Positions 1-64,000 of a stretch of DNA of 64,000 bases are shown here, piece after piece. The notes beneath the pieces were generated by a model that had not been told where the DNA came from, did not search any database, and was given only the letters and a program-made list of their open reading frames with translations. The translations under genes and the position numbers were made by a program. Every line of letters begins with the position of its first letter. Position 1 is the stretch's first letter. Source of the DNA: Methylobacterium sp. Leaf91 (GTDB taxonomy: Bacteria > Pseudomonadota > Alphaproteobacteria > Rhizobiales > Beijerinckiaceae); NCBI RefSeq assembly GCF_001422815.1, contig NZ_LMMP01000045.1, forward strand, positions 188,504 to 252,503. The letters run 5' to 3'.

Positions 1-429
1 GAGGCCGTCTGCCGTCGTGTGCCGCTACCTGTGCCGCTTCTGCCGGTCTCCTACCGTGTGGCGGCGAGCCAGGCCGATTTCGCGGACATGCTCGAGTCCG
101 GCCGTCATCCGAGCAAGCAAAAACTCGACCGAATCCTGGCCATGGTCGATTACGCACTCGACCACGGCCGTGTGCCGACAGTGGGGTATAGCTGGTACCT
201 TCTCGAAGACCGCGATCCGAAGGACCCGGACCTGTTCGCCGATCATGCGAGCCCGGTCATCGGCCGCCGCAAGGCAGAGGGCACCTGCCAGTATAGAATC
301 CAGGACAATACCGGTGAATATTGCGGTCGCATGCGCGACGGCATCCGTGAACGTTGCGACAACGGACGCATCTGGGTCACGGAAAGCGAGCTTAGGAAGA
401 CCTTGTACAGCGTGACCTATCTGAGATAG
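1..429 (+). CDS. Hypothetical protein, probably truncated by the window start
   Basis: The reading frame is open from base 1 to the TAG at 427-429. A GTG at 19 could start a 136-residue protein, but no convincing ribosome site precedes it, so the true start is probably outside the window. The visible part contains YALDHGRVPTVGYSWYLLED and, near the C-terminus, Cys residues in TCQYR, EYCGRM and RERCDN. I do not recognise the family. It converges on the next gene with only 28 bases between the stops. Confidence 0.55.
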   Translation, partial: EAVCRRVPLPVPLLPVSYRVAASQADFADMLESGRHPSKQKLDRILAMVDYALDHGRVPTVGYSWYLLEDRDPKDPDLFADHASPVIGRRKAEGTCQYRIQDNTGEYCGRMRDGIRERCDNGRIWVTESELRKTLYSVTYLR

Positions 430-457
430 GCGTCTAAAAACAGTATCGGTGTCGGCC

Positions 458-1090
458 TTACGGTGTAATGATTCGCATGGAGACGGTCTGCACTTGCGCA
501 TCGCTGTTTTGATCGCTGGCAGGTGCGGTCTTCTTCAGCCGCGCCATGAACTTGCGCACCTCGTCGGGCGGCAATGCACCCATCGGTGCGATCATCATGG
601 ACAGGAGTGCCTTGGTCTTGCGATCGACCGAGGCGGAACGGCTCACCGGCTCGAAATCCCGCACCGTGTGAGTCTTGTCCTCGTTGCCGGTAAAGACACG
701 CGCACCGTCCTTCAGCACGACAATGTCGCCCGGACGTAGGGTCGGATCCTTTAGCAGGGCGTTCATCGGTCCAGAAGACATGGAGATCGGCGTCTGGCGC
801 TCGGCGATATGAAGCTGCAGCGGCTCGCTCTTGGGCAGGGCGGCATAACGGATCTTCGGACGGGGGCGGCTGACTTCGCGCCGGATCGACGGAAGCCGGC
901 GCTCAAATTGGGGCACGGGGACGGCTTGCTGCTGCTCGACAGCAGGACGGGCGGGAGAGAACAGCGCCTCGAAAAGTCCGCCCAAGCCACGGTCTTGAGC
1001 GTTTTGCGCCATCGCTGCGCTAGATGTGCACAATAACGCTGCTGCCGATATCAAGAGGCCGGCACGCTTGGCGACTGGGATGACAGTCAT
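458..1090 (-). CDS. Secreted hypothetical protein
   Basis: This is a 210-residue protein when started at the ATG at 1090. That start places a signal peptide at the N-terminus: MTVIPVAKRAG, a hydrophobic core, then an AMA-Q cleavage site near residue 28. A longer frame reaches 1186 but adds 32 residues without signal character. The mature part has a proline- and arginine-rich region. A conserved-looking C-terminal block follows (LRPGDIVVLKDGARVF, then VRDFEPVSRS), of a kind common in alphaproteobacterial periplasmic hypotheticals. Function is unknown. It stands alone, converging on the upstream partial gene. Confidence 0.65.
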   Translation of the reverse strand: MTVIPVAKRAGLLISAAALLCTSSAAMAQNAQDRGLGGLFEALFSPARPAVEQQQAVPVPQFERRLPSIRREVSRPRPKIRYAALPKSEPLQLHIAERQTPISMSSGPMNALLKDPTLRPGDIVVLKDGARVFTGNEDKTHTVRDFEPVSRSASVDRKTKALLSMMIAPMGALPPDEVRKFMARLKKTAPASDQNSDAQVQTVSMRIITP

Positions 1091-1392
1091 GGACACACTG
1101 CCATTGCTGGAGGCTACAGGGGAGAAGCTCGCTGGACGCTGTGTATAACCTGTGCAGCATTCAACCGTTCCAGCCGAGTTTGCCAAAAAATACAGTTCGA
1201 CGATTCAGCTTGGTGCCACGCCTCGCCCCAGTGGATGGCTCCGGCTCGAAGGCAAAAACCCGTGCGCAGATCGGCCTATGCATCGTGGGCAGTGTCGGCA
1301 TCCTTAATCGTTGGTTAATACGCACGGCTTAGCTTTCGTGATGGGCGACATCTGGCGCGAGGGCCCAATCGGGTCTGGGCGCTGGAGGAAAG
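1091..1392. other. Intergenic region between divergent genes
   Basis: These roughly 300 bases separate the secreted hypothetical (minus) from the heparinase-like gene (plus) and must hold both promoters. I see no gene, strong hairpin or recognisable operator. A GGAGGAAAG ribosome site closes the region just before the heparinase-like start. Confidence 0.5.
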
Positions 1393-3183
1393 GTGTGCGT
1401 GGGTTGGGGGGCTGATCGCTGGCGGTTCTATCGGCTCGTCGGGCGGGAGATCGTCCGCTCGGCGCGGGGTGTGTCCGCACGCCTAACGGCGAGTCCAGAC
1501 CTGCTCGCGCGGGCGCGCGTCAGCGCCCTGGTCATCGCCCCGCACGATCTGCGCACCAGCGACGCCACCTTTGCCGACGACATCTATGCCGGCCTCTTCG
1601 TCTTCGCGGGACGCTCTCTTTCCGTGAGCGGTCGGTCACCGTTCGACTATGCGCCGCCGTCACCGGAATGGGCGGATGCGTTCTACGGATTCGGATGGCT
1701 GCGCCATCTGCGCGCCGCCGATACGGCCCTGGCTCGAGCCAATGCCCGAGCCTTCGTGGCGGATTTCATCGCTGGCCGTGGCGATGAGACTCTGGCCGCG
1801 CCCGTCCCCGTTGCCGCGCGGCGGTTGATCTCCTTCCTCTGTCAGTCGCCGCTGGTTCTGGAAGGCGCGGACCATGCCTTCTACCAGGCGTTCCTCAAGG
1901 CCGTCGGGCGCGGCGCAAGGGACCTCGAACGCTCCCTGCGCCGTGGCCTGCCGCCGCAATCGCGGCTCTTGGCGGTGGTGGCGCTATGTTATGCCGGCCT
2001 GTGCTGCGAGGGCATCCAGCCGATCCTGCGCCGGGCCACCCGCATCCTGTCTCGCGAACTCGATCGGCAGATCATGGCGGATGGCGGGCATCGCAGCCGC
2101 GATCCGCGCTTCGCCATGGAGCTCCTGCTCGATCTCCTGCCTCTGCGCCAAAGCTTCCTGAGCCGCAGCCTCGACCCGCCGGAGGCTCTGCTTCACGCGA
2201 TCGACCGGATGCTCCCGTTGCTGCGGCTCCTGCGCCACGGCGATGCGTCCCTGAGCCATTTCAATGGCATGGGCGCAACGGCGGCGGACCATCTCGCCAC
2301 CTTGCTGGTCTATGACGGGGCCCTGGCGCAGCCGCTGATGCATGCGCCGAATTCCGGCTACGAGCGGCTGGAAAGCGGCCGTGTCGTTTTGGTCGCTGAT
2401 GTGGGAGCGCCGCCGCCGCTGCGCTTCTCGATGAATGCGGGGGCCGGTTGTCTCTCCTTCGAGATGTCGAGCGGCCCCCAGCGGGTGGTCATCAATTGCG
2501 GGCTTCCGGCGAGCGGCCCGGAATTGCGTCGCCTCGCCCGCAGCACCGCCGCCCATTCCACGGCGACGATAGGGGATTCGTCCTCCTGCCGATTCCTCGG
2601 TGCCAGCGAAGGACTGGGCAGTCGCTGGGCCTCGGACTGGCTCATCAAGCGGATCGGTCCCGTGCTCGTGCGCGGCCCGCGCGCCGTCAAATCCGAGCGG
2701 ACGAGCGATGGCGGAACGTTGATCCTGGCCGGACGCCATGACGGCTATGCCGCCGAGTTCGGGATCGTCCATGAGCGCCGCTGGCGCCTCCTGCCCGACG
2801 GGGCGGGGCTAGAAGGCGAGGATGCCTTCGTTCCGGTGGCCCATAAGGGCAACCGGATCCGGCTACGTCCGCCCGAGGCGGCAATCCGCTTCCATCTGCA
2901 TCCCGCCATCGCGGCCAATGCGGCGGTCGGCGGTGGGGTCGATCTCGCCTCGCCCCTCGGGGAGGTCTGGCGGTTCGAGGCCGAGGGCGCTGCGGTAGCG
3001 CTGGAGGAGAGCGTCTATTTCGCGGGTCTCACCGGCGCGCGCCGAACCGACCAGATCGTCCTGTATGTCACGGCCGGGGAGGGCGCCCAGGTGCGATGGC
3101 GCTTCCTGCACATCGCACAGGCGCCGGGGCGGGGCGAACCCGTCGTGCGTGACGCTTCCATGGCCGATGACGCGGCGCGGTAG
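1393..3183 (+). CDS. Heparinase II/III family protein
   Basis: A 596-residue protein of the length and composition expected for the alphaproteobacterial heparinase II/III-like family found immediately upstream of purH. The N-terminal half (about 30-320) is helix-rich and resembles the alpha-toroid part, with motifs such as FYGFGWLRHLRAA and SHFNGMGA. The C-terminal half (about 350-590) is beta-rich and fits the lyase beta-sandwich. The substrate is not known; a role in polysaccharide turnover is inferred from the family. The start is GTG at 1393 or 1399; GGAGG at 1384-1388 fits either. It ends 73 bp before purH on the same strand, so co-transcription is possible. Confidence 0.85.
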   Translation: MCVGWGADRWRFYRLVGREIVRSARGVSARLTASPDLLARARVSALVIAPHDLRTSDATFADDIYAGLFVFAGRSLSVSGRSPFDYAPPSPEWADAFYGFGWLRHLRAADTALARANARAFVADFIAGRGDETLAAPVPVAARRLISFLCQSPLVLEGADHAFYQAFLKAVGRGARDLERSLRRGLPPQSRLLAVVALCYAGLCCEGIQPILRRATRILSRELDRQIMADGGHRSRDPRFAMELLLDLLPLRQSFLSRSLDPPEALLHAIDRMLPLLRLLRHGDASLSHFNGMGATAADHLATLLVYDGALAQPLMHAPNSGYERLESGRVVLVADVGAPPPLRFSMNAGAGCLSFEMSSGPQRVVINCGLPASGPELRRLARSTAAHSTATIGDSSSCRFLGASEGLGSRWASDWLIKRIGPVLVRGPRAVKSERTSDGGTLILAGRHDGYAAEFGIVHERRWRLLPDGAGLEGEDAFVPVAHKGNRIRLRPPEAAIRFHLHPAIAANAAVGGGVDLASPLGEVWRFEAEGAAVALEESVYFAGLTGARRTDQIVLYVTAGEGAQVRWRFLHIAQAPGRGEPVVRDASMADDAAR

Positions 3184-3256
3184 CCGATAGGGCGTCACAT
3201 GTGGTACCCGCGCCTTTGAGGGGCAGGATCTGCCCTGTGCCGGACGGTTCTCGACG

Positions 3257-4855
3257 ATGTCGCATGATCAGGCGCGGGTTGCCCGCGCACTTCTTTCCGT
3301 TTCCGACAAGACGGGTCTCGTGGATTTCGCCCGCGCGCTGTCCGAGCGTGGCGTGGCCCTGGTCTCCACCGGCGGCACCCATCGGGCGCTCACCGAGGCG
3401 GGGCTTCCTGTCACGGAGGTGGCCGAGATCACCGGTTTTCCCGAGATGATGGACGGACGGGTGAAGACTCTGCACCCGGCTGTGCATGGCGGCCTGCTCG
3501 CAGTGCGCGACGACCCTCAGCACCAGGCCGCACTTGCCGCACACGGCATCGGCGCCATCGATCTTCTCGTGGTCAATCTCTACCCGTTCGAGGCGACCAT
3601 CGCGAAGCCTTGCGGCTATGACGATGCGGTGGAGAACATCGATGTCGGTGGGCCGGCCATGATTCGCGCCGCCGCGAAGAATCACGCCGACGTGGCTGTG
3701 GTGGTGGATGTGGCTGATTACGCTGCCATCCTCACCGAGCTCGAGTCCGGCAACGGTGCGCTCGGAGCGGCGACTCGAAAGCGCCTTGCCCAGAAGGCCT
3801 TTGCTCGCACCGCCTCCTACGATGCCGCGATTGCGTCCTGGCTTGCCGACCATGTGGAGATGGATGAGGCGCCTGCCTACCGCGCCTTCGGCGGCACGCT
3901 CGCCCAATCCCTGCGCTACGGCGAGAACCCGCACCAATCGGCTGCCTTCTACCGGACGCCCGGCCTCGTTCGGCCCGGCGTGGCCAGCGCCCGCCAGCTC
4001 CAGGGCAAGGAGCTGTCCTTCAACAACCTCAACGACACCGATGCGGCCTACGAATGTGTGGCCGAGTTCGATCCGGCCCGCGCCGCCGCGGTGGCGATCA
4101 TCAAGCATGCCAACCCTTGCGGCGTCGCCGAAGGTCATACGCTGGCGGAGGCCTATGAGCGGGCTCTGGCCTGCGACCCGACCTCGGCCTTCGGCGGCAT
4201 CGTTGCCCTCAACCGCACACTGGATGCCGAATCGGCTGCGCGCATCGTCGAGATCTTCACCGAGGTGATCATCGCGCCGGACGCCACCGAGGAGGCGATC
4301 GCCATCGTCGCGGCCAAGAAAAACCTGCGTCTCCTCCTCGCGGGCGCTCTTCCCGACCCGCGCGCCAAGGGCTTCGCCATGCGCAACCTCGCCGGCGGCA
4401 TCCTCGTTCAGGGCCGCGACGCCGCGGTGGTCGACGACATGACGCTGAAGGTGGTGACGAAGCGCGAGCCCTCGGGCCAGGAATACGCGGACATGCGCTT
4501 CGCTTACCGCGTCGCCAAGCACGTCAAGTCGAATGCCATCGTCTACGCGCGCGACGGTGCTACGGTGGGGATCGGCGCCGGACAGATGTCGCGGGTCGAT
4601 TCCTCGCGCATTGCCGCCTGGAAGGCGGCGGAGGGCGCCAAACGCATCGGTGCGACCGAGAGCCTAGCCAAGGGCTCTGTGGTTGCCTCGGACGCGTTCT
4701 TCCCCTTCGCCGATGGCCTGATCGCGGCGGCGGAAGCCGGCGCCACCGCGGTGATTCAGCCGGGCGGATCGATGCGTGACGCCGACGTAATCAAGGCCGC
4801 CGACGAAGCCGGTCTCGCCATGGTGTTTACAGGGCATCGTCACTTCCGGCACTGA
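3257..4855 (+). CDS. purH: Bifunctional AICAR formyltransferase / IMP cyclohydrolase PurH
   Basis: A 532-residue, full-length PurH, which carries out the last two steps of de novo purine synthesis: AICAR to FAICAR using 10-formyltetrahydrofolate, then closure to IMP. The N-terminal MGS-like cyclohydrolase domain (about 1-200) shows [24 protein letters not shown] and [16 protein letters not shown]. The C-terminal transformylase domain carries the signature KHANPCGVA with the catalytic Lys-His pair. It also has [16 protein letters not shown] and the C-terminal [10 protein letters not shown] and FTGHRHFRH. All key motifs are intact. The gene follows the heparinase-like gene and precedes a DUF2252 gene on the same strand. 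Confidence 0.98.
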
Positions 4856-4912
4856 TGCCGCGCGGTGCGCGGCAAACGGCCTGCGCGCATCGCCTTGTCG
4901 AGGCTTTCTTCC

Positions 4913-6283
4913 ATGACGAACATCTCTCCTTCCCCCGATCGCGCCCAGCGCCGAGCGGCCGGTAAGCGCTTGCGCGATGCGGTTCCCCGTGAATCCCATG
5001 CCGACTGGTATCCTGCCGAGAACCGCGATCCGCTCGCGGTTCTCCGGGCGAACGATTCGGGCAGGTTGCTCGAGCTGATCCCCCTGCGGCACGAGCGGAT
5101 GCGGGCAAACCCATTTGCGTTCCTGCGTGGGGCTGCCGCTGTGATGGCCGCCGACCTCGCGGGCGTTCCGGTTCCGGGCATTCCCGTCCAGGCCTGCGGC
5201 GATTGCCACATCGGCAATTTCGGCGTGTATCGCAGCGCCGAGGGCCAGACCCTTTTCGACATCAACGATTTCGACGAGACGCTTTGGAACGTCGATTTCA
5301 CGATCGATGTGAAGCGCCTCGCCGCCAGTGTCGCTGTCGCTGCCCTGCCTCAGGGCGAGCACCGGGCACATCGTGCGGCTCGGGCAAGCGTCCGGGCTTA
5401 TCGCGAACATATGCGTGACCTGTCGCATCTCTCGCCGCTCGCCATCTGGCACAGTCGGATCGATCTCGATCACGAAATCGGTCGCCTCGGCGACGGAGAT
5501 CTGTGCCGCCGCCTCCTGTCCGACGCGGCTTCCGAGACCGCCGACGGCCTCAGCCATGGCGATGCACCGGACCTCGATCCTGCGAGCTTCGGCGCCGATC
5601 CGTCTTTGTGGCGCATCGCCGACAAGGCCCCGACCGTCTTCCATGAAGGGCCGAACGGCCTGACCGACGCGGTGCAGGAAGCGGCCGCCGCGTTGCTCGC
5701 CTACCCGCAAAGCCTTCAGGCCGACCGGAACCTGCTGGCTCTGCGCTACATGCAGCGCGATGTCGCCTTCAAGGTGGTGGGGATCGGCTCAGTGGGCACG
5801 GTCTGCGCCGTGGGGTTGTATACCGACGCGGATGGCGCGCCGCTTTTCCTGCAGATCAAGGAAGCCCGGCCTTCGGTGCTGGCGCAGCTCGCCCTGAGCC
5901 CCTTCTTCCTCGCATCCGAAGGTCAGCGCGTCATCGACGGGCAGCGCATCATGCAGGCCGCGAGCGACATGTTCCTGGGCACCGCCTATTCCGATGCGAG
6001 TGGGCGCTCCTACTATGTCCGTCAGTTAAAGAATAAGAAGCTGTCGGCCGTCGCCGAAATTATGTCCGAGAGCGGTCCCAAGGCCTATGCCCAACTTTGC
6101 GGGACCACGCTCGCCCGTGCCCATGCCCGCTCAGGGGACGCAGCGATGATCGCCGGCTATCTCGGTAAGGGCGATGCCTTCGACGAGGCGGTGGCCGAAT
6201 TCGCGATGCGCTATGCGTGGCAGACGATGGCGGACCACGATGCGCTGAAGCAGGCCTATCAGGAGCCCGCCGAGGCAGCGTGA
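4913..6283 (+). CDS. DUF2252 domain-containing protein
   Basis: A 456-residue protein from the ATG at 4913; an upstream in-frame start at 4865 would add 16 Arg-rich residues and looks less likely. It matches DUF2252, a family with a fold related to aminoglycoside/homoserine-type kinases. The motif CGDCHIGNFG followed by DINDFDE resembles a kinase catalytic loop and metal-binding segment. A second block, LRYMQRDVAFKVVGIGSVGT, could serve in nucleotide binding. Substrate unknown. It starts 57 bp after purH on the same strand, which may be co-transcription rather than functional linkage. A strong hairpin follows at 6360. Confidence 0.85.
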   Translation: MTNISPSPDRAQRRAAGKRLRDAVPRESHADWYPAENRDPLAVLRANDSGRLLELIPLRHERMRANPFAFLRGAAAVMAADLAGVPVPGIPVQACGDCHIGNFGVYRSAEGQTLFDINDFDETLWNVDFTIDVKRLAASVAVAALPQGEHRAHRAARASVRAYREHMRDLSHLSPLAIWHSRIDLDHEIGRLGDGDLCRRLLSDAASETADGLSHGDAPDLDPASFGADPSLWRIADKAPTVFHEGPNGLTDAVQEAAAALLAYPQSLQADRNLLALRYMQRDVAFKVVGIGSVGTVCAVGLYTDADGAPLFLQIKEARPSVLAQLALSPFFLASEGQRVIDGQRIMQAASDMFLGTAYSDASGRSYYVRQLKNKKLSAVAEIMSESGPKAYAQLCGTTLARAHARSGDAAMIAGYLGKGDAFDEAVAEFAMRYAWQTMADHDALKQAYQEPAEAA

Positions 6284-6359
6284 AGGCAAAGGCCTCATGC
6301 AAGGTCTGACCGAACCCTGCGGCATAAGTCGAACCCGTCGACGACGTCGGAGATGACAG

Positions 6360-6397
6360 ACGAAGAAGGCCCTGTCTCGCGACAGGGCCTTCTTCGT
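6360..6397. terminator. Bidirectional intrinsic terminator
   Basis: A perfect stem of 16 or more base pairs (arms 6361-6376 and 6381-6396, tcgc loop) lies between the convergent DUF2252 (plus) and MFS (minus) genes. It is symmetric and lies beyond both stop codons, so it can serve both directions. The following T-tract is short. Confidence 0.75.
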
Positions 6398-6500
6398 ATC
6401 GTCGCCTAACAGGCATCGGGTCTTTAAGGCACCGACGCCGTTGAAGCACTTGCTCAAGCTGGACCGGGGCTGGCCCCGATCCAGCCCTTCGCTCCGAACG

Positions 6501-8288
6501 CTAGCGTGCCGGGCGGTCGTCCCAGGTGAAGATGTCCCTGTCCTTGGTCTCGGGGATGAACAGGGCACCGATGACGGCCGTCGCGAGGGCGATGACGATC
6601 GGGTACCAGAGGCCGAAATAAATGTCGCCGGTCTGGGCCACCATCGCGAAGGCGGTGGCCGGCAGAAGGCCGCCGAACCAGCCGTTGCCGATATGGTAGG
6701 GCAGCGACATCGAGGTGTAGCGGATACGCGTCGGGAAGAGCTCGACGAGAGCCGCCGCGATCGGGCCGTAGACCATCGTCACGTAGAGGACGAGGATCGT
6801 CAGGATACCGATGATCGTCAGCTTCTGGACCGAGAAGATGTCGATCATCTTAGCGAAGTTCGACAGGCCGTCCTTCGGTTCGATGGCGATCTTCACGATG
6901 CTCGGGTTGTTGGCGCCAGGGTAGCCGGCAGCAGTGAGGGCCGCGCCGATATCCTTGGCGAAGGCCGGATCGGCGGCGGCGAACTCCTTGCCGGCGACGG
7001 TGACGGTGGCCTTGGTGCCGGGAGCGACCGGCTCGGTGGTGTAGTTCACCGCGGACCGGGCGAGCAGCGCCTTGGCGATGTCGCAGGAATTGGTGAACTT
7101 GGCCGTTCCCACCGGATTGAACTGGAACGAGCAATCCGCCGGGTCGGCCTTCACCACCACCTGCGTGCTCTGCTGGGCCGCGTGCAGGGCCGGGTTGGCG
7201 GCCGCGGTCAGCGCCTTGAACAGCGGGAAGAAGGTCAGCGCCGCGATGACGCAACCGCCGAGGATGATCGGCTTACGGCCGATCTTGTCGGAGAGCGCGC
7301 CGAAGAACAGGAATCCGCCGGTGCCGAGGATGAGCGACCAGGCGATGAGCACGTTGGCCGTGAACTGATCGACCTTCAGGATCGTCTGAAGGAAGAACAG
7401 CGCGTAGAACTGGCCGGTGTACCAGACTACGGCCTGGCCGGCGGTGAGGCCGAGCAGGGCGAGGAGCGCCCACTTGGCGTTGCGCCACTGGCCGAACGCC
7501 TCGGAGAGCGGCGCCTTCGAGCCGGTGCCCTCGTCCTTCATCTTCTTGAAGGCCGGGCTCTCCTGCATCTGCAGACGGATCCAGACCGAGACGCCGAGCA
7601 GCACGATCGAGACCAGGAACGGAATGCGCCAGCCCCAGGCGGCGAAGGGCGTGATCGTCCCGGCCGAACCGTCAGCGAGGGTGGTGGCGACGGGCGCGTA
7701 GTTCGCGTTGACGTAGATCTGGGTGAACAGGATCACCATCAGCGACAGCAGCAGCCCGAGGGTCGCCGTTGTCTGGATGAAGGCGGTGTAGAAGCCGCGA
7801 CGCCCGGGGGGAGCGTGCTCGGCCACGTACACCGCTGCGCCGCCATACTCACCACCGAGGGCGAGACCCTGGAGCATGCGCAGAGCCAGCAGCGCCACGG
7901 GCGCGACCCAACCGACGCCGTACTCGTTCATCGTGGCGTAGGAGGGCAGAAGGCCGACCACGAAGGTCGAGATGCCCATGATCAGGATGGTCACGAGGAA
8001 GGTGTACTTGCGGCCCACAAGGTCGCCGAGACGTCCGAACACCAGTGCGCCGAAGGGACGGACCAGAAAGCCCGCTGCGAAGGCCATCAGGGCGAAAATG
8101 TTGCGCGTGGCTTCCGGATAGGCCGAGAAGAACTGCGCGCCGATGATCGCAGCCAGCGATCCATAGAGATAGAAATCGTACCACTCGAACACGGTACCGA
8201 GCGAGGAGGCCAGAATGACCTTCTTCTCGCCGGCACTCATGGGCCGTGCGGCTTCCTTTGGTAATGGGACCGCTGACGTTGCAGACAT
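6501..8288 (-). CDS. MFS transporter of the metabolite:H+ symporter type with a large periplasmic-loop insertion
   Basis: A 595-residue inner-membrane symporter. The ATG at 8288 is preceded by GGAGG at ideal spacing; the longer TTG-initiated frame includes that ribosome site and is rejected. Family motifs include EWYDFYLYGSLAA in TM1, RPFGALVFGRLGDLVGRK between TM2 and TM3, and LGGEYGGAAVYVAEHAPPGRRG. These are typical of MHS symporters for small organic acids or osmolytes. An extra hydrophilic segment of about 120 residues (about 359-481) with two Cys lies between late transmembrane helices. The substrate cannot be told from sequence. A strong hairpin beyond the stop separates it from the convergent DUF2252 gene. 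Confidence 0.88.
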   Translation of the reverse strand: MSATSAVPLPKEAARPMSAGEKKVILASSLGTVFEWYDFYLYGSLAAIIGAQFFSAYPEATRNIFALMAFAAGFLVRPFGALVFGRLGDLVGRKYTFLVTILIMGISTFVVGLLPSYATMNEYGVGWVAPVALLALRMLQGLALGGEYGGAAVYVAEHAPPGRRGFYTAFIQTTATLGLLLSLMVILFTQIYVNANYAPVATTLADGSAGTITPFAAWGWRIPFLVSIVLLGVSVWIRLQMQESPAFKKMKDEGTGSKAPLSEAFGQWRNAKWALLALLGLTAGQAVVWYTGQFYALFFLQTILKVDQFTANVLIAWSLILGTGGFLFFGALSDKIGRKPIILGGCVIAALTFFPLFKALTAAANPALHAAQQSTQVVVKADPADCSFQFNPVGTAKFTNSCDIAKALLARSAVNYTTEPVAPGTKATVTVAGKEFAAADPAFAKDIGAALTAAGYPGANNPSIVKIAIEPKDGLSNFAKMIDIFSVQKLTIIGILTILVLYVTMVYGPIAAALVELFPTRIRYTSMSLPYHIGNGWFGGLLPATAFAMVAQTGDIYFGLWYPIVIALATAVIGALFIPETKDRDIFTWDDRPAR

Positions 8289-8567
8289 GGGGGAATCCTC
8301 CAAAATTTTTTTACTTCCAGGCTTTTGCAGGCCTGGCTTTCAACACTTCAGAAACTTGGGTGCTGCGTCGGCGTTCGCAGTCGCTCAAGTCCTGGTGCGC
8401 ATTGGTCTTGCCGCTCACGGAAACGAGAGCGATCGACGCTACCTCACGCCATGATTTCGCCCAAGAGTGAAAAAGCCGTACGGCCCAGGGATACTCACGT
8501 TTTTATGCAAACGTGTCACTTTGGTGCCGATTGGTAGGACCGCTGCCCGGTTGGATGCCATGAATGA
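8289..8567. other. Upstream region of the MFS gene
   Basis: This non-coding stretch holds the MFS leader. It contains the GGAGG ribosome site, an A/T-run just upstream of it, and a small inverted repeat (CCAGGC at 8317-8322 with GCCTGG at 8331-8336). No open frame here looks like a gene and I cannot assign a specific regulator. Confidence 0.4.
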
Positions 8568-8597
8568 GAAAGGGCGCGGCTTCCGCCGCGCCCTTTC
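8568..8597 (-). terminator. Intrinsic terminator of the acetate permease gene
   Basis: A 13-bp perfect GC-rich stem (8568-8580 with 8585-8597) closed by a four-base loop lies 28 bp downstream of the actP-type stop codon. In the minus-strand transcript it is followed by a T-rich segment (TTTCTCATTC). Confidence 0.75.
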
Positions 8598-8625
8598 ACG
8601 CAATCGTAGTCTGGTCTTGGAACCG

Positions 8626-10320
8626 TCAGTGAGCGTGGGCGCCGTCGGCTCCGATCCCAGTCTCCGAGCGCACGAACTGCTGTTCGAACAATGCGCGCTC
8701 GCGCTTGGCCCTGGCAGTATTGTCGAGCTTCGACACGACGTAGATCGTGAGGAAGGCCAGCGGCATCGAGAACAGGGCCGGGTTGTCGTAGGGGAAGATC
8801 GCCACCGGATTACCGAAGGTCGTCACCCACACTGCCTTCGACAGGATCACCATTCCGACAGCCGCGAAAAGGCCGACGAATCCGCCAATCAGTGCGCCCC
8901 AGGTGGTCGTGCCCCGCCATAGGATCGACATGGTGAGGATGGGGAAGTTGCAGCTCGCCGCCACCGAGAAGGCGAGGCCGACCATGAAGGCGACGTTCTG
9001 GTTCTCGAAAACGTATCCGAGATAGATCGCCACGATACCGATGACGACCGCCGAGATCTTCGAGAGTCGCACTTCGGACGCTTCGTTGGTGCGTCCGCGG
9101 GCGATGACGCTGGCATAGAGATCGTGGCTGACCGCCGATGCACCGGCGAGCGTGAGCCCGGCCACGACAGCAAGAATGGTGGCGAAGGCGACTGCCGAGA
9201 TGAAGCCGAGGAAGTACGGCCCGCCAACGGCGTTGGCGAGGTTCACAGCAACCATGTTGGTGCCGCCAAGCATCCCCTTCAGCTTGTCGAACGCACCCGC
9301 CGGATCGAGCTTGAAGTAGACCGGATCGGACATCAGCAGGGCGATGCCGCCGAAGCCGATGATGAAGGTCAGGATGTAGAAGTAACCGATCAGGCCGGTG
9401 GCGTAGAACACCGATTTGCGGGCGGCCTGAGCATCGGAAACGGTGAAAAAGCGCATCAGGATGTGTGGTAGGCCGGCGGTGCCGAACATCAGACCGACGC
9501 CTAGGGAGATCGCTTCGATCGGGTTCGAGACGAGGCCGCCCGGCGCCATGATGGCATCGCCCTTCGGATGGGTGGCGACGGCGGCCGAAAATAGGGCCTC
9601 GGGGTTGAAGCCGTATTTGTAGAGCACCGCACCGGCCATGAAGGTGGCACCCCCGAGGAGAAGGCAGGCCTTGATGACCTGGACCCAAGTGGTCGCCTTC
9701 ATGCCGCCGAACGCCACGTAGACGATCATCAGCACGCCGACGATCACGACCGCATAGAGATATTCGAGGCCGAACAGCAGCTGGATCAGTTTCCCTGCGC
9801 CAACCATTTGGGCGATCAGGTAGAACGCCACCACCACGAGGGTGCCCACTGCCGAAATGATGCGGATCGAGGTCTGGTCGAGGCGAAAGGAGGCGACGTC
9901 GGCGAAGGTGAACTTGCCGAGGTTGCGCAGCCGCTCTGCAATGAGAAACAGCACGATCGGCCACCCCACGAGGAAGCCTGTGGAATAGATCAGACCATCG
10001 AAGCCGGACGTATAGACGAGGCCGGAGATGCCGAGGAATGAGGCTGCCGACATGTAGTCGCCGGCAATGGCCAGCGAGTTGGTGCCGGCCGAGATACCAC
10101 CGCCGGCGGCGTAGAAGTCAGAGGCCGATTTGGTACCCTTGGCCGCCTTGTAGGTGATGCCGAGGGTGAAGAGCACGAAGAACGCGAACATACCGATGGC
10201 CGGCCAGTTCGTCTGGGCTTTCGTGACGGCGCCGAGATCCGGACCGGCGGCGTAGGCTGCGCCAGCGAGGATGACAGAGAGGGTGGTACCCAGGACGATG
10301 GGGTGGGCTGAGCGGATCAT
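8626..10320 (-). CDS. actP: Cation/acetate symporter, ActP type (sodium:solute symporter family)
   Basis: A 564-residue SSS-family permease with a signal-like first helix, as in ActP. It shows the family hallmarks [31 protein letters not shown] and [19 protein letters not shown], plus [15 protein letters not shown]. The protein imports acetate or related short monocarboxylates with a cation. Its start overlaps the stop of the DUF485 gene by 4 bp (ATGA), so the two are translationally coupled. The acs gene lies upstream on the same strand, which is the classic acs-yjcH-actP arrangement and supports acetate as the substrate. Related permeases for other monocarboxylates cannot be excluded. Confidence 0.9.
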
Positions 10321-10625
10321 CGGCCGAGATCCCGCTTGAGGGCGGCAGTCAGTTCGTCGAAACGGCCGTTGGCACGCTGGACGTAAATGCCGGTGAGGAT
10401 GAAGGCGAAGACAATCACGGCGACGCCGAGGACCAAGCCCAACGAGGTCGTGGCGCTCCCGACCTTCATGGCGAGCAGCGATTTGTCGAAGGCGATGAGG
10501 CCGATGAAGCCGAAATAGACGAGCAGCATCGCGATGGTCAGCGTCCAGCCGAAGCGGGTCCGCTCGTGGACGAGTTCCTTGAAACGCGGATTCTGCGCGA
10601 TCCGCGCAGTCTCGATATCGGACAT
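10317..10625 (-). CDS. DUF485 membrane protein (YjcH-like)
   Basis: A 102-residue protein from the ATG at 10625 with two transmembrane segments: [22 protein letters not shown], and [20 protein letters not shown] followed by [11 protein letters not shown]. This is the DUF485/YjcH family, which accompanies ActP symporters and is thought to act as an accessory subunit. It overlaps actP by 4 bp and follows acs by 234 bp. The longer in-frame extension to 10859 has no family resemblance and is left out. Confidence 0.9.
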
Positions 10626-10809
10626 GGCGTAACTTTCCCTGAAGCTTCGGCCCTTCTGAACGGGGCCTCGGTCTTGGCGAATACTATGGCGATGGGAGGC
10701 GAGCGCGTGCGATGCCGCCGAACCTGTCTCGTGTCGCGAGGCGTGCCGGCGCAAGCGCCGCACGGTCACGATATCGTCAGGACAGGCGGGAGAGGCGGCT
10801 GAAAATGCG

Positions 10810-10839
10810 AGCGGCGCACCTCCTTCGAGATGCGCCGCT
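10810..10839 (-). terminator. Hairpin after acs, possible terminator or attenuator
   Basis: A 9-bp GC-rich stem (AGCGGCGCA, 10810-10818, with TGCGCCGCT, 10831-10839) lies 20 bp past the acs stop in the acs-yjcH gap. On the minus strand it is followed by CGCATTTTC, a weak T-tract. It may reduce rather than stop readthrough into the permease genes. Confidence 0.5.
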
Positions 10840-10859
10840 TCCTTGTGCGAGGCCCGCAA

Positions 10860-12809
<1,950 letters not shown>

Positions 12810-12977
12810 GACGTTTTCCCTACTGGTGCCCGATCGTATCGCGAAAACCGCGCAGCCGGGACTTCCAACTCGTTCTTAGGCGCAGGAACAGTCCTATCGC
12901 AAGCGCGAAGGGGGCGGATGCACCTGCGTCCGCACCCCCAATTTGGGCAATACTCTCGATCCATGATCGGCCGGCTG

Positions 12978-13241
12978 TCAGTTGCAGCCGATACAGATTC
13001 CCTTGATCCCCGAACCTTCGGTCTCGCCCTTCTTGCGGGCCTCATCGGGGGGTAGCCGGGTGTCGGGCGCAGCTGCGGCGCCGGGCGGCTTGGTGACGCC
13101 GGTCGGAGCAATATTTCGGAACGAGCCCGCCGATTCCAGGTTCTGACCGGTCGTCTGCGACGGACCCGCCGTTTGGGCTAGGACGCTTGTCGCTCCGGAT
13201 ATGAGCAGGCCAGCGAAAAGAAGCCTGAGGGTTATGTGCAT
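12978..13241 (-). CDS. Small secreted hypothetical protein
   Basis: An 87-residue protein whose ATG at 13241 is preceded by GGAGAAACCCC, a good ribosome site. It opens with a signal peptide (MHITLRLLFAGLLISGATSVLAQ). The mature part is short, Pro- and Gly-rich, and ends in GIKGICIGCN with two cysteines three residues apart. The cysteine pair could form a disulfide or bind metal, but no family is recognised. It lies 168 bp beyond the acs start on the same strand and is probably an independent unit. Confidence 0.65.
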   Translation of the reverse strand: MHITLRLLFAGLLISGATSVLAQTAGPSQTTGQNLESAGSFRNIAPTGVTKPPGAAAAPDTRLPPDEARKKGETEGSGIKGICIGCN

Positions 13242-13331
13242 GGGGTTTCTCCAAGACCTACCTGGAGAACGGGTGGCGCTTGCCTGGGTTGCCGACCAGC
13301 AAGCGTTCGCACCCACGTGAGAATACCCGTT

Positions 13332-13460
13332 TCAGGGAGGCGAACCACCTGGCTCGGTACGCGGCGGCAGTGTCGGCTTGGCCCTTTGGGACTCGGCCAC
13401 TATCGCATCGAGGCGAGATTGCTCGATATCGGTCAACCGACGCATGACGTGTCTCGTCAT
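13332..13460 (-). CDS. Candidate small protein (42 aa)
   Basis: An open frame of 43 codons running from the ATG at 13460 to a TGA at 13332. It begins MTRHVMRRLTDIEQSRLDAI and ends in a Pro-rich tail. The first two-thirds would form a charged amphipathic helix and codon choice looks coding-like. The ribosome site is weak (AGG about ten bases upstream), and a second in-frame ATG is at codon 6. It sits between the histidine kinase stop and the small secreted protein, on the same strand. I can support it only as a candidate. Confidence 0.35.
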   Translation of the reverse strand: MTRHVMRRLTDIEQSRLDAIVAESQRAKPTLPPRTEPGGSPP

Positions 13461-13586
13461 GACGCTCGTACCTAATCTGGCTCGCCGACGGTCGCCGCTA
13501 GGCGATCGCCCAAGGGCACGCGGCGTCGTGCCGGTCCACCATGCCTGATGCGTTTCCGCCAGACGAGCCTGGGCTCGCCACGCTGA

Positions 13587-16511
13587 TCACGCCGTTCTGA
13601 CCGCCGCCTGCGGTGGAAACAGCATTTCCACCAGGGTGCCTTCATCCTTCCGGCTCTCGATGCGGAAGCGGCCATGATTGGCCTCGACGAGCGCCTTCGT
13701 GAGCGGCAGACCGAGGCCGGTTCCGGTGCTTCGTCCGTCCGCACGTCCCCTGGCCGAGGCCGCCACGGCGATCTGACGGAACGGTTCGAGGGCGGTCTCT
13801 ACCTCGTCGGGGGTCATCCCGATTCCAGTGTCGCGGACCCTGAGGGCGATCTCGCCACGATCCGCCATGGTGGTGGAGACGATGACCTGTCCGCCAGCCT
13901 CGGTGAAGGCGATGGCGTTGGCGATGATATTGAGCGCAGCCTGCCGTACCGAGCGCTCGTCCGCGACCAGCATCGGCAGGTCGTCGGAGAAACTCGTCCG
14001 TACGACGATTCGATCGCGCATCGCCTGCGGCTGCAGCATCGCGACGCAATGGGTGACGACGTCGTTGAGGGGGACCTCAACGAAGGTCAGGTCGAGGCGG
14101 CCGGCTTCGATCTTTGCAAGGTCGAGCAGGTCGTTGACGAGACTGAGGACGTGCGTTCCTGAAGCGTGGATGTCGCCCAGATAGTCGCGGTAGCGCTCGT
14201 GGCCAACCGGACCGAACGGTTCGGCTAGCATCATATCGGCGAAGCCGAGGATGCCGTTCATCGGCGTGCGGATCTCGTGGCTGATCCGGGCGAGGAAATC
14301 CGATTTGCGTGCGCTGGCATATTCCGCAGCCTGCCGTGCGTTCGACGTTTCCGCTTCGATACGTCTGGTGGCGCGAACGTCCCGCACGGTCATGACCATG
14401 CGGCCGTCGTCCCGACCGGCGAGGGGGGTCACCTTGATCAGCAGCGGAGACATGCCGGCGGCGGTGCGACCGATCACATCCGGGGTCGCTTGCGCGAGGA
14501 CGGTTTGCCCCGAACCGGCTATGCCATGGACGCTGGCGAGCACTGCTACCGCGCTTTCCGCTGCGAACAGGCTGAGGATGGCGGCACCGACGACTTCGCG
14601 CGGGTCGAGGCCGAAGGTCGTTGCCGCGCTGCGGTTGAGCCCGATGATCCGCCCATTCCGGTCGAGGGTGATGACTCCGTCATCGAGGCTGTCGAGAACG
14701 GCCTGCGCATCGGCGGCTCGGGCTCCCGCGAAGGCGTCGGCGATCTGCAGGGCAACGCGCTCACGGCCAGGCTCACCGGCAACGGCGTCGCGGATGAGGA
14801 GAAGGTGAGCCGGTGCGCCGCGCCAATCGAGCTCGGAGGCCTGCATGTCGACGCTCAGGCGGTGCCCCGAGGCGGCGGTGAGGATGGCGGGTGTGCCGTT
14901 GATCTTCCGCTCGTGCGGGACGAGGCCGCCGAACAGCTTGCCGATGCCGCCCGATGCCGCCAGTTCGGCCAGATCGGCGAAGCCCGCCATCGCCAGCAGG
15001 TGGCTGTTGGCGAACAGGACGCTGTCGCCGCGATAGACCATCACGCCGCCGGGCACCCGCTCCAGCGTCGCGCTGACGGCGGCATTGGGGTCTTCCGATG
15101 CAGGCTCCGCGAACCGCGTCATCGCCGTGGGAAACGGAGTCACAGAACCGCCGGTGGCGCGCTCGTCGCCGGTCCTGGCCTCCGAAACCTCATCGTCGGG
15201 CGTGCTATCGCCTGCGAAGCGCGCGCCCAGGGCCCGCGCGATTTCGCGGAACGCTGCATGTTCGTTGCTGGACAAATGCGGGTCGTGCAACGGTGTCCAG
15301 GCGTCTTCGTCAGTCGTAGGGGGCTCTGTTCCGGTCGCAGACCGTTCGGTCGTTTCTTCCCCTGACGGCTCCACGTTGAGGAGGGCGAGGGAGGAATCTC
15401 CTTCCGCAGCAGCGGCCGGATCATCACCGATCGTCGCAAAAGCGGGTTCCGCCACGGGCAGAGCTGATGTTTCTTCGTTTCTCGCCGAGTCCGTTTTTCT
15501 CGCCGAGTCCATGGCGCTGAGCTCCATGGCCGTTGGCGTCACAGCCTCGGCAGTATCGGCAGATGCTCCATCATCGGGCTCCACCTCCGATACAGGCTGA
15601 TCGCCAGGATGCAGGTCGGTGATGATGTCCGCATGTTCTGGGCCCACCGACCCACTCTCCGATGACGCGGTTGAAGACCGCACCATGGCGAAGCCGTTGA
15701 ACCCGGTGAACTCGGCTGCCCCACGCTGGATCGGAGTGCCGGATATGTCGAGATCCATCGCGCCCGGCATGCCATCGGCCTGCAGCGTGACGGAAATTGC
15801 ACGAAAGGTCCGGCGCTGGGCCAAGGCCTGCAGGAGCCCTTCCGCGTCGAGCAGCGTGCGCGTGTGTGATAGCGCAGCCCAGGTCCTTCCGATCAGTACG
15901 GGTTTGACTGCGGCGGCGGCGGGGCCGGAAATGTCCGTGAGCCTGTCCTCGGCGTCGCTTTTCCAGGTTACGCGCCCAGTCCGCACCGCGCGGCTGTCCA
16001 ATGGTGCGGACGTGTCTTCGAAGGCGGAAGGACGCGGCTCAGGTGCTGCCGTCGGATCGGCCTGTGCGCGCTCCTGTTCGCCTGCGCCTTTCTGGGGCAA
16101 GGCTCGGTGGCCCGGCAGGCGATCGAGGACCGCCACGATCACGCAATTACGACCCGATGCATCCTTGGTCCGCAAAGCAAGGCAGGTCGTGGCCTGTCCG
16201 AGACGCCGCGTGTCGAATCGCAGCTTCATCAGCGATGGCCGATCCAGCGGCAGGGCGCGCGGACGAATTTGTTCGCCCATGCGAATCGCGTCGTCGATCC
16301 GGCCCGATTCGCCGTCGCTCAGAGACCGCGCAAGGCCATCCGCCGTCGAAGCCAGCAGGATTCGCTCCGCCGTACCGTCGAGCACAAGCCACACCGCGTC
16401 TGGGCCGCTCAGGCGAGCGCCAAACCGCGAATCACCGCTCCAGTGTCTAATAAGGTCGCCGAGGTCCGGTTCAGGGCCGGATATCGGTTCTTCAGCCCGT
16501 CTTTCGAACAT
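13587..16511 (-). CDS. PAS-containing sensor histidine kinase, PdhS/PleC-like
   Basis: A 974-residue protein with no obvious transmembrane segment, so probably cytoplasmic. About 1-480 is long and low in complexity, with acidic stretches. PAS-like segments follow at roughly 480-700, for example LDSLDDGVITLDRNGRIIGLN. The kinase core begins at SDFLARISHEIRTPMNG, with the phospho-accepting His near residue 745. The ATPase domain shows NIIANAIAFT (N box), VRDTGIGM (G1) and GTGLGLPL (G2). The run FGPVGHERYRDYLGDIHASG-HVLSLVNDLLDLAKIEAG is very like PdhS/PleC/DivJ kinases of Hyphomicrobiales, which control cell division and polarity through DivK. No response regulator is adjacent. Confidence 0.85.
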   Translation of the reverse strand: MFERRAEEPISGPEPDLGDLIRHWSGDSRFGARLSGPDAVWLVLDGTAERILLASTADGLARSLSDGESGRIDDAIRMGEQIRPRALPLDRPSLMKLRFDTRRLGQATTCLALRTKDASGRNCVIVAVLDRLPGHRALPQKGAGEQERAQADPTAAPEPRPSAFEDTSAPLDSRAVRTGRVTWKSDAEDRLTDISGPAAAAVKPVLIGRTWAALSHTRTLLDAEGLLQALAQRRTFRAISVTLQADGMPGAMDLDISGTPIQRGAAEFTGFNGFAMVRSSTASSESGSVGPEHADIITDLHPGDQPVSEVEPDDGASADTAEAVTPTAMELSAMDSARKTDSARNEETSALPVAEPAFATIGDDPAAAAEGDSSLALLNVEPSGEETTERSATGTEPPTTDEDAWTPLHDPHLSSNEHAAFREIARALGARFAGDSTPDDEVSEARTGDERATGGSVTPFPTAMTRFAEPASEDPNAAVSATLERVPGGVMVYRGDSVLFANSHLLAMAGFADLAELAASGGIGKLFGGLVPHERKINGTPAILTAASGHRLSVDMQASELDWRGAPAHLLLIRDAVAGEPGRERVALQIADAFAGARAADAQAVLDSLDDGVITLDRNGRIIGLNRSAATTFGLDPREVVGAAILSLFAAESAVAVLASVHGIAGSGQTVLAQATPDVIGRTAAGMSPLLIKVTPLAGRDDGRMVMTVRDVRATRRIEAETSNARQAAEYASARKSDFLARISHEIRTPMNGILGFADMMLAEPFGPVGHERYRDYLGDIHASGTHVLSLVNDLLDLAKIEAGRLDLTFVEVPLNDVVTHCVAMLQPQAMRDRIVVRTSFSDDLPMLVADERSVRQAALNIIANAIAFTEAGGQVIVSTTMADRGEIALRVRDTGIGMTPDEVETALEPFRQIAVAASARGRADGRSTGTGLGLPLTKALVEANHGRFRIESRKDEGTLVEMLFPPQAAVRTA

Positions 16512-16663
16512 TCGTACCCGTTTCGCGTGACACGTGAGTGATTCGCACCCTTTTTTAACCGCAACGCGCCGCGGATGTAGACACCAAGCGCCGCCGATGC
16601 GCGTTTACCTTTTGTCATCCTTAATGCCGTGATCGAGGGTGGCATAGAGCGGGCGCTGTGTTA

Positions 16664-16678
16664 TTGTGCAGCGCACAA
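16664..16678. promoter_or_regulatory. Palindrome upstream of the phasin gene
   Basis: A perfect 15-base palindrome, TTGTGC-AGC-GCACAA, ends 35 bp before the phasin start codon. It is rich in TGC/GCA, the kind of sequence reported for PhaR-type repressors of phasin genes. The link to PhaR is inference; no phaR gene is in the window. Confidence 0.4.
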
Positions 16679-16713
16679 CAAACGATCAACAAGCAAGTTC
16701 AGAGGAGACGGAC

Positions 16714-17202
16714 ATGAGCAACACCCCGAACTATGAAGTGCCCGCTGAAATGCGCGATTTCGCTGAGAAGAGCGTCGATCAGGCTCGTAAGGCCTTCGAC
16801 TCATTCATCGGCGCCGCTCGTCGCACCGCCGACACGGTCCAGGGTTCGGCCGACACGGCCCGTACCAGTGCACATGACGTCTCCGCGCGCGGCTTCGAGT
16901 TCGCCGAGCAGAACGTGAATGCCGCCTTCGACCTCGCCCAGAAGCTCGTTCGCTCGCGCGACTTGCAGGAAGCCATGCAGCATCAGGCTGAGTTCGTCCG
17001 CAGCCAGTTCGCCGCAATCCAGGCCCAGGCCAAGGAGTTCGGTGGCTTGGCGCAGAGTGCAATGCAGCAAGGCGCCGAGAAGGCCAAGGCAGCGATGCAG
17101 GAGACGGCTGAGAACACCCGCAAGGCGATGGAGCAGGGCACCGAGGCGGCTCGCAAGGCCGGCGCCGATGCCGAGCAAGCCATTCGCAACGCCAATTCCT
17201 GA
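16714..17202 (+). CDS. Phasin family protein
   Basis: A 162-residue, almost entirely helical protein with no Cys and no Trp, started at the ATG at 16714 behind AGAGGAGACGGAC. It matches the phasin_2 type: an N-terminal EMRDFAEKSVDQARKAFDSFIGAAR, a central FEFAEQNVNAAFDLAQKLVRSRDLQEA, and a C-terminal Ala/Lys/Glu-rich heptad region (about 110-160). Phasins coat polyhydroxyalkanoate granules and limit their size; some also act as chaperones. An upstream palindrome and a downstream intrinsic terminator suggest a monocistronic, regulated unit. Confidence 0.92.
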   Translation: MSNTPNYEVPAEMRDFAEKSVDQARKAFDSFIGAARRTADTVQGSADTARTSAHDVSARGFEFAEQNVNAAFDLAQKLVRSRDLQEAMQHQAEFVRSQFAAIQAQAKEFGGLAQSAMQQGAEKAKAAMQETAENTRKAMEQGTEAARKAGADAEQAIRNANS

Positions 17203-17242
17203 TATTTTCGAAATGCGACGGATCTGATCCGTCCGATGATAG

Positions 17243-17286
17243 AGGCCCGCCCCGCCCTCACGGTGAGGCGGGCCTTATTGTTTTTC
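17243..17286 (+). terminator. Intrinsic terminator after the phasin gene
   Basis: The arms AGGCCCGCC (17243-17251) and GGCGGGCCT (17267-17275) form a GC-rich stem, followed by TATTGTTTTTCT. It begins 41 bp past the phasin stop. Confidence 0.8.
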
Positions 17287-17471
17287 TGAAGATGGACGCG
17301 ATGACCCGGCTCGATATTCGGCTATTGACGCTCCCGGCCAAGCTGCCCTAGTCAAGTTTCGCCGCGCCAAGCGCGTGCCGTAAGCGTCTGACGTCAAGCA
17401 ACGCATTTTCCGATCCGTCTTCCGGTCGGTGTCAGCGCTGCCCCGGATTGCGGTACAGACGTCGGGTTTTC

Positions 17472-17732
17472 ATGAACCGCCTGCAATCGTTCAGCCTCCG
17501 CGGATGCCTGCCGCCGAGCAGTCAGTGGCTCATCATGCCGCTGGTGCTCTCGCTGCTGATGACGCTCGTCGTCTCGGCGATCTCCACCTACAAGACCTTG
17601 GGGGCCGATGCGGCTTTCCTCGAGCATTGGCCGCCGGCCTGGGCTTTGTCCTGGGTCGTGGCGTTCCCGACGCTTCTCCTGGTCCTGCCCCTGGTCCGCC
17701 GGATCGTCGGGTTCCTGGTCAGGCCCGCCTGA
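17472..17732 (+). CDS. DUF2798 family small membrane protein
   Basis: An 86-residue protein with two transmembrane helices: WLIMPLVLSLLMTLVVSAIST and ALSWVVAFPTLLLVLPLVRRIV. The pattern of a short protein with LPLVRRIVGFLV at the end fits DUF2798. Start ATG at 17472; the ribosome site is weak. Function unknown. The next gene begins 237 bp downstream on the same strand. Confidence 0.7.
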   Translation: MNRLQSFSLRGCLPPSSQWLIMPLVLSLLMTLVVSAISTYKTLGADAAFLEHWPPAWALSWVVAFPTLLLVLPLVRRIVGFLVRPA

Positions 17733-17969
17733 TGCGTGCCGTGCCCGTCCCGGATTTCGAATGTGCAGCTCGATGAGTCGCTCCCAACGATGATCCGAGC
17801 ATAAGCAGCGAGGGCGGAGGCAGGTTCTCAGACGAGCCGGCACGGCATATGAAACTGCCGTATCGCTCCTGAGACCTTGTCCGGGACGGTGCGGCAGTCC
17901 TGCTCGACAGTCTCAAGTCACCAAAGCTTAGGATGTCCACGCAGCGGAGATCGGGGGGAACGGGGATCG

Positions 17970-18137
17970 ATGACCATCAAGCCGGGTGATTACGTGGGGT
18001 CTGACGACAACGAGGCGACAATGACCGTCGTCGAGATCGTGGACGACAAGGCCCTGTGCCGCTGGTTCGTGGATGGCGACGTCGACGGCGACGAACTGGA
18101 AGCGTGGCTGCCGATCGCCTCCCTCACAGTTCTTTGA
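17970..18137 (+). CDS. Small DUF2158/YodC-like protein
   Basis: A 55-residue acidic protein started at the ATG at 17970, just after a purine-rich GGGGGGAACGGGGAT. The pattern IKPGDYV, then TMTVVEI, then ALCRWFVDGD resembles the YodC/DUF2158 family (GD-V, MTV, C-WF), an uncharacterised SH3-like fold. Assignment is from motif memory only. It stands between the DUF2798 gene and a small secreted protein. Confidence 0.6.
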   Translation: MTIKPGDYVGSDDNEATMTVVEIVDDKALCRWFVDGDVDGDELEAWLPIASLTVL

Positions 18138-18278
18138 AAGGTCCTCATTCGCCGGTGCCGTAGTCCCGTCGGCGACGGCAGCGAACGAGGTGCGACACGG
18201 CGCTTGCACCGCGACGGCCGGTCTCCTAACCCTGGCGCCCCGCCCGGATTTCGGGCTCGTCGAAGAGGGCGAACCTTC

Positions 18279-18608
18279 ATGCGACCTGCTTTTTTGCGCG
18301 CCGCCCAGCGTTTCGGCCTGTTGGCCCTCGCTCTGGCCGGTGTGCTATCCGCTGGCGCCGCCAGCGCCCAGTATGACGACGGCTACTACCGCCCCGCGCC
18401 CCGGCGCGACTATTACGAGGATCGCGGGCCCCCGCCCCGCCGGGCCGTCGGCTTGAACTGCGATGCTGTCCAGTCGGGAATCAGCGGCCTGCAGCCCTTT
18501 TCCTGCCCGCTGCCCGGACCTCGTCCCCTCGGGGCGCGCTGTTTCTGCGACATGCCGATCGCGTCCTTCAGTTCACCGCAGACTGCGGTGGGACGTGTCG
18601 TCCCGTAA
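18279..18608 (+). CDS. Small secreted hypothetical protein
   Basis: A 109-residue protein with a clear signal peptide (MRPAFLRAAQRFG, hydrophobic core, ASA-Q) from the ATG at 18279. The mature N-terminus is Tyr-, Arg- and Pro-rich (QYDDGYYRPAPRRDYYEDR). The C-terminal half has four Cys (LNCDAV, FSCPLPG, ARCFCDMP) that could form two disulfides. No family is recognised beyond similarity in style to rhizobial periplasmic hypotheticals. A strong bidirectional hairpin follows the stop. Confidence 0.65.
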   Translation: MRPAFLRAAQRFGLLALALAGVLSAGAASAQYDDGYYRPAPRRDYYEDRGPPPRRAVGLNCDAVQSGISGLQPFSCPLPGPRPLGARCFCDMPIASFSSPQTAVGRVVP

Positions 18609-18625
18609 GGGTCGAACCGGAAAGA

Positions 18626-18663
18626 AACAACGCCGCGCCATCCTGGGATGACGCGGCGTTGTT
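18626..18663. terminator. Bidirectional terminator between convergent genes
   Basis: A 12-bp perfect stem (18626-18637 with 18652-18663), continued by an inner catcc/ggatg stem, lies between the secreted protein stop at 18608 and the L,D-transpeptidase stop at 18681. It is symmetrical and can act on both transcripts. Confidence 0.75.
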
Positions 18664-18680
18664 CTGCAGAGACGTGGAAT

Positions 18681-19334
18681 TCAGTTGAGGACGACGACCT
18701 TGGCGCCTACTTTCACGCGCTCGTAAAGGTCGGTGACGTCGTCATTGGTCATCCGGATACAACCTGACGAAACTGCCTGACCGATCGTGTCGGGCTCGTT
18801 GGATCCGTGGATCCGGTACTCCGTATTGCCGATATACATGGCGCGGGCGCCCAGAGGGTTCTCCACACCACCCGCCATGTAGCGCGGCAGGTCGGGGCGG
18901 CGGGCGATCATTGCGGCCGGGGGCGTCCATGACGGCCATTCGCGCTTGGCGGTAACGGTCTTCGTGCCTGACCAAGTGAAGCCGGGACGACCGACGCCAA
19001 CGCCGTAGCGGATAGCTTCACCGTTCGGCAGAACGAAGTAGAGACGCCGTTCGGCGGTCGAGACGACGATCGTGCCAGGCTTGTATGCGCCGCGGAAGGT
19101 TACGATCTCGCGCGGGATTGGTGAGACCTGGGCCTGCGGAGCTGCTTGCGCGCCCTGACCGACGGTGCCCTGATAGCCATAAGGGTCGTAGGAGGGCTGG
19201 CTGTACTCGGTCTCGGGATAGTAATCGTCGCCCCCCGTTCCGAACGGATCGTAGGAGGAGGCGGCGAGAGCGGGGGTGGAAGCGAGGATGCAAGCACCCA
19301 TCATGCCTGCAAAAGCGGTCGCCAACGTCTTCAT
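18681..19334 (-). CDS. L,D-transpeptidase (YkuD domain)
   Basis: A 217-residue secreted enzyme from the ATG at 19334, with signal peptide MKTLATAFAGMMGACILASTPALA. The mature N-terminus is Tyr/Pro-rich and low in complexity (about 25-85). The YkuD domain follows, from EIVTFRGAYKPGTIVVSTAERRLYFVL. The active site is IHGSNEPDTIGQAVSSGCIRM, with the catalytic Cys near residue 192 and the preceding His and Gly conserved. Such enzymes make 3-3 cross-links in peptidoglycan or attach proteins to it. The domain covers nearly the whole mature protein, as in the short alphaproteobacterial family. Confidence 0.9.
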   Translation of the reverse strand: MKTLATAFAGMMGACILASTPALAASSYDPFGTGGDDYYPETEYSQPSYDPYGYQGTVGQGAQAAPQAQVSPIPREIVTFRGAYKPGTIVVSTAERRLYFVLPNGEAIRYGVGVGRPGFTWSGTKTVTAKREWPSWTPPAAMIARRPDLPRYMAGGVENPLGARAMYIGNTEYRIHGSNEPDTIGQAVSSGCIRMTNDDVTDLYERVKVGAKVVVLN

Positions 19335-19444
19335 GGTCGGATGCCTTACCTGTGCGGTAACCTTTGCTATACAAGCGTAGGCGTAGGCGCGTGGTTCCAC
19401 CCCCGGTCGCAGATTTCGCGTCTCGTTAACGTGAGCTTATGAAT

Positions 19445-20251
19445 TTAGTACACCTCGTCCGTATGCACGTCGAAACGGGCAAGGTGCGAATAACCAAAGT
19501 TGGTGGTGATCGCGACATCAGTGGCATCGCGACCGCGCGCCATGACGATGCGGCCGATCCGTGGTGTATTGTGACGGGCGTCGAATGTGTACCAGCGCCC
19601 GTCCAGATACACTTCGAACCATGCCGAAAAATCCATCGGGTCCGGCACTGGCGGGATGCCGATATCGCCGAGATAACCGGTGCAGTAGCGCGCCGGGATG
19701 TTCATGCATCGGCAGAAAGCAACCGCCAGATGGGCGAAGTCGCGGCAGACGCCCTGGCGCTGCATGAAACCGTCCCAGGCCGTGCGCGTGGCATCGGCGA
19801 GCATGTAGTCGAACCGGATGCGGTCGTGAACGTAGTCGCAGATCGCCTGGACCCTCGACCAGCCAGGCATCGTCCCTCCGAAGAGGGACCAGGCCGTCTC
19901 AGACAGCTTGTCGGTGTCGCAATAGCGGCTACCGAGGAGATAGACGAGGACATCGCTCGGCAGGTTCTGTACGTCGATCTGTTGCGCATGCGGAGCGTAT
20001 TCGTCCGGCAATCCGGAATCGTAAACGGTAAAATCGGCCGAGATGTCGAGACGGCCAACCGGAGTGACGATGCGCGTGCAGATGTTGTCGTAGACGTCCC
20101 GATATTCCTGGAAAGGTATCGGCGGGTTGAAGCTGATGACGTGTGGGGTCATCACATCCGGCATGCGTGATGGATGCACGCTCAGTTCAAGAATCATGGG
20201 CGTCGGCTGAACCGATTCGAAGGCGATGTCGAACCCAGTCCTGATCTTCAT
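19445..20251 (-). CDS. Transglutaminase-like family protein lacking the usual catalytic His
   Basis: A 268-residue protein from the ATG at 20251. The N-terminal half (about 1-140) is beta-rich, typical of bacterial transglutaminase-like proteins (COG1305 type). The core has the nucleophile motif QGVCRDFAHLAVAFCR and the Asp-containing WYTFDARHN. Where most relatives have HAW, this one reads DFSAWFEVYLDG, so the His of the Cys-His-Asp triad is Ser. This may be a subfamily trait with another His nearby serving instead (DARHN). It lies 72 bp downstream of a second transglutaminase-like gene on the same strand. Confidence 0.8.
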   Translation of the reverse strand: MKIRTGFDIAFESVQPTPMILELSVHPSRMPDVMTPHVISFNPPIPFQEYRDVYDNICTRIVTPVGRLDISADFTVYDSGLPDEYAPHAQQIDVQNLPSDVLVYLLGSRYCDTDKLSETAWSLFGGTMPGWSRVQAICDYVHDRIRFDYMLADATRTAWDGFMQRQGVCRDFAHLAVAFCRCMNIPARYCTGYLGDIGIPPVPDPMDFSAWFEVYLDGRWYTFDARHNTPRIGRIVMARGRDATDVAITTNFGYSHLARFDVHTDEVY

Positions 20252-20323
20252 CGTATTGGCCCCATGTCTGAAAAAATATGATTTGAACCCAGCCGCCATC
20301 TGATGGCAGCGGAATGAACGTCA

Positions 20324-21244
20324 TCAACGCACCACCATCGCATCGGGTGTACGCTGCTCAAGGGAACTGAGTTCGACTTCATCGACCTCGACGCTCACGG
20401 ACATGCCGAGATCGTCCGCGGGAAACCCGAAGAAGGAGCCGTGCAACGGCACCGCCTGCCGCGGATCGCGGGCGACGGCGACGCGGATGAGGTCGCGATT
20501 GCCGACGATGCCGTTGGTGGGATCGAACTCGATCCAGCCCGCGCCGGGCAGGTAGACCTGAACCCAGGCATGGGTCGAGCCACCGCCCACATGGCGGTTG
20601 CGGTCACCGCGCGGATTGTAGAGGTAGCCGGAGACGAAGCGGGCGGCCATGCCAAGCGCGCGCACGGCCTCGATCATCAGTACCGCGAAATCGCGGCAGC
20701 TTCCGCGCTTGAGGCGCAGGGTTGTGACGGGGTCCTGAACGCCTTTCTCCGAGCGCGCGAGATAGGCGAAGTTGCGCCGGACATGGCGCGTCATCTCGGC
20801 CAGCAGATCCTGCGTGCCGATGCGACCCGCAGGCGGAACGAAGCTACGCGCCCAGGCATCGACCTCGTTCTTCGGATCGCGATGTTCCCGCTCGATGGAG
20901 CGGCTGAGATCCGGCATATCGTCGGCGCCGTAGCCGAAAGGGTAGTAGGCCGCATGCGGCGCGATCGGAAATTCCGGTGCGAGCTCGGGTGTGTGATCGA
21001 GGGTGATCGAGCATTCGAAGGTCAGGGTGGAGGCGCGACCCTGGAATGTCGCCACGGCGACGCAATTTCCGAACACGTCGTGCAACCACCGCAGAGACGA
21101 CGGCTCGGGCGTGATCTTCAGCGTCGCGGCGATCAGGCGCTGGTCATAGCTGTCGCGCGGACGAAACATGATCCGGTGTTCGCCCAAGCCGACGGGCTGG
21201 CGGTACCGGTAGGTCGTAATGTGACGGACGGATAGGATCGGCAC
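20324..21244 (-). CDS. Transglutaminase-like family protein
   Basis: A 306-residue protein if started at the GTG at 21244, where GGAG lies nine bases upstream and the family-typical PILSVRHITTYRYRQPV begins at once. Longer frames reach 21343. The N-terminal domain (about 1-140) carries GEHRIMFRPRDSYDQ. The catalytic core shows RGSCRDFAVLMIEAVRALG (Cys), GGSTHAWVQVYLPG (His) and WIEFDPTNG (Asp), so the triad is complete. Such proteins may act as proteases, amidases or cross-linking enzymes; the substrate is unknown. It precedes the related but His-lacking gene on the same strand. Confidence 0.87.
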   Translation of the reverse strand: MPILSVRHITTYRYRQPVGLGEHRIMFRPRDSYDQRLIAATLKITPEPSSLRWLHDVFGNCVAVATFQGRASTLTFECSITLDHTPELAPEFPIAPHAAYYPFGYGADDMPDLSRSIEREHRDPKNEVDAWARSFVPPAGRIGTQDLLAEMTRHVRRNFAYLARSEKGVQDPVTTLRLKRGSCRDFAVLMIEAVRALGMAARFVSGYLYNPRGDRNRHVGGGSTHAWVQVYLPGAGWIEFDPTNGIVGNRDLIRVAVARDPRQAVPLHGSFFGFPADDLGMSVSVEVDEVELSSLEQRTPDAMVVR

Positions 21245-21460
21245 GTTCACAGGCTCCGCAGCACCGGTCGGTACCACTCTCTTGGATCGATGCAATGCAA
21301 GAGGTGCGCCCAACGTCATGGCGGCCCGTGATGTCGCCTTCACGGCACAGGAGTATTGGCCTGAATATCACCGCTGGGGCAATGCTCCTTGAGCTGGTTC
21401 GATAGCGATCGTCATCAAAGTGAAAGCGGCCCTGGCCGATTCATCCGCGGTGGGCAGAGT

Positions 21461-22093
21461 TCAGGGCACTGGCGGAGGAGGATTGCTGGTTGCGTGCTCG
21501 GCTTCCACCAACACATCCTGGGGGCGCCAGGGTTTGGGGATGAAGACCACCCTTTCCGGCAATGCGTCCGGTCGCGGAGCACGTCGGCCGGATGTGACCA
21601 CCATCCTCGCCGTAGGCCACAGCATCGCGACGGCACGCGCCAGTTGCAGGCCGTCCATGACGCCCGACAGCTGGATATCGGCAAAGACCAGAGCGACATC
21701 ACCGCCCCTGTCCCGCATCACGGCCAGAGCCTCTTCCGCCGTAGCGCAGCCGATAGCATCGAGCTCAGTCTCGTCCAGCAGGGCGACTGCCAAGCCTTGT
21801 GTCGATGCGTCATCCTCGACCACGAGGGCGAGGCGGCCGGATTTACGAATCGGCGCGGAGATAACGGGATCGGGCTCAGGCGTGGCTTCCGGCTGGTGGA
21901 CCTGACGAACGAGGGCAGCCAAGTTCTCCGGAATGCCCTCGGCGATCAGGTCGTCATAGAAGGACGCGAGGGCTTCGCCGATTTGGTCGAGGGCGAGGCC
22001 AGGCGCGAGCGTATCGTTGCCTGCGCGCTTTTTCGGAACATCCTTGAAAGGAGTAGGCGAACGATTGTTCGACGGGCCTTTCGGATCGAGCAC
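21461..22093 (-). CDS. Response regulator with an N-terminal NepR-like anti-sigma segment
   Basis: A 210-residue protein started at GTG 22093 behind GGAGG. Residues 36-67 (DQIGEALASFYDDLIAEGIP, then ENLAALVRQV) match the core of NepR anti-sigma factors: IG-x2-L, YD-x-L-I, E-x-IP, L-x2-L. Residues about 87-200 are a receiver domain with acidic pocket E93-D94-D95, phospho-acceptor D139 (VFADIQLSG), S168 (VVTSG) and K187 (FIPKPW). Joining a NepR segment to a receiver is the reverse of PhyR, which joins a sigma-like domain to a receiver. A role in the general stress response is inferred. A weak promoter-like match (GCAAC-N17-CGTT) lies at 22150-22175. No partner kinase is adjacent. Confidence 0.75.
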   Translation of the reverse strand: MLDPKGPSNNRSPTPFKDVPKKRAGNDTLAPGLALDQIGEALASFYDDLIAEGIPENLAALVRQVHQPEATPEPDPVISAPIRKSGRLALVVEDDASTQGLAVALLDETELDAIGCATAEEALAVMRDRGGDVALVFADIQLSGVMDGLQLARAVAMLWPTARMVVTSGRRAPRPDALPERVVFIPKPWRPQDVLVEAEHATSNPPPPVP

Positions 22094-22283
22094 GTCATCC
22101 CTCCGGTTTTCGTCATCTGCATGGTGCCGCCGCGTGCGGCCCCAAGCTCAACGTAGGGACTCAGGCGTCAGTTGCTCCCATGGCGCAACAAGGGTTGGGC
22201 CGATGGCGAATCGATCCGGGAAATGCGATTGCTGGGGGGCAGGACCGACGGCGAGATCGGCGCATAAATGCGGTTAAGCGCGG

Positions 22284-23429
22284 TCACTCCACCGAGGCGT
22301 CGGCATAGGCCATGACGCCCGAGAGAGAGCGGACATCGCGGTAGCGAGCACCACGAGTGCTCATCATCGTCTCGAACTTCTCATGAACCTGGGCCACCGA
22401 CAGGCTAGCTGCCTTGCGGCGACCGCGTTGGGCCGCAAAGAAGATGGAACGGTTGGCGCGCGCCGGGCCCGGCAGCATCTGGGCGGCCGCGGATGTCGGC
22501 TTGTCGACGACGGTAGCGAGGAACTCCTCGGCATCGTCGGGACCGAGGAAGTGGGCGAGGTACACTTCGCCCAGGGTCAGCTCGCGGCCGATACGCAGGG
22601 AGATTCGCGCCGCGTCGCGTTTCAGCATCTCACCTGCCATCAGTGCGGCGAGATAGGGGTCACGCCGCAATTCGAGGATGCGGGTCCGCTCGGCGGCATC
22701 TGCCACGCTCGGCTTGCCGTTATCGCCGGAGACCACGAGGGCCGCTTCCTGCGTCAGGCCGTATTTCGCTCCGAAGTCGCGCACAACACCGAGCCAGGTG
22801 CGCTCGATGAACTGAAATAGGCCGGTCGCCGAGGACGTCTTGGCCTGCACTTCGGTGATGAAGCTCGACTCTTTGTCGGCTACCGCCATCAGCAGGACGG
22901 GGTCGGTCTGTACGGCCTGCGCAGCGCGGACGATCTTCTGCACCAAGTGGCGGCGAATCTTCATCGGTCCGAATTCGAGGATATCGTTCGGGTCGCCGAC
23001 AGCGCTTTCGGTCAACAGGTAATCGTAGGAGACACGATCGACGGCATTGGAGCCAATTTCGGTGTCGAGGTCGTGGACGGGGGCAAAGGCTGAGGATGAC
23101 GTGAGTACGGTGGGTGGAGCTTCTAGAACTCCCGGGACCGCCGACTGAATTCTGGGCTTCGGCATCGACAGCTCGGTCATCGCCTGAGCCGATTGTACCA
23201 CGGCGCCGAAGCCACTGGTGCCGGTGCCGTTGAGAACGACGGCGCTCAGGCCTCCCGCGACCAGCATCATGGCCAGAACGGAGCGGGTGAGGGCGGGGCG
23301 GCTCCCATGGTCGTGTCCGACACGATTCTTGAGCGTCAGCGCATCGGATGAAGTTGCCGCATCACCGCCAGCGCCGAAGCGGCGCGAGGGAGGGGTAACT
23401 CGTGATGATCCGACCTTCTGAACCCGCAT
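22284..23429 (-). CDS. Lytic transglycosylase-like (SLT domain) protein
   Basis: A 381-residue protein from the ATG at 23429. After a basic N-terminus of about 45 residues, one hydrophobic segment (LTRSVLAMMLVAGGLSAVVLN) acts as signal anchor. A spacer leads to a domain at about 150-300 with VLLMAVADKESSFITEVQAKTSSATGLFQFIERTWL. The Glu in DKESSF is the expected catalytic acid, and SSATGLFQF matches the lysozyme-like SLT family. The C-terminal third is of unknown fold. It probably cleaves peptidoglycan in the periplasm. It lies 190 bp upstream of the NepR-like regulator on the same strand. Confidence 0.82.
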   Translation of the reverse strand: MRVQKVGSSRVTPPSRRFGAGGDAATSSDALTLKNRVGHDHGSRPALTRSVLAMMLVAGGLSAVVLNGTGTSGFGAVVQSAQAMTELSMPKPRIQSAVPGVLEAPPTVLTSSSAFAPVHDLDTEIGSNAVDRVSYDYLLTESAVGDPNDILEFGPMKIRRHLVQKIVRAAQAVQTDPVLLMAVADKESSFITEVQAKTSSATGLFQFIERTWLGVVRDFGAKYGLTQEAALVVSGDNGKPSVADAAERTRILELRRDPYLAALMAGEMLKRDAARISLRIGRELTLGEVYLAHFLGPDDAEEFLATVVDKPTSAAAQMLPGPARANRSIFFAAQRGRRKAASLSVAQVHEKFETMMSTRGARYRDVRSLSGVMAYADASVE

Positions 23430-23775
23430 CTGATCGACTCGTCTCCGTGTGGTGGCGCACATCGGCATTTACGAGGACAGTTGTGGCGACAAAACGGCTA
23501 GGCTCGTGATCATCCCGTGGCGTCGATGGCCACTTTGCGGCAGCTTAGCCATTACGAGCCTTTACCGTCCGCATGCGACAGGGTCGGACGGAAGACACCA
23601 GCAACCACCGGGCATTCACGACAACATTGCATCGGAACTGATCTAGCAAGAACGGCGCTGCCGTAATCGGGCGATACGCATCATTCTAGGCAGGCAAGGC
23701 CAAGCTGGGAGCTTTTAGAAACAGCTGCCAATTCTTAGCCTGCAAGGCGTCGCCAGAGACGCCAGGATAGTCGAA
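23430..23775. other. Intergenic region without recognised features
   Basis: Roughly 345 bases between the transglycosylase-like start and the tRNA-His 3' end. It must contain the promoter of the former and a place for tRNA transcript termination. I see no coding frame, repeat or strong hairpin. Confidence 0.4.
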
Positions 23776-23852
23776 TGGTACCACTGCCCCGGCTCGAACG
23801 GGGGACCTCTTGATCCACAATCAAGCGCTCTAACCAACTGAGCTACAGCGGC
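23776..23852 (-). tRNA. tRNA-His (anticodon GTG)
   Basis: The minus strand folds as a full cloverleaf of 77 bases with encoded CCA. Acceptor GCCGCTG pairs with CAGTGGT. The D-arm is GCTC/GAGC, and the anticodon stem CTTGA/TCAAG encloses TTGTGGA (anticodon GTG at 23816-23818 on the plus strand). The T-arm is CCCCG/CGGGG with TTCGAGC. The discriminator base is A73 and the base before G1 is T, so no G-1 is encoded. This is the known alphaproteobacterial departure from the usual histidine tRNA identity. Confidence 0.95.
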
Positions 23853-24041
23853 ACTCGGGCTGCGATGTATCCTGAGGCTGCGGGCATTTCAAGCGTTAGA
23901 GACGCAAGGAATGCAGAATGGGGAAAACTCTTCGCCCCATCGATGCCGCCGGACGTGGAAATTCGGTCGACGGACCTTGCACCCCACCCCTAAGGTGCCG
24001 CGGTCTTCGTACCCCTTTCGTGCCAATCCCCCCGTCGGTCG

Positions 24042-25919
24042 ATGAACTCAGAAACCGCGCCGCGCCGTGGATCTCCCGCCGGCCAGCTGCTGGTCCACGT
24101 GCCAAGCCGATTGCGTGCCCTGGTGCGCGGCAGCGAAGCCGGGCTCGTGGCGCTGGCCGCCTGCGTCGGCGCGATCGCCGGGATCGCAGTCTCGGCCATG
24201 AGTCTCGCGACGCAGGGCCTGCGCGAGATCCTCTATCGATTACCGCACGGCGCCCGTCTCAGCGCTTCGACGGATGTGGCCCCGATCCTCATTCTGGTCG
24301 GCCCGGCCGTCGGCGGTCTCATCCTCGGCCTGATCGCCCTGGGCTTGGCTCGTCGCCGAGGCAGCCCGCAGCAGCCGATCGTCGATCCCATCGAGGCCAA
24401 TGCCCTGCATGGCGGGCGACTCTCGCTGAAGGGGTCGGCTGCCGTGGCGGCGCAAAATGTGATCTCGAACGGCAGCGGTGCATCGGTCGGTCTCGAGGCG
24501 GGCTATACCCAGATCTGCGCCGGCATCGCCTCGCGTCTCGGCCTCTCCTTTGAAATGCGTCGCTCGGATCTACGTACCCTAGTGGGTTGTGGTTCGGCCG
24601 CCGCCATCGCCGCTGCCTTCGGGGCGCCGCTCACGGGGGCATTCTATGCGTTCGAACTCATCATCGGCACCTATTCCATCGCCACTCTCACACCGGTGGT
24701 CGTCTCGGCCCTGTGCGGTAGCCTCGTCGCCAAGGCGCTCGTAACGCAGAGTCCCCTGGTGACTGCCAACGGTTTCGATGTCCTGACGACGAGGGCGGTC
24801 TCCGGAATCGATACGCTACCGAGCCTCGCTCTCGGTTTCGCGTGCGCTGGGCTCGGAATTCTGATCATGCGTGGTGTCACCCTAGTCGAGCAGGGTGTGC
24901 GGGCGACCCGCCTGCCGGCCTTCCTCGCCCCCGCCATCGGCGGTCTCTGCGTTGGCGTCCTGGCCCTAGCTGTCTCCCCGCAGATACTTTCCGGTGGGCA
25001 CGGAGCGCTCCATCTCCATCTCGACACCAACATGCCTGCCATGGGGTTCGGTGCTCTGGCGCTGCTGTTCGTGGCGAAGGCCTCGGCCTCGGCGATCTCG
25101 ATCGGCTCGGGTTTTCGCGGCGGCTTGTTCTTCGCTTCGCTGTTTCTCGGCGCTCTGGCGGGCAAGCTCTTTGCCGCGCTGATGGCGGAGGCAATCCCGG
25201 CCCTTTCCGGCGTTCATGGACTATCCGGCCTGGAGGGACTCACCTTCTTCGCTCTCACACCGCTGGCTTATGCGGTGATCGGCATGAGCGCCCTGGCGGT
25301 GGCAGTCATCGGCGGCCCGCTTACGATGACATTCCTCGCCCTCGAGCTCACCGGCAGCTTTCCGATCACCGGCCTCGTACTGGTGGCGGTGATCGCCTCG
25401 TCGATGACCGTGCGGAAGACCTTCGGCTATTCCTTTGCCACCTGGCGCTTCCACCTTCGCGGCGAAAGCATCCGTAGCGCGCATGATATCGGCTGGATCA
25501 GGTCACTCACCGTTGGGGCGCTCATGCGTCGCGAGGTCGAAACCGTGCCGGTCGATATGAAGCTCTGCGATTTCCTTGCGGCTCATCCCCTCGGCTCGCC
25601 GTCCCGCGTTGTGATGGTGGATAAGGAAGGGCGCTATGCCGGAATCGTGCTGGTGCCCGAGGCTCATGCCCTGGTGACGGCCGATAGCGAGGCCAGTCTC
25701 ATCGAGGCCATGCGCTATACAGACGTGTTCCTCACCGCCGGCATGAATGCCAAACAGGCAGCCTCGGCCTTCGACAGCGCGGAGAGCGAAGCTCTGGCGG
25801 TGGTGGACGATCCGGTCTCGCGTCGGGTGATCGGGCTGCTCACCGAGAGCCACACCCTCAAGCGCTACAGCGAGGAACTCGACCGGCAGCGACGAGCGAT
25901 CATGGGCGACGCTGCGTGA
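24042..25919 (+). CDS. CLC family chloride channel/transporter with C-terminal CBS domains
   Basis: A 625-residue membrane protein. The CLC core (about 25-465) carries SNGSGASVGLEAGYTQ, where the Glu corresponds to the gating glutamate. It also has CGSAAAIAAAFGAPLTGAFYAFEL and GSGFRGGLFFASLFLGALAG, all standard selectivity-filter regions. The last 130 residues (about 490-620) form two CBS-like units, for example VGALMRREVETVPVD and DVFLTAGMNAKQAASAFD, which may bind nucleotides. It moves chloride or other anions, likely as a Cl-/H+ exchanger. It stands alone on the plus strand, followed by a candidate terminator. Confidence 0.92.
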   Translation: MNSETAPRRGSPAGQLLVHVPSRLRALVRGSEAGLVALAACVGAIAGIAVSAMSLATQGLREILYRLPHGARLSASTDVAPILILVGPAVGGLILGLIALGLARRRGSPQQPIVDPIEANALHGGRLSLKGSAAVAAQNVISNGSGASVGLEAGYTQICAGIASRLGLSFEMRRSDLRTLVGCGSAAAIAAAFGAPLTGAFYAFELIIGTYSIATLTPVVVSALCGSLVAKALVTQSPLVTANGFDVLTTRAVSGIDTLPSLALGFACAGLGILIMRGVTLVEQGVRATRLPAFLAPAIGGLCVGVLALAVSPQILSGGHGALHLHLDTNMPAMGFGALALLFVAKASASAISIGSGFRGGLFFASLFLGALAGKLFAALMAEAIPALSGVHGLSGLEGLTFFALTPLAYAVIGMSALAVAVIGGPLTMTFLALELTGSFPITGLVLVAVIASSMTVRKTFGYSFATWRFHLRGESIRSAHDIGWIRSLTVGALMRREVETVPVDMKLCDFLAAHPLGSPSRVVMVDKEGRYAGIVLVPEAHALVTADSEASLIEAMRYTDVFLTAGMNAKQAASAFDSAESEALAVVDDPVSRRVIGLLTESHTLKRYSEELDRQRRAIMGDAA

Positions 25920-26068
25920 AACTGATCCAGTTCCTCGCTGCAAGTCTCGGCCATGCGGATGCGAAGGGCCAAATCACGCACATGCCCGACTGACTCGCAC
26001 TGCATCGGAAATAGTCACCGACGATATCACCCGAACCGGATCACGGTTGCTGTGCGGCACTTATGTAG

Positions 26069-26098
26069 ACGCACGCGGCGAGCGAACACCGCGTGCGT
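26069..26098. terminator. Candidate terminator between convergent CLC and MFS genes
   Basis: A 10-bp perfect stem (ACGCACGCGG, 26069-26078, with CCGCGTGCGT, 26089-26098) and ten-base loop sits between the two stop codons. On the plus strand it is followed by TTGACCTTTC, a weak T-tract. Confidence 0.55.
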
Positions 26099-26122
26099 TT
26101 GACCTTTCGACAGAGCGGCAAT

Positions 26123-27484
26123 TTAGGCGGGCAGCGCCCGGCGTGACTTGCGCATCAGCGCCTCTTCCACCGTGCCGTCACCGTCGAGATAACCGTGGCG
26201 CTTGGGGTTCGGCATGATCAGCGAGCCGATGAAGGCGATGGCGAGCATCGCCGTGACGTACCAGAAGAAGCTGCTTTCCGAGCCGATCTGCTTTAAATAC
26301 AGGGCTACCGCCTCCGCCGTGCCACCGAAGATCGAGTTCGCTACCGCGTAGGAGAGGCCGACCCCCAGCGCCCGGACCTGGGTCGGGAACAGCTCTGCTT
26401 TCACAATGCCGCTGATGCCCGTGTAGAAGCTGATCACCGTGAGGCCGATCATGATCAGACCGAACGAGAGGTAGGGGTTCGTAGTGGAGCCGATCGCCGT
26501 CATTAGCGGCACCACCATCAGCGTGCCGAGCCCGCTATAGAGCAGCATGTTGGTCTTGCGGCCGATCCTATCCGAAAGCCAGCCGAAGAAGGGCTGGATC
26601 ACCATGTAGACGAGGAGCGCCGCAGTAGAGATCTGCGATGCGGTGATCTTGTCGATATGCGCCGTGTTGAAGAGATATTTCGGCATATAGGTGGTGAAAG
26701 TATAGAAGCTCAAGGAGCCGCCGGCGGTGTAGGCGAGTACCACGCAGAACGCCCGCCAATGCTTGAAAAGGGCCGAAAAGGTCCCCGATTCCTTCGAGGC
26801 CATGTCCTCTTTGGTCGCCGTCTCCGCGAGCGACGAACGTAGGAACAGCGCCACCACGGCCGCCATCGCACCGATGAAGAACGGGATGCGCCAGCCCCAG
26901 GCAGTGAGCTGCTGGGCGGTGAGGAAGCTCTGCAGAATGATCAGCACCAGCGAGGCCAGAAGTTGTCCGCCGATTAGGGTAACGTACTGGAACGAGGCGA
27001 AGAATCCACGCTGACCCTTCAGGGCGACCTCGCTCATGTAGGTGGCGCTGGTGCCGTACTCGCCGCCCACGGAAAGGCCCTGGATCATACGTGCGAGCAA
27101 GAGCAGGGCGGGAGCCCAGTGCCCCACGCTGGCATAGGTCGGTAGCACGGCGATCATGAGCGATCCGCCGCACATCATCAGCACCGAGATCATCATCGAG
27201 GTCTTGCGGCCAAGGCGATCGGCGATACGGCCGAACAACCAACCACCGATGGGGCGCATGAAGAATCCGACCGCGAACACGGCGGCGGATTTCAGGAGCT
27301 GACTGGTATCGTCGCCTTCGGGAAAGAAGACCGGCGCAAAGTAGAGGGCAAAGAAGGCGTAGCAATAAAAGTCGAACCACTCGACGAGATTACCCGACGA
27401 CGAGCCCACGATGGCGAATATCCGCCGACGGCGGTCTTCCGGATCGTCAGGCTTCGAAGGATCGATCGCGATAGCGTCGGACAT
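26123..27484 (-). CDS. MHS family MFS transporter (KgtP-like)
   Basis: A 453-residue twelve-helix symporter from the ATG at 27484, with AGGGAG just upstream; a GTG two codons earlier is less well placed. Motifs are those of the metabolite:H+ symporter group: [58 protein letters not shown] and [13 protein letters not shown]. The overall sequence is closest in feel to alpha-ketoglutarate permease, but citrate, proline or betaine symporters share these motifs. It is divergent from the DUF1236 gene. Confidence 0.88.
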
Positions 27485-27757
27485 GGGCACTCCCTACCAT
27501 CCTTGTCGGAGCCCTACCTGGGCCTCTTGGTCGGCGACGTTAAGCGGCGATGGAGAATTCACAAGCGCCTCAACGCGGCTTTCCTACAGCAGGCTGCAAA
27601 TGTCATCCATTCCCTCATCCCCATCGCCCTTCCCGCCATGGCAAAGGTACGTCATCGTCTTCTCCAAGTGGAAATACTTGGAAGTCCGTTACCGTGAAGC
27701 TCGGGCTTAAGTTGCCTGTGCAGTGTGATGACGACGTGGGAAGTAGTTTTAAATCGC

Positions 27758-27783
27758 GGAACGGTTTTGGCAGTCTTCCCGTT
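27758..27783 (+). promoter_or_regulatory. Candidate sigma EcfG (general stress response) promoter
   Basis: GGAAC (27758-27762), a 17-base spacer, then CGTT (27780-27783), which matches the promoter pattern of the alphaproteobacterial stress sigma factor EcfG. It sits 59 bp upstream of the Gly-rich DUF1236 gene on the same strand, leaving room for a short leader. Confidence 0.6.
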
Positions 27784-27842
27784 TCGGCTTCGCGTCGGCG
27801 CCGCGTGGCGTCAGCAATCAACCAAGAGATGGACTGACTGAC

Positions 27843-28718
27843 ATGAGCAAGCTCTTGCGGAGTACGGTGACGGCTGCCGTTCTCGTCGTCGGTGCGGCGA
27901 GTGCTTTCGCCCAAGGTGGGCCTGGAGCAGGTGGCGGTGCGGGTGGCGGCGCAGCGGCAGGCGCCGGTGCGCCCGGCGGTGGCGCAGGTGGTGCCGGATC
28001 GGCTGGTGGCGCCGGCATGCGGGGCGCCGGTGGCGGCGGAGCCGAGCGTGGTGGAGCCGCAGGTGGTATGGAACGCGGTGGTGCCTCGGGGGATCGCGGC
28101 GGCCCTGCGGGTGAGCGCGGTGGCGCGGCTGGAATGGAGCGAGGCGGTGATGCTGGCGGCGAACGAAATGGCCGCATGGAGCAGGGCGAACGCCCGAGTG
28201 CTGGCAGCAGGAGCGATCCCGCAGCCCGGCCGGATCGAGACGGCAAGTCTGATCGAGACGGCAAGTCTGACCGAGACGGCAAGGCTGAGCGAGACGGCAG
28301 GGCCGATCGTGATGAGCGGATGGACGGAAGCGGCAAGGCCGATCGCGGCCTGAAGGATGGCAAAGCGGATCGTGGCGAGAGGAGCGACAGCGACCGGGGT
28401 GATCGAGCCGGGCGTCGAGATCGTGCGGGCCGAGGCGATAGCGGCGCCGTGCGCGGGGCTTATGGCCGACTGGGTGCTCCGCAGCGTACAGAATTTCGCC
28501 AGAGCGTACTTCGTCGCGGGATCCCCCGTCTTGCCGCTGGTGCTTTCGCTCTGACGGTGGGGACCGCAATCGCCCGAAGCTACACTCTCTACGACCTGCC
28601 GCCTGACATCGTGCAGATCGTGCCCGAATACGAAGATTACCGATACGTACTTGTCGACGACGACATCGTCATCGTCGACCCGGACACCTATGAGATTGTG
28701 GACGTCATCCGCGGTTGA
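27843..28718 (+). CDS. Gly-rich secreted protein with C-terminal DUF1236 domain
   Basis: A 291-residue protein with signal peptide MSKLLRSTVTAAVLVVGAASAFA-Q. Residues about 24-110 are almost pure Gly/Ala with scattered ERGG units. Residues about 110-215 are charged repeats of Asp, Arg, Gly, Lys and Ser, including four near-identical 18-bp DNA units. The last 75 residues are a compact domain, TVGTAIARSYTLYDLPPDIV then YRYVLVDDDIVIVDPDTYEI, matching DUF1236. The family is exported and of unknown function, often stress-associated in Hyphomicrobiales. A sigma EcfG-type promoter lies upstream. Confidence 0.8.
   Translation: MSKLLRSTVTAAVLVVGAASAFAQGGPGAGGGAGGGAAAGAGAPGGGAGGAGSAGGAGMRGAGGGGAERGGAAGGMERGGASGDRGGPAGERGGAAGMERGGDAGGERNGRMEQGERPSAGSRSDPAARPDRDGKSDRDGKSDRDGKAERDGRADRDERMDGSGKADRGLKDGKADRGERSDSDRGDRAGRRDRAGRGDSGAVRGAYGRLGAPQRTEFRQSVLRRGIPRLAAGAFALTVGTAIARSYTLYDLPPDIVQIVPEYEDYRYVLVDDDIVIVDPDTYEIVDVIRG
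28233..28304 (+). repeat. 18-bp tandem repeat inside the DUF1236 gene
   Basis: Four consecutive units of GATCGAGACGGCAAGTCT: the first two are identical, the third and fourth diverge slightly. They encode DRDGKS, DRDGKS, DRDGKA and ERDGRA. The repeat is in frame, so gain or loss of units would only change linker length. Confidence 0.85.
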
Positions 28719-29292
28719 TCTTCATCTGTGGTGTCCTCGAGGGGAACTTCCTCTGGCGAAGCGCATACGCTGTCGAATTGTGAACCGTAGCGCGTGATGC
28801 TTTGCCGGATCGAAGTGGTGACGTGAGAACAGAGTCCAGGCTCCGGACAAGCTGTCATCAGCGATCCGGAGCCTGGATGTTTCAGGCAAGGGCTTATGTT
28901 TGGTCCGCGTATCAAACGACCTGCGAGGTTGGGCCTCTTCCTCTTACTAAACTCTGCAGCGCCGCATGAGTGCAACAGGCTAGGTTGAGAACGTCATTCT
29001 CAGGCTGCGCCTGACGCGTGCGCTTGGCGAGATCACAGCGAGGTGAAAGACTGAGACTTCTATGCGAGTGATCGCAGCGAGTTTCGCTTTCCGGCAGGAG
29101 GGCAGCTAAGTCAGGGCCTTTCAGCAGGCCTTTGGCTACTCATGTGCCGAGCTTCGAATAAAGGTCGCCAGTGTCTCGACATTAATCCCCGAAGCCGGGG
29201 CGTCGTCGACCATTGGTTCAGTTTCCTTCAAGTCGTGGCAGAGCTTTCTTGGAGAAGCGAAGTCTTGTCCAGTGAGATGAACGCAATGACGC
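28719..29292. other. Non-coding region between DUF1236 gene and hrcA
   Basis: About 570 bases without a convincing gene. Its main feature is a perfect 13-bp inverted repeat at 28835-28877. The rest shows a small pyrimidine/purine-skewed stretch but no tRNA, known small RNA or insertion sequence that I recognise. Confidence 0.45.
28835..28877. terminator. Perfect 13-bp inverted repeat, possible terminator
   Basis: TCCAGGCTCCGGA (28835-28847) and its exact complement (28865-28877) enclose a 17-base loop, 117 bp after the DUF1236 stop. The following TGTTTC is a poor T-tract, so a protein-binding site or small-RNA end is also possible. Confidence 0.45.
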
Positions 29293-30387
29293 TCAGCGCC
29301 CGTTGCGGTCGAGCATCTTCGAGACTACCCGAGCAGTGTAATCCACCATCGGCACGATCCGCGCGTAGTTAAGTCTCGTCGGGCCGATGACACCAACGAC
29401 GCCGACGATTTTCTGAGAACCGTCCCGGAAAGGTGCAGCGATCATCGACGAGCCGGAAAGCGAGAACAGTTTATTCTCCGAGCCGATGAAGATGCGCACT
29501 CCTTCTCCACCCTCGGCGCGGGAGAGCAGTTCGATCACATCCTTTTGCGTTTCAAGGTCGTTGAAGAGTAGGCGGATGCGTTCGAGATCCTCCACCGCGC
29601 GCAGGTCGTCGAGAAGGTTGGCTTGGCCGCGCACGATTAATTGACGTGCGTCGGACGGCCCGACGGTGGTGGCTAGGCCCGCATCCACCAGGCGCTCGGT
29701 AATGACGTCCAGTTCGCGCTTCATCGCCTCGCGGCCGGCCTCGATCTCGGCGCGCAAGCCTCCCAGTGTGCGTCCATGAAGGCGGGCATTGAGGTAGTTG
29801 GAGGCTTCCTGCAGGGCGCTGGCCGGAAGGCCCGGGGGCAGATCCAGGAGGCGGTTCTCCACCGAACCGTCATCCGACACCAGTACGACGAGGGCGCGGG
29901 CTGGATCGAGCCGGACGAATTCGATGTGTTTCAGGTGCACGTTTGTCTTGGTGGTGAGCACGACGCCTGCTCCCCGGGAAATTCCGGACAGCAGCGTCGA
30001 GGCCTCGGCCAAGGCGCTTTCGAATGTGTGGCCAGATGCGGCGGCACGCATTTGGGCCTCGATCCGCTCCTGCTCCTCGCGCCCGACATCGCCGATCTCC
30101 AGCATGGCATCGACAAAGAAGCGCAGGCCCATTTCCGTCGGAAGTCGGCCGGCGGATGTGTGAGGCGCGAAGATCAGGCCAGAATGCTCCAGATCCGCCA
30201 TGACATTGCGGATCGAGGCCGGCGACAGCGCCATGGGCAGGATGCGTGCGAGGTTGCGGGATCCTACAGGTTCGCCCGTCGTGAGGTAGCTCTCCACGAT
30301 CTGTCGAAAGATCTCGCGTGTGCGCTCGTTTAGAGCCGCGAGGGGCTGGAGCTGCTGAGAAGAGAAGGGGCGGGGGCGATCGTTCAA
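29293..30387 (-). CDS. hrcA: Heat-inducible transcription repressor HrcA
   Basis: A 364-residue protein from the TTG at 30387, with AGGAAG upstream. The longer frame to 30696 has no family resemblance. The N-terminal winged helix carries [29 protein letters not shown] and [18 protein letters not shown]. It is followed by [18 protein letters not shown], the HrcA signature. The rest is the dimerisation and inserted domain, ending [24 protein letters not shown]. HrcA represses heat-shock operons by binding CIRCE elements. grpE, its usual neighbour, is not next to it here, and I see no CIRCE element in the flanks. Confidence 0.96.
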
Positions 30388-30607
30388 TGGGTTCTTCCTG
30401 AGCGGCGATTGTGTCCGGCTCTGCCCTCGCGCACAACCTCTAGGCCCGCGGCATCGACGTTGTTCTCCGGCAATCCGCTTCGTCCAAAAGGAATGCCCTT
30501 TGCGTCGCGGTGCGGCCGGCCGCGAAACTCCGCCATCTGTCGGATGGCGCCGTGGCGGAGGCATGCGGGTTCCGTCTTGGCTCGCATCGATACCCGTTTC
30601 CTCGCAG

Positions 30608-31549
30608 ATGAGCGACGCCGTGCCCGACCTTGATACCGTCGTCAGAGAAATCGCCGAGGAGATGGCTGACCGGCCAGACCGAGGTGAGGTCGCCACCTAC
30701 ATCCCGGAACTCGCCCGTGTCGATCCGAAGGCCTTCGGAATTGTCGTCATCGATGCTGACGGGCATGTGGCGGCAGGAGGTGACAGCGACACTTCATTCT
30801 CGATCCAAAGCATCTCTAAGGTGTTCACGCTGACTCTGGCCCTCGGCATGGCGGGAGATCGGCTCTGGCGCCGAGTCGGTCGCGAGCCGTCCGGCAGTCC
30901 TTTCAACTCCATTGTCCAGCTCGAGCGTGAGCGCGGTATCCCCCGTAATCCGTTCATCAATGCCGGTGCCATCGCGGTGACCGACACGATACTGTCGGGC
31001 CACCAGCCCCGGGAAGCGCTCGGTGAAATCCTGCGCTTCATGCAGTTCCTTGCCCAGGACCCGACCATTACCATTGACGAGGCGGTGGCCGCCTCCGAGC
31101 TGCGCACGGGTTTCCGTAATATCGCGCTTGCCAACTACATGAAATCCTTCGGAAATATCGATAACCCGGTCGATTTCACCCTGGGTGTTTATTTCCATCA
31201 TTGCGCCATCGGCATGTCGTGCCGGCAGCTGGCCACGGCGAGCCGCTTCCTCGCTCATTCCGGCCGCAACCCTCTCACCGGGCATTCCGTGGTCTCTCCG
31301 GAGCGCGCCAAGCGTATCAACGCAGTCATGCTGACTTGCGGTCACTACGACGGGTCCGGCGAATTCGCTTATCGTGTTGGCCTTCCCGGCAAAAGTGGCG
31401 TCGGCGGCGGAATTATCGCGGTGGCCCCCGAAAAAGCGTCGATCGCGGTATGGTCGCCGGGCCTCGACGCATCCGGTAATTCGCATCTCGGCCGGATCGC
31501 CCTCGAGATGCTCACTCGGCGCCTTGGCTGGTCGATCTTCGGCGCGTGA
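30608..31549 (+). CDS. glsA: Glutaminase
   Basis: A 313-residue glutaminase that hydrolyses glutamine to glutamate and ammonia. The serine-dependent active site SxxK motif is S68-I-S-K71 within [12 protein letters not shown]. Other family segments are [26 protein letters not shown] and [25 protein letters not shown]-type residues near the C-terminus. Start ATG at 30608; longer frames upstream lack similarity. It is divergent from hrcA and converges on glnII, which makes the opposite reaction, so opposite control by nitrogen status would be expected. Confidence 0.96.
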
Positions 31550-31664
31550 ACTCAGTAGGGACGGTAATCCCCTACGCCCCATCGTAATGTAGGCGAAAAG
31601 AAGCGTGTTGCACCGAGGTAGCCAAGCGACTTGTTCATTGAGACCCGCTTGCCTTCCAAATGAG

Positions 31665-31702
31665 CAAAAAAGAATGCCTGCCGCAGACCCTGCGACAGGC
31701 AT
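31665..31702 (-). terminator. Intrinsic terminator of glnII
   Basis: A 13-bp stem with one mismatch (31674-31686 with 31690-31702) and a three-base loop. On the minus strand it is followed directly by TCTTTTTT (31665-31673). It begins 43 bp after the glnII stop. Confidence 0.85.
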
Positions 31703-31744
31703 CGATTATAATTGGCGCAAAAGCCTTAATTGTCTGCCTAATAT

Positions 31745-32785
31745 TTAGGCGGCCGCTTTCGCCTCGTCGGCGGTTGAAACCGTCGCGATCGTCTTCAGGA
31801 TCTGCGAGGCGATCTGGTAGGGGTCCCCCTGGCTGTTGGGACGGCGGTCTTCCAAGTAGCCCTTATACTCATTGTTGACGAAGCTGTGGGGCACCCGGAT
31901 CGAGGCACCACGATCGGCGACGCCATAGCTGAACTCGTTGATCGCAGCGGTCTCGTGCTTGCCGGTCAACCGCATGTGGTTGTCAGGCCCGTAGACCGCG
32001 ATGTGGTCGTCCAGGTTTTCCTTGAACGCTGCCATGAGCGCTTCGAAATAGGCCTTGCCGCCCACCGTGCGCAGGTGCTCCGTAGAGAAGTTCGCGTGCA
32101 TGCCGGAGCCGTTCCAATCCGTCGCACCGAGCGGCTTGCAATGGTACTCGACATCGATCTCGTAGGTCTCGCACAGGCGCTGGAGAAGGTAGCGAGCGAC
32201 CCACATCTCGTCGGCGGCTTTCTTGGAACCCTTGCCGAAGATCTGGAATTCCCACTGGCCCTTGGCCACCTCGGCGTTGATGCCCTCGTGGTTGATACCG
32301 GCATCGAGGCACAGGTCGAGATGTTCCTCGACGATCTTGCGAGCGATGCTGCCGACTTCCTTATAGCCGACGCCACAATAATAGGGACCCTGCGGGGCAG
32401 GGTAGCCGGTGGCGGGGAAGCCGAGGGGGCGTCCGTCCTTGTAGAAGAAATACTCTTGCTCGAAGCCGAACCAGGCGCCGTCATCATCGAGGATGGTTGC
32501 GCGCTTGTTCGAGACGTGCGGGGTGACGCCGTCCGGCATCATCACTTCACAGAGAACGAGGACGCCATTCTTGCGAGTGCTATCGGGGAAGTGGCGCACA
32601 GGCTTCAGCATACAGTCGGAGCTGCCGCCCTCGGCCTGCATCGTCGAGCTGCCATCGAAGCCCCACAGCGGAAGCTGCTCAAGGGTCGGGAAGCCATCGA
32701 ATTCCTTGATCTGGGTCTTGCCACGCAGGTTCGGCACCGGCGTGTATCCATCGAGCCATAGATACTCGAGCTTATATTTCGTCAT
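31745..32785 (-). CDS. glnII: Glutamine synthetase type II
   Basis: A 346-residue GSII, the eukaryote-like form found in rhizobia and relatives, which makes glutamine from glutamate and ammonium. Start ATG at 32785 behind AGAGG. The beta-grasp part opens YKLEYLWLDGYTPVPNLRGK. Signature segments are LPLWGFDGSSTMQAEG, EQEYFFYKDGRPLGFP, GINAEVAKGQWEFQIFGKG, WNGSGMHANFST and DRGASIRVP. All active-site regions look intact. A sigma-54-like promoter about 85 bp upstream fits NtrC-type nitrogen control, and an intrinsic terminator follows. Confidence 0.96.
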   Translation of the reverse strand: MTKYKLEYLWLDGYTPVPNLRGKTQIKEFDGFPTLEQLPLWGFDGSSTMQAEGGSSDCMLKPVRHFPDSTRKNGVLVLCEVMMPDGVTPHVSNKRATILDDDGAWFGFEQEYFFYKDGRPLGFPATGYPAPQGPYYCGVGYKEVGSIARKIVEEHLDLCLDAGINHEGINAEVAKGQWEFQIFGKGSKKAADEMWVARYLLQRLCETYEIDVEYHCKPLGATDWNGSGMHANFSTEHLRTVGGKAYFEALMAAFKENLDDHIAVYGPDNHMRLTGKHETAAINEFSYGVADRGASIRVPHSFVNNEYKGYLEDRRPNSQGDPYQIASQILKTIATVSTADEAKAAA

Positions 32786-32868
32786 TTCGAGCCTCTCGTA
32801 CCTCAAGCGATCCGACAGCCGGGTTTCCCCTCACATCGTTCGCGGCCGTTCGTAGCCGGATTCGCCGT

Positions 32869-32885
32869 TAGCATATCCCATGCCA
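32869..32885 (-). promoter_or_regulatory. Candidate sigma-54 promoter of glnII
   Basis: On the minus strand the sequence reads TGGCATGGGATATGCTA. The invariant GG and GC are ten bases apart, as in -24/-12 promoters, with TGGCA at -24 intact and ATGC at -12 near TTGC. It lies about 84 bp before the glnII start. GlnII genes in rhizobia are known to use NtrC and sigma-54. Confidence 0.55.
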
Positions 32886-33277
32886 ATGACTTGAACGGAC
32901 GGTTGATGGCTGTGCGTTCCGCGGAGAGCGTGGCCGATGAGAGATAGTGACATGGCAGGGACGACGGTCTGGAACATGCCGGCTACCTGCCAACCTGAAT
33001 CACCCAAGTGGGAGAAAAACGAGTTCGGGTCATGATTCTAACGGGCGTCTACAGACGATCACCGCTCGCTCATTCCGGCGCATTCTGTCGAGCGAGGATG
33101 GAGGCTCGACGAATTTAAAGGAATAAAAGCCTTATTCTGATCGGCCTATGCTTAATCCCGAAACAAAAAATATATAATCTCCCCAGGTCGTGCGTCGTTT
33201 TTCGTCGAACATGCGTTGCAACGCATCCGCACCCAGCGGTCGACGAAACAAACATCTGTCAAACGGAGCCCGTCCTG
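32886..33277. other. Intergenic region between glnII and the His-rich gene
   Basis: Besides the sigma-54 candidate at its edge, this stretch should contain NtrC sites for glnII and the promoter of the plus-strand His-rich gene. No gene is evident. An A-rich segment (aaacaaaaaatatataat, near 33160-33178) lies about 100 bp before the His-rich start. Confidence 0.4.
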
Positions 33278-33598
33278 ATGAAGAACCCAACCCTGTCCGC
33301 CATGGCGAAGACCTTCGCCATCGTGGTCGCCCTGGTGGGCGCGATGATCCTGGGAACGCCCCGTGGCGCTGAAGCCGCGCCGATGGCGGTATCCAGCGAA
33401 GTCGCCGGCGCGGCGAACGCGGCCGCCACCGAGGTTCAATACGGCGGCGGACACTGGCGCCACCACGGCCGGCATCATCGCCGCCATTTCGGCCATCATC
33501 GCGGTCGCCATTTCGGCCATCATTACGGTCGTCGCTTCGGTCATCACCATCACCGCCGCCATTTCGGCCATCATCACCGCCGCTTCTACCGCTACTGA
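33278..33598 (+). CDS. His/Arg-rich small secreted protein
   Basis: A 106-residue protein with signal peptide ([17 protein letters not shown], then AEAAP) and a ribosome site GGAGCCCGTCCTG. The last 50 residues hold 19 His and many Arg and Gly in repeated units such as RRHFGHH and GRHFGHH, ending RRFYRY. Such tails bind divalent metals in other proteins; a periplasmic metal-buffering role is inference only. No domain family is recognised, though similar His-rich exported proteins occur widely in Hyphomicrobiales. A terminator follows. Confidence 0.75.
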
Positions 33599-33609
33599 GG
33601 CCCGCGTTT

Positions 33610-33633
33610 GGGGCGCGCCGCGAGGCGCGCCCC
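33610..33633 (+). terminator. Hairpin after the His-rich gene
   Basis: A perfect 10-bp GC stem (33610-33619 with 33624-33633) and GCGA tetraloop lies 12 bases after the stop. It is followed by TACCTTACCTC, a weak T-tract. Confidence 0.6.
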
Positions 33634-33720
33634 TACCTTACCTCGCTGCGCTTGCCGGTAGCCGGACCGCGGCCTAAGAGCCCGGACGACCATCCCGGAA
33701 CCCGACCAAGGAGAGTGCCC

Positions 33721-34434
33721 ATGCGGCCCTCGAAGCGCGCGAACGACGAATTGCGCAACGTGACTCTGGAGCGCTCCGTCGCCCGTTATGCCGAGGGTTC
33801 GTGCCTCGTGACGTTCGGTCAAACGAAAGTTCTTTGCACCGCCTCCCTCGAAGAGCGCGGTCCGCCATGGCTGCGCGGCTCGGGAAAGGGCTGGGTCACC
33901 GCCGAGTACTCCATGCTCCCCCGCGCTACCCATGAACGCACCCGCCGCGAGGTAAATTCCGGCAAGCCTTCCGGACGGACGCAGGAGATCCAACGGCTGA
34001 TTGGCCGCTCGCTCCGCGCCGTCACCAATCTTCCCGCCATCGGCGAGCGCCAGATCACCGTGGATTGCGATGTGATTCAAGCGGATGGCGGCACTCGCAC
34101 TGCCGCGATCACGGGCGCTTGGATCGCCCTGCATGATTGTTTCACCTGGATGCGCGGGCGCTCCATCATTTCCGTCGATCCCCTACGTGAGCATGTCGCC
34201 GCCATTTCCTGCGGCATCTACAAAGGCACCCCCGTGTTGGATCTCGAATACGCCGAGGATTCGGCCGCCGAGACCGATGCAAACTTCGTCATGACCGGCT
34301 CCGGCGGCCTCGTGGAGGTGCAGGGCACCGCCGAGGGAAAGCCCTTTTCGGAAGCCGAACTCATCGAGTTGCTGCGCCTAGCCCGCGGCGGCGTCGAGCA
34401 ACTCGTCGCCCTTCAGAAGCAGGCGATCGCATGA
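33721..34434 (+). CDS. rph: Ribonuclease PH
   Basis: A 237-residue RNase PH, full length, that trims tRNA 3' ends phosphorolytically. Start ATG at 33721 behind AAGGAGAG. Conserved parts are [69 protein letters not shown] and [18 protein letters not shown]. It overlaps rdgB by 4 bp (ATGA), so the two are coupled. The rph-rdgB-hemW order is conserved in alphaproteobacteria. Confidence 0.98.
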
Positions 34435-35066
34435 GCGCGCCGCGCATTCTCACCGGGCGAGTTGTCATCGCCACTCATAATGCCGGCAAGCTCGTGGAGA
34501 TGCGTGAGCTGCTGATGCCCTTCGGTGTCGAGGCCGTCTCTGCCGGCGAACTCGGCTTGCCGGAGCCCGAGGAGACCGGGACGATGTTCGCGGAGAACGC
34601 AGCGATCAAGGCTATCGCTGCGGCGCAGGCTTCGGGCCTGCCCGCCTTCGCTGACGATTCCGGACTTTGCGTCAACGCCCTCGATGGCGCACCCGGACTG
34701 TTCTCCGCCCGCTGGGCGGGGTCGAGCAAAGACTTCTCCAGTGCGATGGCTCGCATCGCGGCCGAGCTCGATAAGCGCGGAGCCACGACCCGCCGGGCTC
34801 ATTTTGTCTCGGCCCTCGTCATCGCTTGGCCCGATGGCCACACCGAAACGTTCGAAGGCCGCGTCTTCGGCGATCTTGTAGAGCCGCGCGGCTCACAAGG
34901 CTTTGGCTACGACCCGATGTTCCTGCCCGACGGCTACGACCGAACCTTCGGTGAGATCTCCTCAGAGGAGAAGCACGGTGTCGATTGGCAGAGCGGAAAT
35001 GCGCTGTCGCACCGGGCGCGGGCCTTCGTGCTGCTGGCCCAAAGTTGCCTGCAGCGTCCGGTCTGA
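34431..35066 (+). CDS. rdgB: XTP/dITP pyrophosphatase (non-canonical purine NTP)
   Basis: A 211-residue RdgB/HAM1 enzyme that removes dITP, XTP and related bases from the nucleotide pool. Family motifs: [17 protein letters not shown] at the N-terminus, [40 protein letters not shown], and [22 protein letters not shown]. It is translationally coupled to rph by a 4-bp overlap, and hemW follows after 196 bp on the same strand. Confidence 0.97.
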
Positions 35067-35262
35067 CCGGTCTCGTCTAGATTGAGATTGGATGACCCTG
35101 ATCTCAGTCGTGCCGACGGGAGCAGGTGGATTCATCGACGGCCGCAACGGTCTCTCACCGAGACCTTCTTGTGGCGGATGAATCCAAGAAGGGGGCGTAG
35201 GCTGAGCGCGGGATGTCTCCGGGACCATTGCCAAAACTGTTATCCGCGCGCACATCCGTTGA

Positions 35263-36441
35263 ATGACCGACTCTTCAGGACCGGACCACCCGACCCGCGA
35301 CGCCGGGTTCGGAATCTATGTCCATTGGCCTTTCTGCGCTTCGAAATGCCCCTATTGCGACTTCAATAGCCATGTCCGCCATGCCCCGGTGGATGAAGGA
35401 CGTTTCCTGGCGGCATTCCGGACCGAGATCGCCCATGTCGCGGCGCGCGTTCCGGGCCGCACGGTTTCCAGCATCTTCCTCGGCGGCGGCACGCCGTCCC
35501 TCATGCAGCCGTCAACCGTGGCGGGGCTTCTCGAGGCCATTGACGGTGCCTGGGGGGCGGCCCCCGATATCGAGGTCACGCTGGAGGCCAATCCCACGAG
35601 CGTCGAGGCCGGTCGCTTTCGCGGCTATCGGGCCGCGGGGGTGAACCGTGTCTCGCTCGGTGTCCAAGCCATGGACGACATCTCCCTGAAAGCGCTGGGG
35701 CGCCTCCATACGGCCGCGGAGGCAATGTCGGCGGTGCAGACGGCGGCTGCCCACTTCGAACGCTACTCCTTCGATCTCATCTATGCGCGGCCGAACCAGA
35801 GCGCATCGGCGTGGCGGGCCGAGTTGAAGGAGGCCATCGCGCGGGCGGCTGAGCACCTGTCCCTCTACCAACTCACCATCGAGCCCGGCACGCCGTTCTT
35901 CGGCCTGCATGCGGCCGGCAAGCTTGTCCCACCGGACAACGACATGGCGAGGGCACTCTATGATGTGACGCAAGAGGTATGCGACGCCGCGGGCCTCCCA
36001 TCCTACGAGATTTCCAATCACGCTCGCCCCGGCGCGCAATCGCGTCATAACCTCCTGTACTGGCGCTACGGCGAGTATGCCGGCATCGGTCCAGGCGCGC
36101 ATGGCCGGCTTGTGACGGAAGAAGGGCGGATGGGCACCGTCACTGAGCGGGCGCCGGAGGCGTGGCTTGCTCAGGTCGAGCGCAACGGTCATGGCATCAT
36201 CGAGACCGAAGCACTCTCATGTGCCGACCAGGGCGATGAGTTCCTTATGATGGGTCTGCGCCTCAAGGAGGGCGTCGACCCCGACCGTTACGCGATGCTG
36301 AAAGGCCGTCCCATCGATGCGGCGCGTGTCGAGGCTCTGATCTGCGACGGGCTCGTCGCCCGCCTGGACGGAGGCCGCATCGCCGCGACCCCGCGCGGTG
36401 CGCCGGTTCTCAACGCCGTGGTGGCGGAACTCGCTGCCTGA
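35263..36441 (+). CDS. hemW: Radical SAM heme chaperone HemW
   Basis: A 392-residue protein of the HemN-like group. The 4Fe-4S cluster motif is C25-x3-C29-x2-C32 in HWPFCASKCPYCDFNSH. Further HemW signatures are FLGGGTPSLM, EANPTSVE, GVNRVSLGVQAMDD and SFDLIYARPNQ, plus the C-terminal HemN_C region EFLMMGLRLKEGVD. HemW carries heme to target proteins and does not act as a coproporphyrinogen dehydrogenase, despite old annotations. Start ATG at 35263 has only a weak ribosome site. Confidence 0.95.
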   Translation: MTDSSGPDHPTRDAGFGIYVHWPFCASKCPYCDFNSHVRHAPVDEGRFLAAFRTEIAHVAARVPGRTVSSIFLGGGTPSLMQPSTVAGLLEAIDGAWGAAPDIEVTLEANPTSVEAGRFRGYRAAGVNRVSLGVQAMDDISLKALGRLHTAAEAMSAVQTAAAHFERYSFDLIYARPNQSASAWRAELKEAIARAAEHLSLYQLTIEPGTPFFGLHAAGKLVPPDNDMARALYDVTQEVCDAAGLPSYEISNHARPGAQSRHNLLYWRYGEYAGIGPGAHGRLVTEEGRMGTVTERAPEAWLAQVERNGHGIIETEALSCADQGDEFLMMGLRLKEGVDPDRYAMLKGRPIDAARVEALICDGLVARLDGGRIAATPRGAPVLNAVVAELAA

Positions 36442-36552
36442 TGCTGGCCCCCGTCCGGTTGCTCATGATCTATCGCATCGACCGGGGTGCATCGCCGGCC
36501 AGGGCTACCTTCTGCGCAGCCTTTCTCGACCATACTTGACGCGCAAGCCGGA

Positions 36553-37794
36553 TCAGGTGCCAGAGGGGCCGAGCGTGCGCGGGGCCGGGCTCACGATAGC
36601 CGGTGCGCCGCTGCGGATTTCGTAGATGGCTAGAGCCCTATCGCTTACCCCCTCCGGCCGGAAGCGGAAGGTGCCGTCGATCCCCGAGAAGCCGGCCTGC
36701 GTCGTCAGCGTCGCGTCGGCGAAGCGCTGAGATCCATATTGCCGCGACAGCGCTGCCATGAGCGAGACAGCGTCGTAGGCCAGCGTCGCCACACGCGGAG
36801 GTGCAGAGCCGAACCGCGCCTGATAGCGCTGCGAGAAATCGCTGAATCCCTTCGAATCGGCCGCTGCGAACCAGCCGCCCTGCAGGGCGGGCAGGGCGAA
36901 AAGGCGCGGGTCGTTCCACACCGCCGTGCCGATGGGCTTCACTCGGCTGGGAGAAAATCCCGCCTTGGCGAGGGCCGGTGCGACGATGGCCAAGCCTTCC
37001 GGGCTTTCCGGCAGGAACAGGGCGTCAGCCTGAGCGCCAGGACCATTGATGAGGCCCGCAAGGCGCGAAATAGCTGGAGCTGGCGCGCCAGGCGCATATC
37101 GCTCGATTCCCACCAGCCGAGCACCCTTTCTGGCCACCGCCTCACGGAATTGTGCCTCGACGGCATTGCCGTAGCTGCTCTCGGGAATCAGCGCGGCGAA
37201 GGAGCGTCGCCCGGCCGCCACCGCCTCGTCGACTACCCGGTCCACCTCGGTCTGCGGCAGGAAACTGAGGAGATAGACACTGCGTGCCGCGACGCTCGCA
37301 TCGGTGGAAAAGGCGATGATCGGCTTGCCCGCCGCGCGCGTGACGCCGGCAGCCGCCTGGACATTGGCCGCAAACAGGGGGCCGAGCACCAGTTCGGCGC
37401 CCTCGGATAGGGCGGCCTGGGCCGCCTCGCGTGCGCCATCGGGCGAGCCGCGATCGTCCTTCACCAGAATCTGCAGGTCGGGCTTTTGGAAATCCTCGAC
37501 GGCGAGTTCCGCTGCATTGCGGAGGGCCGTTCCGACGGTTGCACCGGGACCGGACAGGGGCAGGATGAGGGCGATCTTGACCGAGCCCGTGCCGATCTTC
37601 ATCGCGCCCGGTGACGGCGCCTGCGGATCGCCAGCGGCGGCGATATCCGGGTCAGGAGCGGCTTTCGTGGCGCGTGGGCCGCCATCGGGGCCGCCGATGC
37701 AGCCGCTGAGCCCCCCGGCGAGCAGGAGAATCGCCACCGCCATCGCCCAAACGGGCATTGCCGGACGGTGGCCCCTTGCAAGGCTTTTCTCCAT
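36553..37794 (-). CDS. LpoA-like penicillin-binding protein activator lipoprotein
   Basis: A 413-residue protein from the ATG at 37794, where GGAG lies nine bases upstream. The signal peptide ends in a lipobox LSGC with the modified Cys at residue 32. The mature part is a periplasmic-binding-protein fold, from VKIALILPLSGPGATVGTALRNAAELAVEDF, with ELVLGPLFAANVQAAAGVTRAAG and a final GIDGTFRF block. The family is the LpoA/YraM C-terminal type (COG3107-like), which activates PBP1A in gammaproteobacteria. It is divergent from rsmI and close to yraN, the conserved yraL-yraM-yraN neighbourhood, which supports the call. A Leu/Ile/Val-type ABC binding protein is the alternative. Confidence 0.82.
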   Translation of the reverse strand: MEKSLARGHRPAMPVWAMAVAILLLAGGLSGCIGGPDGGPRATKAAPDPDIAAAGDPQAPSPGAMKIGTGSVKIALILPLSGPGATVGTALRNAAELAVEDFQKPDLQILVKDDRGSPDGAREAAQAALSEGAELVLGPLFAANVQAAAGVTRAAGKPIIAFSTDASVAARSVYLLSFLPQTEVDRVVDEAVAAGRRSFAALIPESSYGNAVEAQFREAVARKGARLVGIERYAPGAPAPAISRLAGLINGPGAQADALFLPESPEGLAIVAPALAKAGFSPSRVKPIGTAVWNDPRLFALPALQGGWFAAADSKGFSDFSQRYQARFGSAPPRVATLAYDAVSLMAALSRQYGSQRFADATLTTQAGFSGIDGTFRFRPEGVSDRALAIYEIRSGAPAIVSPAPRTLGPSGT

Positions 37795-37933
37795 TGCACG
37801 GTACTCCTCGTCGCCAATCCGCATCTCACGCCCGATGCGCGCACGGTTAAAGCCTGAACGACAAAAGTAAATGTCGCGACACCCCCGGTGCAGGCATTCC
37901 TCCGGCCCGTGTCCCCGTGGCAATGTCTGCCTC

Positions 37934-38896
37934 ATGACTCAGAGAATCGACAATCGGACGCGCCGCTCCAGGGCCGTCCACGATCCGGCCAAGCCCATCT
38001 CGACCTTCACCGCTTTTGGCCTTGCGGCAGAGGCGGAACCGCTCGACCCAGGCCTGCACGTGGTGGCGACCCCGATCGGCAACCTCAAGGATGTGTCGTT
38101 CCGCGCGCTCGCGACTCTGGCGGCGGCCGATACGGTGCTCGCCGAAGACACCCGCGTCACCCGCACGCTGTTGATGCATTACGGCATCACGACGCCGCTG
38201 GTCGCCTATCACGAGCATTCCAACGCGGCTGTCCGCGAGCGGATGATCGCACGGATGCAGAACGGCGAAGCCTTGGCCCTGGTCTCGGATGCCGGGACGC
38301 CGCTGGTGTCGGATCCGGGTTTCAAGCTTGTTCAGGCCGCCATCGAGGCGGGAATCGCCGTGACGCCGATTCCCGGTCCATCCGCGGTGATGACCGCCAT
38401 CGTCGCGGCAGGCCTGCCCACCGACCGCTTCTTCTTCGAGGGGTTCCTACCGCAGAAATCCGGTGCCCGGCGCAATCGCCTGGCGGCGCTCGGGCAGATC
38501 CCCGGAACACTGGTCCTGTTCGAATCACCCCACCGCCTGCCCGAAATGCTGGTGGATGCCGCCGCGATCCTCGGAGGGAGCCGGCCCGCGGCGGTCGCCC
38601 GCGAACTGACCAAGCTCTACGAGACGATCCGGCGCGGCACCCTCGCGACCCTGGCCGAGACCTTCACAGAGGAGGGGGCTCCCAAGGGCGAGGTGGTGGT
38701 GGTGATCGGGACCAACCCGGAAGAACCGCCGGAGGAGGAGGTCGAGGCCGGTCTCGATGCGGCAATCGAGGCAGCGCTTTCACGTCACTCGATTAAGGAT
38801 GCCGCTGCTCTCGTGGCCGATGCCACCGGCCAGCCCCGCCGGGTCGTCTATGCCCGGGCTCTCGTCCTCGCCAGACGTACCGATGCGGACGTCTAA
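37934..38896 (+). CDS. rsmI: 16S rRNA (cytidine(1402)-2'-O)-methyltransferase RsmI
   Basis: A 320-residue SAM-dependent tetrapyrrole-methylase-fold enzyme that methylates C1402 of 16S rRNA. Start ATG at 37934. Signature segments are [71 protein letters not shown] and [12 protein letters not shown]. Its 3' end overlaps the yraN start by 14 bp. The N-terminal 35 residues before the core are longer than usual. Confidence 0.97.
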
Positions 38897-39275
38897 GCTC
38901 CTCGATGCGAAAGGACGGCGGCGCGCCACCTACCTGCGCGGCCAGTCCGGCGAGACCTTGGCCCTCCTCGCCATGATCATGAAGGGCTATCGCCCTCTGG
39001 CCCAGCGCTTCAGCGCGAATGGCGGCGAGATCGACCTGGTCCTACGCCGGGGCGACACCGTTGCTTTCGTAGAGGTGAAGGCGAGGGAGAATCTCAAGAC
39101 TGCCCTAGTCGCTATCGATGCAAAGAAACGCGCCCGGTTTTCCCGCGCCGTGCGTGCCTGGATCACGCGCAATCCCCGCTACGGGGGGATGACGTTCAGG
39201 GCGGATGCGGTGTTCGTTGCGCCAAGGACTTGGCCGCGCCATCTCCCTGACGCCTTCACGATCGAGGGACTCTGA
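38883..39275 (+). CDS. UPF0102 family protein YraN
   Basis: A 130-residue protein from the ATG at 38883, inside the last codons of rsmI. It matches the YraN family, an endonuclease-like fold: [24 protein letters not shown], then [22 protein letters not shown] (the E-I-D and E-V-K of a PD-(D/E)XK nuclease site). Function is not established. It is co-transcribed with rsmI. Confidence 0.93.
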
Positions 39276-39441
39276 GCCGAGAGGTAACCCTCCATCCGAG
39301 GACGGAGTTGTGTCGAGTCCGGACCCGCCCGCGAGCTTGATGGGGCAGGGCTGCAGGCGCCGCTGTACTCTCTGGAAGAGCGGTCGCTGCTGACACGAGG
39401 CCATCAGCCAAGAGCAGCGCCCGAGCGAGGTCGACCGAGGC

Positions 39442-39831
39442 CTATTTCTTCGCTGCCGCGAGGGCAGCGATCAGGGTGCGCTTCAGATCGGCCTGGCTGA
39501 ATGGCTTCTGGACCACGAGACGATCACGGAACGGCTCACGAATCCCCGCGCCGCCGTAGCCCGTCGAGAAGACGATGGGCAGGTCGCGCTCGGTGATCGC
39601 TTCGGCCACCGGATAGATCGGCTCGCCGGCGACGTTGACGTCGAGGATCGCGACTTCGAAGGTCTCGTTCCGAGCCATTTCCAAAGCCGTCGCAAGACGC
39701 GCAGCGGGACCGACTACGGTACACCCGAAGTCGAGCAGCATGTCTTCGAGCAGCATCGAGATGGCCGCTTCGTCCTCCACCACCAGAACCCTGGCGCCGT
39801 CGAGGAGAGTGTCGTTCTGTTCAGCACTCAC
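39442..39831 (-). CDS. Single-domain response regulator of the FAT-GUY type
   Basis: A 129-residue stand-alone receiver from the GTG at 39831 (GGGAAG about ten bases upstream). Acidic pocket E19-D20, phospho-acceptor D64 (AILDVNVAG) and K109 (VVQKPF) are present. The segment around residues 86-93 reads IVFSTGYG, the FxTGYG variant that defines FAT-GUY receivers. Such regulators link histidine kinases to PhyR in the general stress response of several alphaproteobacteria. No output domain and no adjacent kinase are present. An in-frame extension upstream lacks receiver character. Confidence 0.87.
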   Translation of the reverse strand: MSAEQNDTLLDGARVLVVEDEAAISMLLEDMLLDFGCTVVGPAARLATALEMARNETFEVAILDVNVAGEPIYPVAEAITERDLPIVFSTGYGGAGIREPFRDRLVVQKPFSQADLKRTLIAALAAAKK

Positions 39832-40092
39832 GCTGGGGATTCTTCCCTTCGATTCGTTCCTGCCCGGAACGGTGCCGTCATCCGTAGCCTCGCAGGCTTG
39901 CCATCCGTCGGGGTGGCGGGAATGACGTATGGCTCCTGTGGCAACGGTCGAGCCGTCGCCCGTTCCGCTTGGCGTGTCAAGGCGCAGAAAGTGGCCTCGG
40001 CGGTTCAGGATCGGGTTAATGTTATCGGACGATACATTTTCACGCACATCGCCGATACCTGTGGCATGCGGAGCAAGCGAGGGCGCGGCCTC

Positions 40093-41010
40093 ATGACCAC
40101 TCATCGTCGCGGCGCCCTGGTAATGCTGGGCGCGGCGTCCTTCGCGGCTGCATCTCCTGTCCGAGCTGAGCGGCCCCTCGTCGTGGCCTCGAAACGCGAT
40201 ACGGAGGGAGCGCTCACGGGGGCGATGATCGCCCTGGCGCTCGAGCATCTCAACGTCCCGGTGGTGCGCAAGCTCGGCCTCGGCCCGACCCAGATTGTCC
40301 GCGGCGCCCTGCTGTCGGGCGACGTGGATATCTACCCGGAATATACCGGAAACGGCGCGTTCTTCACCGGCACCGAGGCCGATCCCGCCTGGAAGATCCC
40401 TCAGGAGGCCTACGAGACCATCCGGCGGAGCGATGCCGAAAAGGGGCTGATCTGGCTCGCCAGGGCGCCCGCCAACAACACCTGGCTCATCGCCCTCAAC
40501 GGCGATTTCGCGCGGGAGCGGCATCTGGTCACGATGGCGGATTTCGCCAAGGTGGCGAATGACGGCCTGATCCTGCTGGCCGCGTCAACCGAGTTCGTGG
40601 AGAGCCCGGCGGCTTTGCCGTCCTTCGAGGCGGCCTACCGTTTCAGCCTGCCCCTCGACCGCATCATCAGCCTGCCCGGTGGCGATACGGCGGTGACGGC
40701 GCGGGCGGCGGCACAGCGGATCAGCGGGGTCAATGCCGGGATGGTCTATGGCACCGATGGGGCCCTCTCTGCCCTGGACCTCGTGGTGATGAGCGATCCC
40801 GCTGCGGCCCAGATCGTCTATGAGGTCGCGCCGGTCATCCGCGCCGCCGCTTTGGAGCGATTTCCGGCGATCGGCCCGGCCTTGGCCCGCATTTTCGCCG
40901 GTCTCGACGCCCCGACCCTTCGCCGGCTGAACGCGCGGATCACCGTGGACGGCGAGATCGCGGAAAAGGTCGCACGTGACGACCTCACGGAGCGCGGGCT
41001 GATCGGATGA
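40093..41010 (+). CDS. ABC transporter substrate-binding protein, glycine betaine/OsmF type
   Basis: A 305-residue periplasmic protein with signal peptide MTTHRRGALVMLGAASFAAASPVRA from the ATG at 40093. The OpuAC/OsmF-type fold shows VASKRDTEGALTGAMIALALEH, a YPEYTGNGAFF motif, and SGVNAGMVYGTDGALSALDLVV. It should bind a quaternary amine or related solute. It is the first gene of a three-gene unit, overlapping the next gene by 4 bp (ATGA), with two permease genes following. No ATPase gene is linked. Confidence 0.88.
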   Translation: MTTHRRGALVMLGAASFAAASPVRAERPLVVASKRDTEGALTGAMIALALEHLNVPVVRKLGLGPTQIVRGALLSGDVDIYPEYTGNGAFFTGTEADPAWKIPQEAYETIRRSDAEKGLIWLARAPANNTWLIALNGDFARERHLVTMADFAKVANDGLILLAASTEFVESPAALPSFEAAYRFSLPLDRIISLPGGDTAVTARAAAQRISGVNAGMVYGTDGALSALDLVVMSDPAAAQIVYEVAPVIRAAALERFPAIGPALARIFAGLDAPTLRRLNARITVDGEIAEKVARDDLTERGLIG

Positions 41011-42191
41011 GAGCGGAATCGGACTGGCGTTCGAACCGCCATCGGGCGGCTTTTCATGCGTCATCGGCCGGGCTTTTCGGGGCCGGCCTTCTCATCGCAT
41101 TCCTCCATCGGATGGCGCTGCTCGATATCGCGCCGAATCGGCTCCTGCCCGGCGCTCCCGTGGTTGCGTCCGGGTTTGGGGATGGATCGATCGGCCTGGT
41201 CTTGCTGCTGTCGCTGGCCGGTCTCGTCCTTCTCGCGACGCTGCCCCGACGCATGGGTGGTCTGCTCGCCGTCGGCCTCTTCGCGGCGGCCTGGGCTTTC
41301 CTCCTGCTCGGCCTCGGGGCGGAGGCGACTCGTCGCCTCGCCTCCATGCCGCCCGCCGCGAGAGCCAGCCTCGGCTCCGGCTTCTGGATGGCCTCGGCCT
41401 GCCTCCTGGCCTTCGCCGGAGCCAGCATCGGACGCGCCCGGATCCGCGGTCTCGGTCTGCTCGCCGCCCTCGCTGTCGCGGGAATCCTGATCGCGGCGTG
41501 GCACGGCGGCGGGTTGGACCGGCTCTCGCTGGTCGTGGAATATGCCGGGCGGCAGGAGACTCTGCATCGGGCCGTCGCCGAGCATCTGCTCCTCTCGGGC
41601 GGGGCGATCGTCCTGGCGCTTCCGGCGGCGGTGATTCTGTCGCTCTGGCGCTCGGGGGAGGGAATCGTCGGGCTCGTCGTGAGCGGCATACAGGTGATTC
41701 CCGCCGTCGCCTTATTCGGCGGCCTCGTCGCCCTGGTCTCCGGGTTGGTCCGCGCCGTGCCGGCCCTGCGCGATCTCGGCCTTTCGGCGCTGGGGCCATG
41801 GCCCGCCCTCATCGGCATCGCCGCCTACCTGCTGCTTCCGCTCTGGCGCGGGATCGGCACGGCCCTGCGCTCCGCCGACCCCGCCGCCATCGATGCCGCC
41901 GAGGCCATCGGCCTGACGAGGGGGCAGATCTTGCGGCAGGTCAGGCTGCCGCTCGGCGCGCCGGTGCTCGTGGGAGCCTTGCGGGTCGCGACGGTCCAGA
42001 GCCTCGGCCTCGCGACACTGGGCGCCCTCATCGGCGCAGGCGGCCTCGGGCGGATCGTGTTCGACGGCATGGCCCAGTTCGCGCCCGACCTGATCCTCCT
42101 CGGCGCCATCCCCATCGTCGCCCTGTCGCTGGCGGCGGAAGCGGCCTTGAGCGCGATGGAGGCAAGCTGCCGTGCGAGGTGGCGCGCATGA
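41007..42191 (+). CDS. ABC transporter permease, YehY-like
   Basis: A 394-residue permease, longer than most because an N-terminal block of several helices (about 20-160) precedes the transport domain (about 180-390). This resembles YehY of the YehZYXW osmoprotectant system. The ATPase-contact EAA loop reads EAIGLTRGQILRQVRLPLGAPVLVGALR. It overlaps both neighbours by 4 bp and is clearly part of one operon. The substrate class, betaine-like, is inferred from its partner. Confidence 0.87.
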   Translation: MRAESDWRSNRHRAAFHASSAGLFGAGLLIAFLHRMALLDIAPNRLLPGAPVVASGFGDGSIGLVLLLSLAGLVLLATLPRRMGGLLAVGLFAAAWAFLLLGLGAEATRRLASMPPAARASLGSGFWMASACLLAFAGASIGRARIRGLGLLAALAVAGILIAAWHGGGLDRLSLVVEYAGRQETLHRAVAEHLLLSGGAIVLALPAAVILSLWRSGEGIVGLVVSGIQVIPAVALFGGLVALVSGLVRAVPALRDLGLSALGPWPALIGIAAYLLLPLWRGIGTALRSADPAAIDAAEAIGLTRGQILRQVRLPLGAPVLVGALRVATVQSLGLATLGALIGAGGLGRIVFDGMAQFAPDLILLGAIPIVALSLAAEAALSAMEASCRARWRA

Positions 42192-42928
42192 CCCACCGCC
42201 TACGCCCGGCCTTCGGTATCTTCCTGGTCGGAGCCATCTTCGCGGCGATGAGCCATCCCTCCCTGGCCGCCTGGATCGTGGCCGGCCTCGGCGAGGAGCC
42301 GCGACGGGGCCTGAGCGCCGAGCGGTTGCTGGCCCTCGCGACGCATCATCTCGGCCTCGCCGCGCTCGGGCTCGCCCTGGTGGCCGTCCTCGGCCTCGGT
42401 CTCGGCATTCTGGTGACGCGCGCGTTCGCCGCGCCCCTGCGCGGCGGCATCGACGGCATCGCCGCCGCCGCGCAGGCGGTGCCTCCGGTGGTGATGGTGG
42501 CGCTGGCCCTGCCCATCCTGGGCTTCGGCGGGCCGCCGACCCTATTGGCCCTCGTGGCCTACGGCATCATGCCGGTCCTGCGCGGCACGGTGGGCGCGCT
42601 GGAATCGGTCTCGCCCGAGGCCCGCGAGGCGGCGGAGGCCTTGGGCTTCACGCCGATCCAGATCCTGCTCCGGGTGGAACTGCCCCTGGCGCTGCCGGGC
42701 CTCGTCGATGCCCTGCGCACGGCCCTCGTCCTCGCCATCGCCACCACGGCGGTGGGAGCCCTGGCGGGAGCCTCCACCCTCGGCACCCCTATCGTCGCCG
42801 GGCTGCAGAACCAGAACGTCCTGCCGATGCTGCAGGGCGCGCTCGCCACCGCCGCCCTGGCCTTCCTCTGCGACGCGGTGCTGCTCGGGCTGGCGAGTTT
42901 GGTTTCGGCGGACCGAGCGCGGCAATGA
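42188..42928 (+). CDS. ABC transporter permease, YehW-like
   Basis: A 246-residue permease with about six helices, last gene of the operon. The EAA loop reads EAAEALGFTPIQILLRVELPLALPGLVDALR, and TTAVGALAGASTLGTPIVAGL is typical of OpuCB/YehW permeases. The start overlaps the preceding gene by 4 bp (ATGA). Two different permeases imply a heterodimeric channel. The ATPase needed to drive it is not found before, within or after the operon in this window. Confidence 0.87.
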   Translation: MTHRLRPAFGIFLVGAIFAAMSHPSLAAWIVAGLGEEPRRGLSAERLLALATHHLGLAALGLALVAVLGLGLGILVTRAFAAPLRGGIDGIAAAAQAVPPVVMVALALPILGFGGPPTLLALVAYGIMPVLRGTVGALESVSPEAREAAEALGFTPIQILLRVELPLALPGLVDALRTALVLAIATTAVGALAGASTLGTPIVAGLQNQNVLPMLQGALATAALAFLCDAVLLGLASLVSADRARQ

Positions 42929-43014
42929 ATGGGTTTCGTAAAGGCGGCGACCGTTTATGCGATCTAAAATCGACGACGGGTCGGAGCCTGTTAAAATTGA
43001 TTTCCCATGCTTTA

Positions 43015-43125
43015 CCTCATCCTGAGGTGCCGCGTAGCGGCCTCGAAGGAGGGCTCCAGAACCCGCTACGCGAACTGGAAGGCTCCTTCGAGGCCTTCGC
43101 TGCACTTCGGCACCTCAGGATGAGG
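43015..43125. repeat. Palindromic intergenic repeat element, copy 1
   Basis: A 111-bp element whose ends are inverted copies of CCTCATCCTGAGGTGCCG. Its inner arms also pair (GGCCTCGAAGGAG with CTCCTTCGAGGCC), giving one long imperfect hairpin. A related copy lies at 53550-53659. It sits between the ABC operon and a small hypothetical gene and does not overlap either. Confidence 0.85.
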
Positions 43126-43199
43126 TGGTCGGCTGGGGATGATGAGTTCAGACACTTGGCGCGGTCGCTGCCGGGCCTGTTCGAACGTCACGAGGCGGT

Positions 43200-43496
43200 A
43201 TGACAAACCCGACGGCGCAGGACATCGCGGCATTGCGGAGCGAGTGGATCACCGGAGGTCGGCTGGTCGTCGGGGACGATTCCTCTCCGTCGGACCATGA
43301 ATCCGTCTACCGATGGGTCTTGAACTTCATCGACCGCAGCGCTGACGATCCCGACTACAGCACCGTCCTCGGCCTGATTTATCATAGCCTGAACTTCGAT
43401 ATCCCGTTCAGCGCGACCCAGTCCGTTCGGGACGATCTGATGCACATAGCGCGGAGAAAGCTCGATGATCCGCATTGGTGCAGACAAACGATCTAG
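43200..43496 (+). CDS. Hypothetical protein (98 aa)
   Basis: A 98-residue acidic, soluble protein started at the ATG at 43200 with GAGGCGGT just before. The sequence (ALRSEWITGG, YRWVLNFIDRSADDPDYSTVLGLIYHSLNF, ending LDDPHWCRQTI) is helical and coherent, so a real gene is likely. No family is recognised. It stands between a palindromic repeat and a stretch without clear genes. Confidence 0.5.
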   Translation: MTNPTAQDIAALRSEWITGGRLVVGDDSSPSDHESVYRWVLNFIDRSADDPDYSTVLGLIYHSLNFDIPFSATQSVRDDLMHIARRKLDDPHWCRQTI

Positions 43497-44056
43497 CCGA
43501 CAGGATGTGAGAGTTCCCCTGCATCAACTGGGACGCGAAGCTGCCGAGGGCGAAACGCGATAAAGCCGACGGAGTGAAGGGCGGCTGAGGATGGCACGCC
43601 GACCGGATTGGTCACCGGGCCAAAGGTTGGACCCGATGCGCTCACGGGCCGCCTCAATGCCTTCGTGCGCGAGGGTCCGGGACGGATTGCCGTCTTGCAT
43701 GGACCGCTCGAAGTTGTCGGCAAGGAGAAGCCCGAGGGGGAGCGGGGCTCCCCGACAGCTCCCCCCAGTGGTGCTCGCCTCGGAGATCACCTCGTCGGTC
43801 CGATGCTGAACGAGGACATCGAGCGGCGGCAGAAATCGTAGACATGCCATTGCCACCCAATCGATCTTGGCTTTCACGGCCATATCGGCCCGCCAACGGC
43901 TCAGATCGTCGGACGTTGGAAGCCAGTACCGTTGCCGGACCGTAGCGGTAGGGTCCTGGCCTTGCGTCCCGAAGCAGACGTTGCCGTTGATGCTGAAGGT
44001 CGCCTGCCCGAAAACATCAGTTCTTCGTAGCCGGCGTGGAAGAAGAAAACGCGGTA
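43497..44056. other. Region without a supported gene; possible decayed coding sequence
   Basis: About 560 bases with open frames on both strands but none that looks like a known protein. The longest (minus, about 43524-44060, 178 codons) includes FGQATFSINGNVCFGTQGQD, faintly reminiscent of a TfoX-N/YjbR-like strand pair. Its remainder is Arg/Ser/Pro-rich, as in a shadow frame. Codon usage does not favour any single frame throughout. A gene remnant or regulatory spacer are both possible. Confidence 0.3.
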
Positions 44057-46498
44057 TCACGCCACAAGATCTTTCGAAGCACGGGCGTATTGAAGAGCAT
44101 CGCGCGCTGAAAGTGGTTTGCTCAGCAAGTAGCCTTGTGCCTCTGTGAATCCCTCTCCACGTGCGTGGGCAAGCTGTATTTCGTCCTCGACACCCTCGGC
44201 GGTGATGCTCGCGCCCAGCCGTTCAGCGAGGCCGACGATGGCGCGCACGATCGCGGCCGTATCGGCATTGCCGATTTCGTGGATGAAGGAACGGTCGATC
44301 TTGATCTTGTCGAATGGGAAGCGCCGCAGATAACTCAAGGACGAAAAGCCGGTGCCGAAATCATCGAGGGCTATGTGTACTCCAAGCTCACGCAGCCGAT
44401 GCAGGCAACGGATTGCGCTTTCCGTGTCGCTCATCAGCACGCTCTCGGTGATTTCGAGCTCAAGACGTTGCGGCGGCAGACCTGACGCCGCCAGCGCCGT
44501 CACAACAGCATGCTCCAAACCAAGTTCGGCGAATTGCACGGTTGAGGCGTTCACCGCGACCTTGAGGTCGCCGGGCCATCCCGCCGCTTCGCAGCATGCA
44601 TCCTTCAGGGCCCAGGCACCGAGCTGGACGACCAAGCCGATTTCTTCGGCCAGTGGAATGAAGTCTCCGGGCGAGACGAGGCCCCGCGAAGGACTTCTCC
44701 AACGCATGAGCGCCTCGAAGCCGCTCAACATATCGTTCTCGAGGCGGATGATCGGCTGGTAGTACAACTCGAACTCACCCAGCCGAACGGCTTCGCGAAG
44801 GTCTAGTTCGAGCGCATTGCGTTCGGCTATCGCCGCATCCATCTCAGGCTCGTAGTAGCGGTAAGTGCTCCGACCTGCGGCCTTGGCGCGGTAGAGCGCG
44901 ATATCGGCATTCTTGAACAACTGGTCCGGATTGCAGCCATCCTGTGGCCCCAGCGCGATGCCAATACTGATCCCGACACTGACTGCGCGGCCCTCGATAT
45001 CGAAAGGCAGCTTCACGGCGTCGATGACTTGCTGCGCTGTAGTGCTGGAATTCTGCGGATGGTCGAGTCCTCTGAGAACGATCGCAAACTCGTCGCCGCC
45101 GAGCCGAGCGACGGTGTCTCCCTCACGGATCGCCGCGGTAAGCCGTTCAGCGACCTTGCGCAGAAGGGTGTCGCCCGCCGGGTGTCCCATGCTGTCGTTC
45201 ACGCATTTGAAACGATCGAGATCGCAGGCGAGCACCGCGAAGAAGTGTCCGCGTCGTTCCGCGCTCACCATTTCACGGTCGAGGCGATCCCAAAATAGGG
45301 TGCGGTTGGGCAATCCGGTGAGCGCATCGTACAACGCCAGATACTCGATCTGCTGCTCCGCCTGTTTGCGCGCCGCGATGTCGATCTGTGTGCCGACGAT
45401 GCGGAGTGGAGCCCCTGTGGCATCACGCGCGACGATCTTGCCGCGCGACAGGACCCACGTGTAGGCACCGCTTTTGTTGCGGACGCGTTGCTCGCATTCG
45501 TAGATCTTCGTCTTCCCCTCTATGTGGTCGGCCAGCTGCCTTCGAGACTGCTCGATGTCGTCAGGGTGCGTAAGTCGTATCAAGGACCGCACATGACCCT
45601 CGATCTCGGCCGGCTCGTAGCCGAGCATTGTCTGCGAGCGGTCTGAGAACCAGACCTTTCCTGTCGCGACATCCCAGTCCCAAAGGCCGTCGCTGCCGCT
45701 ATCGAGGGCGAGCGCAAGACGCTCTTCGCTGATCCGCAAAGCGGTCTCACTGGTCCGCAAGGCGCGATTGGCGCGGCGCATGCGGTCGGCGAACAGGGCG
45801 AGCGCGGCAAAGCCCAGGATCGCAAGCATGACCGCAGCGATGCCGGAGGCGAGGGCGAGACGTGGCAGCCCAGACACCGAAGCAGGTTCCGCTCCGTCAG
45901 GGGTGATCTGCACAGCGCCCATGGCGGTGAAGTGCAATCCCGCGATCGCGACGGTCAGAAGCGTCGCGGCGACACCGTTCGGGTATTTCAGCCCTCGATG
46001 CCTGAAAGCGACGAATGCGGCGGCTGAAAAGCTACAACCGATCAGCACCGAGGCGAAGACGAGCGTTCGGTCCCAGGCAAAAGCTCCAGGAAGCTGGATG
46101 CTCGCCATGCCGATAAAATGCATGGCCGCCACGCCCAGCCCGAGAACGATCCCGGCGCCCGCCGCCATGGCTGAATTGGTGGCCCAACGTCCGAACGCCA
46201 GTGCGACCACCGACGCCAGTATGGCTGCCATCAAGGATAGCAGCGTCAAGCGCGTATTGTAGCTGACGACGAGTCCCGGATCATAACCGAGCATACCGAT
46301 GAAATGCGTACTCCAGACCCCGGCTCCAGCTGAGAAACCCGCCGCCAAGAGCCACGCCAAAGGTTCCAGGCCACGGCTCTTAGTTGACTGACGGGCAAGC
46401 CGCAGCGCGGTATGGCTCGATACCCAGCATACGATAGCAGCAAGGGGCAAGACCCAGGCGTCGTGCTGCGCGCTTAGGCAGAGAAGGGCGCGGTACAT
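44057..46498 (-). CDS. MHYT-PAS-GGDEF-EAL protein (cyclic di-GMP turnover)
   Basis: An 813-residue inner-membrane signalling protein. The first 250 residues form the seven-helix MHYT sensor, with three repeats seen as STHFIGMLGYD, AMHFIGMASI and LHFTAMGAVQI, proposed to bind copper and sense gases. A PAS/PAC region follows (LALDSGSDGLWDWDVATGKVWF). The GGDEF domain has an intact RLGGDEFAIVL. The EAL domain has FELYYQPIIR, GFEALMRW and DDFGTGFSSLSYLRRFP. Both catalytic signatures look intact, so it could make or degrade cyclic di-GMP. It stands alone on the minus strand. Confidence 0.93.
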   Translation of the reverse strand: MYRALLCLSAQHDAWVLPLAAIVCWVSSHTALRLARQSTKSRGLEPLAWLLAAGFSAGAGVWSTHFIGMLGYDPGLVVSYNTRLTLLSLMAAILASVVALAFGRWATNSAMAAGAGIVLGLGVAAMHFIGMASIQLPGAFAWDRTLVFASVLIGCSFSAAAFVAFRHRGLKYPNGVAATLLTVAIAGLHFTAMGAVQITPDGAEPASVSGLPRLALASGIAAVMLAILGFAALALFADRMRRANRALRTSETALRISEERLALALDSGSDGLWDWDVATGKVWFSDRSQTMLGYEPAEIEGHVRSLIRLTHPDDIEQSRRQLADHIEGKTKIYECEQRVRNKSGAYTWVLSRGKIVARDATGAPLRIVGTQIDIAARKQAEQQIEYLALYDALTGLPNRTLFWDRLDREMVSAERRGHFFAVLACDLDRFKCVNDSMGHPAGDTLLRKVAERLTAAIREGDTVARLGGDEFAIVLRGLDHPQNSSTTAQQVIDAVKLPFDIEGRAVSVGISIGIALGPQDGCNPDQLFKNADIALYRAKAAGRSTYRYYEPEMDAAIAERNALELDLREAVRLGEFELYYQPIIRLENDMLSGFEALMRWRSPSRGLVSPGDFIPLAEEIGLVVQLGAWALKDACCEAAGWPGDLKVAVNASTVQFAELGLEHAVVTALAASGLPPQRLELEITESVLMSDTESAIRCLHRLRELGVHIALDDFGTGFSSLSYLRRFPFDKIKIDRSFIHEIGNADTAAIVRAIVGLAERLGASITAEGVEDEIQLAHARGEGFTEAQGYLLSKPLSARDALQYARASKDLVA

Positions 46499-46737
46499 TG
46501 ACGAATACCCTGTGGTTTTATGTCGACCACGCTGCCGTCAAGAGCCTTAATAAATTTAAACTATTTCTCGATGAATACGATTGAAATCAGGGCTATACAG
46601 TGAACCTCCGTTCCTCCGGTTGTGCTCTCTATCCCGCCCGGTGGCTTGAAAGCCGACTTACTCAGGAGCTGCTCGGGTCGGAGCCTGCTCCTCGTCCGTT
46701 CGAACTGCGCACGTCCCAACTCTACGCCCAAGTCACC

Positions 46738-48045
46738 TCACTCGTCCTTGAACACCACCTTCGCGCCGCGTTCGATGCGGGTGGCGAGGTCGCGGGCGTC
46801 CCAGTTGGTCAGGCGGATGCAGCCGTGGGATTCGGTCTTGCCGACCTTCTCCGGCTCTGGCGTGCCGTGGATGCCGTAGGACGGGATCGACAGGTCGATC
46901 CAGACGATGCCGACCGGGTTGTTCGGGCCGGGGCGGATCGAGAAGGTCTTGTTCGTCTTCACGCCCTTGAACGCGTATTTCGGGTTGTAGGTATAGACCG
47001 GCGCGAAGGCGACGCCCTTCACCTTGGCCTCGCCTGAGGGGGCCGGCTTCTCGGCGCTGCCGATGGAGGCGGGGTAATAGGCCCGCAAGGTGCCGTCCTC
47101 GCCGAAGCCTCGGACATGCCTGGTGACCTTGTCGACCTCGACCCACGCGATGTCCTTCTTCGGGGCGTCATCCTTTTTGGGGGCGTCATCCTTCTTGAAG
47201 GTATCGTCGCTCTTGGGTGCATCGTCCTTCTTCGACGTGTCCGTGCCTTTGTCCGCAGCCGGCTTGTCCGCGGATTTGCCGTCCGATGCGTCGCGGGCCT
47301 TGTCTTCAGATTTGCCGCTGGACTTGCTCTTGGACTTCGCCTCGTCCTTTGCCGGCTTGCCGGTCTCGAGCGGAGGGACCGCCGCCACGACGATGCCGGT
47401 GCCCGCCTTGTCGAAGGCGGCGTCGGGGTTCAGGGCGCTGAGGAGATCGCGCGACATGTGGAATCGCTCGGCCAGCATCTCGCGCGGATTGGTGTAGTTC
47501 ATCGCCTCGAGATCGGCCTGCTCTTCCATCTTGGCGGGGATCTTTTCCGCGAAGGGGCCCGAGGCGTCGGTGTCGGTGATCGTGTAGGTGGCCACCACCG
47601 GGTCGGCGCTGGAGGCGGCCAGCTTGTCGAAGAGCTCCTGGTTCAGGGTCTGGCTCGCAGGCAGCCCCTGGGCCACGGCGAAGGCCGACAGGGCGTTGCG
47701 CATGTTCTCGCCGTCCCGCCCGTCGATGGCGCCGGGGGAGAAATGCGCCCGGTCGAGCAGCACCTGGACTTTCACCAGCAGCGGCTGAGGACGCTTGTCC
47801 TTGCCCTTCGCCCGCGCTTTCTTGCTCTCCTTCTTGCCGCCACCCTCGGGCGTCTCTGGCGCCGAGAAGGTCGCGCCGTTGATCGCCTCGGCGGTCAGGG
47901 CCTCGCCGGGAGCCTCCTTGTCGGAGCTCGCCTTGCTGGCCTCCGAGGATGTGTTTCCCGCCGGCTTCGCCACTGCCGCGTTCGGAGCCGCGAGGCAGAC
48001 AAGAGCCATGAGCGCGACGGCGCTCGGCAGGGGCAGATGGGGCAT
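46738..48045 (-). CDS. L,D-transpeptidase with Lys/Asp-rich linker
   Basis: A 435-residue exported enzyme (signal peptide ending near PNAAVA). A peptidoglycan-binding-like region (about 90-150: LVKVQVLLDRAHFSPGAIDG) precedes a LysM-like stretch (about 180-220: NPREMLAERFHMSRDLLSALNP). Residues about 225-298 are a highly charged Lys/Asp/Ser/Ala linker with DDAPKKD-type repeats. The YkuD domain starts near 299. The active site GIHGTPEPEKVGKTESHGCIRL has its Cys near 409. It forms 3-3 cross-links or anchors proteins to peptidoglycan. It is larger than the first L,D-transpeptidase in the window and of the ErfK type. Confidence 0.9.
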   Translation of the reverse strand: MPHLPLPSAVALMALVCLAAPNAAVAKPAGNTSSEASKASSDKEAPGEALTAEAINGATFSAPETPEGGGKKESKKARAKGKDKRPQPLLVKVQVLLDRAHFSPGAIDGRDGENMRNALSAFAVAQGLPASQTLNQELFDKLAASSADPVVATYTITDTDASGPFAEKIPAKMEEQADLEAMNYTNPREMLAERFHMSRDLLSALNPDAAFDKAGTGIVVAAVPPLETGKPAKDEAKSKSKSSGKSEDKARDASDGKSADKPAADKGTDTSKKDDAPKSDDTFKKDDAPKKDDAPKKDIAWVEVDKVTRHVRGFGEDGTLRAYYPASIGSAEKPAPSGEAKVKGVAFAPVYTYNPKYAFKGVKTNKTFSIRPGPNNPVGIVWIDLSIPSYGIHGTPEPEKVGKTESHGCIRLTNWDARDLATRIERGAKVVFKDE

Positions 48046-48142
48046 CGGGAGATCAACTTTCGCCTAGGGATCGACAGCTTCGTTCCTTCAAGCCGGTCCG
48101 ACCCCTCGGCGTTCCACCGCTCCTACTGGCAGAGACCAAGTC

Positions 48143-49060
48143 TTATTGGCAGAGGCGATGTCCCGCATTCCTCTCGCGTTCGTCGAGATGGAGGTGGTTG
48201 CCGTGGGAGGCATCCGACCCCGGCCCGAGCACGGTGCGGAAGAAGGCGCAGGCCTTGGCCCGGGTCGCGGCCTGGAACGTCGCCTCCGGCGCACCGTCGA
48301 GGCCGGCGCCCACCTGGATCGGTGCCCGTCCTTCGAAGCCGTAGCCCATGATGTCCACGCCGTTGGCGAAGCTGTGCTCGCTGAGCTTGGCGTCGGGATC
48401 GTGGTTCTGGCCGCGACACTCGTAGGACGTGCCGATGGAGAGGCTCCGGAGGGGCGCCTTCAGGATGCGCTCCGAGGCTTCCTGGGCCTCCGTGGTCCAG
48501 CGCGCCAGGGCTTCGGCGGTGTTGCAGACCAGGGTCGCGGGCGGGGTGAGCGTCACCTCGCCGGTCAGACGGCTGAGCTTCAGCGGCTTCTCCGCGCCGC
48601 ATTGGCCGTTCGAGATCGGCGGCAGCGCCTCGAAGACCGCCCCCAGCCGTTCGAGGCGTTTGCGACAGGCGGTATCGTCGAGGGGGGCGACCGTCAGCGT
48701 CAGGGCGGGCGTGGAGGCCGGCGGCGTCGAGAGTTCGGCCGGGCGCGGTGGTGGCGCCGGCATTTCCGAGGCCGGGCCCGTCTCCGGCGCGGCCGGTGCA
48801 GGGGGCGTGAGTTCGGCCGGGCGTTCGGGCGGGGTCGGAGCGTCCGGCAGGGGCGGGACCGTCGCGGATGTCGGCGCGGACTCGGGCTTCAGCTCGGCGG
48901 GCCGAACCGGCGGCTCCGGCATCGACGCGGGCGGAGGGGCCGACTTTTCCTCGGCGGCCAGGGCCAGTGGGGAGAGCGCAGCGACGCCCGCCGCGAGGCA
49001 GAGGGCGAGTGCCGTCCATGGCCGGGCGGGCAGGGGAATTCGAGCGAGGGCGGCCTTCAT
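48143..49060 (-). CDS. Extensin-like C-terminal domain protein
   Basis: A 305-residue exported protein. The signal sequence (WTALALCLAAGVAALSPLALA) is followed by a long Pro/Ala-rich linker (about 38-135) with repeated PPERPAELTPP-like units. The extensin-like domain (about 145-305) has CRKRLERLGAVFEALP, NGQCGAEKPL, ECRGQNHDPDAKLSEHSFANGVDIMGY and NHLHLDERERNAGHRLCQ. The His and Asp residues of SEHSFANGVDI and HGNHLH suggest a zinc site like that of peptidoglycan peptidases. The enzymatic role is not proven for this family. Confidence 0.9.
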   Translation of the reverse strand: MKAALARIPLPARPWTALALCLAAGVAALSPLALAAEEKSAPPPASMPEPPVRPAELKPESAPTSATVPPLPDAPTPPERPAELTPPAPAAPETGPASEMPAPPPRPAELSTPPASTPALTLTVAPLDDTACRKRLERLGAVFEALPPISNGQCGAEKPLKLSRLTGEVTLTPPATLVCNTAEALARWTTEAQEASERILKAPLRSLSIGTSYECRGQNHDPDAKLSEHSFANGVDIMGYGFEGRAPIQVGAGLDGAPEATFQAATRAKACAFFRTVLGPGSDASHGNHLHLDERERNAGHRLCQ

Positions 49061-49138
49061 GTCGTCCTCGATCCCATCGTCACCGTTGCGTCACCGCGAA
49101 ACCGGCCCCGCCATGGGGCCGATCCGGAGGCGCGGTTG

Positions 49139-49330
49139 TCAGCCTTCCGAGCGGGCGGCGAGCCGGCTCGCGCCGTAGGACAGAATCCCGGCGATGGCGA
49201 ACAGGGCGACGAAGGTCTTCACCGTGGCGGAGAACAGCGCCGGCTCGATCCCGGTATCGGTGTAGAGCAGGAGGCCGATGGCGGAGATCGGGAGGAGCAG
49301 GACGATCAGGACGGGACCCAGCGGGTTCAT
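49139..49330 (-). CDS. Small membrane protein (63 aa)
   Basis: A short protein with two predicted membrane helices (GPVLIVLLLPISAIGLLLYTD, VKTFVALFAIAGILSYGASRLA), started at the ATG at 49330. It lies between the histidine kinase stop and the extensin-like gene, all on the minus strand. An 18-residue upstream extension is open but not hydrophobic. No family recognised. Confidence 0.55.
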   Translation of the reverse strand: MNPLGPVLIVLLLPISAIGLLLYTDTGIEPALFSATVKTFVALFAIAGILSYGASRLAARSEG

Positions 49331-49452
49331 GGCGTACTCGCGTGTATCGGGACCGGGGTTCGGCCCTTCTCTTGAAAGCGGCACCGGTCATAGCATTGGA
49401 CTGCGCCCGAGGGGACACCCCGAACGCAACAAAATTCACAGGCGCTCCACCA

Positions 49453-50859
49453 TCACGCCGGGATGCGGACGGTGGCACGCAATCCCCCCAGCGGACTGTC
49501 ATGAAGGGCGACGTCGCCGCCATGGGCGCGGGCGATGTCGCGGGCGATGGCGAGGCCGAGGCCCGACCCGCCGGCATCCTGGCGCGCATCGTCGAGGCGG
49601 ACGAAGGGCTTGAACACCTCTTCGCGGCTCTCGGGAGGGATGCCGGGGCCGTCATCGTCGATGGAGACGACGAAGGAGCGTGCCTCCGTGCGGCCCCGGA
49701 TCGCCACCGTCTCGCCGTAGCGGGCGGCGTTGGCGGCGAGGTTGAACAGGCAGCGGCGGAACGCGTCCGGCCGCAGCGTCACCATGGCGCGGCCGTCGAA
49801 CTCCACCTCGGCCACATGGGCGCCGAGACGTTCCACGTCGGTGCGCAGGTCGTCCAGCATCGCCCGCATGTCGGTGGACACGGCGGCCTCGCCGGAATCG
49901 CCGCGCGCGAAGGCGAGGTAGGCCTCCAGCATCCGGCTCATCTCGTCGACGTCGCGCTGGAGGTCTTCTACCTCCGAGGTCTGCTCCACCAGGGCGAGCG
50001 ACAGCTTGAACCGCGTGATGATGGTGCGAAGGTCGTGGCTGACGCCGTTGAGCATGGTCGTGCGCTGTTCCATCGCCCGCTCGATGCGCCGCTTCATCTC
50101 GATGAAGGCGTGGCCGGCCTGGCGCACCTCGCGGGCGCCGCGCGGCCGGAACTCGATCTCGCGGCCCTTGCCGAAACTTTCCGCCACGTCGGCCAGCCGA
50201 AGGATCGGCTTGATCTGGTTGCGCAGGAACAGGATCGCCACGCCGAGCAGGACCAGGGACGAACCGCTCATCCAGAGCAGGAAAATGTGCGAGTTCGAGG
50301 CGTAGGCCATGCTCCGCCGCGCGGTCACCCGCAGCACCCCGTCCGGGATCTCGACGCGGATCTCGATGAGGCTGGACCGGCCCACCGTGTCGATCCAGAA
50401 CGGCCGGCCGATCTGCTTGGCGAGTTCCTCCGAGAGCGTCTCGTCGAGGATGGAGAAGAACGGGCGCGGCCCCGGCAGGGGGAGCTTCGCCCCTTTCAGG
50501 ATGTCGAGGTCGAGGTTCAGCCGCGTGCCGGCGATACGGGTGAGGGTGTCGGCGTCCTTGTCCTGGGGGTAACTCTCATAGACGTCGATCATCGCCGCCA
50601 CGTCGGCCGTCACGGCCGCCGAGAGACGGCGCGTCACGAGCTGCCAGTGCCGCTCCATGAAGGTGTAGGCGATGACCGATTGCAGCAGCACCACCGGCGC
50701 GATGATGATGATGAGCGAGCGGGCGTAGAGCCCCTTCGGCAGGGCGTTGCCGATGGCGCGCGCGAGCCTCTTCCACATCCGGCGCGGATGCGGTCTCGCG
50801 CGCCAGGCGGCGGCGGTGCTGGTTCTGATCCGCGACAGGTTCAGGCCGGCGAGGGCCAT
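49453..50859 (-). CDS. Sensor histidine kinase (EnvZ-like), third gene of the petP-petR operon
   Basis: A 468-residue inner-membrane kinase. Two transmembrane segments (SLIIIIAPVVLLQSVIAYTF near 45-65 and ILLWMSGSSLVLLGVAILFL near 190) flank a periplasmic sensor. A HAMP linker follows (PILRLADVAESFGKG). The phospho-accepting His is in GVSHDLRTIITRFKL. The ATPase domain carries NLAANAARYG (N box), IDDDGPGIP (G1) and GGSGLGLAI (G2). It is separated from the response regulator gene by 12 bp and is its likely partner kinase. Confidence 0.93.
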   Translation of the reverse strand: MALAGLNLSRIRTSTAAAWRARPHPRRMWKRLARAIGNALPKGLYARSLIIIIAPVVLLQSVIAYTFMERHWQLVTRRLSAAVTADVAAMIDVYESYPQDKDADTLTRIAGTRLNLDLDILKGAKLPLPGPRPFFSILDETLSEELAKQIGRPFWIDTVGRSSLIEIRVEIPDGVLRVTARRSMAYASNSHIFLLWMSGSSLVLLGVAILFLRNQIKPILRLADVAESFGKGREIEFRPRGAREVRQAGHAFIEMKRRIERAMEQRTTMLNGVSHDLRTIITRFKLSLALVEQTSEVEDLQRDVDEMSRMLEAYLAFARGDSGEAAVSTDMRAMLDDLRTDVERLGAHVAEVEFDGRAMVTLRPDAFRRCLFNLAANAARYGETVAIRGRTEARSFVVSIDDDGPGIPPESREEVFKPFVRLDDARQDAGGSGLGLAIARDIARAHGGDVALHDSPLGGLRATVRIPA

Positions 50860-50871
50860 GGCGGGTCCTGT

Positions 50872-51597
50872 CTAATCGATCGCGAGGCGGTAGCCGATGC
50901 CGCGGACCGTCTGGAGGAAGAGGGGATTGCCCGGATCGACCTCGGTCTTGCGGCGCAGGCGGTTGATCTGCACGTCGATGGTGCGCTCCGCGGCCAGCCC
51001 GCCATTCCCGGCCAGCACGTCGCGGTCGACATTGCCGCCCTTGGCCTCCGCCAGGATCGTCAGGATCTCGCGTTCGCGCTCGGTGATGCGGATGGTCTCC
51101 TCGTCGCGGCGCAGTTCGCCCCGGTCGATCCGGTAGGAGAACGGCCCGAACGTCACCGTGGCGATGGTGCGGTCCGATGGCGGCGCGCCGTCCGGGCGGC
51201 GCTTGATGATGTTGTTGAGGCGCAGGATCAACTCGCGCGGCTCGAAGGGCTTGGGCAGGTAATCGTCCGCCCCGATCTCGAGCCCCATCACCCGGTCGTT
51301 GGGGTTGGAACGGGCCGTGAGCATCAGGATCGGCACCCGCGAGGTCTCGCGCACCTGCCGGGCGTAATCGAAACCGTTCTCGCCCGGCATCATCACATCG
51401 AGGACGAGGGCGTCGAAGACGAAGCTCTGTGCCCGCTGCCGGGCCTCCTCGACATTTCCGGCGGAGGTGACGCGGAAGCCCTGCTCGTAGAGATAGCGCG
51501 ACAGCAATTCACGTACCCGCCGGTCGTCGTCGACCACGAGGATATGGGGCGCGTGGTCGGGAAGCTCGGCGCGGACCTTCAGTTCCGGCGATGCCAT
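50872..51597 (-). CDS. petR: OmpR-type response regulator, PetR-like
   Basis: A 241-residue regulator. The receiver domain (about 15-130) has acidic pocket VVDDDRRV, phospho-acceptor Asp in FDALVLDVMMPGENG, LMLTARSN and LPKPFEP. The C-terminal winged helix has RDEETIRITEREREILTILAE and RTIDVQINRLRRKTEVDPGNPLFLQTVRGIGYRL. The order MarR protein, OmpR regulator, adjacent to ilvE matches the petP-petR locus described in Rhodobacter and relatives. It begins one base after the MarR gene stop, indicating coupled translation, and the kinase follows after 12 bp. Confidence 0.85.
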   Translation of the reverse strand: MASPELKVRAELPDHAPHILVVDDDRRVRELLSRYLYEQGFRVTSAGNVEEARQRAQSFVFDALVLDVMMPGENGFDYARQVRETSRVPILMLTARSNPNDRVMGLEIGADDYLPKPFEPRELILRLNNIIKRRPDGAPPSDRTIATVTFGPFSYRIDRGELRRDEETIRITEREREILTILAEAKGGNVDRDVLAGNGGLAAERTIDVQINRLRRKTEVDPGNPLFLQTVRGIGYRLAID

Positions 51598-51598
51598 G

Positions 51599-52216
51599 TC
51601 AGCGACGGCTCCGGGCGCGCCGCGCCATCAGGCTCGTCACCGCCGCGCGCTCTTCGGGTTCGATCATCGCCATGAGAAACCCCTGTGCCGCTGCAAATCC
51701 GCTCTTGTCCCGGGCGTCCTTCGGACCATCCCCCACCGGGTCCGCGATGGCGCGGGCGACCCGCCGTACCTGCACCCGCGTCAGCTCGGCCGTGAGGGTG
51801 GCGCCCGTCTCCGAACAATAGAGCAGACGCTGCCGGCGGTCGCTCCGGCCGGTCTTCTGCACGATGTGACCCTGTTCGATCAAATCCTTGAGAACCCGGT
51901 TCAGACTCTGCTTCGTGATCCGCAGGATGTCGAGGAGTTCGGCGATGGTCAGGCCGGGATAGTGGTAGACGAAATGGAGCACCCGGTGATGCGCCCGCCC
52001 GAACCCGTATTCGGCCAGCATCCGGTCCGGGTCGCCGACGAAATCGCGGTAGGCGAAGAAGAGCAGTTCGACGAGATCGTTGGTGATGCCGTTGTCGGAT
52101 ACGCGCACGCCTTCGGGCGCGAGACCTGAATTCGCCAGCCCGTCATCCTCCCCGGACGGGGGTATGGGGGGCGGGCTCGTTGCCAGGGTCGATTGGCGCG
52201 TCACGTCCGGCGACAT
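51599..52216 (-). CDS. petP: MarR family regulator, PetP-like
   Basis: A 205-residue protein from the ATG at 52216; a TTG two codons earlier is also open. After a flexible N-terminus the conserved block LVELLFFAYRDFVGDPDRML, then EYGFGRAHHRVLHFV, matches PetP. The winged helix follows (PGLTIAELLDILRITKQSLNRVLKDLIEQG, then RSDRRQRLLY). It is the first gene of the petP-petR-kinase operon. A near-palindrome 9 bp upstream of the ATG may be its own operator. A TATATT just before the start hints at a leaderless message. Confidence 0.85.
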   Translation of the reverse strand: MSPDVTRQSTLATSPPPIPPSGEDDGLANSGLAPEGVRVSDNGITNDLVELLFFAYRDFVGDPDRMLAEYGFGRAHHRVLHFVYHYPGLTIAELLDILRITKQSLNRVLKDLIEQGHIVQKTGRSDRRQRLLYCSETGATLTAELTRVQVRRVARAIADPVGDGPKDARDKSGFAAAQGFLMAMIEPEERAAVTSLMARRARSRR

Positions 52217-52224
52217 CCTCAATA

Positions 52225-52245
52225 TACGTCAGTGTTGTTGACATA
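52225..52245. promoter_or_regulatory. Imperfect palindrome between petP and ilvE, possible MarR operator
   Basis: TACGTCAG (52225-52232) and TTGACATA (52238-52245) are inverted copies at 6 of 8 positions, with a 5-base spacer. The site lies immediately before the MarR gene start, where autoregulation is common, and within the shared upstream region of ilvE. Confidence 0.4.
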
Positions 52246-52420
52246 TCTCAGGGGCGTTGATACCCGTCAAGCCTCCCCGGGGCCGGCTCGCCGTAACGGC
52301 CGTCTTGCGGACCTCCGTCCCCGCGGATACTGCGCGGGGCATTGCCTGGCCATCGCGCCAACCCGATCGATCGACCCCGCAGGCGCGACGATGCGAGCCC
52401 GCGGTTTCAAGGAATTCGTC

Positions 52421-53308
52421 ATGTCCGTGATCCCGTTCGACGAACGCGAGGGCACCATCTGGTTCGATGGCGTGCTGGTGCCGTGGCGCGAGGCCAAGAT
52501 CCACGTGCTCAGCCACGGCCTGCATTACGGCTCGGCGGTGTTCGAGGGCGAGCGCGCCTATGGCGGACGGATCTTCAAGAGCCACGAGCATGCCGAGCGC
52601 CTGCTCCGCTCGGCGCAGTATCTCGATTTCACGATTCCCTACGGCGTCGCCGAGATCGAGGCGGCCAAGGAACTCGTGCTCAAGACCAGCGGCCTCACCG
52701 ACGCCTATCTGCGTCCCGTCGCCTGGCGCGGTTCGGAGATGATGGGCGTCTCGGCCCAGAACAACACCATCCATCTCGCGGTCGCCGCCTGGGAATGGCC
52801 GAGCTATTTCGATCCCGAGACCAAGATGAAGGGCATCCGCCTCGACATGGCCGATTATCGCCGGCCCGATCCGCGGACCATCCCCTCCGCCTCGAAGGCG
52901 GCGGGCCTCTACATGATCTGCACGATCTCGAAGCACCGGGCCGAGAACAAGGGCTATGCCGACGCCCTGATGCTCGACTGGGAGGATTACGTCGCCGAAT
53001 GCACCGGCGCGAACATCTTCTTCATCAAGGACGGCGTGGTTCACACGCCGCTCGCGGACCGCTTCCTCAACGGCATCACCCGCCAGACCGTCATCGACCT
53101 CGCCCACCGGCGTGGCTTCGAGGTGATCGAACGGCGGATCAAGCCCGAGGAGATGGAGGGCTTCTCCGAGTGCTTCATCACCGGCTCCGCTGCCGAAGTG
53201 ACGCCAGTCTCCGAAATCGGTCCCTACCGCTTCACGCCGGCCGCCATGACCAAGACGCTCATGGACGATTACACCGCCGAGGTTCAGCCGAAGGCGGTGG
53301 CGGCGTAG
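52421..53308 (+). CDS. ilvE: Branched-chain amino acid aminotransferase
   Basis: A 295-residue fold-type IV PLP enzyme that makes valine, leucine and isoleucine from their 2-oxo acids. Start ATG at 52421 behind AAGGAATTCGTC. Family motifs are IWFDGVLVPWREAKIHVLSHGLHYGSAVFEGERAY, IPSASKAAGLYMICTISKHRA (PLP-binding Lys in SASKAAG), MLDWEDYVAECTGANIFFI and NGITRQTVIDLA. The C-terminal FITGSAAEVTPVSEIG is intact. It is divergent from the petP operon. Confidence 0.97.
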   Translation: MSVIPFDEREGTIWFDGVLVPWREAKIHVLSHGLHYGSAVFEGERAYGGRIFKSHEHAERLLRSAQYLDFTIPYGVAEIEAAKELVLKTSGLTDAYLRPVAWRGSEMMGVSAQNNTIHLAVAAWEWPSYFDPETKMKGIRLDMADYRRPDPRTIPSASKAAGLYMICTISKHRAENKGYADALMLDWEDYVAECTGANIFFIKDGVVHTPLADRFLNGITRQTVIDLAHRRGFEVIERRIKPEEMEGFSECFITGSAAEVTPVSEIGPYRFTPAAMTKTLMDDYTAEVQPKAVAA

Positions 53309-53549
53309 TTCGGACCGCACTTCGCGCGGCCACGTCGTGGGCGCTTGCGGGGACGAGGCGTGAACGACGCCTTGCCCTCGCTCACCGGGGATTCACATCG
53401 AGCTGGTCCTTCGTGACGAGGCTCGCCGTCCATCACGCAAGCGGACGCAATGGACGGTCCCGGTGTGGAAGCCTGCGGCTCCCAGACACCTGCCTGCTCG
53501 GATTTTTCAGCGGACGATCCTAACCGAAATCGAACATCCAAGCAGATTT

Positions 53550-53659
53550 CCTCATCCTGAGGTGCCCGCGTCAGCGGGCCTCGAAGGAGGCCTCCAGTGG
53601 TCACGCGATCCCTGGAAGGCTCCTGCGAGGCCGCTATGCGGCACCTCAGCAGGATGAGG
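53550..53659. repeat. Palindromic intergenic repeat element, copy 2
   Basis: A 110-bp relative of the element at 43015-43125, again bounded by CCTCATCCTGAGGTGC and an inverted end (GCACCTCA then GGATGAGG, here with a 3-base insertion). The interior pairs as ccgcgtcagcgggcctcgaaggaggcc with the opposite arm. It lies between ilvE and the GST gene. The rest of this 380-base gap, from 53309, shows no gene. Confidence 0.85.
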
Positions 53660-53690
53660 CGAAGCCCTGGAAAAACAGCCCGAACAGGCC

Positions 53691-54383
53691 CTAAGCCGCG
53701 TCGCCGTATCGCGCCAGGTCTTCCGGACGCGGGACCTGTCCGCTGCGGTTCTTTACGGCCGGACGATCGGCGACCTTGCCGCGCCAGGCGTGAAGGGCGG
53801 TGAGTTCCGGAGCGATCGGCAGGCCGACGATCTCGGCGAACATCAGCCCGGCGAACAAGGTGATGTCCGGCATCGAGAAGCGCTCTCCGGCGAGAAAGGG
53901 CTGCTTCGCCAGCAGATCGTTGAAATAGGGCATGTTGGCGACGGCATAGGCGCCGCGCCGCTGCCCCCATTCTTTGGCCCCGCTCCAATCCGGCATCCGC
54001 CATGGCCGCAGCGCGCCGCCGAGGCCGGGGGTGCCGTAATGGAAATAATCGTCGACGGCATCGATCAGCATCATCTCGGCGCGTCGCTGCATCATATGGA
54101 TGATGCCTTTGTCACGCGGTGTCGTACCCGTGAGGGTCGGATGGCCGTCCAGGTTGTCGAGATATTCCGTGATCGCCGTGGATTCGGTGATGATCGTCCC
54201 GTCATCGAGTTCGAGGACCGGGACCTTCCCGATCGGGTTCATCGCCAGGAAACCAGGGTGCTTCTGCTCGGCGGCGATGAGGTCGATACTGACGAACTCG
54301 ACCCTTTCCTCCAGCCCCTTCTCGGCGAGGACGATGCGGATTCGTGCGGGGTGGGGACCCGCCTCCCGGTCGTAGATTTTCAT
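53691..54383 (-). CDS. Glutathione S-transferase family protein
   Basis: A 230-residue cytosolic protein from the ATG at 54383. The thioredoxin-like N-terminal domain (about 1-80) has RIRIVLAEKGLEERVEFVSIDL and NPIGKVPVLELDDGTIITESTAITEYLD, the glutathione-binding cis-Pro and E-S motif. The helical C-terminal domain has LAGERFSMPDITLFAGLMF, the usual N-capping Asp. It probably conjugates or reduces electrophiles. It is divergent from a TetR regulator, with two operator-like sites between them. Confidence 0.88.
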   Translation of the reverse strand: MKIYDREAGPHPARIRIVLAEKGLEERVEFVSIDLIAAEQKHPGFLAMNPIGKVPVLELDDGTIITESTAITEYLDNLDGHPTLTGTTPRDKGIIHMMQRRAEMMLIDAVDDYFHYGTPGLGGALRPWRMPDWSGAKEWGQRRGAYAVANMPYFNDLLAKQPFLAGERFSMPDITLFAGLMFAEIVGLPIAPELTALHAWRGKVADRPAVKNRSGQVPRPEDLARYGDAA

Positions 54384-54396
54384 GGGCAACGCTCTC

Positions 54397-54416
54397 TATC
54401 TGCCAGTTGGTAGATA
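54397..54416. promoter_or_regulatory. Operator-like palindrome 1 in the GST/TetR intergenic region
   Basis: TATCTGCCAGTTGGTAGATA is a 20-base near-perfect inverted repeat just upstream of the GST start. A second related site is 33 bases away. TetR regulators commonly bind such sites between their own gene and the divergent target. Confidence 0.65.
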
Positions 54417-54449
54417 CACCATGCAGGTCGATGACGACACGTCAACGTC

Positions 54450-54469
54450 TACCTGCCAATCGATAGAAT
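54450..54469. promoter_or_regulatory. Operator-like palindrome 2 in the GST/TetR intergenic region
   Basis: TACCTGCCAATCGATAGAAT matches site 1 at 14 of 20 positions and shares the CTGCCA ... TAGA core. It lies 19 bases before the TetR start codon, where repression of the regulator gene would be expected. Confidence 0.6.
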
Positions 54470-54488
54470 TGAGGTGTAGAAGCGGAGG

Positions 54489-55052
54489 ATGAGTGAGAGC
54501 ACCCGGGAACTGATCCTGACCGCCGCAAGGCTGACCGCGCAGGCACGCGGCTATGGCGGCCTGAACTTCCGCGATCTCGCGGAGGAGGTGGGAATCAAGG
54601 CGGCGAGCATCCACTATTATTTCCCCGGCAAGGCTGCCCTGGGGGCGGCGGTGGCACGTCGCTACCGGGAAGATGCGTTCGCTGCCCTGGAGGCCCTATC
54701 GGACGCATGTCCGGATCCGGTCGCCTGTCTGCGGCGCTACCCCGACACGTTCCGCACGGCGCTCCAGAACGACAACCGAATGTGCCTCGGCAGCATGATG
54801 GCCGCCGAGCACGACGACCTGCCGGACGACGTGAAGACGGAGGTGCGAGCTTTCGCCGAGGTGAACGTGGCCTGGATCGGCAGACAGCTGACCGCCGCAT
54901 CCCCGGTCACCGCCGAGACCGCCACGTCGAGAGCCTGGGCCATCTTCGCGGCCATCGCCGGCGCGCAACTTCTGGCGAGAAGCCGATCGGATCTCTCCGT
55001 CTATGATGCGGCGATCGACACTTACCGTCAGGCGGGACTTCTGCCGGGCTAG
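54489..55052 (+). CDS. TetR family regulator, divergent from GST
   Basis: A 187-residue regulator. The N-terminal helix-turn-helix (about 1-50) reads RELILTAARLTAQARGYGG, then NFRDLAEEVGIKAASIHYYFPGKAALGAAV, a standard TetR domain. The C-terminal ligand domain (about 60-187) contains NDNRMCLGSMMAAEHDDLP; the Cys may sense an electrophile, as in NemR-like regulators. It starts 105 bp from the divergent GST gene, with two operator-like palindromes between. Confidence 0.92.
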   Translation: MSESTRELILTAARLTAQARGYGGLNFRDLAEEVGIKAASIHYYFPGKAALGAAVARRYREDAFAALEALSDACPDPVACLRRYPDTFRTALQNDNRMCLGSMMAAEHDDLPDDVKTEVRAFAEVNVAWIGRQLTAASPVTAETATSRAWAIFAAIAGAQLLARSRSDLSVYDAAIDTYRQAGLLPG

Positions 55053-55117
55053 AGCGCTCTCCGCCGAAGTGGATCCCGGTTCGGCGAAAAAGAGCGTGGC
55101 AAAACAAAGGCCTGGAG
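55050..55117 (+). repeat. Hyphomicrobiales-type intergenic repeat with hairpin
   Basis: From the TetR stop codon the sequence TAGAGCGCTCTCCGCCGAAG ... TTCGGCGAAAAAGAGCG has the layout of a short repeat common after genes in Hyphomicrobiales. It contains a perfect 7-bp stem (CGCCGAA 55062-55068, TTCGGCG 55080-55086) followed by AAAAAG. Family membership is from memory of related genomes. Confidence 0.5.
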
Positions 55118-55245
55118 ATGTGTCCCGACCCAACGTGGTCGGGCGCAGCTCTAGCGGGGCACCAACGATATGGCCGCCGGTTGCCTGAACGAAGGATCGT
55201 GGCGGAGTGAGGCTTACACCCCGCATCCCGGGGTGGTCAGGGTTC

Positions 55246-55270
55246 GGAACTCATCGGCGACCGCCTCGTT
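55246..55270 (+). promoter_or_regulatory. Candidate sigma EcfG promoter of the DUF3072 gene
   Basis: GGAAC (55246-55250), a 16-base spacer, then CGTT (55267-55270), an exact match to the general stress response promoter pattern. It ends 33 bp before the start of the DUF3072 gene, which is the expected distance for a short leader. Confidence 0.7.
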
Positions 55271-55303
55271 ATGGAGAGAACAATTCATGAACGAGGTCGA
55301 GCG

Positions 55304-55549
55304 ATGACGAAGAAGCAGGCGACGGACGAGAACGAGAACCCGAAGACGGCGGGTGGCGATGCATCGAACCGGATCAAGGATCCGAGCGAATGGACCACGG
55401 GCGACGAGCCGATGACCGGCGCGCAGGCTTCCTATCTCAAGACCTTGTCGGAGGAGGCGAAATCACCCGACTCGTTCGAGCCGGATCTGGATAAGGCCGA
55501 GGCCTCGAAACGGATCGACGCGCTGCGCAAGGAATCCGGAAAAGCTTGA
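55304..55549 (+). CDS. DUF3072 small acidic protein
   Basis: An 81-residue highly charged protein from the ATG at 55304, with ACGAGGTCGAGCG upstream. The C-terminal half, WTTGDEPMTGAQASYLKTLSEEA, then LDKAEASKRIDALRKESG, matches DUF3072, a short family of unknown function. The N-terminal half is Asp/Glu/Lys-rich and likely disordered. A sigma EcfG-type promoter directly upstream suggests stress induction. Confidence 0.85.
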   Translation: MTKKQATDENENPKTAGGDASNRIKDPSEWTTGDEPMTGAQASYLKTLSEEAKSPDSFEPDLDKAEASKRIDALRKESGKA

Positions 55550-55889
55550 TGGACGGCAGCCCCGGTCGCGGGCTTGCGGCACGCGTTTTCGATAGGGCGA
55601 GAGCCGATCCGTCTCGTCCTGCATAGTGATGTCTAGGGCGCCTTGGGCTCGGCCCTTCGGGGCCGGGCAACCCGGTGACGCGGAATGACGATGTGAGCGG
55701 TGAAAGCGCTGGGCCGTCGCTGCCGGATCGTGGGACATCGAACCGGATGTCGAGCCCCTGCTCGCGGTGGCGGAGGGGCACGTACCCATTGGAAGTCCGA
55801 CGGCGTTTCGCCGGTATTTGTTTAAACCGTCGGCAATGATTTTCGTCGTAGGAAGGCGGGCGCTGCTTCTTCAGGGATCGCCTCGCTCG
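55550..55889. other. Intergenic region upstream of the Flp pilin gene
   Basis: About 340 bases with no supported gene on either strand. It presumably carries the pilin promoter; no operator, repeat or strong hairpin stands out. Confidence 0.4.
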
Positions 55890-56141
55890 ATGACGATTTC
55901 TGAAAAAAACGATGTGACATCTACGGTCGCCAAGCCGATCGCGTCCTCGGCTGGCCCTTCGTCCCGTCTTTCACGAAGCGCTTCGCGGTTCGCCCGAGAT
56001 ACAAGCGGGACGTCCGCGATCGAATATGCGCTGATTGCCAGCGTGATCGTCCTGGGGATCGTCACGGCGCTGCTGAATTACACCAACCGGGTCCGCGAGC
56101 TTTACGAGTCAGTCGCGCAGGCCTTCACCCGGAGTATTTGA
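55890..56141 (+). CDS. Flp family type IVb pilin
   Basis: An 83-residue pilin precursor from the ATG at 55890; longer in-frame starts exist at 55836 and 55767. A 35-residue leader precedes the processing region, and SGTSAIEYALIASVIVLGIVTALLNY is the hallmark: a Gly-containing cleavage site, Glu at +5 followed by Tyr, and one hydrophobic helix. Flp pilins assemble into Tad pili for adhesion. No tad/cpa assembly genes are in the window, so this may be an isolated pilin copy. The leader is longer than usual, so a later start is possible. Confidence 0.82.
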   Translation: MTISEKNDVTSTVAKPIASSAGPSSRLSRSASRFARDTSGTSAIEYALIASVIVLGIVTALLNYTNRVRELYESVAQAFTRSI

Positions 56142-56177
56142 GCGTTCGTGCCCCGCGCGTCTCGTGCGGCGCCGGCT

Positions 56178-57035
56178 TCAGCGCCGCGTCTGGCCGGGCC
56201 GGTTCGGCGTCGGGTTGTTGGCTTTCGACGAGCCCACGGACGCCATGCCGTCACGCCACAGGCTGTCGAACAGGCTCTGCATCGTCCTGGCGTTTTCCTG
56301 CTGAACCTCCAGCCCGGACTGAAACATCTGCTGCAACAGATCGAACGGGTTCAGCGCAGCACCTTGCTGCGCGCCGGCCGAGGCCTGACGGGATTCGGGC
56401 GCTGAGGTGGAATCCTGTGCCGGTCGGGCCGCCGGGAACAGGCGTGCGGGCGGCAGGCTCTTCTGTGCCGGGGCGGTACGAGCAGGGGCGGCGGCCTGCA
56501 TCGGCGAAGACAGCATCGCACCGCCCGCTTTCATGAAGCCGTTCATCATCTCGGTCCAATAGGGATGGGTCGGGATGCCGAAGGGCGAGGGCGGGGGAGG
56601 CGCGGGCTGGGGAGCGGGCTGCCCTGGATTCATCATCACGTGGACGATCCCCGCCACGACCATGCCGGCCATGAGCGGCAGCATCTGCCGGAGGGCGGGC
56701 GTCGCCACGCCGCTCACCGCAGCCGCCTGTTGCAGGACGGCCTGGCTCAGATGCTGCGAGCCGAAGAGCTGGCGCATCATGGCATCCATCTGCGGCTTGG
56801 CCTGCGGGGCGGTGAGCGCGGCCGGGTCCATGAAGCTGAACATCTGGGTGAAGCCGGTGGGATCGGCGGCGGCGTTGCGCTGGAGGCCGAGCGTCAGGGC
56901 CGGCATCAGCGCTTCCATGGCCCGACGGGTCTGGTCCGGCGACAATCCGAATTGCTGGCCGAAACCGTTGGCGCCCATGAAACCATTGGGGTCCATGCCG
57001 CCCTGCGCCTGCAAGAGATCGAACAGGTTGAACAT
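56178..57035 (-). CDS. DUF937 domain-containing protein
   Basis: A 285-residue protein with AGAGG eight bases before its ATG at 57035. The first 140 residues form the DUF937 region: MFNLFDLLQAQGG, LSPDQTRRAMEALMPALTLGL and LPLMAGMVVAGIVHVM. Then come a Pro-rich stretch and a second helical block (NPFDLLQQMFQSGLEVQQENARTMQSLFDSLW). Function is unknown. It is monocistronic and converges on the Flp pilin gene, with the stops 36 bp apart. Confidence 0.78.
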   Translation of the reverse strand: MFNLFDLLQAQGGMDPNGFMGANGFGQQFGLSPDQTRRAMEALMPALTLGLQRNAAADPTGFTQMFSFMDPAALTAPQAKPQMDAMMRQLFGSQHLSQAVLQQAAAVSGVATPALRQMLPLMAGMVVAGIVHVMMNPGQPAPQPAPPPPSPFGIPTHPYWTEMMNGFMKAGGAMLSSPMQAAAPARTAPAQKSLPPARLFPAARPAQDSTSAPESRQASAGAQQGAALNPFDLLQQMFQSGLEVQQENARTMQSLFDSLWRDGMASVGSSKANNPTPNRPGQTRR

Positions 57036-57153
57036 GGCGGCAGCCTCTTGATCCCATCGCGGCCAGGCCGAATTGCTTCGGCCTGCTGTCGAGACGCGAA
57101 CTCTGTCGCATCCCAGTCGTACTTACCAGCCCGAGATCATGCCCGTCCCGGCT

Positions 57154-58608
57154 CTAAACCAGTGCGTTCGGCCTCTCCGGGGCCGGAATATCGCCCCCGG
57201 AGGCATCCGCATCGGCCTCCGAGGCCAATTCGCGCGCGAAACCGGCCCGTTGCTCGAGCTGCGTCACCGTCCGGAAGGCGAGGGCGATACCGATCGCCCC
57301 GAAGGCGACGGAGCCGAACCCCACCCCGGCGATGATGCCCTCGGGGCCATAGAGATAGCCTCCGAGGAGCGCCGGGGGCACGGTTCCGATGGTGGCACGG
57401 CCCCAATTGAGGAAGGTCGACAGGAAGGGAAAGCCGAGATTGTTGAACGAGGCGTTGGCGAGGAACAGCAGCCCGGTGAAGAACCACACGCCTCCGCTCA
57501 CGAGGCAGAAGAAGACGAACAGGTCGGCGGCGGTCCCGGTCAGTTCGAACAGGCCCGTCAACGGCCCGCGAAAGGCGATCAGGGCGGCCCAGACCACCAC
57601 GACATAGACCGCCGTGACCAGCGCGCCGTTCCTCAGCACGCCGCGCATCCGGTCGAACCGCCCCGCTCCCCAATTCTGGCCGAGGATCGGGCCGATGGAG
57701 CCGGACATGGCGAAGAGGCCGCCGAAGGCCACCGGCGTCAGCCGGTCGATCACCACGTTGCCGGCCACCGCCACGGCGCCGAACTTGGCCAGCGCATGGG
57801 CGATGAAGGCGCTCGCCACCGAGGGGGCGAGATTGGTGAGCACGGCGGGCAGGGCGATCCTGAAGACGATGGGCGCGTCCGAGATCACATCCGCGACACT
57901 CGGCGTGGCGAGCATCCGGTGCTGGCGCACGCCCCAGAGGCCGACGAGGGCGAAGGTCGCCCGCGCCACGCAGGTGGTGATGGCGGCCCCGTCGATCCCC
58001 AGCCCCGCCGTGAAGATGAGCAGCGGATCGAGGCCGGCGGTGACGATGGCGCCGCCCAGCGTCACGTACATCGCCTGGCGCGCCGCCCCGACGGCGCGAA
58101 GCAGGCCCGAGAACATCATGCCCGGCCCCATGAGCATGTTCGAGGGCAGGGCGATCCAGAGGAAGCGTTCGGCGACGGGCAGCGTCTCGGCGTCGGCTCC
58201 GATCCAGGACAGGATGGTCGGCAGGAAGGGCAGCATCGCGAGGACGAGGATGCCCGAGACGATGATGCCGTGGATCGAGGCGGAGGTGGCCAGCCGCCGC
58301 GCGCCCGCTTCGTCGCCCGCGCCGATGGCCCGTGAGACCAGGGCCCCGGCGGCGATCATCAGGCCGATATTGATGGCGATGGCGAAGAACTGGACGATGG
58401 TGGCGAAGCCCACCGCCGCCGTGAGCGTCGGGTCGCCGAGTTTCGAGACGTAGATCAGCGAGAGCAGGTCGACGACGAAGATCGCCATCAGCCCGATCGA
58501 GCCCGTCCCGCTCATCACCACGACGTGCCGCAGGATCGATCCCGTGACGAAACGGCCCGTCTCCCGTCGGGCGGCGGGTTTCACCGCCGCCGCGCTCGTT
58601 TCAGGCAT
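57154..58608 (-). CDS. MATE family efflux transporter
   Basis: A 484-residue twelve-helix transporter. Helix pairs repeat the MATE pattern, including SLIYVSKLGDPTLTAAVGFATIVQFF, LMIAAGALVSRAIGAGDEAGARR, GPGMMFSGLLRAVGAARQAMY and FAMSGSIGPILGQNWGAGRFDRMR. It extrudes cationic drugs or metabolites using H+ or Na+. Its start overlaps the end of the Kef-type gene by 8 bp, so it is translationally linked to it. Confidence 0.92.
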   Translation of the reverse strand: MPETSAAAVKPAARRETGRFVTGSILRHVVVMSGTGSIGLMAIFVVDLLSLIYVSKLGDPTLTAAVGFATIVQFFAIAINIGLMIAAGALVSRAIGAGDEAGARRLATSASIHGIIVSGILVLAMLPFLPTILSWIGADAETLPVAERFLWIALPSNMLMGPGMMFSGLLRAVGAARQAMYVTLGGAIVTAGLDPLLIFTAGLGIDGAAITTCVARATFALVGLWGVRQHRMLATPSVADVISDAPIVFRIALPAVLTNLAPSVASAFIAHALAKFGAVAVAGNVVIDRLTPVAFGGLFAMSGSIGPILGQNWGAGRFDRMRGVLRNGALVTAVYVVVVWAALIAFRGPLTGLFELTGTAADLFVFFCLVSGGVWFFTGLLFLANASFNNLGFPFLSTFLNWGRATIGTVPPALLGGYLYGPEGIIAGVGFGSVAFGAIGIALAFRTVTQLEQRAGFARELASEADADASGGDIPAPERPNALV

Positions 58609-60508
58609 CCGCTGGCGTGTCCTGCAATGGGGAATCCTGGACTTGCAACGTGCGGGTCGCGGCTTCGCGCTGTTCCAGGCCGATAATATCTCTGGTCTCG
58701 GCGCTGAGGGCGCGCGACGGGCGCTGCGGACGGGTCAAGGGTTCGGGTTTGATCTCGGGGCTGCCGCCGATATAGCGCGTTTCCTCCGGAAGGGCGCCGG
58801 CCTGCTGCAGGACGAGGCGCGCCACGTCGCGCTTGCGCACGTCCTGCGCCGTTGCGGCGGCGGCCTCGGCCGAAATGCCGAGCCCTTCCAGGGTCGCGCG
58901 GCCGAAGGCGATGGCCGATTCCACGGTCTCGCGAAGCTGATAATCCACGTCGCGGTTCATCAGCTCCACGGAATGCATCCGGTCGAAGGCGCGGACATAG
59001 GTGCGCACTCCGGTGAATTCCTCATGCACGATATCGACGATCTTCAGCGCCGCCTGGGGATCGTCGACACAGATGCAGAGCAGCTCGACCCGGCCGATTC
59101 CGGCCGCGCGCAGCACGTCGAGGCGCGTGCCGTCGCCGTAATAGATGCGGAACCCGAAGCGCGAGGCGGAGCGGATCTGCTCCACGTCCTTGTCGATGAC
59201 GGTGACGCTGATTCCCTCGGCGAGGAGCACCTGGGTCAGGATCTGTCCGAAACGGCCGAACCCGACCACGAGGACGCGGGCCTCCGTGCTCTCGATCTGG
59301 TCTGGTGCGTGCTCCACCGCGTCCGGCCGGTGGCGCGACAGGTAGCCGTCGAGGGCCTTGGCGGCGACGGGGCCGACCAGCATGGTCAGGGCGGCGAGCG
59401 CCACGGCGAACCGGGTGGAGGATTGGTCGATCAGCCCCAGTTCGGACCCGGCGGGAAGCAGCACGAAGGCGAATTCGCCCGCTGGCGCGAGGATCGCCGC
59501 GCCGCGCACGGCATCGAGCCAGGGCGATCCGAACAGGCGGAACAGGCCGGCCACGATGGCGACCTTGAGCAGGATGGCAGCCGCCGTCGCGCCGAGCAGG
59601 GCGGGCCACGCGCTCTTCAGCAGGCCGCCGTCGATGGACATGCCCACGCTCATGAAGAACAGGCCGAGGAGCATGCCGCGGAACGGCTCGATATCGGCCT
59701 CCAGCTGGTGGCGGAAGTTCGATTCCGCGAGAAGCACGCCGGCGAGGAAGGCGCCCATCGCCATGGACAGGCCGACATGCTCCATCAGCATCGCGGTGCC
59801 GAGGACCACGAGGAGGGCCGCCGCCGTCATGACCTCGCGCGCGCCGCTGGCCGCCAGCATGCTGAAGAACGGATTGAGGCCGTAGCGGCCCACCAGCACC
59901 ACGGCGAGGATCGCCGCCCCGACGGTCCCCGTGGAGGCGAGCGCGTGTCCCAGCCACTCGTCGTTGCCGGTGCCGCCGCTGGAGGCGAGGAGCGGCATCA
60001 GGGCGAGGATGGCCACGACGGAGATGTCCTGGAACAGCAGCACCGCAAAGGCGCGTCCGCCATAGGGCGTGCCGAGATCGCCGCGCTCTTCCAAGAGCTG
60101 CAGGGCGACGGCGGTGGCCGACAGGGCAAGGGCGACGCCGATGACGAGGCTCGCGGCCAGGGTGAGCCCGAACAGGGCGCAGGCGCCGGCAAGCAAGATC
60201 GTGCAGAGGAGCAGCTGTGCCGCACCGAGCCCGAAAATGTCGCGCCGCATCGAAATCAGCCGGGAAATCTCGAGTTCGAGCCCGACGATGAAGAGAAGGA
60301 GGACGACGCCGAGTTCCGCGACGCTCGCGGCGGTCTCCGGCTCGGCGATGAGCGAAAAGCCGAAGGGGCCGATGATGACCCCGGCGACGAGATATCCAAG
60401 TACCGCGCTCTGCCCGATGAGACGGAAGATCGGCACGCCGATCACCGCCGCCGACAGGAAGGTCAGCACCGGCGGCAGGAAGCTCACATGGGTGGAGGCG
60501 CTCGCCAT
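58601..60508 (-). CDS. Kef-type K+/H+ antiporter with RCK (TrkA-N) domain
   Basis: A 635-residue CPA2 antiporter. About 1-385 are membrane helices with SAVLGYLVAGVIIGPFGFSLI, LLFIVGLELEISRL, SATAVALQLLEERGDL and LLFQDISVVAILALMPLLA. The RCK_N domain (about 410-530) has VLVVGFGRFGQILTQVLLAEG and VIDKDVEQI, a Rossmann NAD-binding fold. The Lys-lacking C-terminal tail may bind regulators. The family exports K+ in exchange for H+, as KefB/KefC do in electrophile stress. It is the upstream gene of the kef-MATE pair. Confidence 0.92.
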   Translation of the reverse strand: MASASTHVSFLPPVLTFLSAAVIGVPIFRLIGQSAVLGYLVAGVIIGPFGFSLIAEPETAASVAELGVVLLLFIVGLELEISRLISMRRDIFGLGAAQLLLCTILLAGACALFGLTLAASLVIGVALALSATAVALQLLEERGDLGTPYGGRAFAVLLFQDISVVAILALMPLLASSGGTGNDEWLGHALASTGTVGAAILAVVLVGRYGLNPFFSMLAASGAREVMTAAALLVVLGTAMLMEHVGLSMAMGAFLAGVLLAESNFRHQLEADIEPFRGMLLGLFFMSVGMSIDGGLLKSAWPALLGATAAAILLKVAIVAGLFRLFGSPWLDAVRGAAILAPAGEFAFVLLPAGSELGLIDQSSTRFAVALAALTMLVGPVAAKALDGYLSRHRPDAVEHAPDQIESTEARVLVVGFGRFGQILTQVLLAEGISVTVIDKDVEQIRSASRFGFRIYYGDGTRLDVLRAAGIGRVELLCICVDDPQAALKIVDIVHEEFTGVRTYVRAFDRMHSVELMNRDVDYQLRETVESAIAFGRATLEGLGISAEAAAATAQDVRKRDVARLVLQQAGALPEETRYIGGSPEIKPEPLTRPQRPSRALSAETRDIIGLEQREAATRTLQVQDSPLQDTPADA

Positions 60509-60668
60509 GTCGATCCGGTCTATGAGGAGTGGGGTCGCCCGCGGCCGGTGCCGCGAGCGCGTCGCCGTGCTCTCCTCTTAGACCAGGGGCATCGCCCCCG
60601 CCACGCCTGCATGTGGTGGATGGGCCGTGTCGCATCCACTACCGGTGCGCAGCGGCACGCGGTTCAGC

Positions 60669-60708
60669 CGAAGCGGCGCGTGACGTGTCAGGCGAAGCGG
60701 CGCGTGAC
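60669..60708 (+). repeat. Short direct repeat at the 3' end of the DUF1127 gene
   Basis: The 16-base unit CGAAGCGGCGCGTGAC occurs twice, at 60669-60684 and 60693-60708, with a period of 24 bases. The second copy covers the final codons of the DUF1127 gene (VTRRFA and stop). The first lies just beyond the stop, as if the gene end had been duplicated. Confidence 0.6.
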
Positions 60709-60978
60709 CTGGCGGACGGCGCGATGGGCCAGGATCACCTTGGTGGCGTCTGAAGGCGAGGGCGCGTCGTAGGCGTCCAGGACGTCCCAGCGGGTGAGGC
60801 CGATATCGTTCAATTCGCGCTCGGAAAGGGAGCCGAGCTCCACGAGGCCGCGCTTGTCGGCGTCGTTGCGCGAGACCAGGGACGCGGCCTTGGAGAAGAG
60901 GTTGCCGATGAAGCGAGTGGCCCGGCCGACCTGTTCGGCTGCCGCGTCGCCCGGGGTCCAGTTGAGGGTGCTGTTCAT
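60688..60978 (-). CDS. DUF1127 domain protein
   Basis: A 96-residue protein from the ATG at 60978. The C-terminal half has the DUF1127 signature: KRGLVELGSLSERELNDIGLTRWDVLDAY. The N-terminal half is helical and charged. DUF1127 proteins are small, often Arg-rich, and some bind RNA or affect carbon and phosphate metabolism in alphaproteobacteria. A second DUF1127 gene lies 236 bp upstream on the same strand. A short direct repeat marks the 3' end. Confidence 0.88.
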   Translation of the reverse strand: MNSTLNWTPGDAAAEQVGRATRFIGNLFSKAASLVSRNDADKRGLVELGSLSERELNDIGLTRWDVLDAYDAPSPSDATKVILAHRAVRQVTRRFA

Positions 60979-61214
60979 GATCCTGAGTTCCAAATTCTCG
61001 ACGCACAATCTTTGCGGCGAAGGTGATGGGAGTGATGTGCGCCCCCTCCGCCCTGAAAGACGTGCGATCGAGCACTTAGCCCAAATAGACTTGCGGTGCC
61101 TGCAGGTCTGGTAGAACCGGACCACGGATAAACCTCAATCACCAACCGAATGACCAGTTTGGCGGCATGCCGAATTCGAAGTCATGCTCAATAATGCACG
61201 TTCTGCCATCTTGA

Positions 61215-61511
61215 TCAGATCTTAACGCTTTGGGTGCGGCGTGCTTCCCTTCTCTCGTCCTGGCGGACCAGCAGGAACTGGGAGGCGTCGGCCTCAACAG
61301 CGCCTGCATCCATCACGTCCTGCCGGATCAGGCCGATATCCTTCAATTCCCGATCGGTCATGACACTGAGCTTGCGCAGGACACGCCGGTTGATCGCTTG
61401 GCGCGACAACTCGGCGGCCAGTCCGGTGAACAGCCGGGCGGCGGCGAGCGAGACGCGCCGAGCGAGATCGCCCGTCCGCGTGGTCTTCCGCTGCTGCAGG
61501 ATCGTCGTCAT
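61215..61511 (-). CDS. DUF1127 domain protein
   Basis: A 98-residue, Arg-rich protein from the ATG at 61511. It shares the DUF1127 block (RQAINRRVLRKLSVMTDRELKDIGLIRQDVMDAG) with the next gene, but has a basic N-terminus (TTILQQRKTTRTGDLARRVSL). The two proteins are probably paralogues. It is divergent from the MocR-type regulator; the two start codons are about 140 bp apart. Confidence 0.88.
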   Translation of the reverse strand: MTTILQQRKTTRTGDLARRVSLAAARLFTGLAAELSRQAINRRVLRKLSVMTDRELKDIGLIRQDVMDAGAVEADASQFLLVRQDERREARRTQSVKI

Positions 61512-61652
61512 CGATGGGCCTTTCCTTCGCCGGCCTGCCGCGCGGGCCTGACGGCGTTTCGTTGGAGGGCAGGGATGGCCCCGTCCCGCTGGCGGAGACA
61601 GGGACAGTCCAGTACGCTTTGGCTGAATTGTCCGGGCGAAGGATCAGTACAG

Positions 61653-63050
61653 ATGGCGGGATCGGCGCGGACCACGCTCACCCTGGTGGATACGGTGTCG
61701 TCCGCGATCATGGAGCGGATCGCCGGACGCCAGCTCATGCCCGGCGCGCGGCTGCCCTCGGTGCGGGCTTTCGCCGAATCCATGGGCGTGTCGAAATCCA
61801 CCGTGGTCGAGGCCTATGAGCGCCTCGGCGCCGAAGGGGCCATCGTCGCGCGCCGGGGCTCGGGCTTCTATGTGGCGGGCAAGACCCGCCCGCTCTGCCT
61901 GAAGGAGATCGGGCCGCAGCTCGACCGCGCCGTGGATCCGCTCTGGATCACCCGGCAATCGATGCAATCCGGGCCGGACCTGCTGAAACCCGGTTCCGGC
62001 TGGCTGCCCTCGTCATGGATGCCCGAGGAGGCGATCCGGCGCGCCCTGCGCCACATTGCCCGCGACGCCGATTCGAACGTGATCTGCTATGACAAGCCCC
62101 TCGGCTTTCCGCCGTTGCGGAGCCAGATCGCCCGGCGTCTCGCCGAGAAGGGGATCGAGGCGGAGGCCGACCAGATCGTCCTGACGGATTCGGCGACCCA
62201 GGCCGTGGACCTGCTGTGCCGGTTCCTCCTCGACCCGGGCGACGCCGTGCTGGTCGATGACCCCTGCTACTTCAACTACCATGCGCTGCTGCGGGCGAAC
62301 CGCGCGAAGGTCGTGGGTGTGCCCTTCACCCCCGCCGGGCCGGACGTCGCCGAGCTCGAACGGCTGATCGTCGAGCACCGGCCCCGGTTCTACCTGACCA
62401 ATTCCGCGCTCCATAACCCCACCGGCGCCACCCTGGCTCCCGCCGTGGCTCACCGCGTCCTCAAGCTCGCCGAGGCGCATGACATGCTCATCGTCGAGGA
62501 CGACATCTTCGGAGATCTCGAAGCCGACCCGGCCCCGCGTCTGGCGGGGTTCGACGGGCTCGACCGGGTGATCGCGGTGGGCAGCTTCTCGAAGACCCTC
62601 TCGGCCTCGATCCGCTGCGGCTACATCGCCCTGCGCCCCGACTGGGTGGAGGGGCTGATCGACCTGAAACTCGCCCTCAGCCTCGGCAACGGTCATCTCT
62701 CCGCGGCGCTGATGCACCGTCTCATCACCGACGGGGCCTATCGCCGCCACCTCGCGGAAATCCGCGAAAAACTCGCCCGCGCCATGGGCGAGACCGCACG
62801 GCGGCTGGAGCGCTGCGGCCTCACGCTCTGGACCGAGCCGCGCGGTGGCCTCTTCCTCTGGGCGCGCCTGCCGGACGGGCTCGATTCGGCCGACATCGCC
62901 CGCAACGCCCTGGCGCGGGACGTGGTCCTCGCCCCCGGCGCGGCCTTCAGCATCGGCGCAAGCGGGCGTGACTTCCTTCGCTTCAACGTCGCCCATTGCG
63001 CCGATCCGCGCCTGTTTCGCGTGCTGGAGGAGAGCATGGCGGCGGCCTGA
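61653..63050 (+). CDS. MocR-type regulator: GntR HTH plus aminotransferase-like domain
   Basis: A 465-residue fusion from the ATG at 61653 with AAGGA nine bases upstream. The winged helix (about 10-75) reads IMERIAGRQLMPGARLPSVRAFAESMGVSKSTVVEAYERL. The fold-type I PLP domain (about 110-460) has YDKPLGFPPLRSQIARRLAE, LTDSATQAVDLLCRFLLDPGD, NPTGATL and the PLP-binding Lys in GSFSKTLSASIRCG. MocR regulators sense PLP-amino acid adducts and control genes such as pdxST, gabTD or transporters. Its target is unknown; the divergent DUF1127 gene is one candidate. Confidence 0.92.
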   Translation: MAGSARTTLTLVDTVSSAIMERIAGRQLMPGARLPSVRAFAESMGVSKSTVVEAYERLGAEGAIVARRGSGFYVAGKTRPLCLKEIGPQLDRAVDPLWITRQSMQSGPDLLKPGSGWLPSSWMPEEAIRRALRHIARDADSNVICYDKPLGFPPLRSQIARRLAEKGIEAEADQIVLTDSATQAVDLLCRFLLDPGDAVLVDDPCYFNYHALLRANRAKVVGVPFTPAGPDVAELERLIVEHRPRFYLTNSALHNPTGATLAPAVAHRVLKLAEAHDMLIVEDDIFGDLEADPAPRLAGFDGLDRVIAVGSFSKTLSASIRCGYIALRPDWVEGLIDLKLALSLGNGHLSAALMHRLITDGAYRRHLAEIREKLARAMGETARRLERCGLTLWTEPRGGLFLWARLPDGLDSADIARNALARDVVLAPGAAFSIGASGRDFLRFNVAHCADPRLFRVLEESMAAA

Positions 63051-63146
63051 CGACTTTCTGGTGCACCGCGCCAGGTGGAACCCCTGAGCCGAAGCGAAGC
63101 TTTGCTGGATAAGGGCGACGCCCAACACAAAGTCTCGGGAGGAACC

Positions 63147-64000
63147 ATGTCGAAGTCGGAGCTGAAGCAGCCGCGTCCGCCGGAGCTGTTCTCCCCCTGG
63201 CGCACGGAGGCGCGCGCCAGGCTTCAGCAGGAAGCGCGCGACTTCGCCCGGGACGTGGTGCTGCCGCTCGCCGACGAACTCGACCGGCAGAAAGCCGAGA
63301 TGCCGCGCTCGCTCATCGACCGGATGGCGGCCAAGGGCTGGTTCGGCATCACCATTCCGGCCGAGCATGGCGGACTCGGCCTCGGCGTGTTCGAATATTG
63401 CCTCGTCTCGGAGGAGCTCGCCCGCGCCTGGCTCTCCGTCGGCAGCATCCTGGCGCGAGGGCAAGGGCTCGGCACCCAGACCCTCGACGAGGGGCGCCGC
63501 CGCGCTCTCCTGCAGAGATCGGCCCGCGGCGAGTGGATCGGCGGCATCGCCTTGTCCGAGCCCACCGCCGGTTCCGATCTCGCCGGCGTCCAGACCCGCG
63601 CGGTGCGCGACGGGGACGATTGGGTTCTCACCGGGACCAAGCGCTGGGCCGGTTTCGCGCTCGCCGCTGATTTCATCGAAGTCCTGGCCCGCACCCGCGA
63701 GCCGGAGCCGGGCGAGCCGCGCTCGGCCGGGCTGGAACCGTTCCTCGTGGTCAAGAAGCCCGGCACCTTCCCCGAGGGCATGACGGGCCATGTCATCGAC
63801 AAGATCGGCTATCACGGCTTCCTCACCTTCGAGCTCGAACTCGACGGCGTGCGCGTGCCGGAGGGCGACCGCCTCACCGGCCTCTACGGCGATGGCGGCG
63901 CGGATGCGGATTCCGGCGGTTTCGCCTCGGTGCAGCGCGGCCTCAACATTGCCCGCGTCCACACCGCCGCCCGCGCCGTCGGCGTCGCCCGCGCGGCGGT
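63147..64000 (+). CDS. Acyl-CoA dehydrogenase family protein, truncated by the window end
   Basis: The frame runs from the ATG at 63147, behind GGGAGGAACC, to the end of the window (284 codons seen, no stop). It matches the acyl-CoA dehydrogenase fold: ARLQQEARDFARDVVLPLADELDR, AKGWFGITIPAEHGGLGLGVFEYCLVSEELARA, IALSEPTAGSDLAGVQTRAVRDGDDWVLTGTKRW, and the start of the C-terminal helical domain. The FAD-binding and substrate-pocket segments are present as far as seen. It follows the MocR gene by 96 bp on the same strand. The substrate cannot be told; beta-oxidation or branched-chain catabolism are the usual roles. Confidence 0.9.
   Translation, partial: MSKSELKQPRPPELFSPWRTEARARLQQEARDFARDVVLPLADELDRQKAEMPRSLIDRMAAKGWFGITIPAEHGGLGLGVFEYCLVSEELARAWLSVGSILARGQGLGTQTLDEGRRRALLQRSARGEWIGGIALSEPTAGSDLAGVQTRAVRDGDDWVLTGTKRWAGFALAADFIEVLARTREPEPGEPRSAGLEPFLVVKKPGTFPEGMTGHVIDKIGYHGFLTFELELDGVRVPEGDRLTGLYGDGGADADSGGFASVQRGLNIARVHTAARAVGVARAA

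Follow-up and report, generated by a model that had tools for sequence, protein, structure and literature searches.

A NepR-like segment joined to a receiver domain in Methylobacterium, a possible phosphorylation-dependent input to the general stress response

Within the window, the whole 64,000-nucleotide stretch of the Methylobacterium sp. Leaf91 genome that was analysed, the minus strand of 21461..22093 encodes a protein of 210 aa with a GTG start at 22093 and a TGA stop at 21463-21461. The sequence-only reading had described this ORF as a NepR-like segment followed by a receiver, and we found it as it had been described. The NepR-like segment occupies residues 31-67 (21893..22003, minus strand; Pfam match 36-67) and the receiver domain residues 87-203 (21485..21835, minus strand), with a variable linker of residues 68-86 between them (21836..21892, minus strand). 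The GTG start is credible, because a Shine-Dalgarno sequence, CGGAGG (22100..22105, minus strand), lies 6 nt before it and a similar purine-rich stretch, GGAGG or GGGGG, lies ahead of GTG or TTG in many of the fusion orthologues. An antisense open frame of 255 codons (21389-22156, plus strand) spans the whole fusion gene and is probably a by-product of base composition.

The receiver was matched by Pfam Response_reg over residues 90-192 with 31.6 bits, over the cut-off of 30.2, and on its sequence it is a member of PF00072 with the phosphorylation residues in place. These are the acidic triad E93-D94-D95 (21809..21817), the predicted phospho-acceptor D139 (21677..21679), the switch residue S168 (21590..21592), and the conserved lysine K187 (21533..21535), all on the minus strand. 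E93, D94, D139, S168, and K187 were invariant across 28 orthologues, as expected from the earlier description of an intact receiver, but position 95 of the triad was either D or E. Searching the window protein against Pfam up to E 10 returned nothing beyond Response_reg and NepR, and a PhyR-type sigma-like domain was absent.

The similarity of the N-terminal segment to NepR is weak for the single sequence and solid for the fusion family as judged from its alignments and profiles. Pfam NepR (PF18557) matched residues 36-67 of the window protein with 21.0 bits and E 2.6e-4, and a match at E<=0.01 was obtained for 28 of the 28 fusion orthologues scanned (best 3.7e-6); by E-value the match of the segment to the NepR family was thus significant, but its score lay under the curated cut-off of 25.7 bits. 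The fusion set comprised 48 loci, among which that of the window occurred twice, and 38 distinct proteins, of which 28 were given to Pfam. NCBIfam had no match for the 48-residue NepR-like segment and only receiver-containing families for the protein, and in single-protein Pfam scans (n=10) the NepR match was absent in four, namely two partner ORFs and two diverged fusions.

An HMM of 31 canonical NepRs, taken as Pfam hits over the cut-off and cut by position without any motif (31 of 32, with one contig-end locus dropped), gave every one of the 38 distinct fusions a score of 9.2-19.2 bits; the highest score among 1900 shuffled copies was 4.8 bits. An earlier HMM of 17 motif-chosen NepRs gave 9.7-19.9 bits for the fusions versus 4.9 or less for shuffles. 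Those 17, out of 33 loci, had passed a motif requiring R/K/Q and PxP, and they are unusable for residue counts, which would be circular because the motif itself demanded these residues; hence the counts below are from the motif-free set. When a profile of 16 fusion segments was compared with one of 14 NepRs from the motif-chosen set, the score was 95.3% (E 2.2e-8); the reversed profile scored 4.2%, and the highest of 100 column shuffles 21.4%. Among the 28 orthologues the mean majority frequency was 0.84 for residues 31-67 and 0.80 for the receiver, but 0.37 for the linker and 0.36 for the N-terminal 30 residues. The alignment thus shows two domains under constraint, joined by a linker that, like the N-terminus, is free to vary.

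Like NepR, the fusion has a core of 32-35 residues with the order IG-x2-L ... Y ... E-x-x-P, and two helices are predicted for it at modest to low confidence, but NepR is a small, stand-alone protein and the fusion is joined to a receiver in one frame. The IG, L, YD, E, and second Pro of PxP were retained in 38/38 distinct fusions, the second Pro being present in 30/31 canonical NepRs. The first Pro of PxP was found in 25/31 canonical NepRs (one had Gly), whereas it was Gly in 38/38 fusions, and the basic residue after the conserved Leu, present in 31/31 canonical NepRs (R 26, K 4, H 1), was Ala in every one of the 38 fusions. The loss of this basic residue makes direct sigma binding by the fusion doubtful, and a family-wide Arg-to-Ala change could mean a different partner.

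Single-chain structure prediction with AlphaFold2 (18 sequences) placed helices at residues 33-51 and 58-62 and modelled the linker as loose and the receiver with confidence. The mean pLDDT was 74.9; by tens over residues 31-70 it was 61, 67, 57, and 43. In a second run, with the M. gossipiicola protein heading the alignment, the helices were at 29-49 and 54-61 (62, 62, 52, and 38 by tens over residues 31-70). Two helices, as anticipated, were therefore predicted in both models, the first at modest and the second at low confidence. Helix alpha4 of the receiver was absent from both predictions. Since the second run produced five widely differing models (mean pLDDT from 69.5 to 50.0), the predicted helix pair is a hint and no proof of a NepR shape. 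Nearly all of the best 50 of 1610 Foldseek matches were labelled receivers or response regulators, and NepR and PhyR were absent among these 50. Sequence searches of the PDB likewise retrieved receivers, and the E-values for NepR 3t0y were no better than 0.69, 0.3, and 0.39. For the profile of the NepR part, a match to 21 residues of ATP-citrate synthase (E 7e-4) outranked NepR 3t0y (E 0.39); this match, which stood above NepR in two of the three PDB searches, was judged to be a chance helix.

The fusion was present in at least 51 of 59 Methylobacterium genomes at E<=6.8e-60, with matches starting at residue 26 or earlier. A diverged match was found in four of the 59 (G035, G038, G040, and G053); the NepR-like start was visible in G035 and G038, and the matches in G053 started at residues 51 and 54. 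Among the matches listed, G011, G014, G019, and G023 had receivers only. When 397 genomes of the order were searched, 9/9 Methylobacterium had a match from model position 30 or earlier, and none of the matches listed outside Methylobacterium started before position 50.

Gene order around the fusion was the same at 17/17 named loci, with a lytic-transglycosylase-like gene, the fusion, and two transglutaminase-like genes. The transglutaminases and a nearby YkuD gene were named by Pfam, which had no match in the lytic-transglycosylase-like gene, whose name is our own reading; a phasin gene is also a neighbour. No general stress response genes were found among these transglutaminase-like, YkuD, and phasin neighbours. 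Diverged fusions were read at four loci (L062, L063, L064, and L073), of which L062-L064 were without the neighbour genes of the window and had a Pfam NepR match in one of three. A tRNA gene (23779-23852, minus strand) lies in the window between the lytic-transglycosylase-like gene and a chloride-channel-like gene, both named by our own reading. About 5 kb from the fusion, a PAS-HisKA histidine kinase is encoded on the minus strand at 13587-16511, with no sign of partnership.

The canonical EcfG promoter, GGAAC-N16/17-SGTT, precedes both nepR and phyR in the window genome, but as a candidate promoter for the fusion it was rejected, since the 250 nt upstream of the 38 distinct fusions contained it in no case. 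A looser scan accepting eight of the nine consensus bases found it before 9/38 fusions versus 2.97 in shuffles, with none perfect. A different element, GCAAC-N17-[CG][GT]T[TC], was located 55-113 nt upstream in 36/38 distinct fusions against a shuffle expectation of 0.18, a count that is inflated by the kinship of the sequences and that concerns a pattern derived from the same data. In the window it reads GCAAC-N17-CGTT (22150..22175, minus strand); counted over the window alone, the pattern occurred twice versus 0.57 expected, which is not beyond chance. ECF-type promoters carry AAC in the -35 box, and GCAAC differs by a single base from the EcfG -35 box, so that on sequence the element resembles an ECF-type promoter. 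It also preceded 5 of the 35 second-locus receivers described below (expectation 0.24).

The joining of a NepR-like part to this kind of receiver extended beyond the fusion itself. On the Microvirga ossetica plasmid NZ_CP016619.1, a 65-aa ORF overlaps by 20 nt a receiver gene whose product is 52% identical to the receiver of the fusion, and this ORF matched Pfam NepR weakly (14 bits, E 0.041, behind another family). A 63-aa ORF on a second M. ossetica plasmid, NZ_CP016620.1, was over the NepR cut-off (26.3 bits) and stands before a shortened receiver; the two pairs lie at L171:3799-4378 and, with the shortened receiver, L170:4025-4660. In genus g390 of the same family (G812), an ORF scoring 37.1 bits with our own NepR HMM ends about 30 nt before a receiver domain, and a single frame in genus g395 (G849) contains both a NepR-like stretch and a receiver. 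Of 18 loci inspected outside Methylobacterium, 4 had a NepR-like neighbour or fusion; upstream of the receivers of L173, L180, and L182 there was no NepR-like neighbour.

A second, paralogous receiver was present in 59/59 Methylobacterium genomes, and just downstream of it a small NepR-like ORF was found at 29 of 35 distinct loci (36 loci, two of them the same place), with none in the opposite-strand control; the search model was made from ten of these same ORFs. The six receivers lacking the ORF were those of L104, L112, and four loci of one subclade (L164, L165, L166, and L169). In the window genome (G000 C3), the stand-alone receiver and the small NepR-like ORF that follows it lie at L057:6407-6841 and 6904-7161, and in G047 the pair is about 2 kb from nepR-phyR. 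As a profile, the second-locus ORFs scored 97.0% against canonical NepR, while the best of 100 column shuffles scored 4.1%, and Pfam NepR matched 7/10 of the ORFs submitted at E<=0.1 (best 2.7e-10), with no match for the other three.

In a receiver tree of 52 rows, 16 fusions formed one clade (99/95), to which the diverged fusions and a close receiver without a NepR part, 'rec3', were sisters (97/84); the Microvirga, g390, and g395 receivers fell near the fusion clade with weaker support, and some long branches are unsure. Since separate NepR-like genes adjoin related receivers and g395 has another fused frame, we concluded that the pairing of this receiver family with a NepR-like partner recurs, either fused or as neighbouring genes. 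The existence of 'rec3' indicates that the pairing has been kept only in part. This recurrence is the best support for a function of the fusion.

No description of a NepR-receiver protein was found in the titles and abstract starts of the open-licence literature, in line with the earlier suggestion that the architecture is undescribed, and several known systems resemble it in part. In the known switch, phosphorylated PhyR takes NepR from EcfG (PMC12148442). PhyR, like the fusion, joins a receiver to a domain of the partner switch, but PhyR has the sigma-like domain that NepR binds and the fusion has the NepR-like side. HsbR/CrsR, as described in PMC6482189, unite a receiver and an anti-sigma domain in one polypeptide as the fusion does and feed a stress sigma factor, RpoS; their anti-sigma part is of the GHKL kinase type and is accompanied by a phosphatase domain, a different domain family from that of the fusion. 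The EcfG proteins of M. extorquens AM1 are described as carrying a NepR-like extension (PMC4814048), which in Methylobacteriaceae is N-terminal to another protein as in the fusion, with the difference that it is attached there to the sigma factor itself and not to a receiver. The same source describes three diverged NepR paralogues beside canonical NepR in M. extorquens (1275, 2700, and META2p0735), for which it reports no EcfG bound in two-hybrid assays and co-precipitation of PhyR with 1275 and META2p0735, and which it proposes to be competitors of NepR for PhyR. We set these paralogues beside the fusion by description, and one of them may be the fusion; the main text of PMC4814048 does not contain the word 'receiver'.

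Two further receivers are linked to stress physiology, as the fusion may be, with no second domain reported for them: MrrA, a single-domain receiver that is a hub of the general stress response in Caulobacter (PMC5964349), and CstR (Mext_1965 of M. extorquens PA1), a stress and carbon-shift receiver with a stress/growth trade-off phenotype (PMC13344952). CstR is given as an annotated ORF of 126 codons that a start farther upstream extends by 54 codons (PMC13344952). The idea that CstR is the fusion gene found no support: in five genomes that we guessed to be near M. extorquens (G004, G015, G017, G026, and G051), none of the fusions had a start codon at a distance of 126 or 180 codons from its stop. 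Two other receivers in these genomes had 10 Asp in some cases, but 129 or 134 codons. The CstR primer had two matches in the 59 Methylobacterium genomes with up to two mismatches and none in 111 genomes of the genus with up to one.

The window protein has both domains, conserved jointly in its orthologues, and its receiver keeps the phosphorylation residues and belongs to a family repeatedly paired with NepR-like partners, fused or neighbouring. Tentatively, and at somewhat less than even chances, we read it as a phosphorylation-gated NepR mimic that acts on the PhyR-NepR-EcfG switch, mainly through PhyR. We infer its membership in the general stress response, a kinase, a phosphorylation gate, PhyR as the target, and the sign of the effect as follows. 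The fusion would be a two-domain response regulator with a flexibly tethered NepR-like helix pair as its output. Phosphorylation of D139 by a histidine kinase would change the availability of the NepR-like segment; the segment would then dock on a partner of the general stress response, most likely the sigma-like domain of PhyR, and compete there with real NepR, tuning the amount of sigma-EcfG set free. The conserved gene order and the closeness of the second-locus pair to nepR-phyR in G047 count in favour of this reading. Counting against it are the sub-threshold Pfam score of the single sequence and the lack of an NCBIfam match, the family-wide Ala, the missing canonical EcfG promoter, neighbours that hint at no role in the general stress response, the higher PDB rank of ATP-citrate synthase, the four of ten single scans without NepR, and the existence of 'rec3'. 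PhyR is favoured as the target because the homologues 1275 and META2p0735 are reported to bind PhyR and none of the three an EcfG (PMC4814048), and because the fusions have Ala in place of the R/K/H of NepR.

For the same reasons, competition for PhyR is now better supported than a mode of action proposed from the sequence, in which a receiver opens and closes its own anti-sigma surface. In that second mode the segment would bind a sigma-EcfG paralogue directly and bypass PhyR. It is in keeping with the NepR homology (28/28 Pfam matches, 95.3% between profiles), with the precedent of HsbR/CrsR (PMC6482189), and with the report that only EcfG1 and EcfG5 of the six M. extorquens EcfG paralogues bound NepR, the control of the others, notably EcfG2, by PhyR being described in the source as a matter that 'still needs to be identified' (PMC4814048). 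The Ala found at the basic position in 38/38 fusions and the failure of the tested M. extorquens homologues to bind any EcfG (PMC4814048) argue against it, and we regard it as unlikely. We hold it similarly improbable that the receiver is a phosphate sink or kinase hub, draining or sharing phosphoryl groups of the general stress response kinases while the NepR-like part only brings it to PhyR or the kinase. MrrA offers a parallel for such a role (PMC5964349) and 'rec3' stands without a NepR part, but in the fusion the NepR-like part is conserved at least as well as the receiver. Less probable still is that the protein no longer belongs to the general stress response and that its NepR-derived helix pair was recruited to an unrelated target; the family-wide Ala, the departure of the promoter-like element from the EcfG consensus, and the neighbourhood without general stress response genes would fit this, whereas it is opposed by the recurrence of NepR-like genes alongside receivers of this family, one such gene scoring above the Pfam cut-off. 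That the resemblance to NepR is due to chance in an amphipathic linker helix is highly improbable, for although the segment is short, scores below threshold as a single sequence, and is outranked in the PDB by a stretch of an unrelated enzyme, every fusion scored above the best of the 1900 shuffles, the profile comparison far exceeded its shuffles, and IG, L, YD, E, and the second Pro are kept throughout.

Read as a phosphorylation-gated mimic of NepR, the fusion suggests an extra, directly switchable input to the general stress response. More broadly, it is possible, though again short of an even chance and a shade more cautiously put, that Methylobacterium and its relatives possess a NepR/receiver module, as two genes or fused, in which the receiver gates a NepR mimic and provides a second phospho-input beside PhyR, in the form of a phosphorylation-controlled anti-anti-anti-sigma or anti-sigma factor. 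If this is true, the logic of PhyR would be reversed, the receiver of PhyR guarding a sigma mimic and that of the fusion a NepR mimic, and the fusion would be a direct candidate for the control of EcfGs such as EcfG2, one of those left in question in PMC4814048.

Two additional loci of the window genome were recorded as separate observations. At L002:902-1797 (minus strand), a second nepR, separate from the nepR-phyR locus, precedes an ECF sigma gene, and at L006:919-1755 (minus strand) an ECF sigma factor, EcfG by our reading, has a NepR-like N-terminal extension that Pfam matched weakly (13.1 bits, E 0.076).
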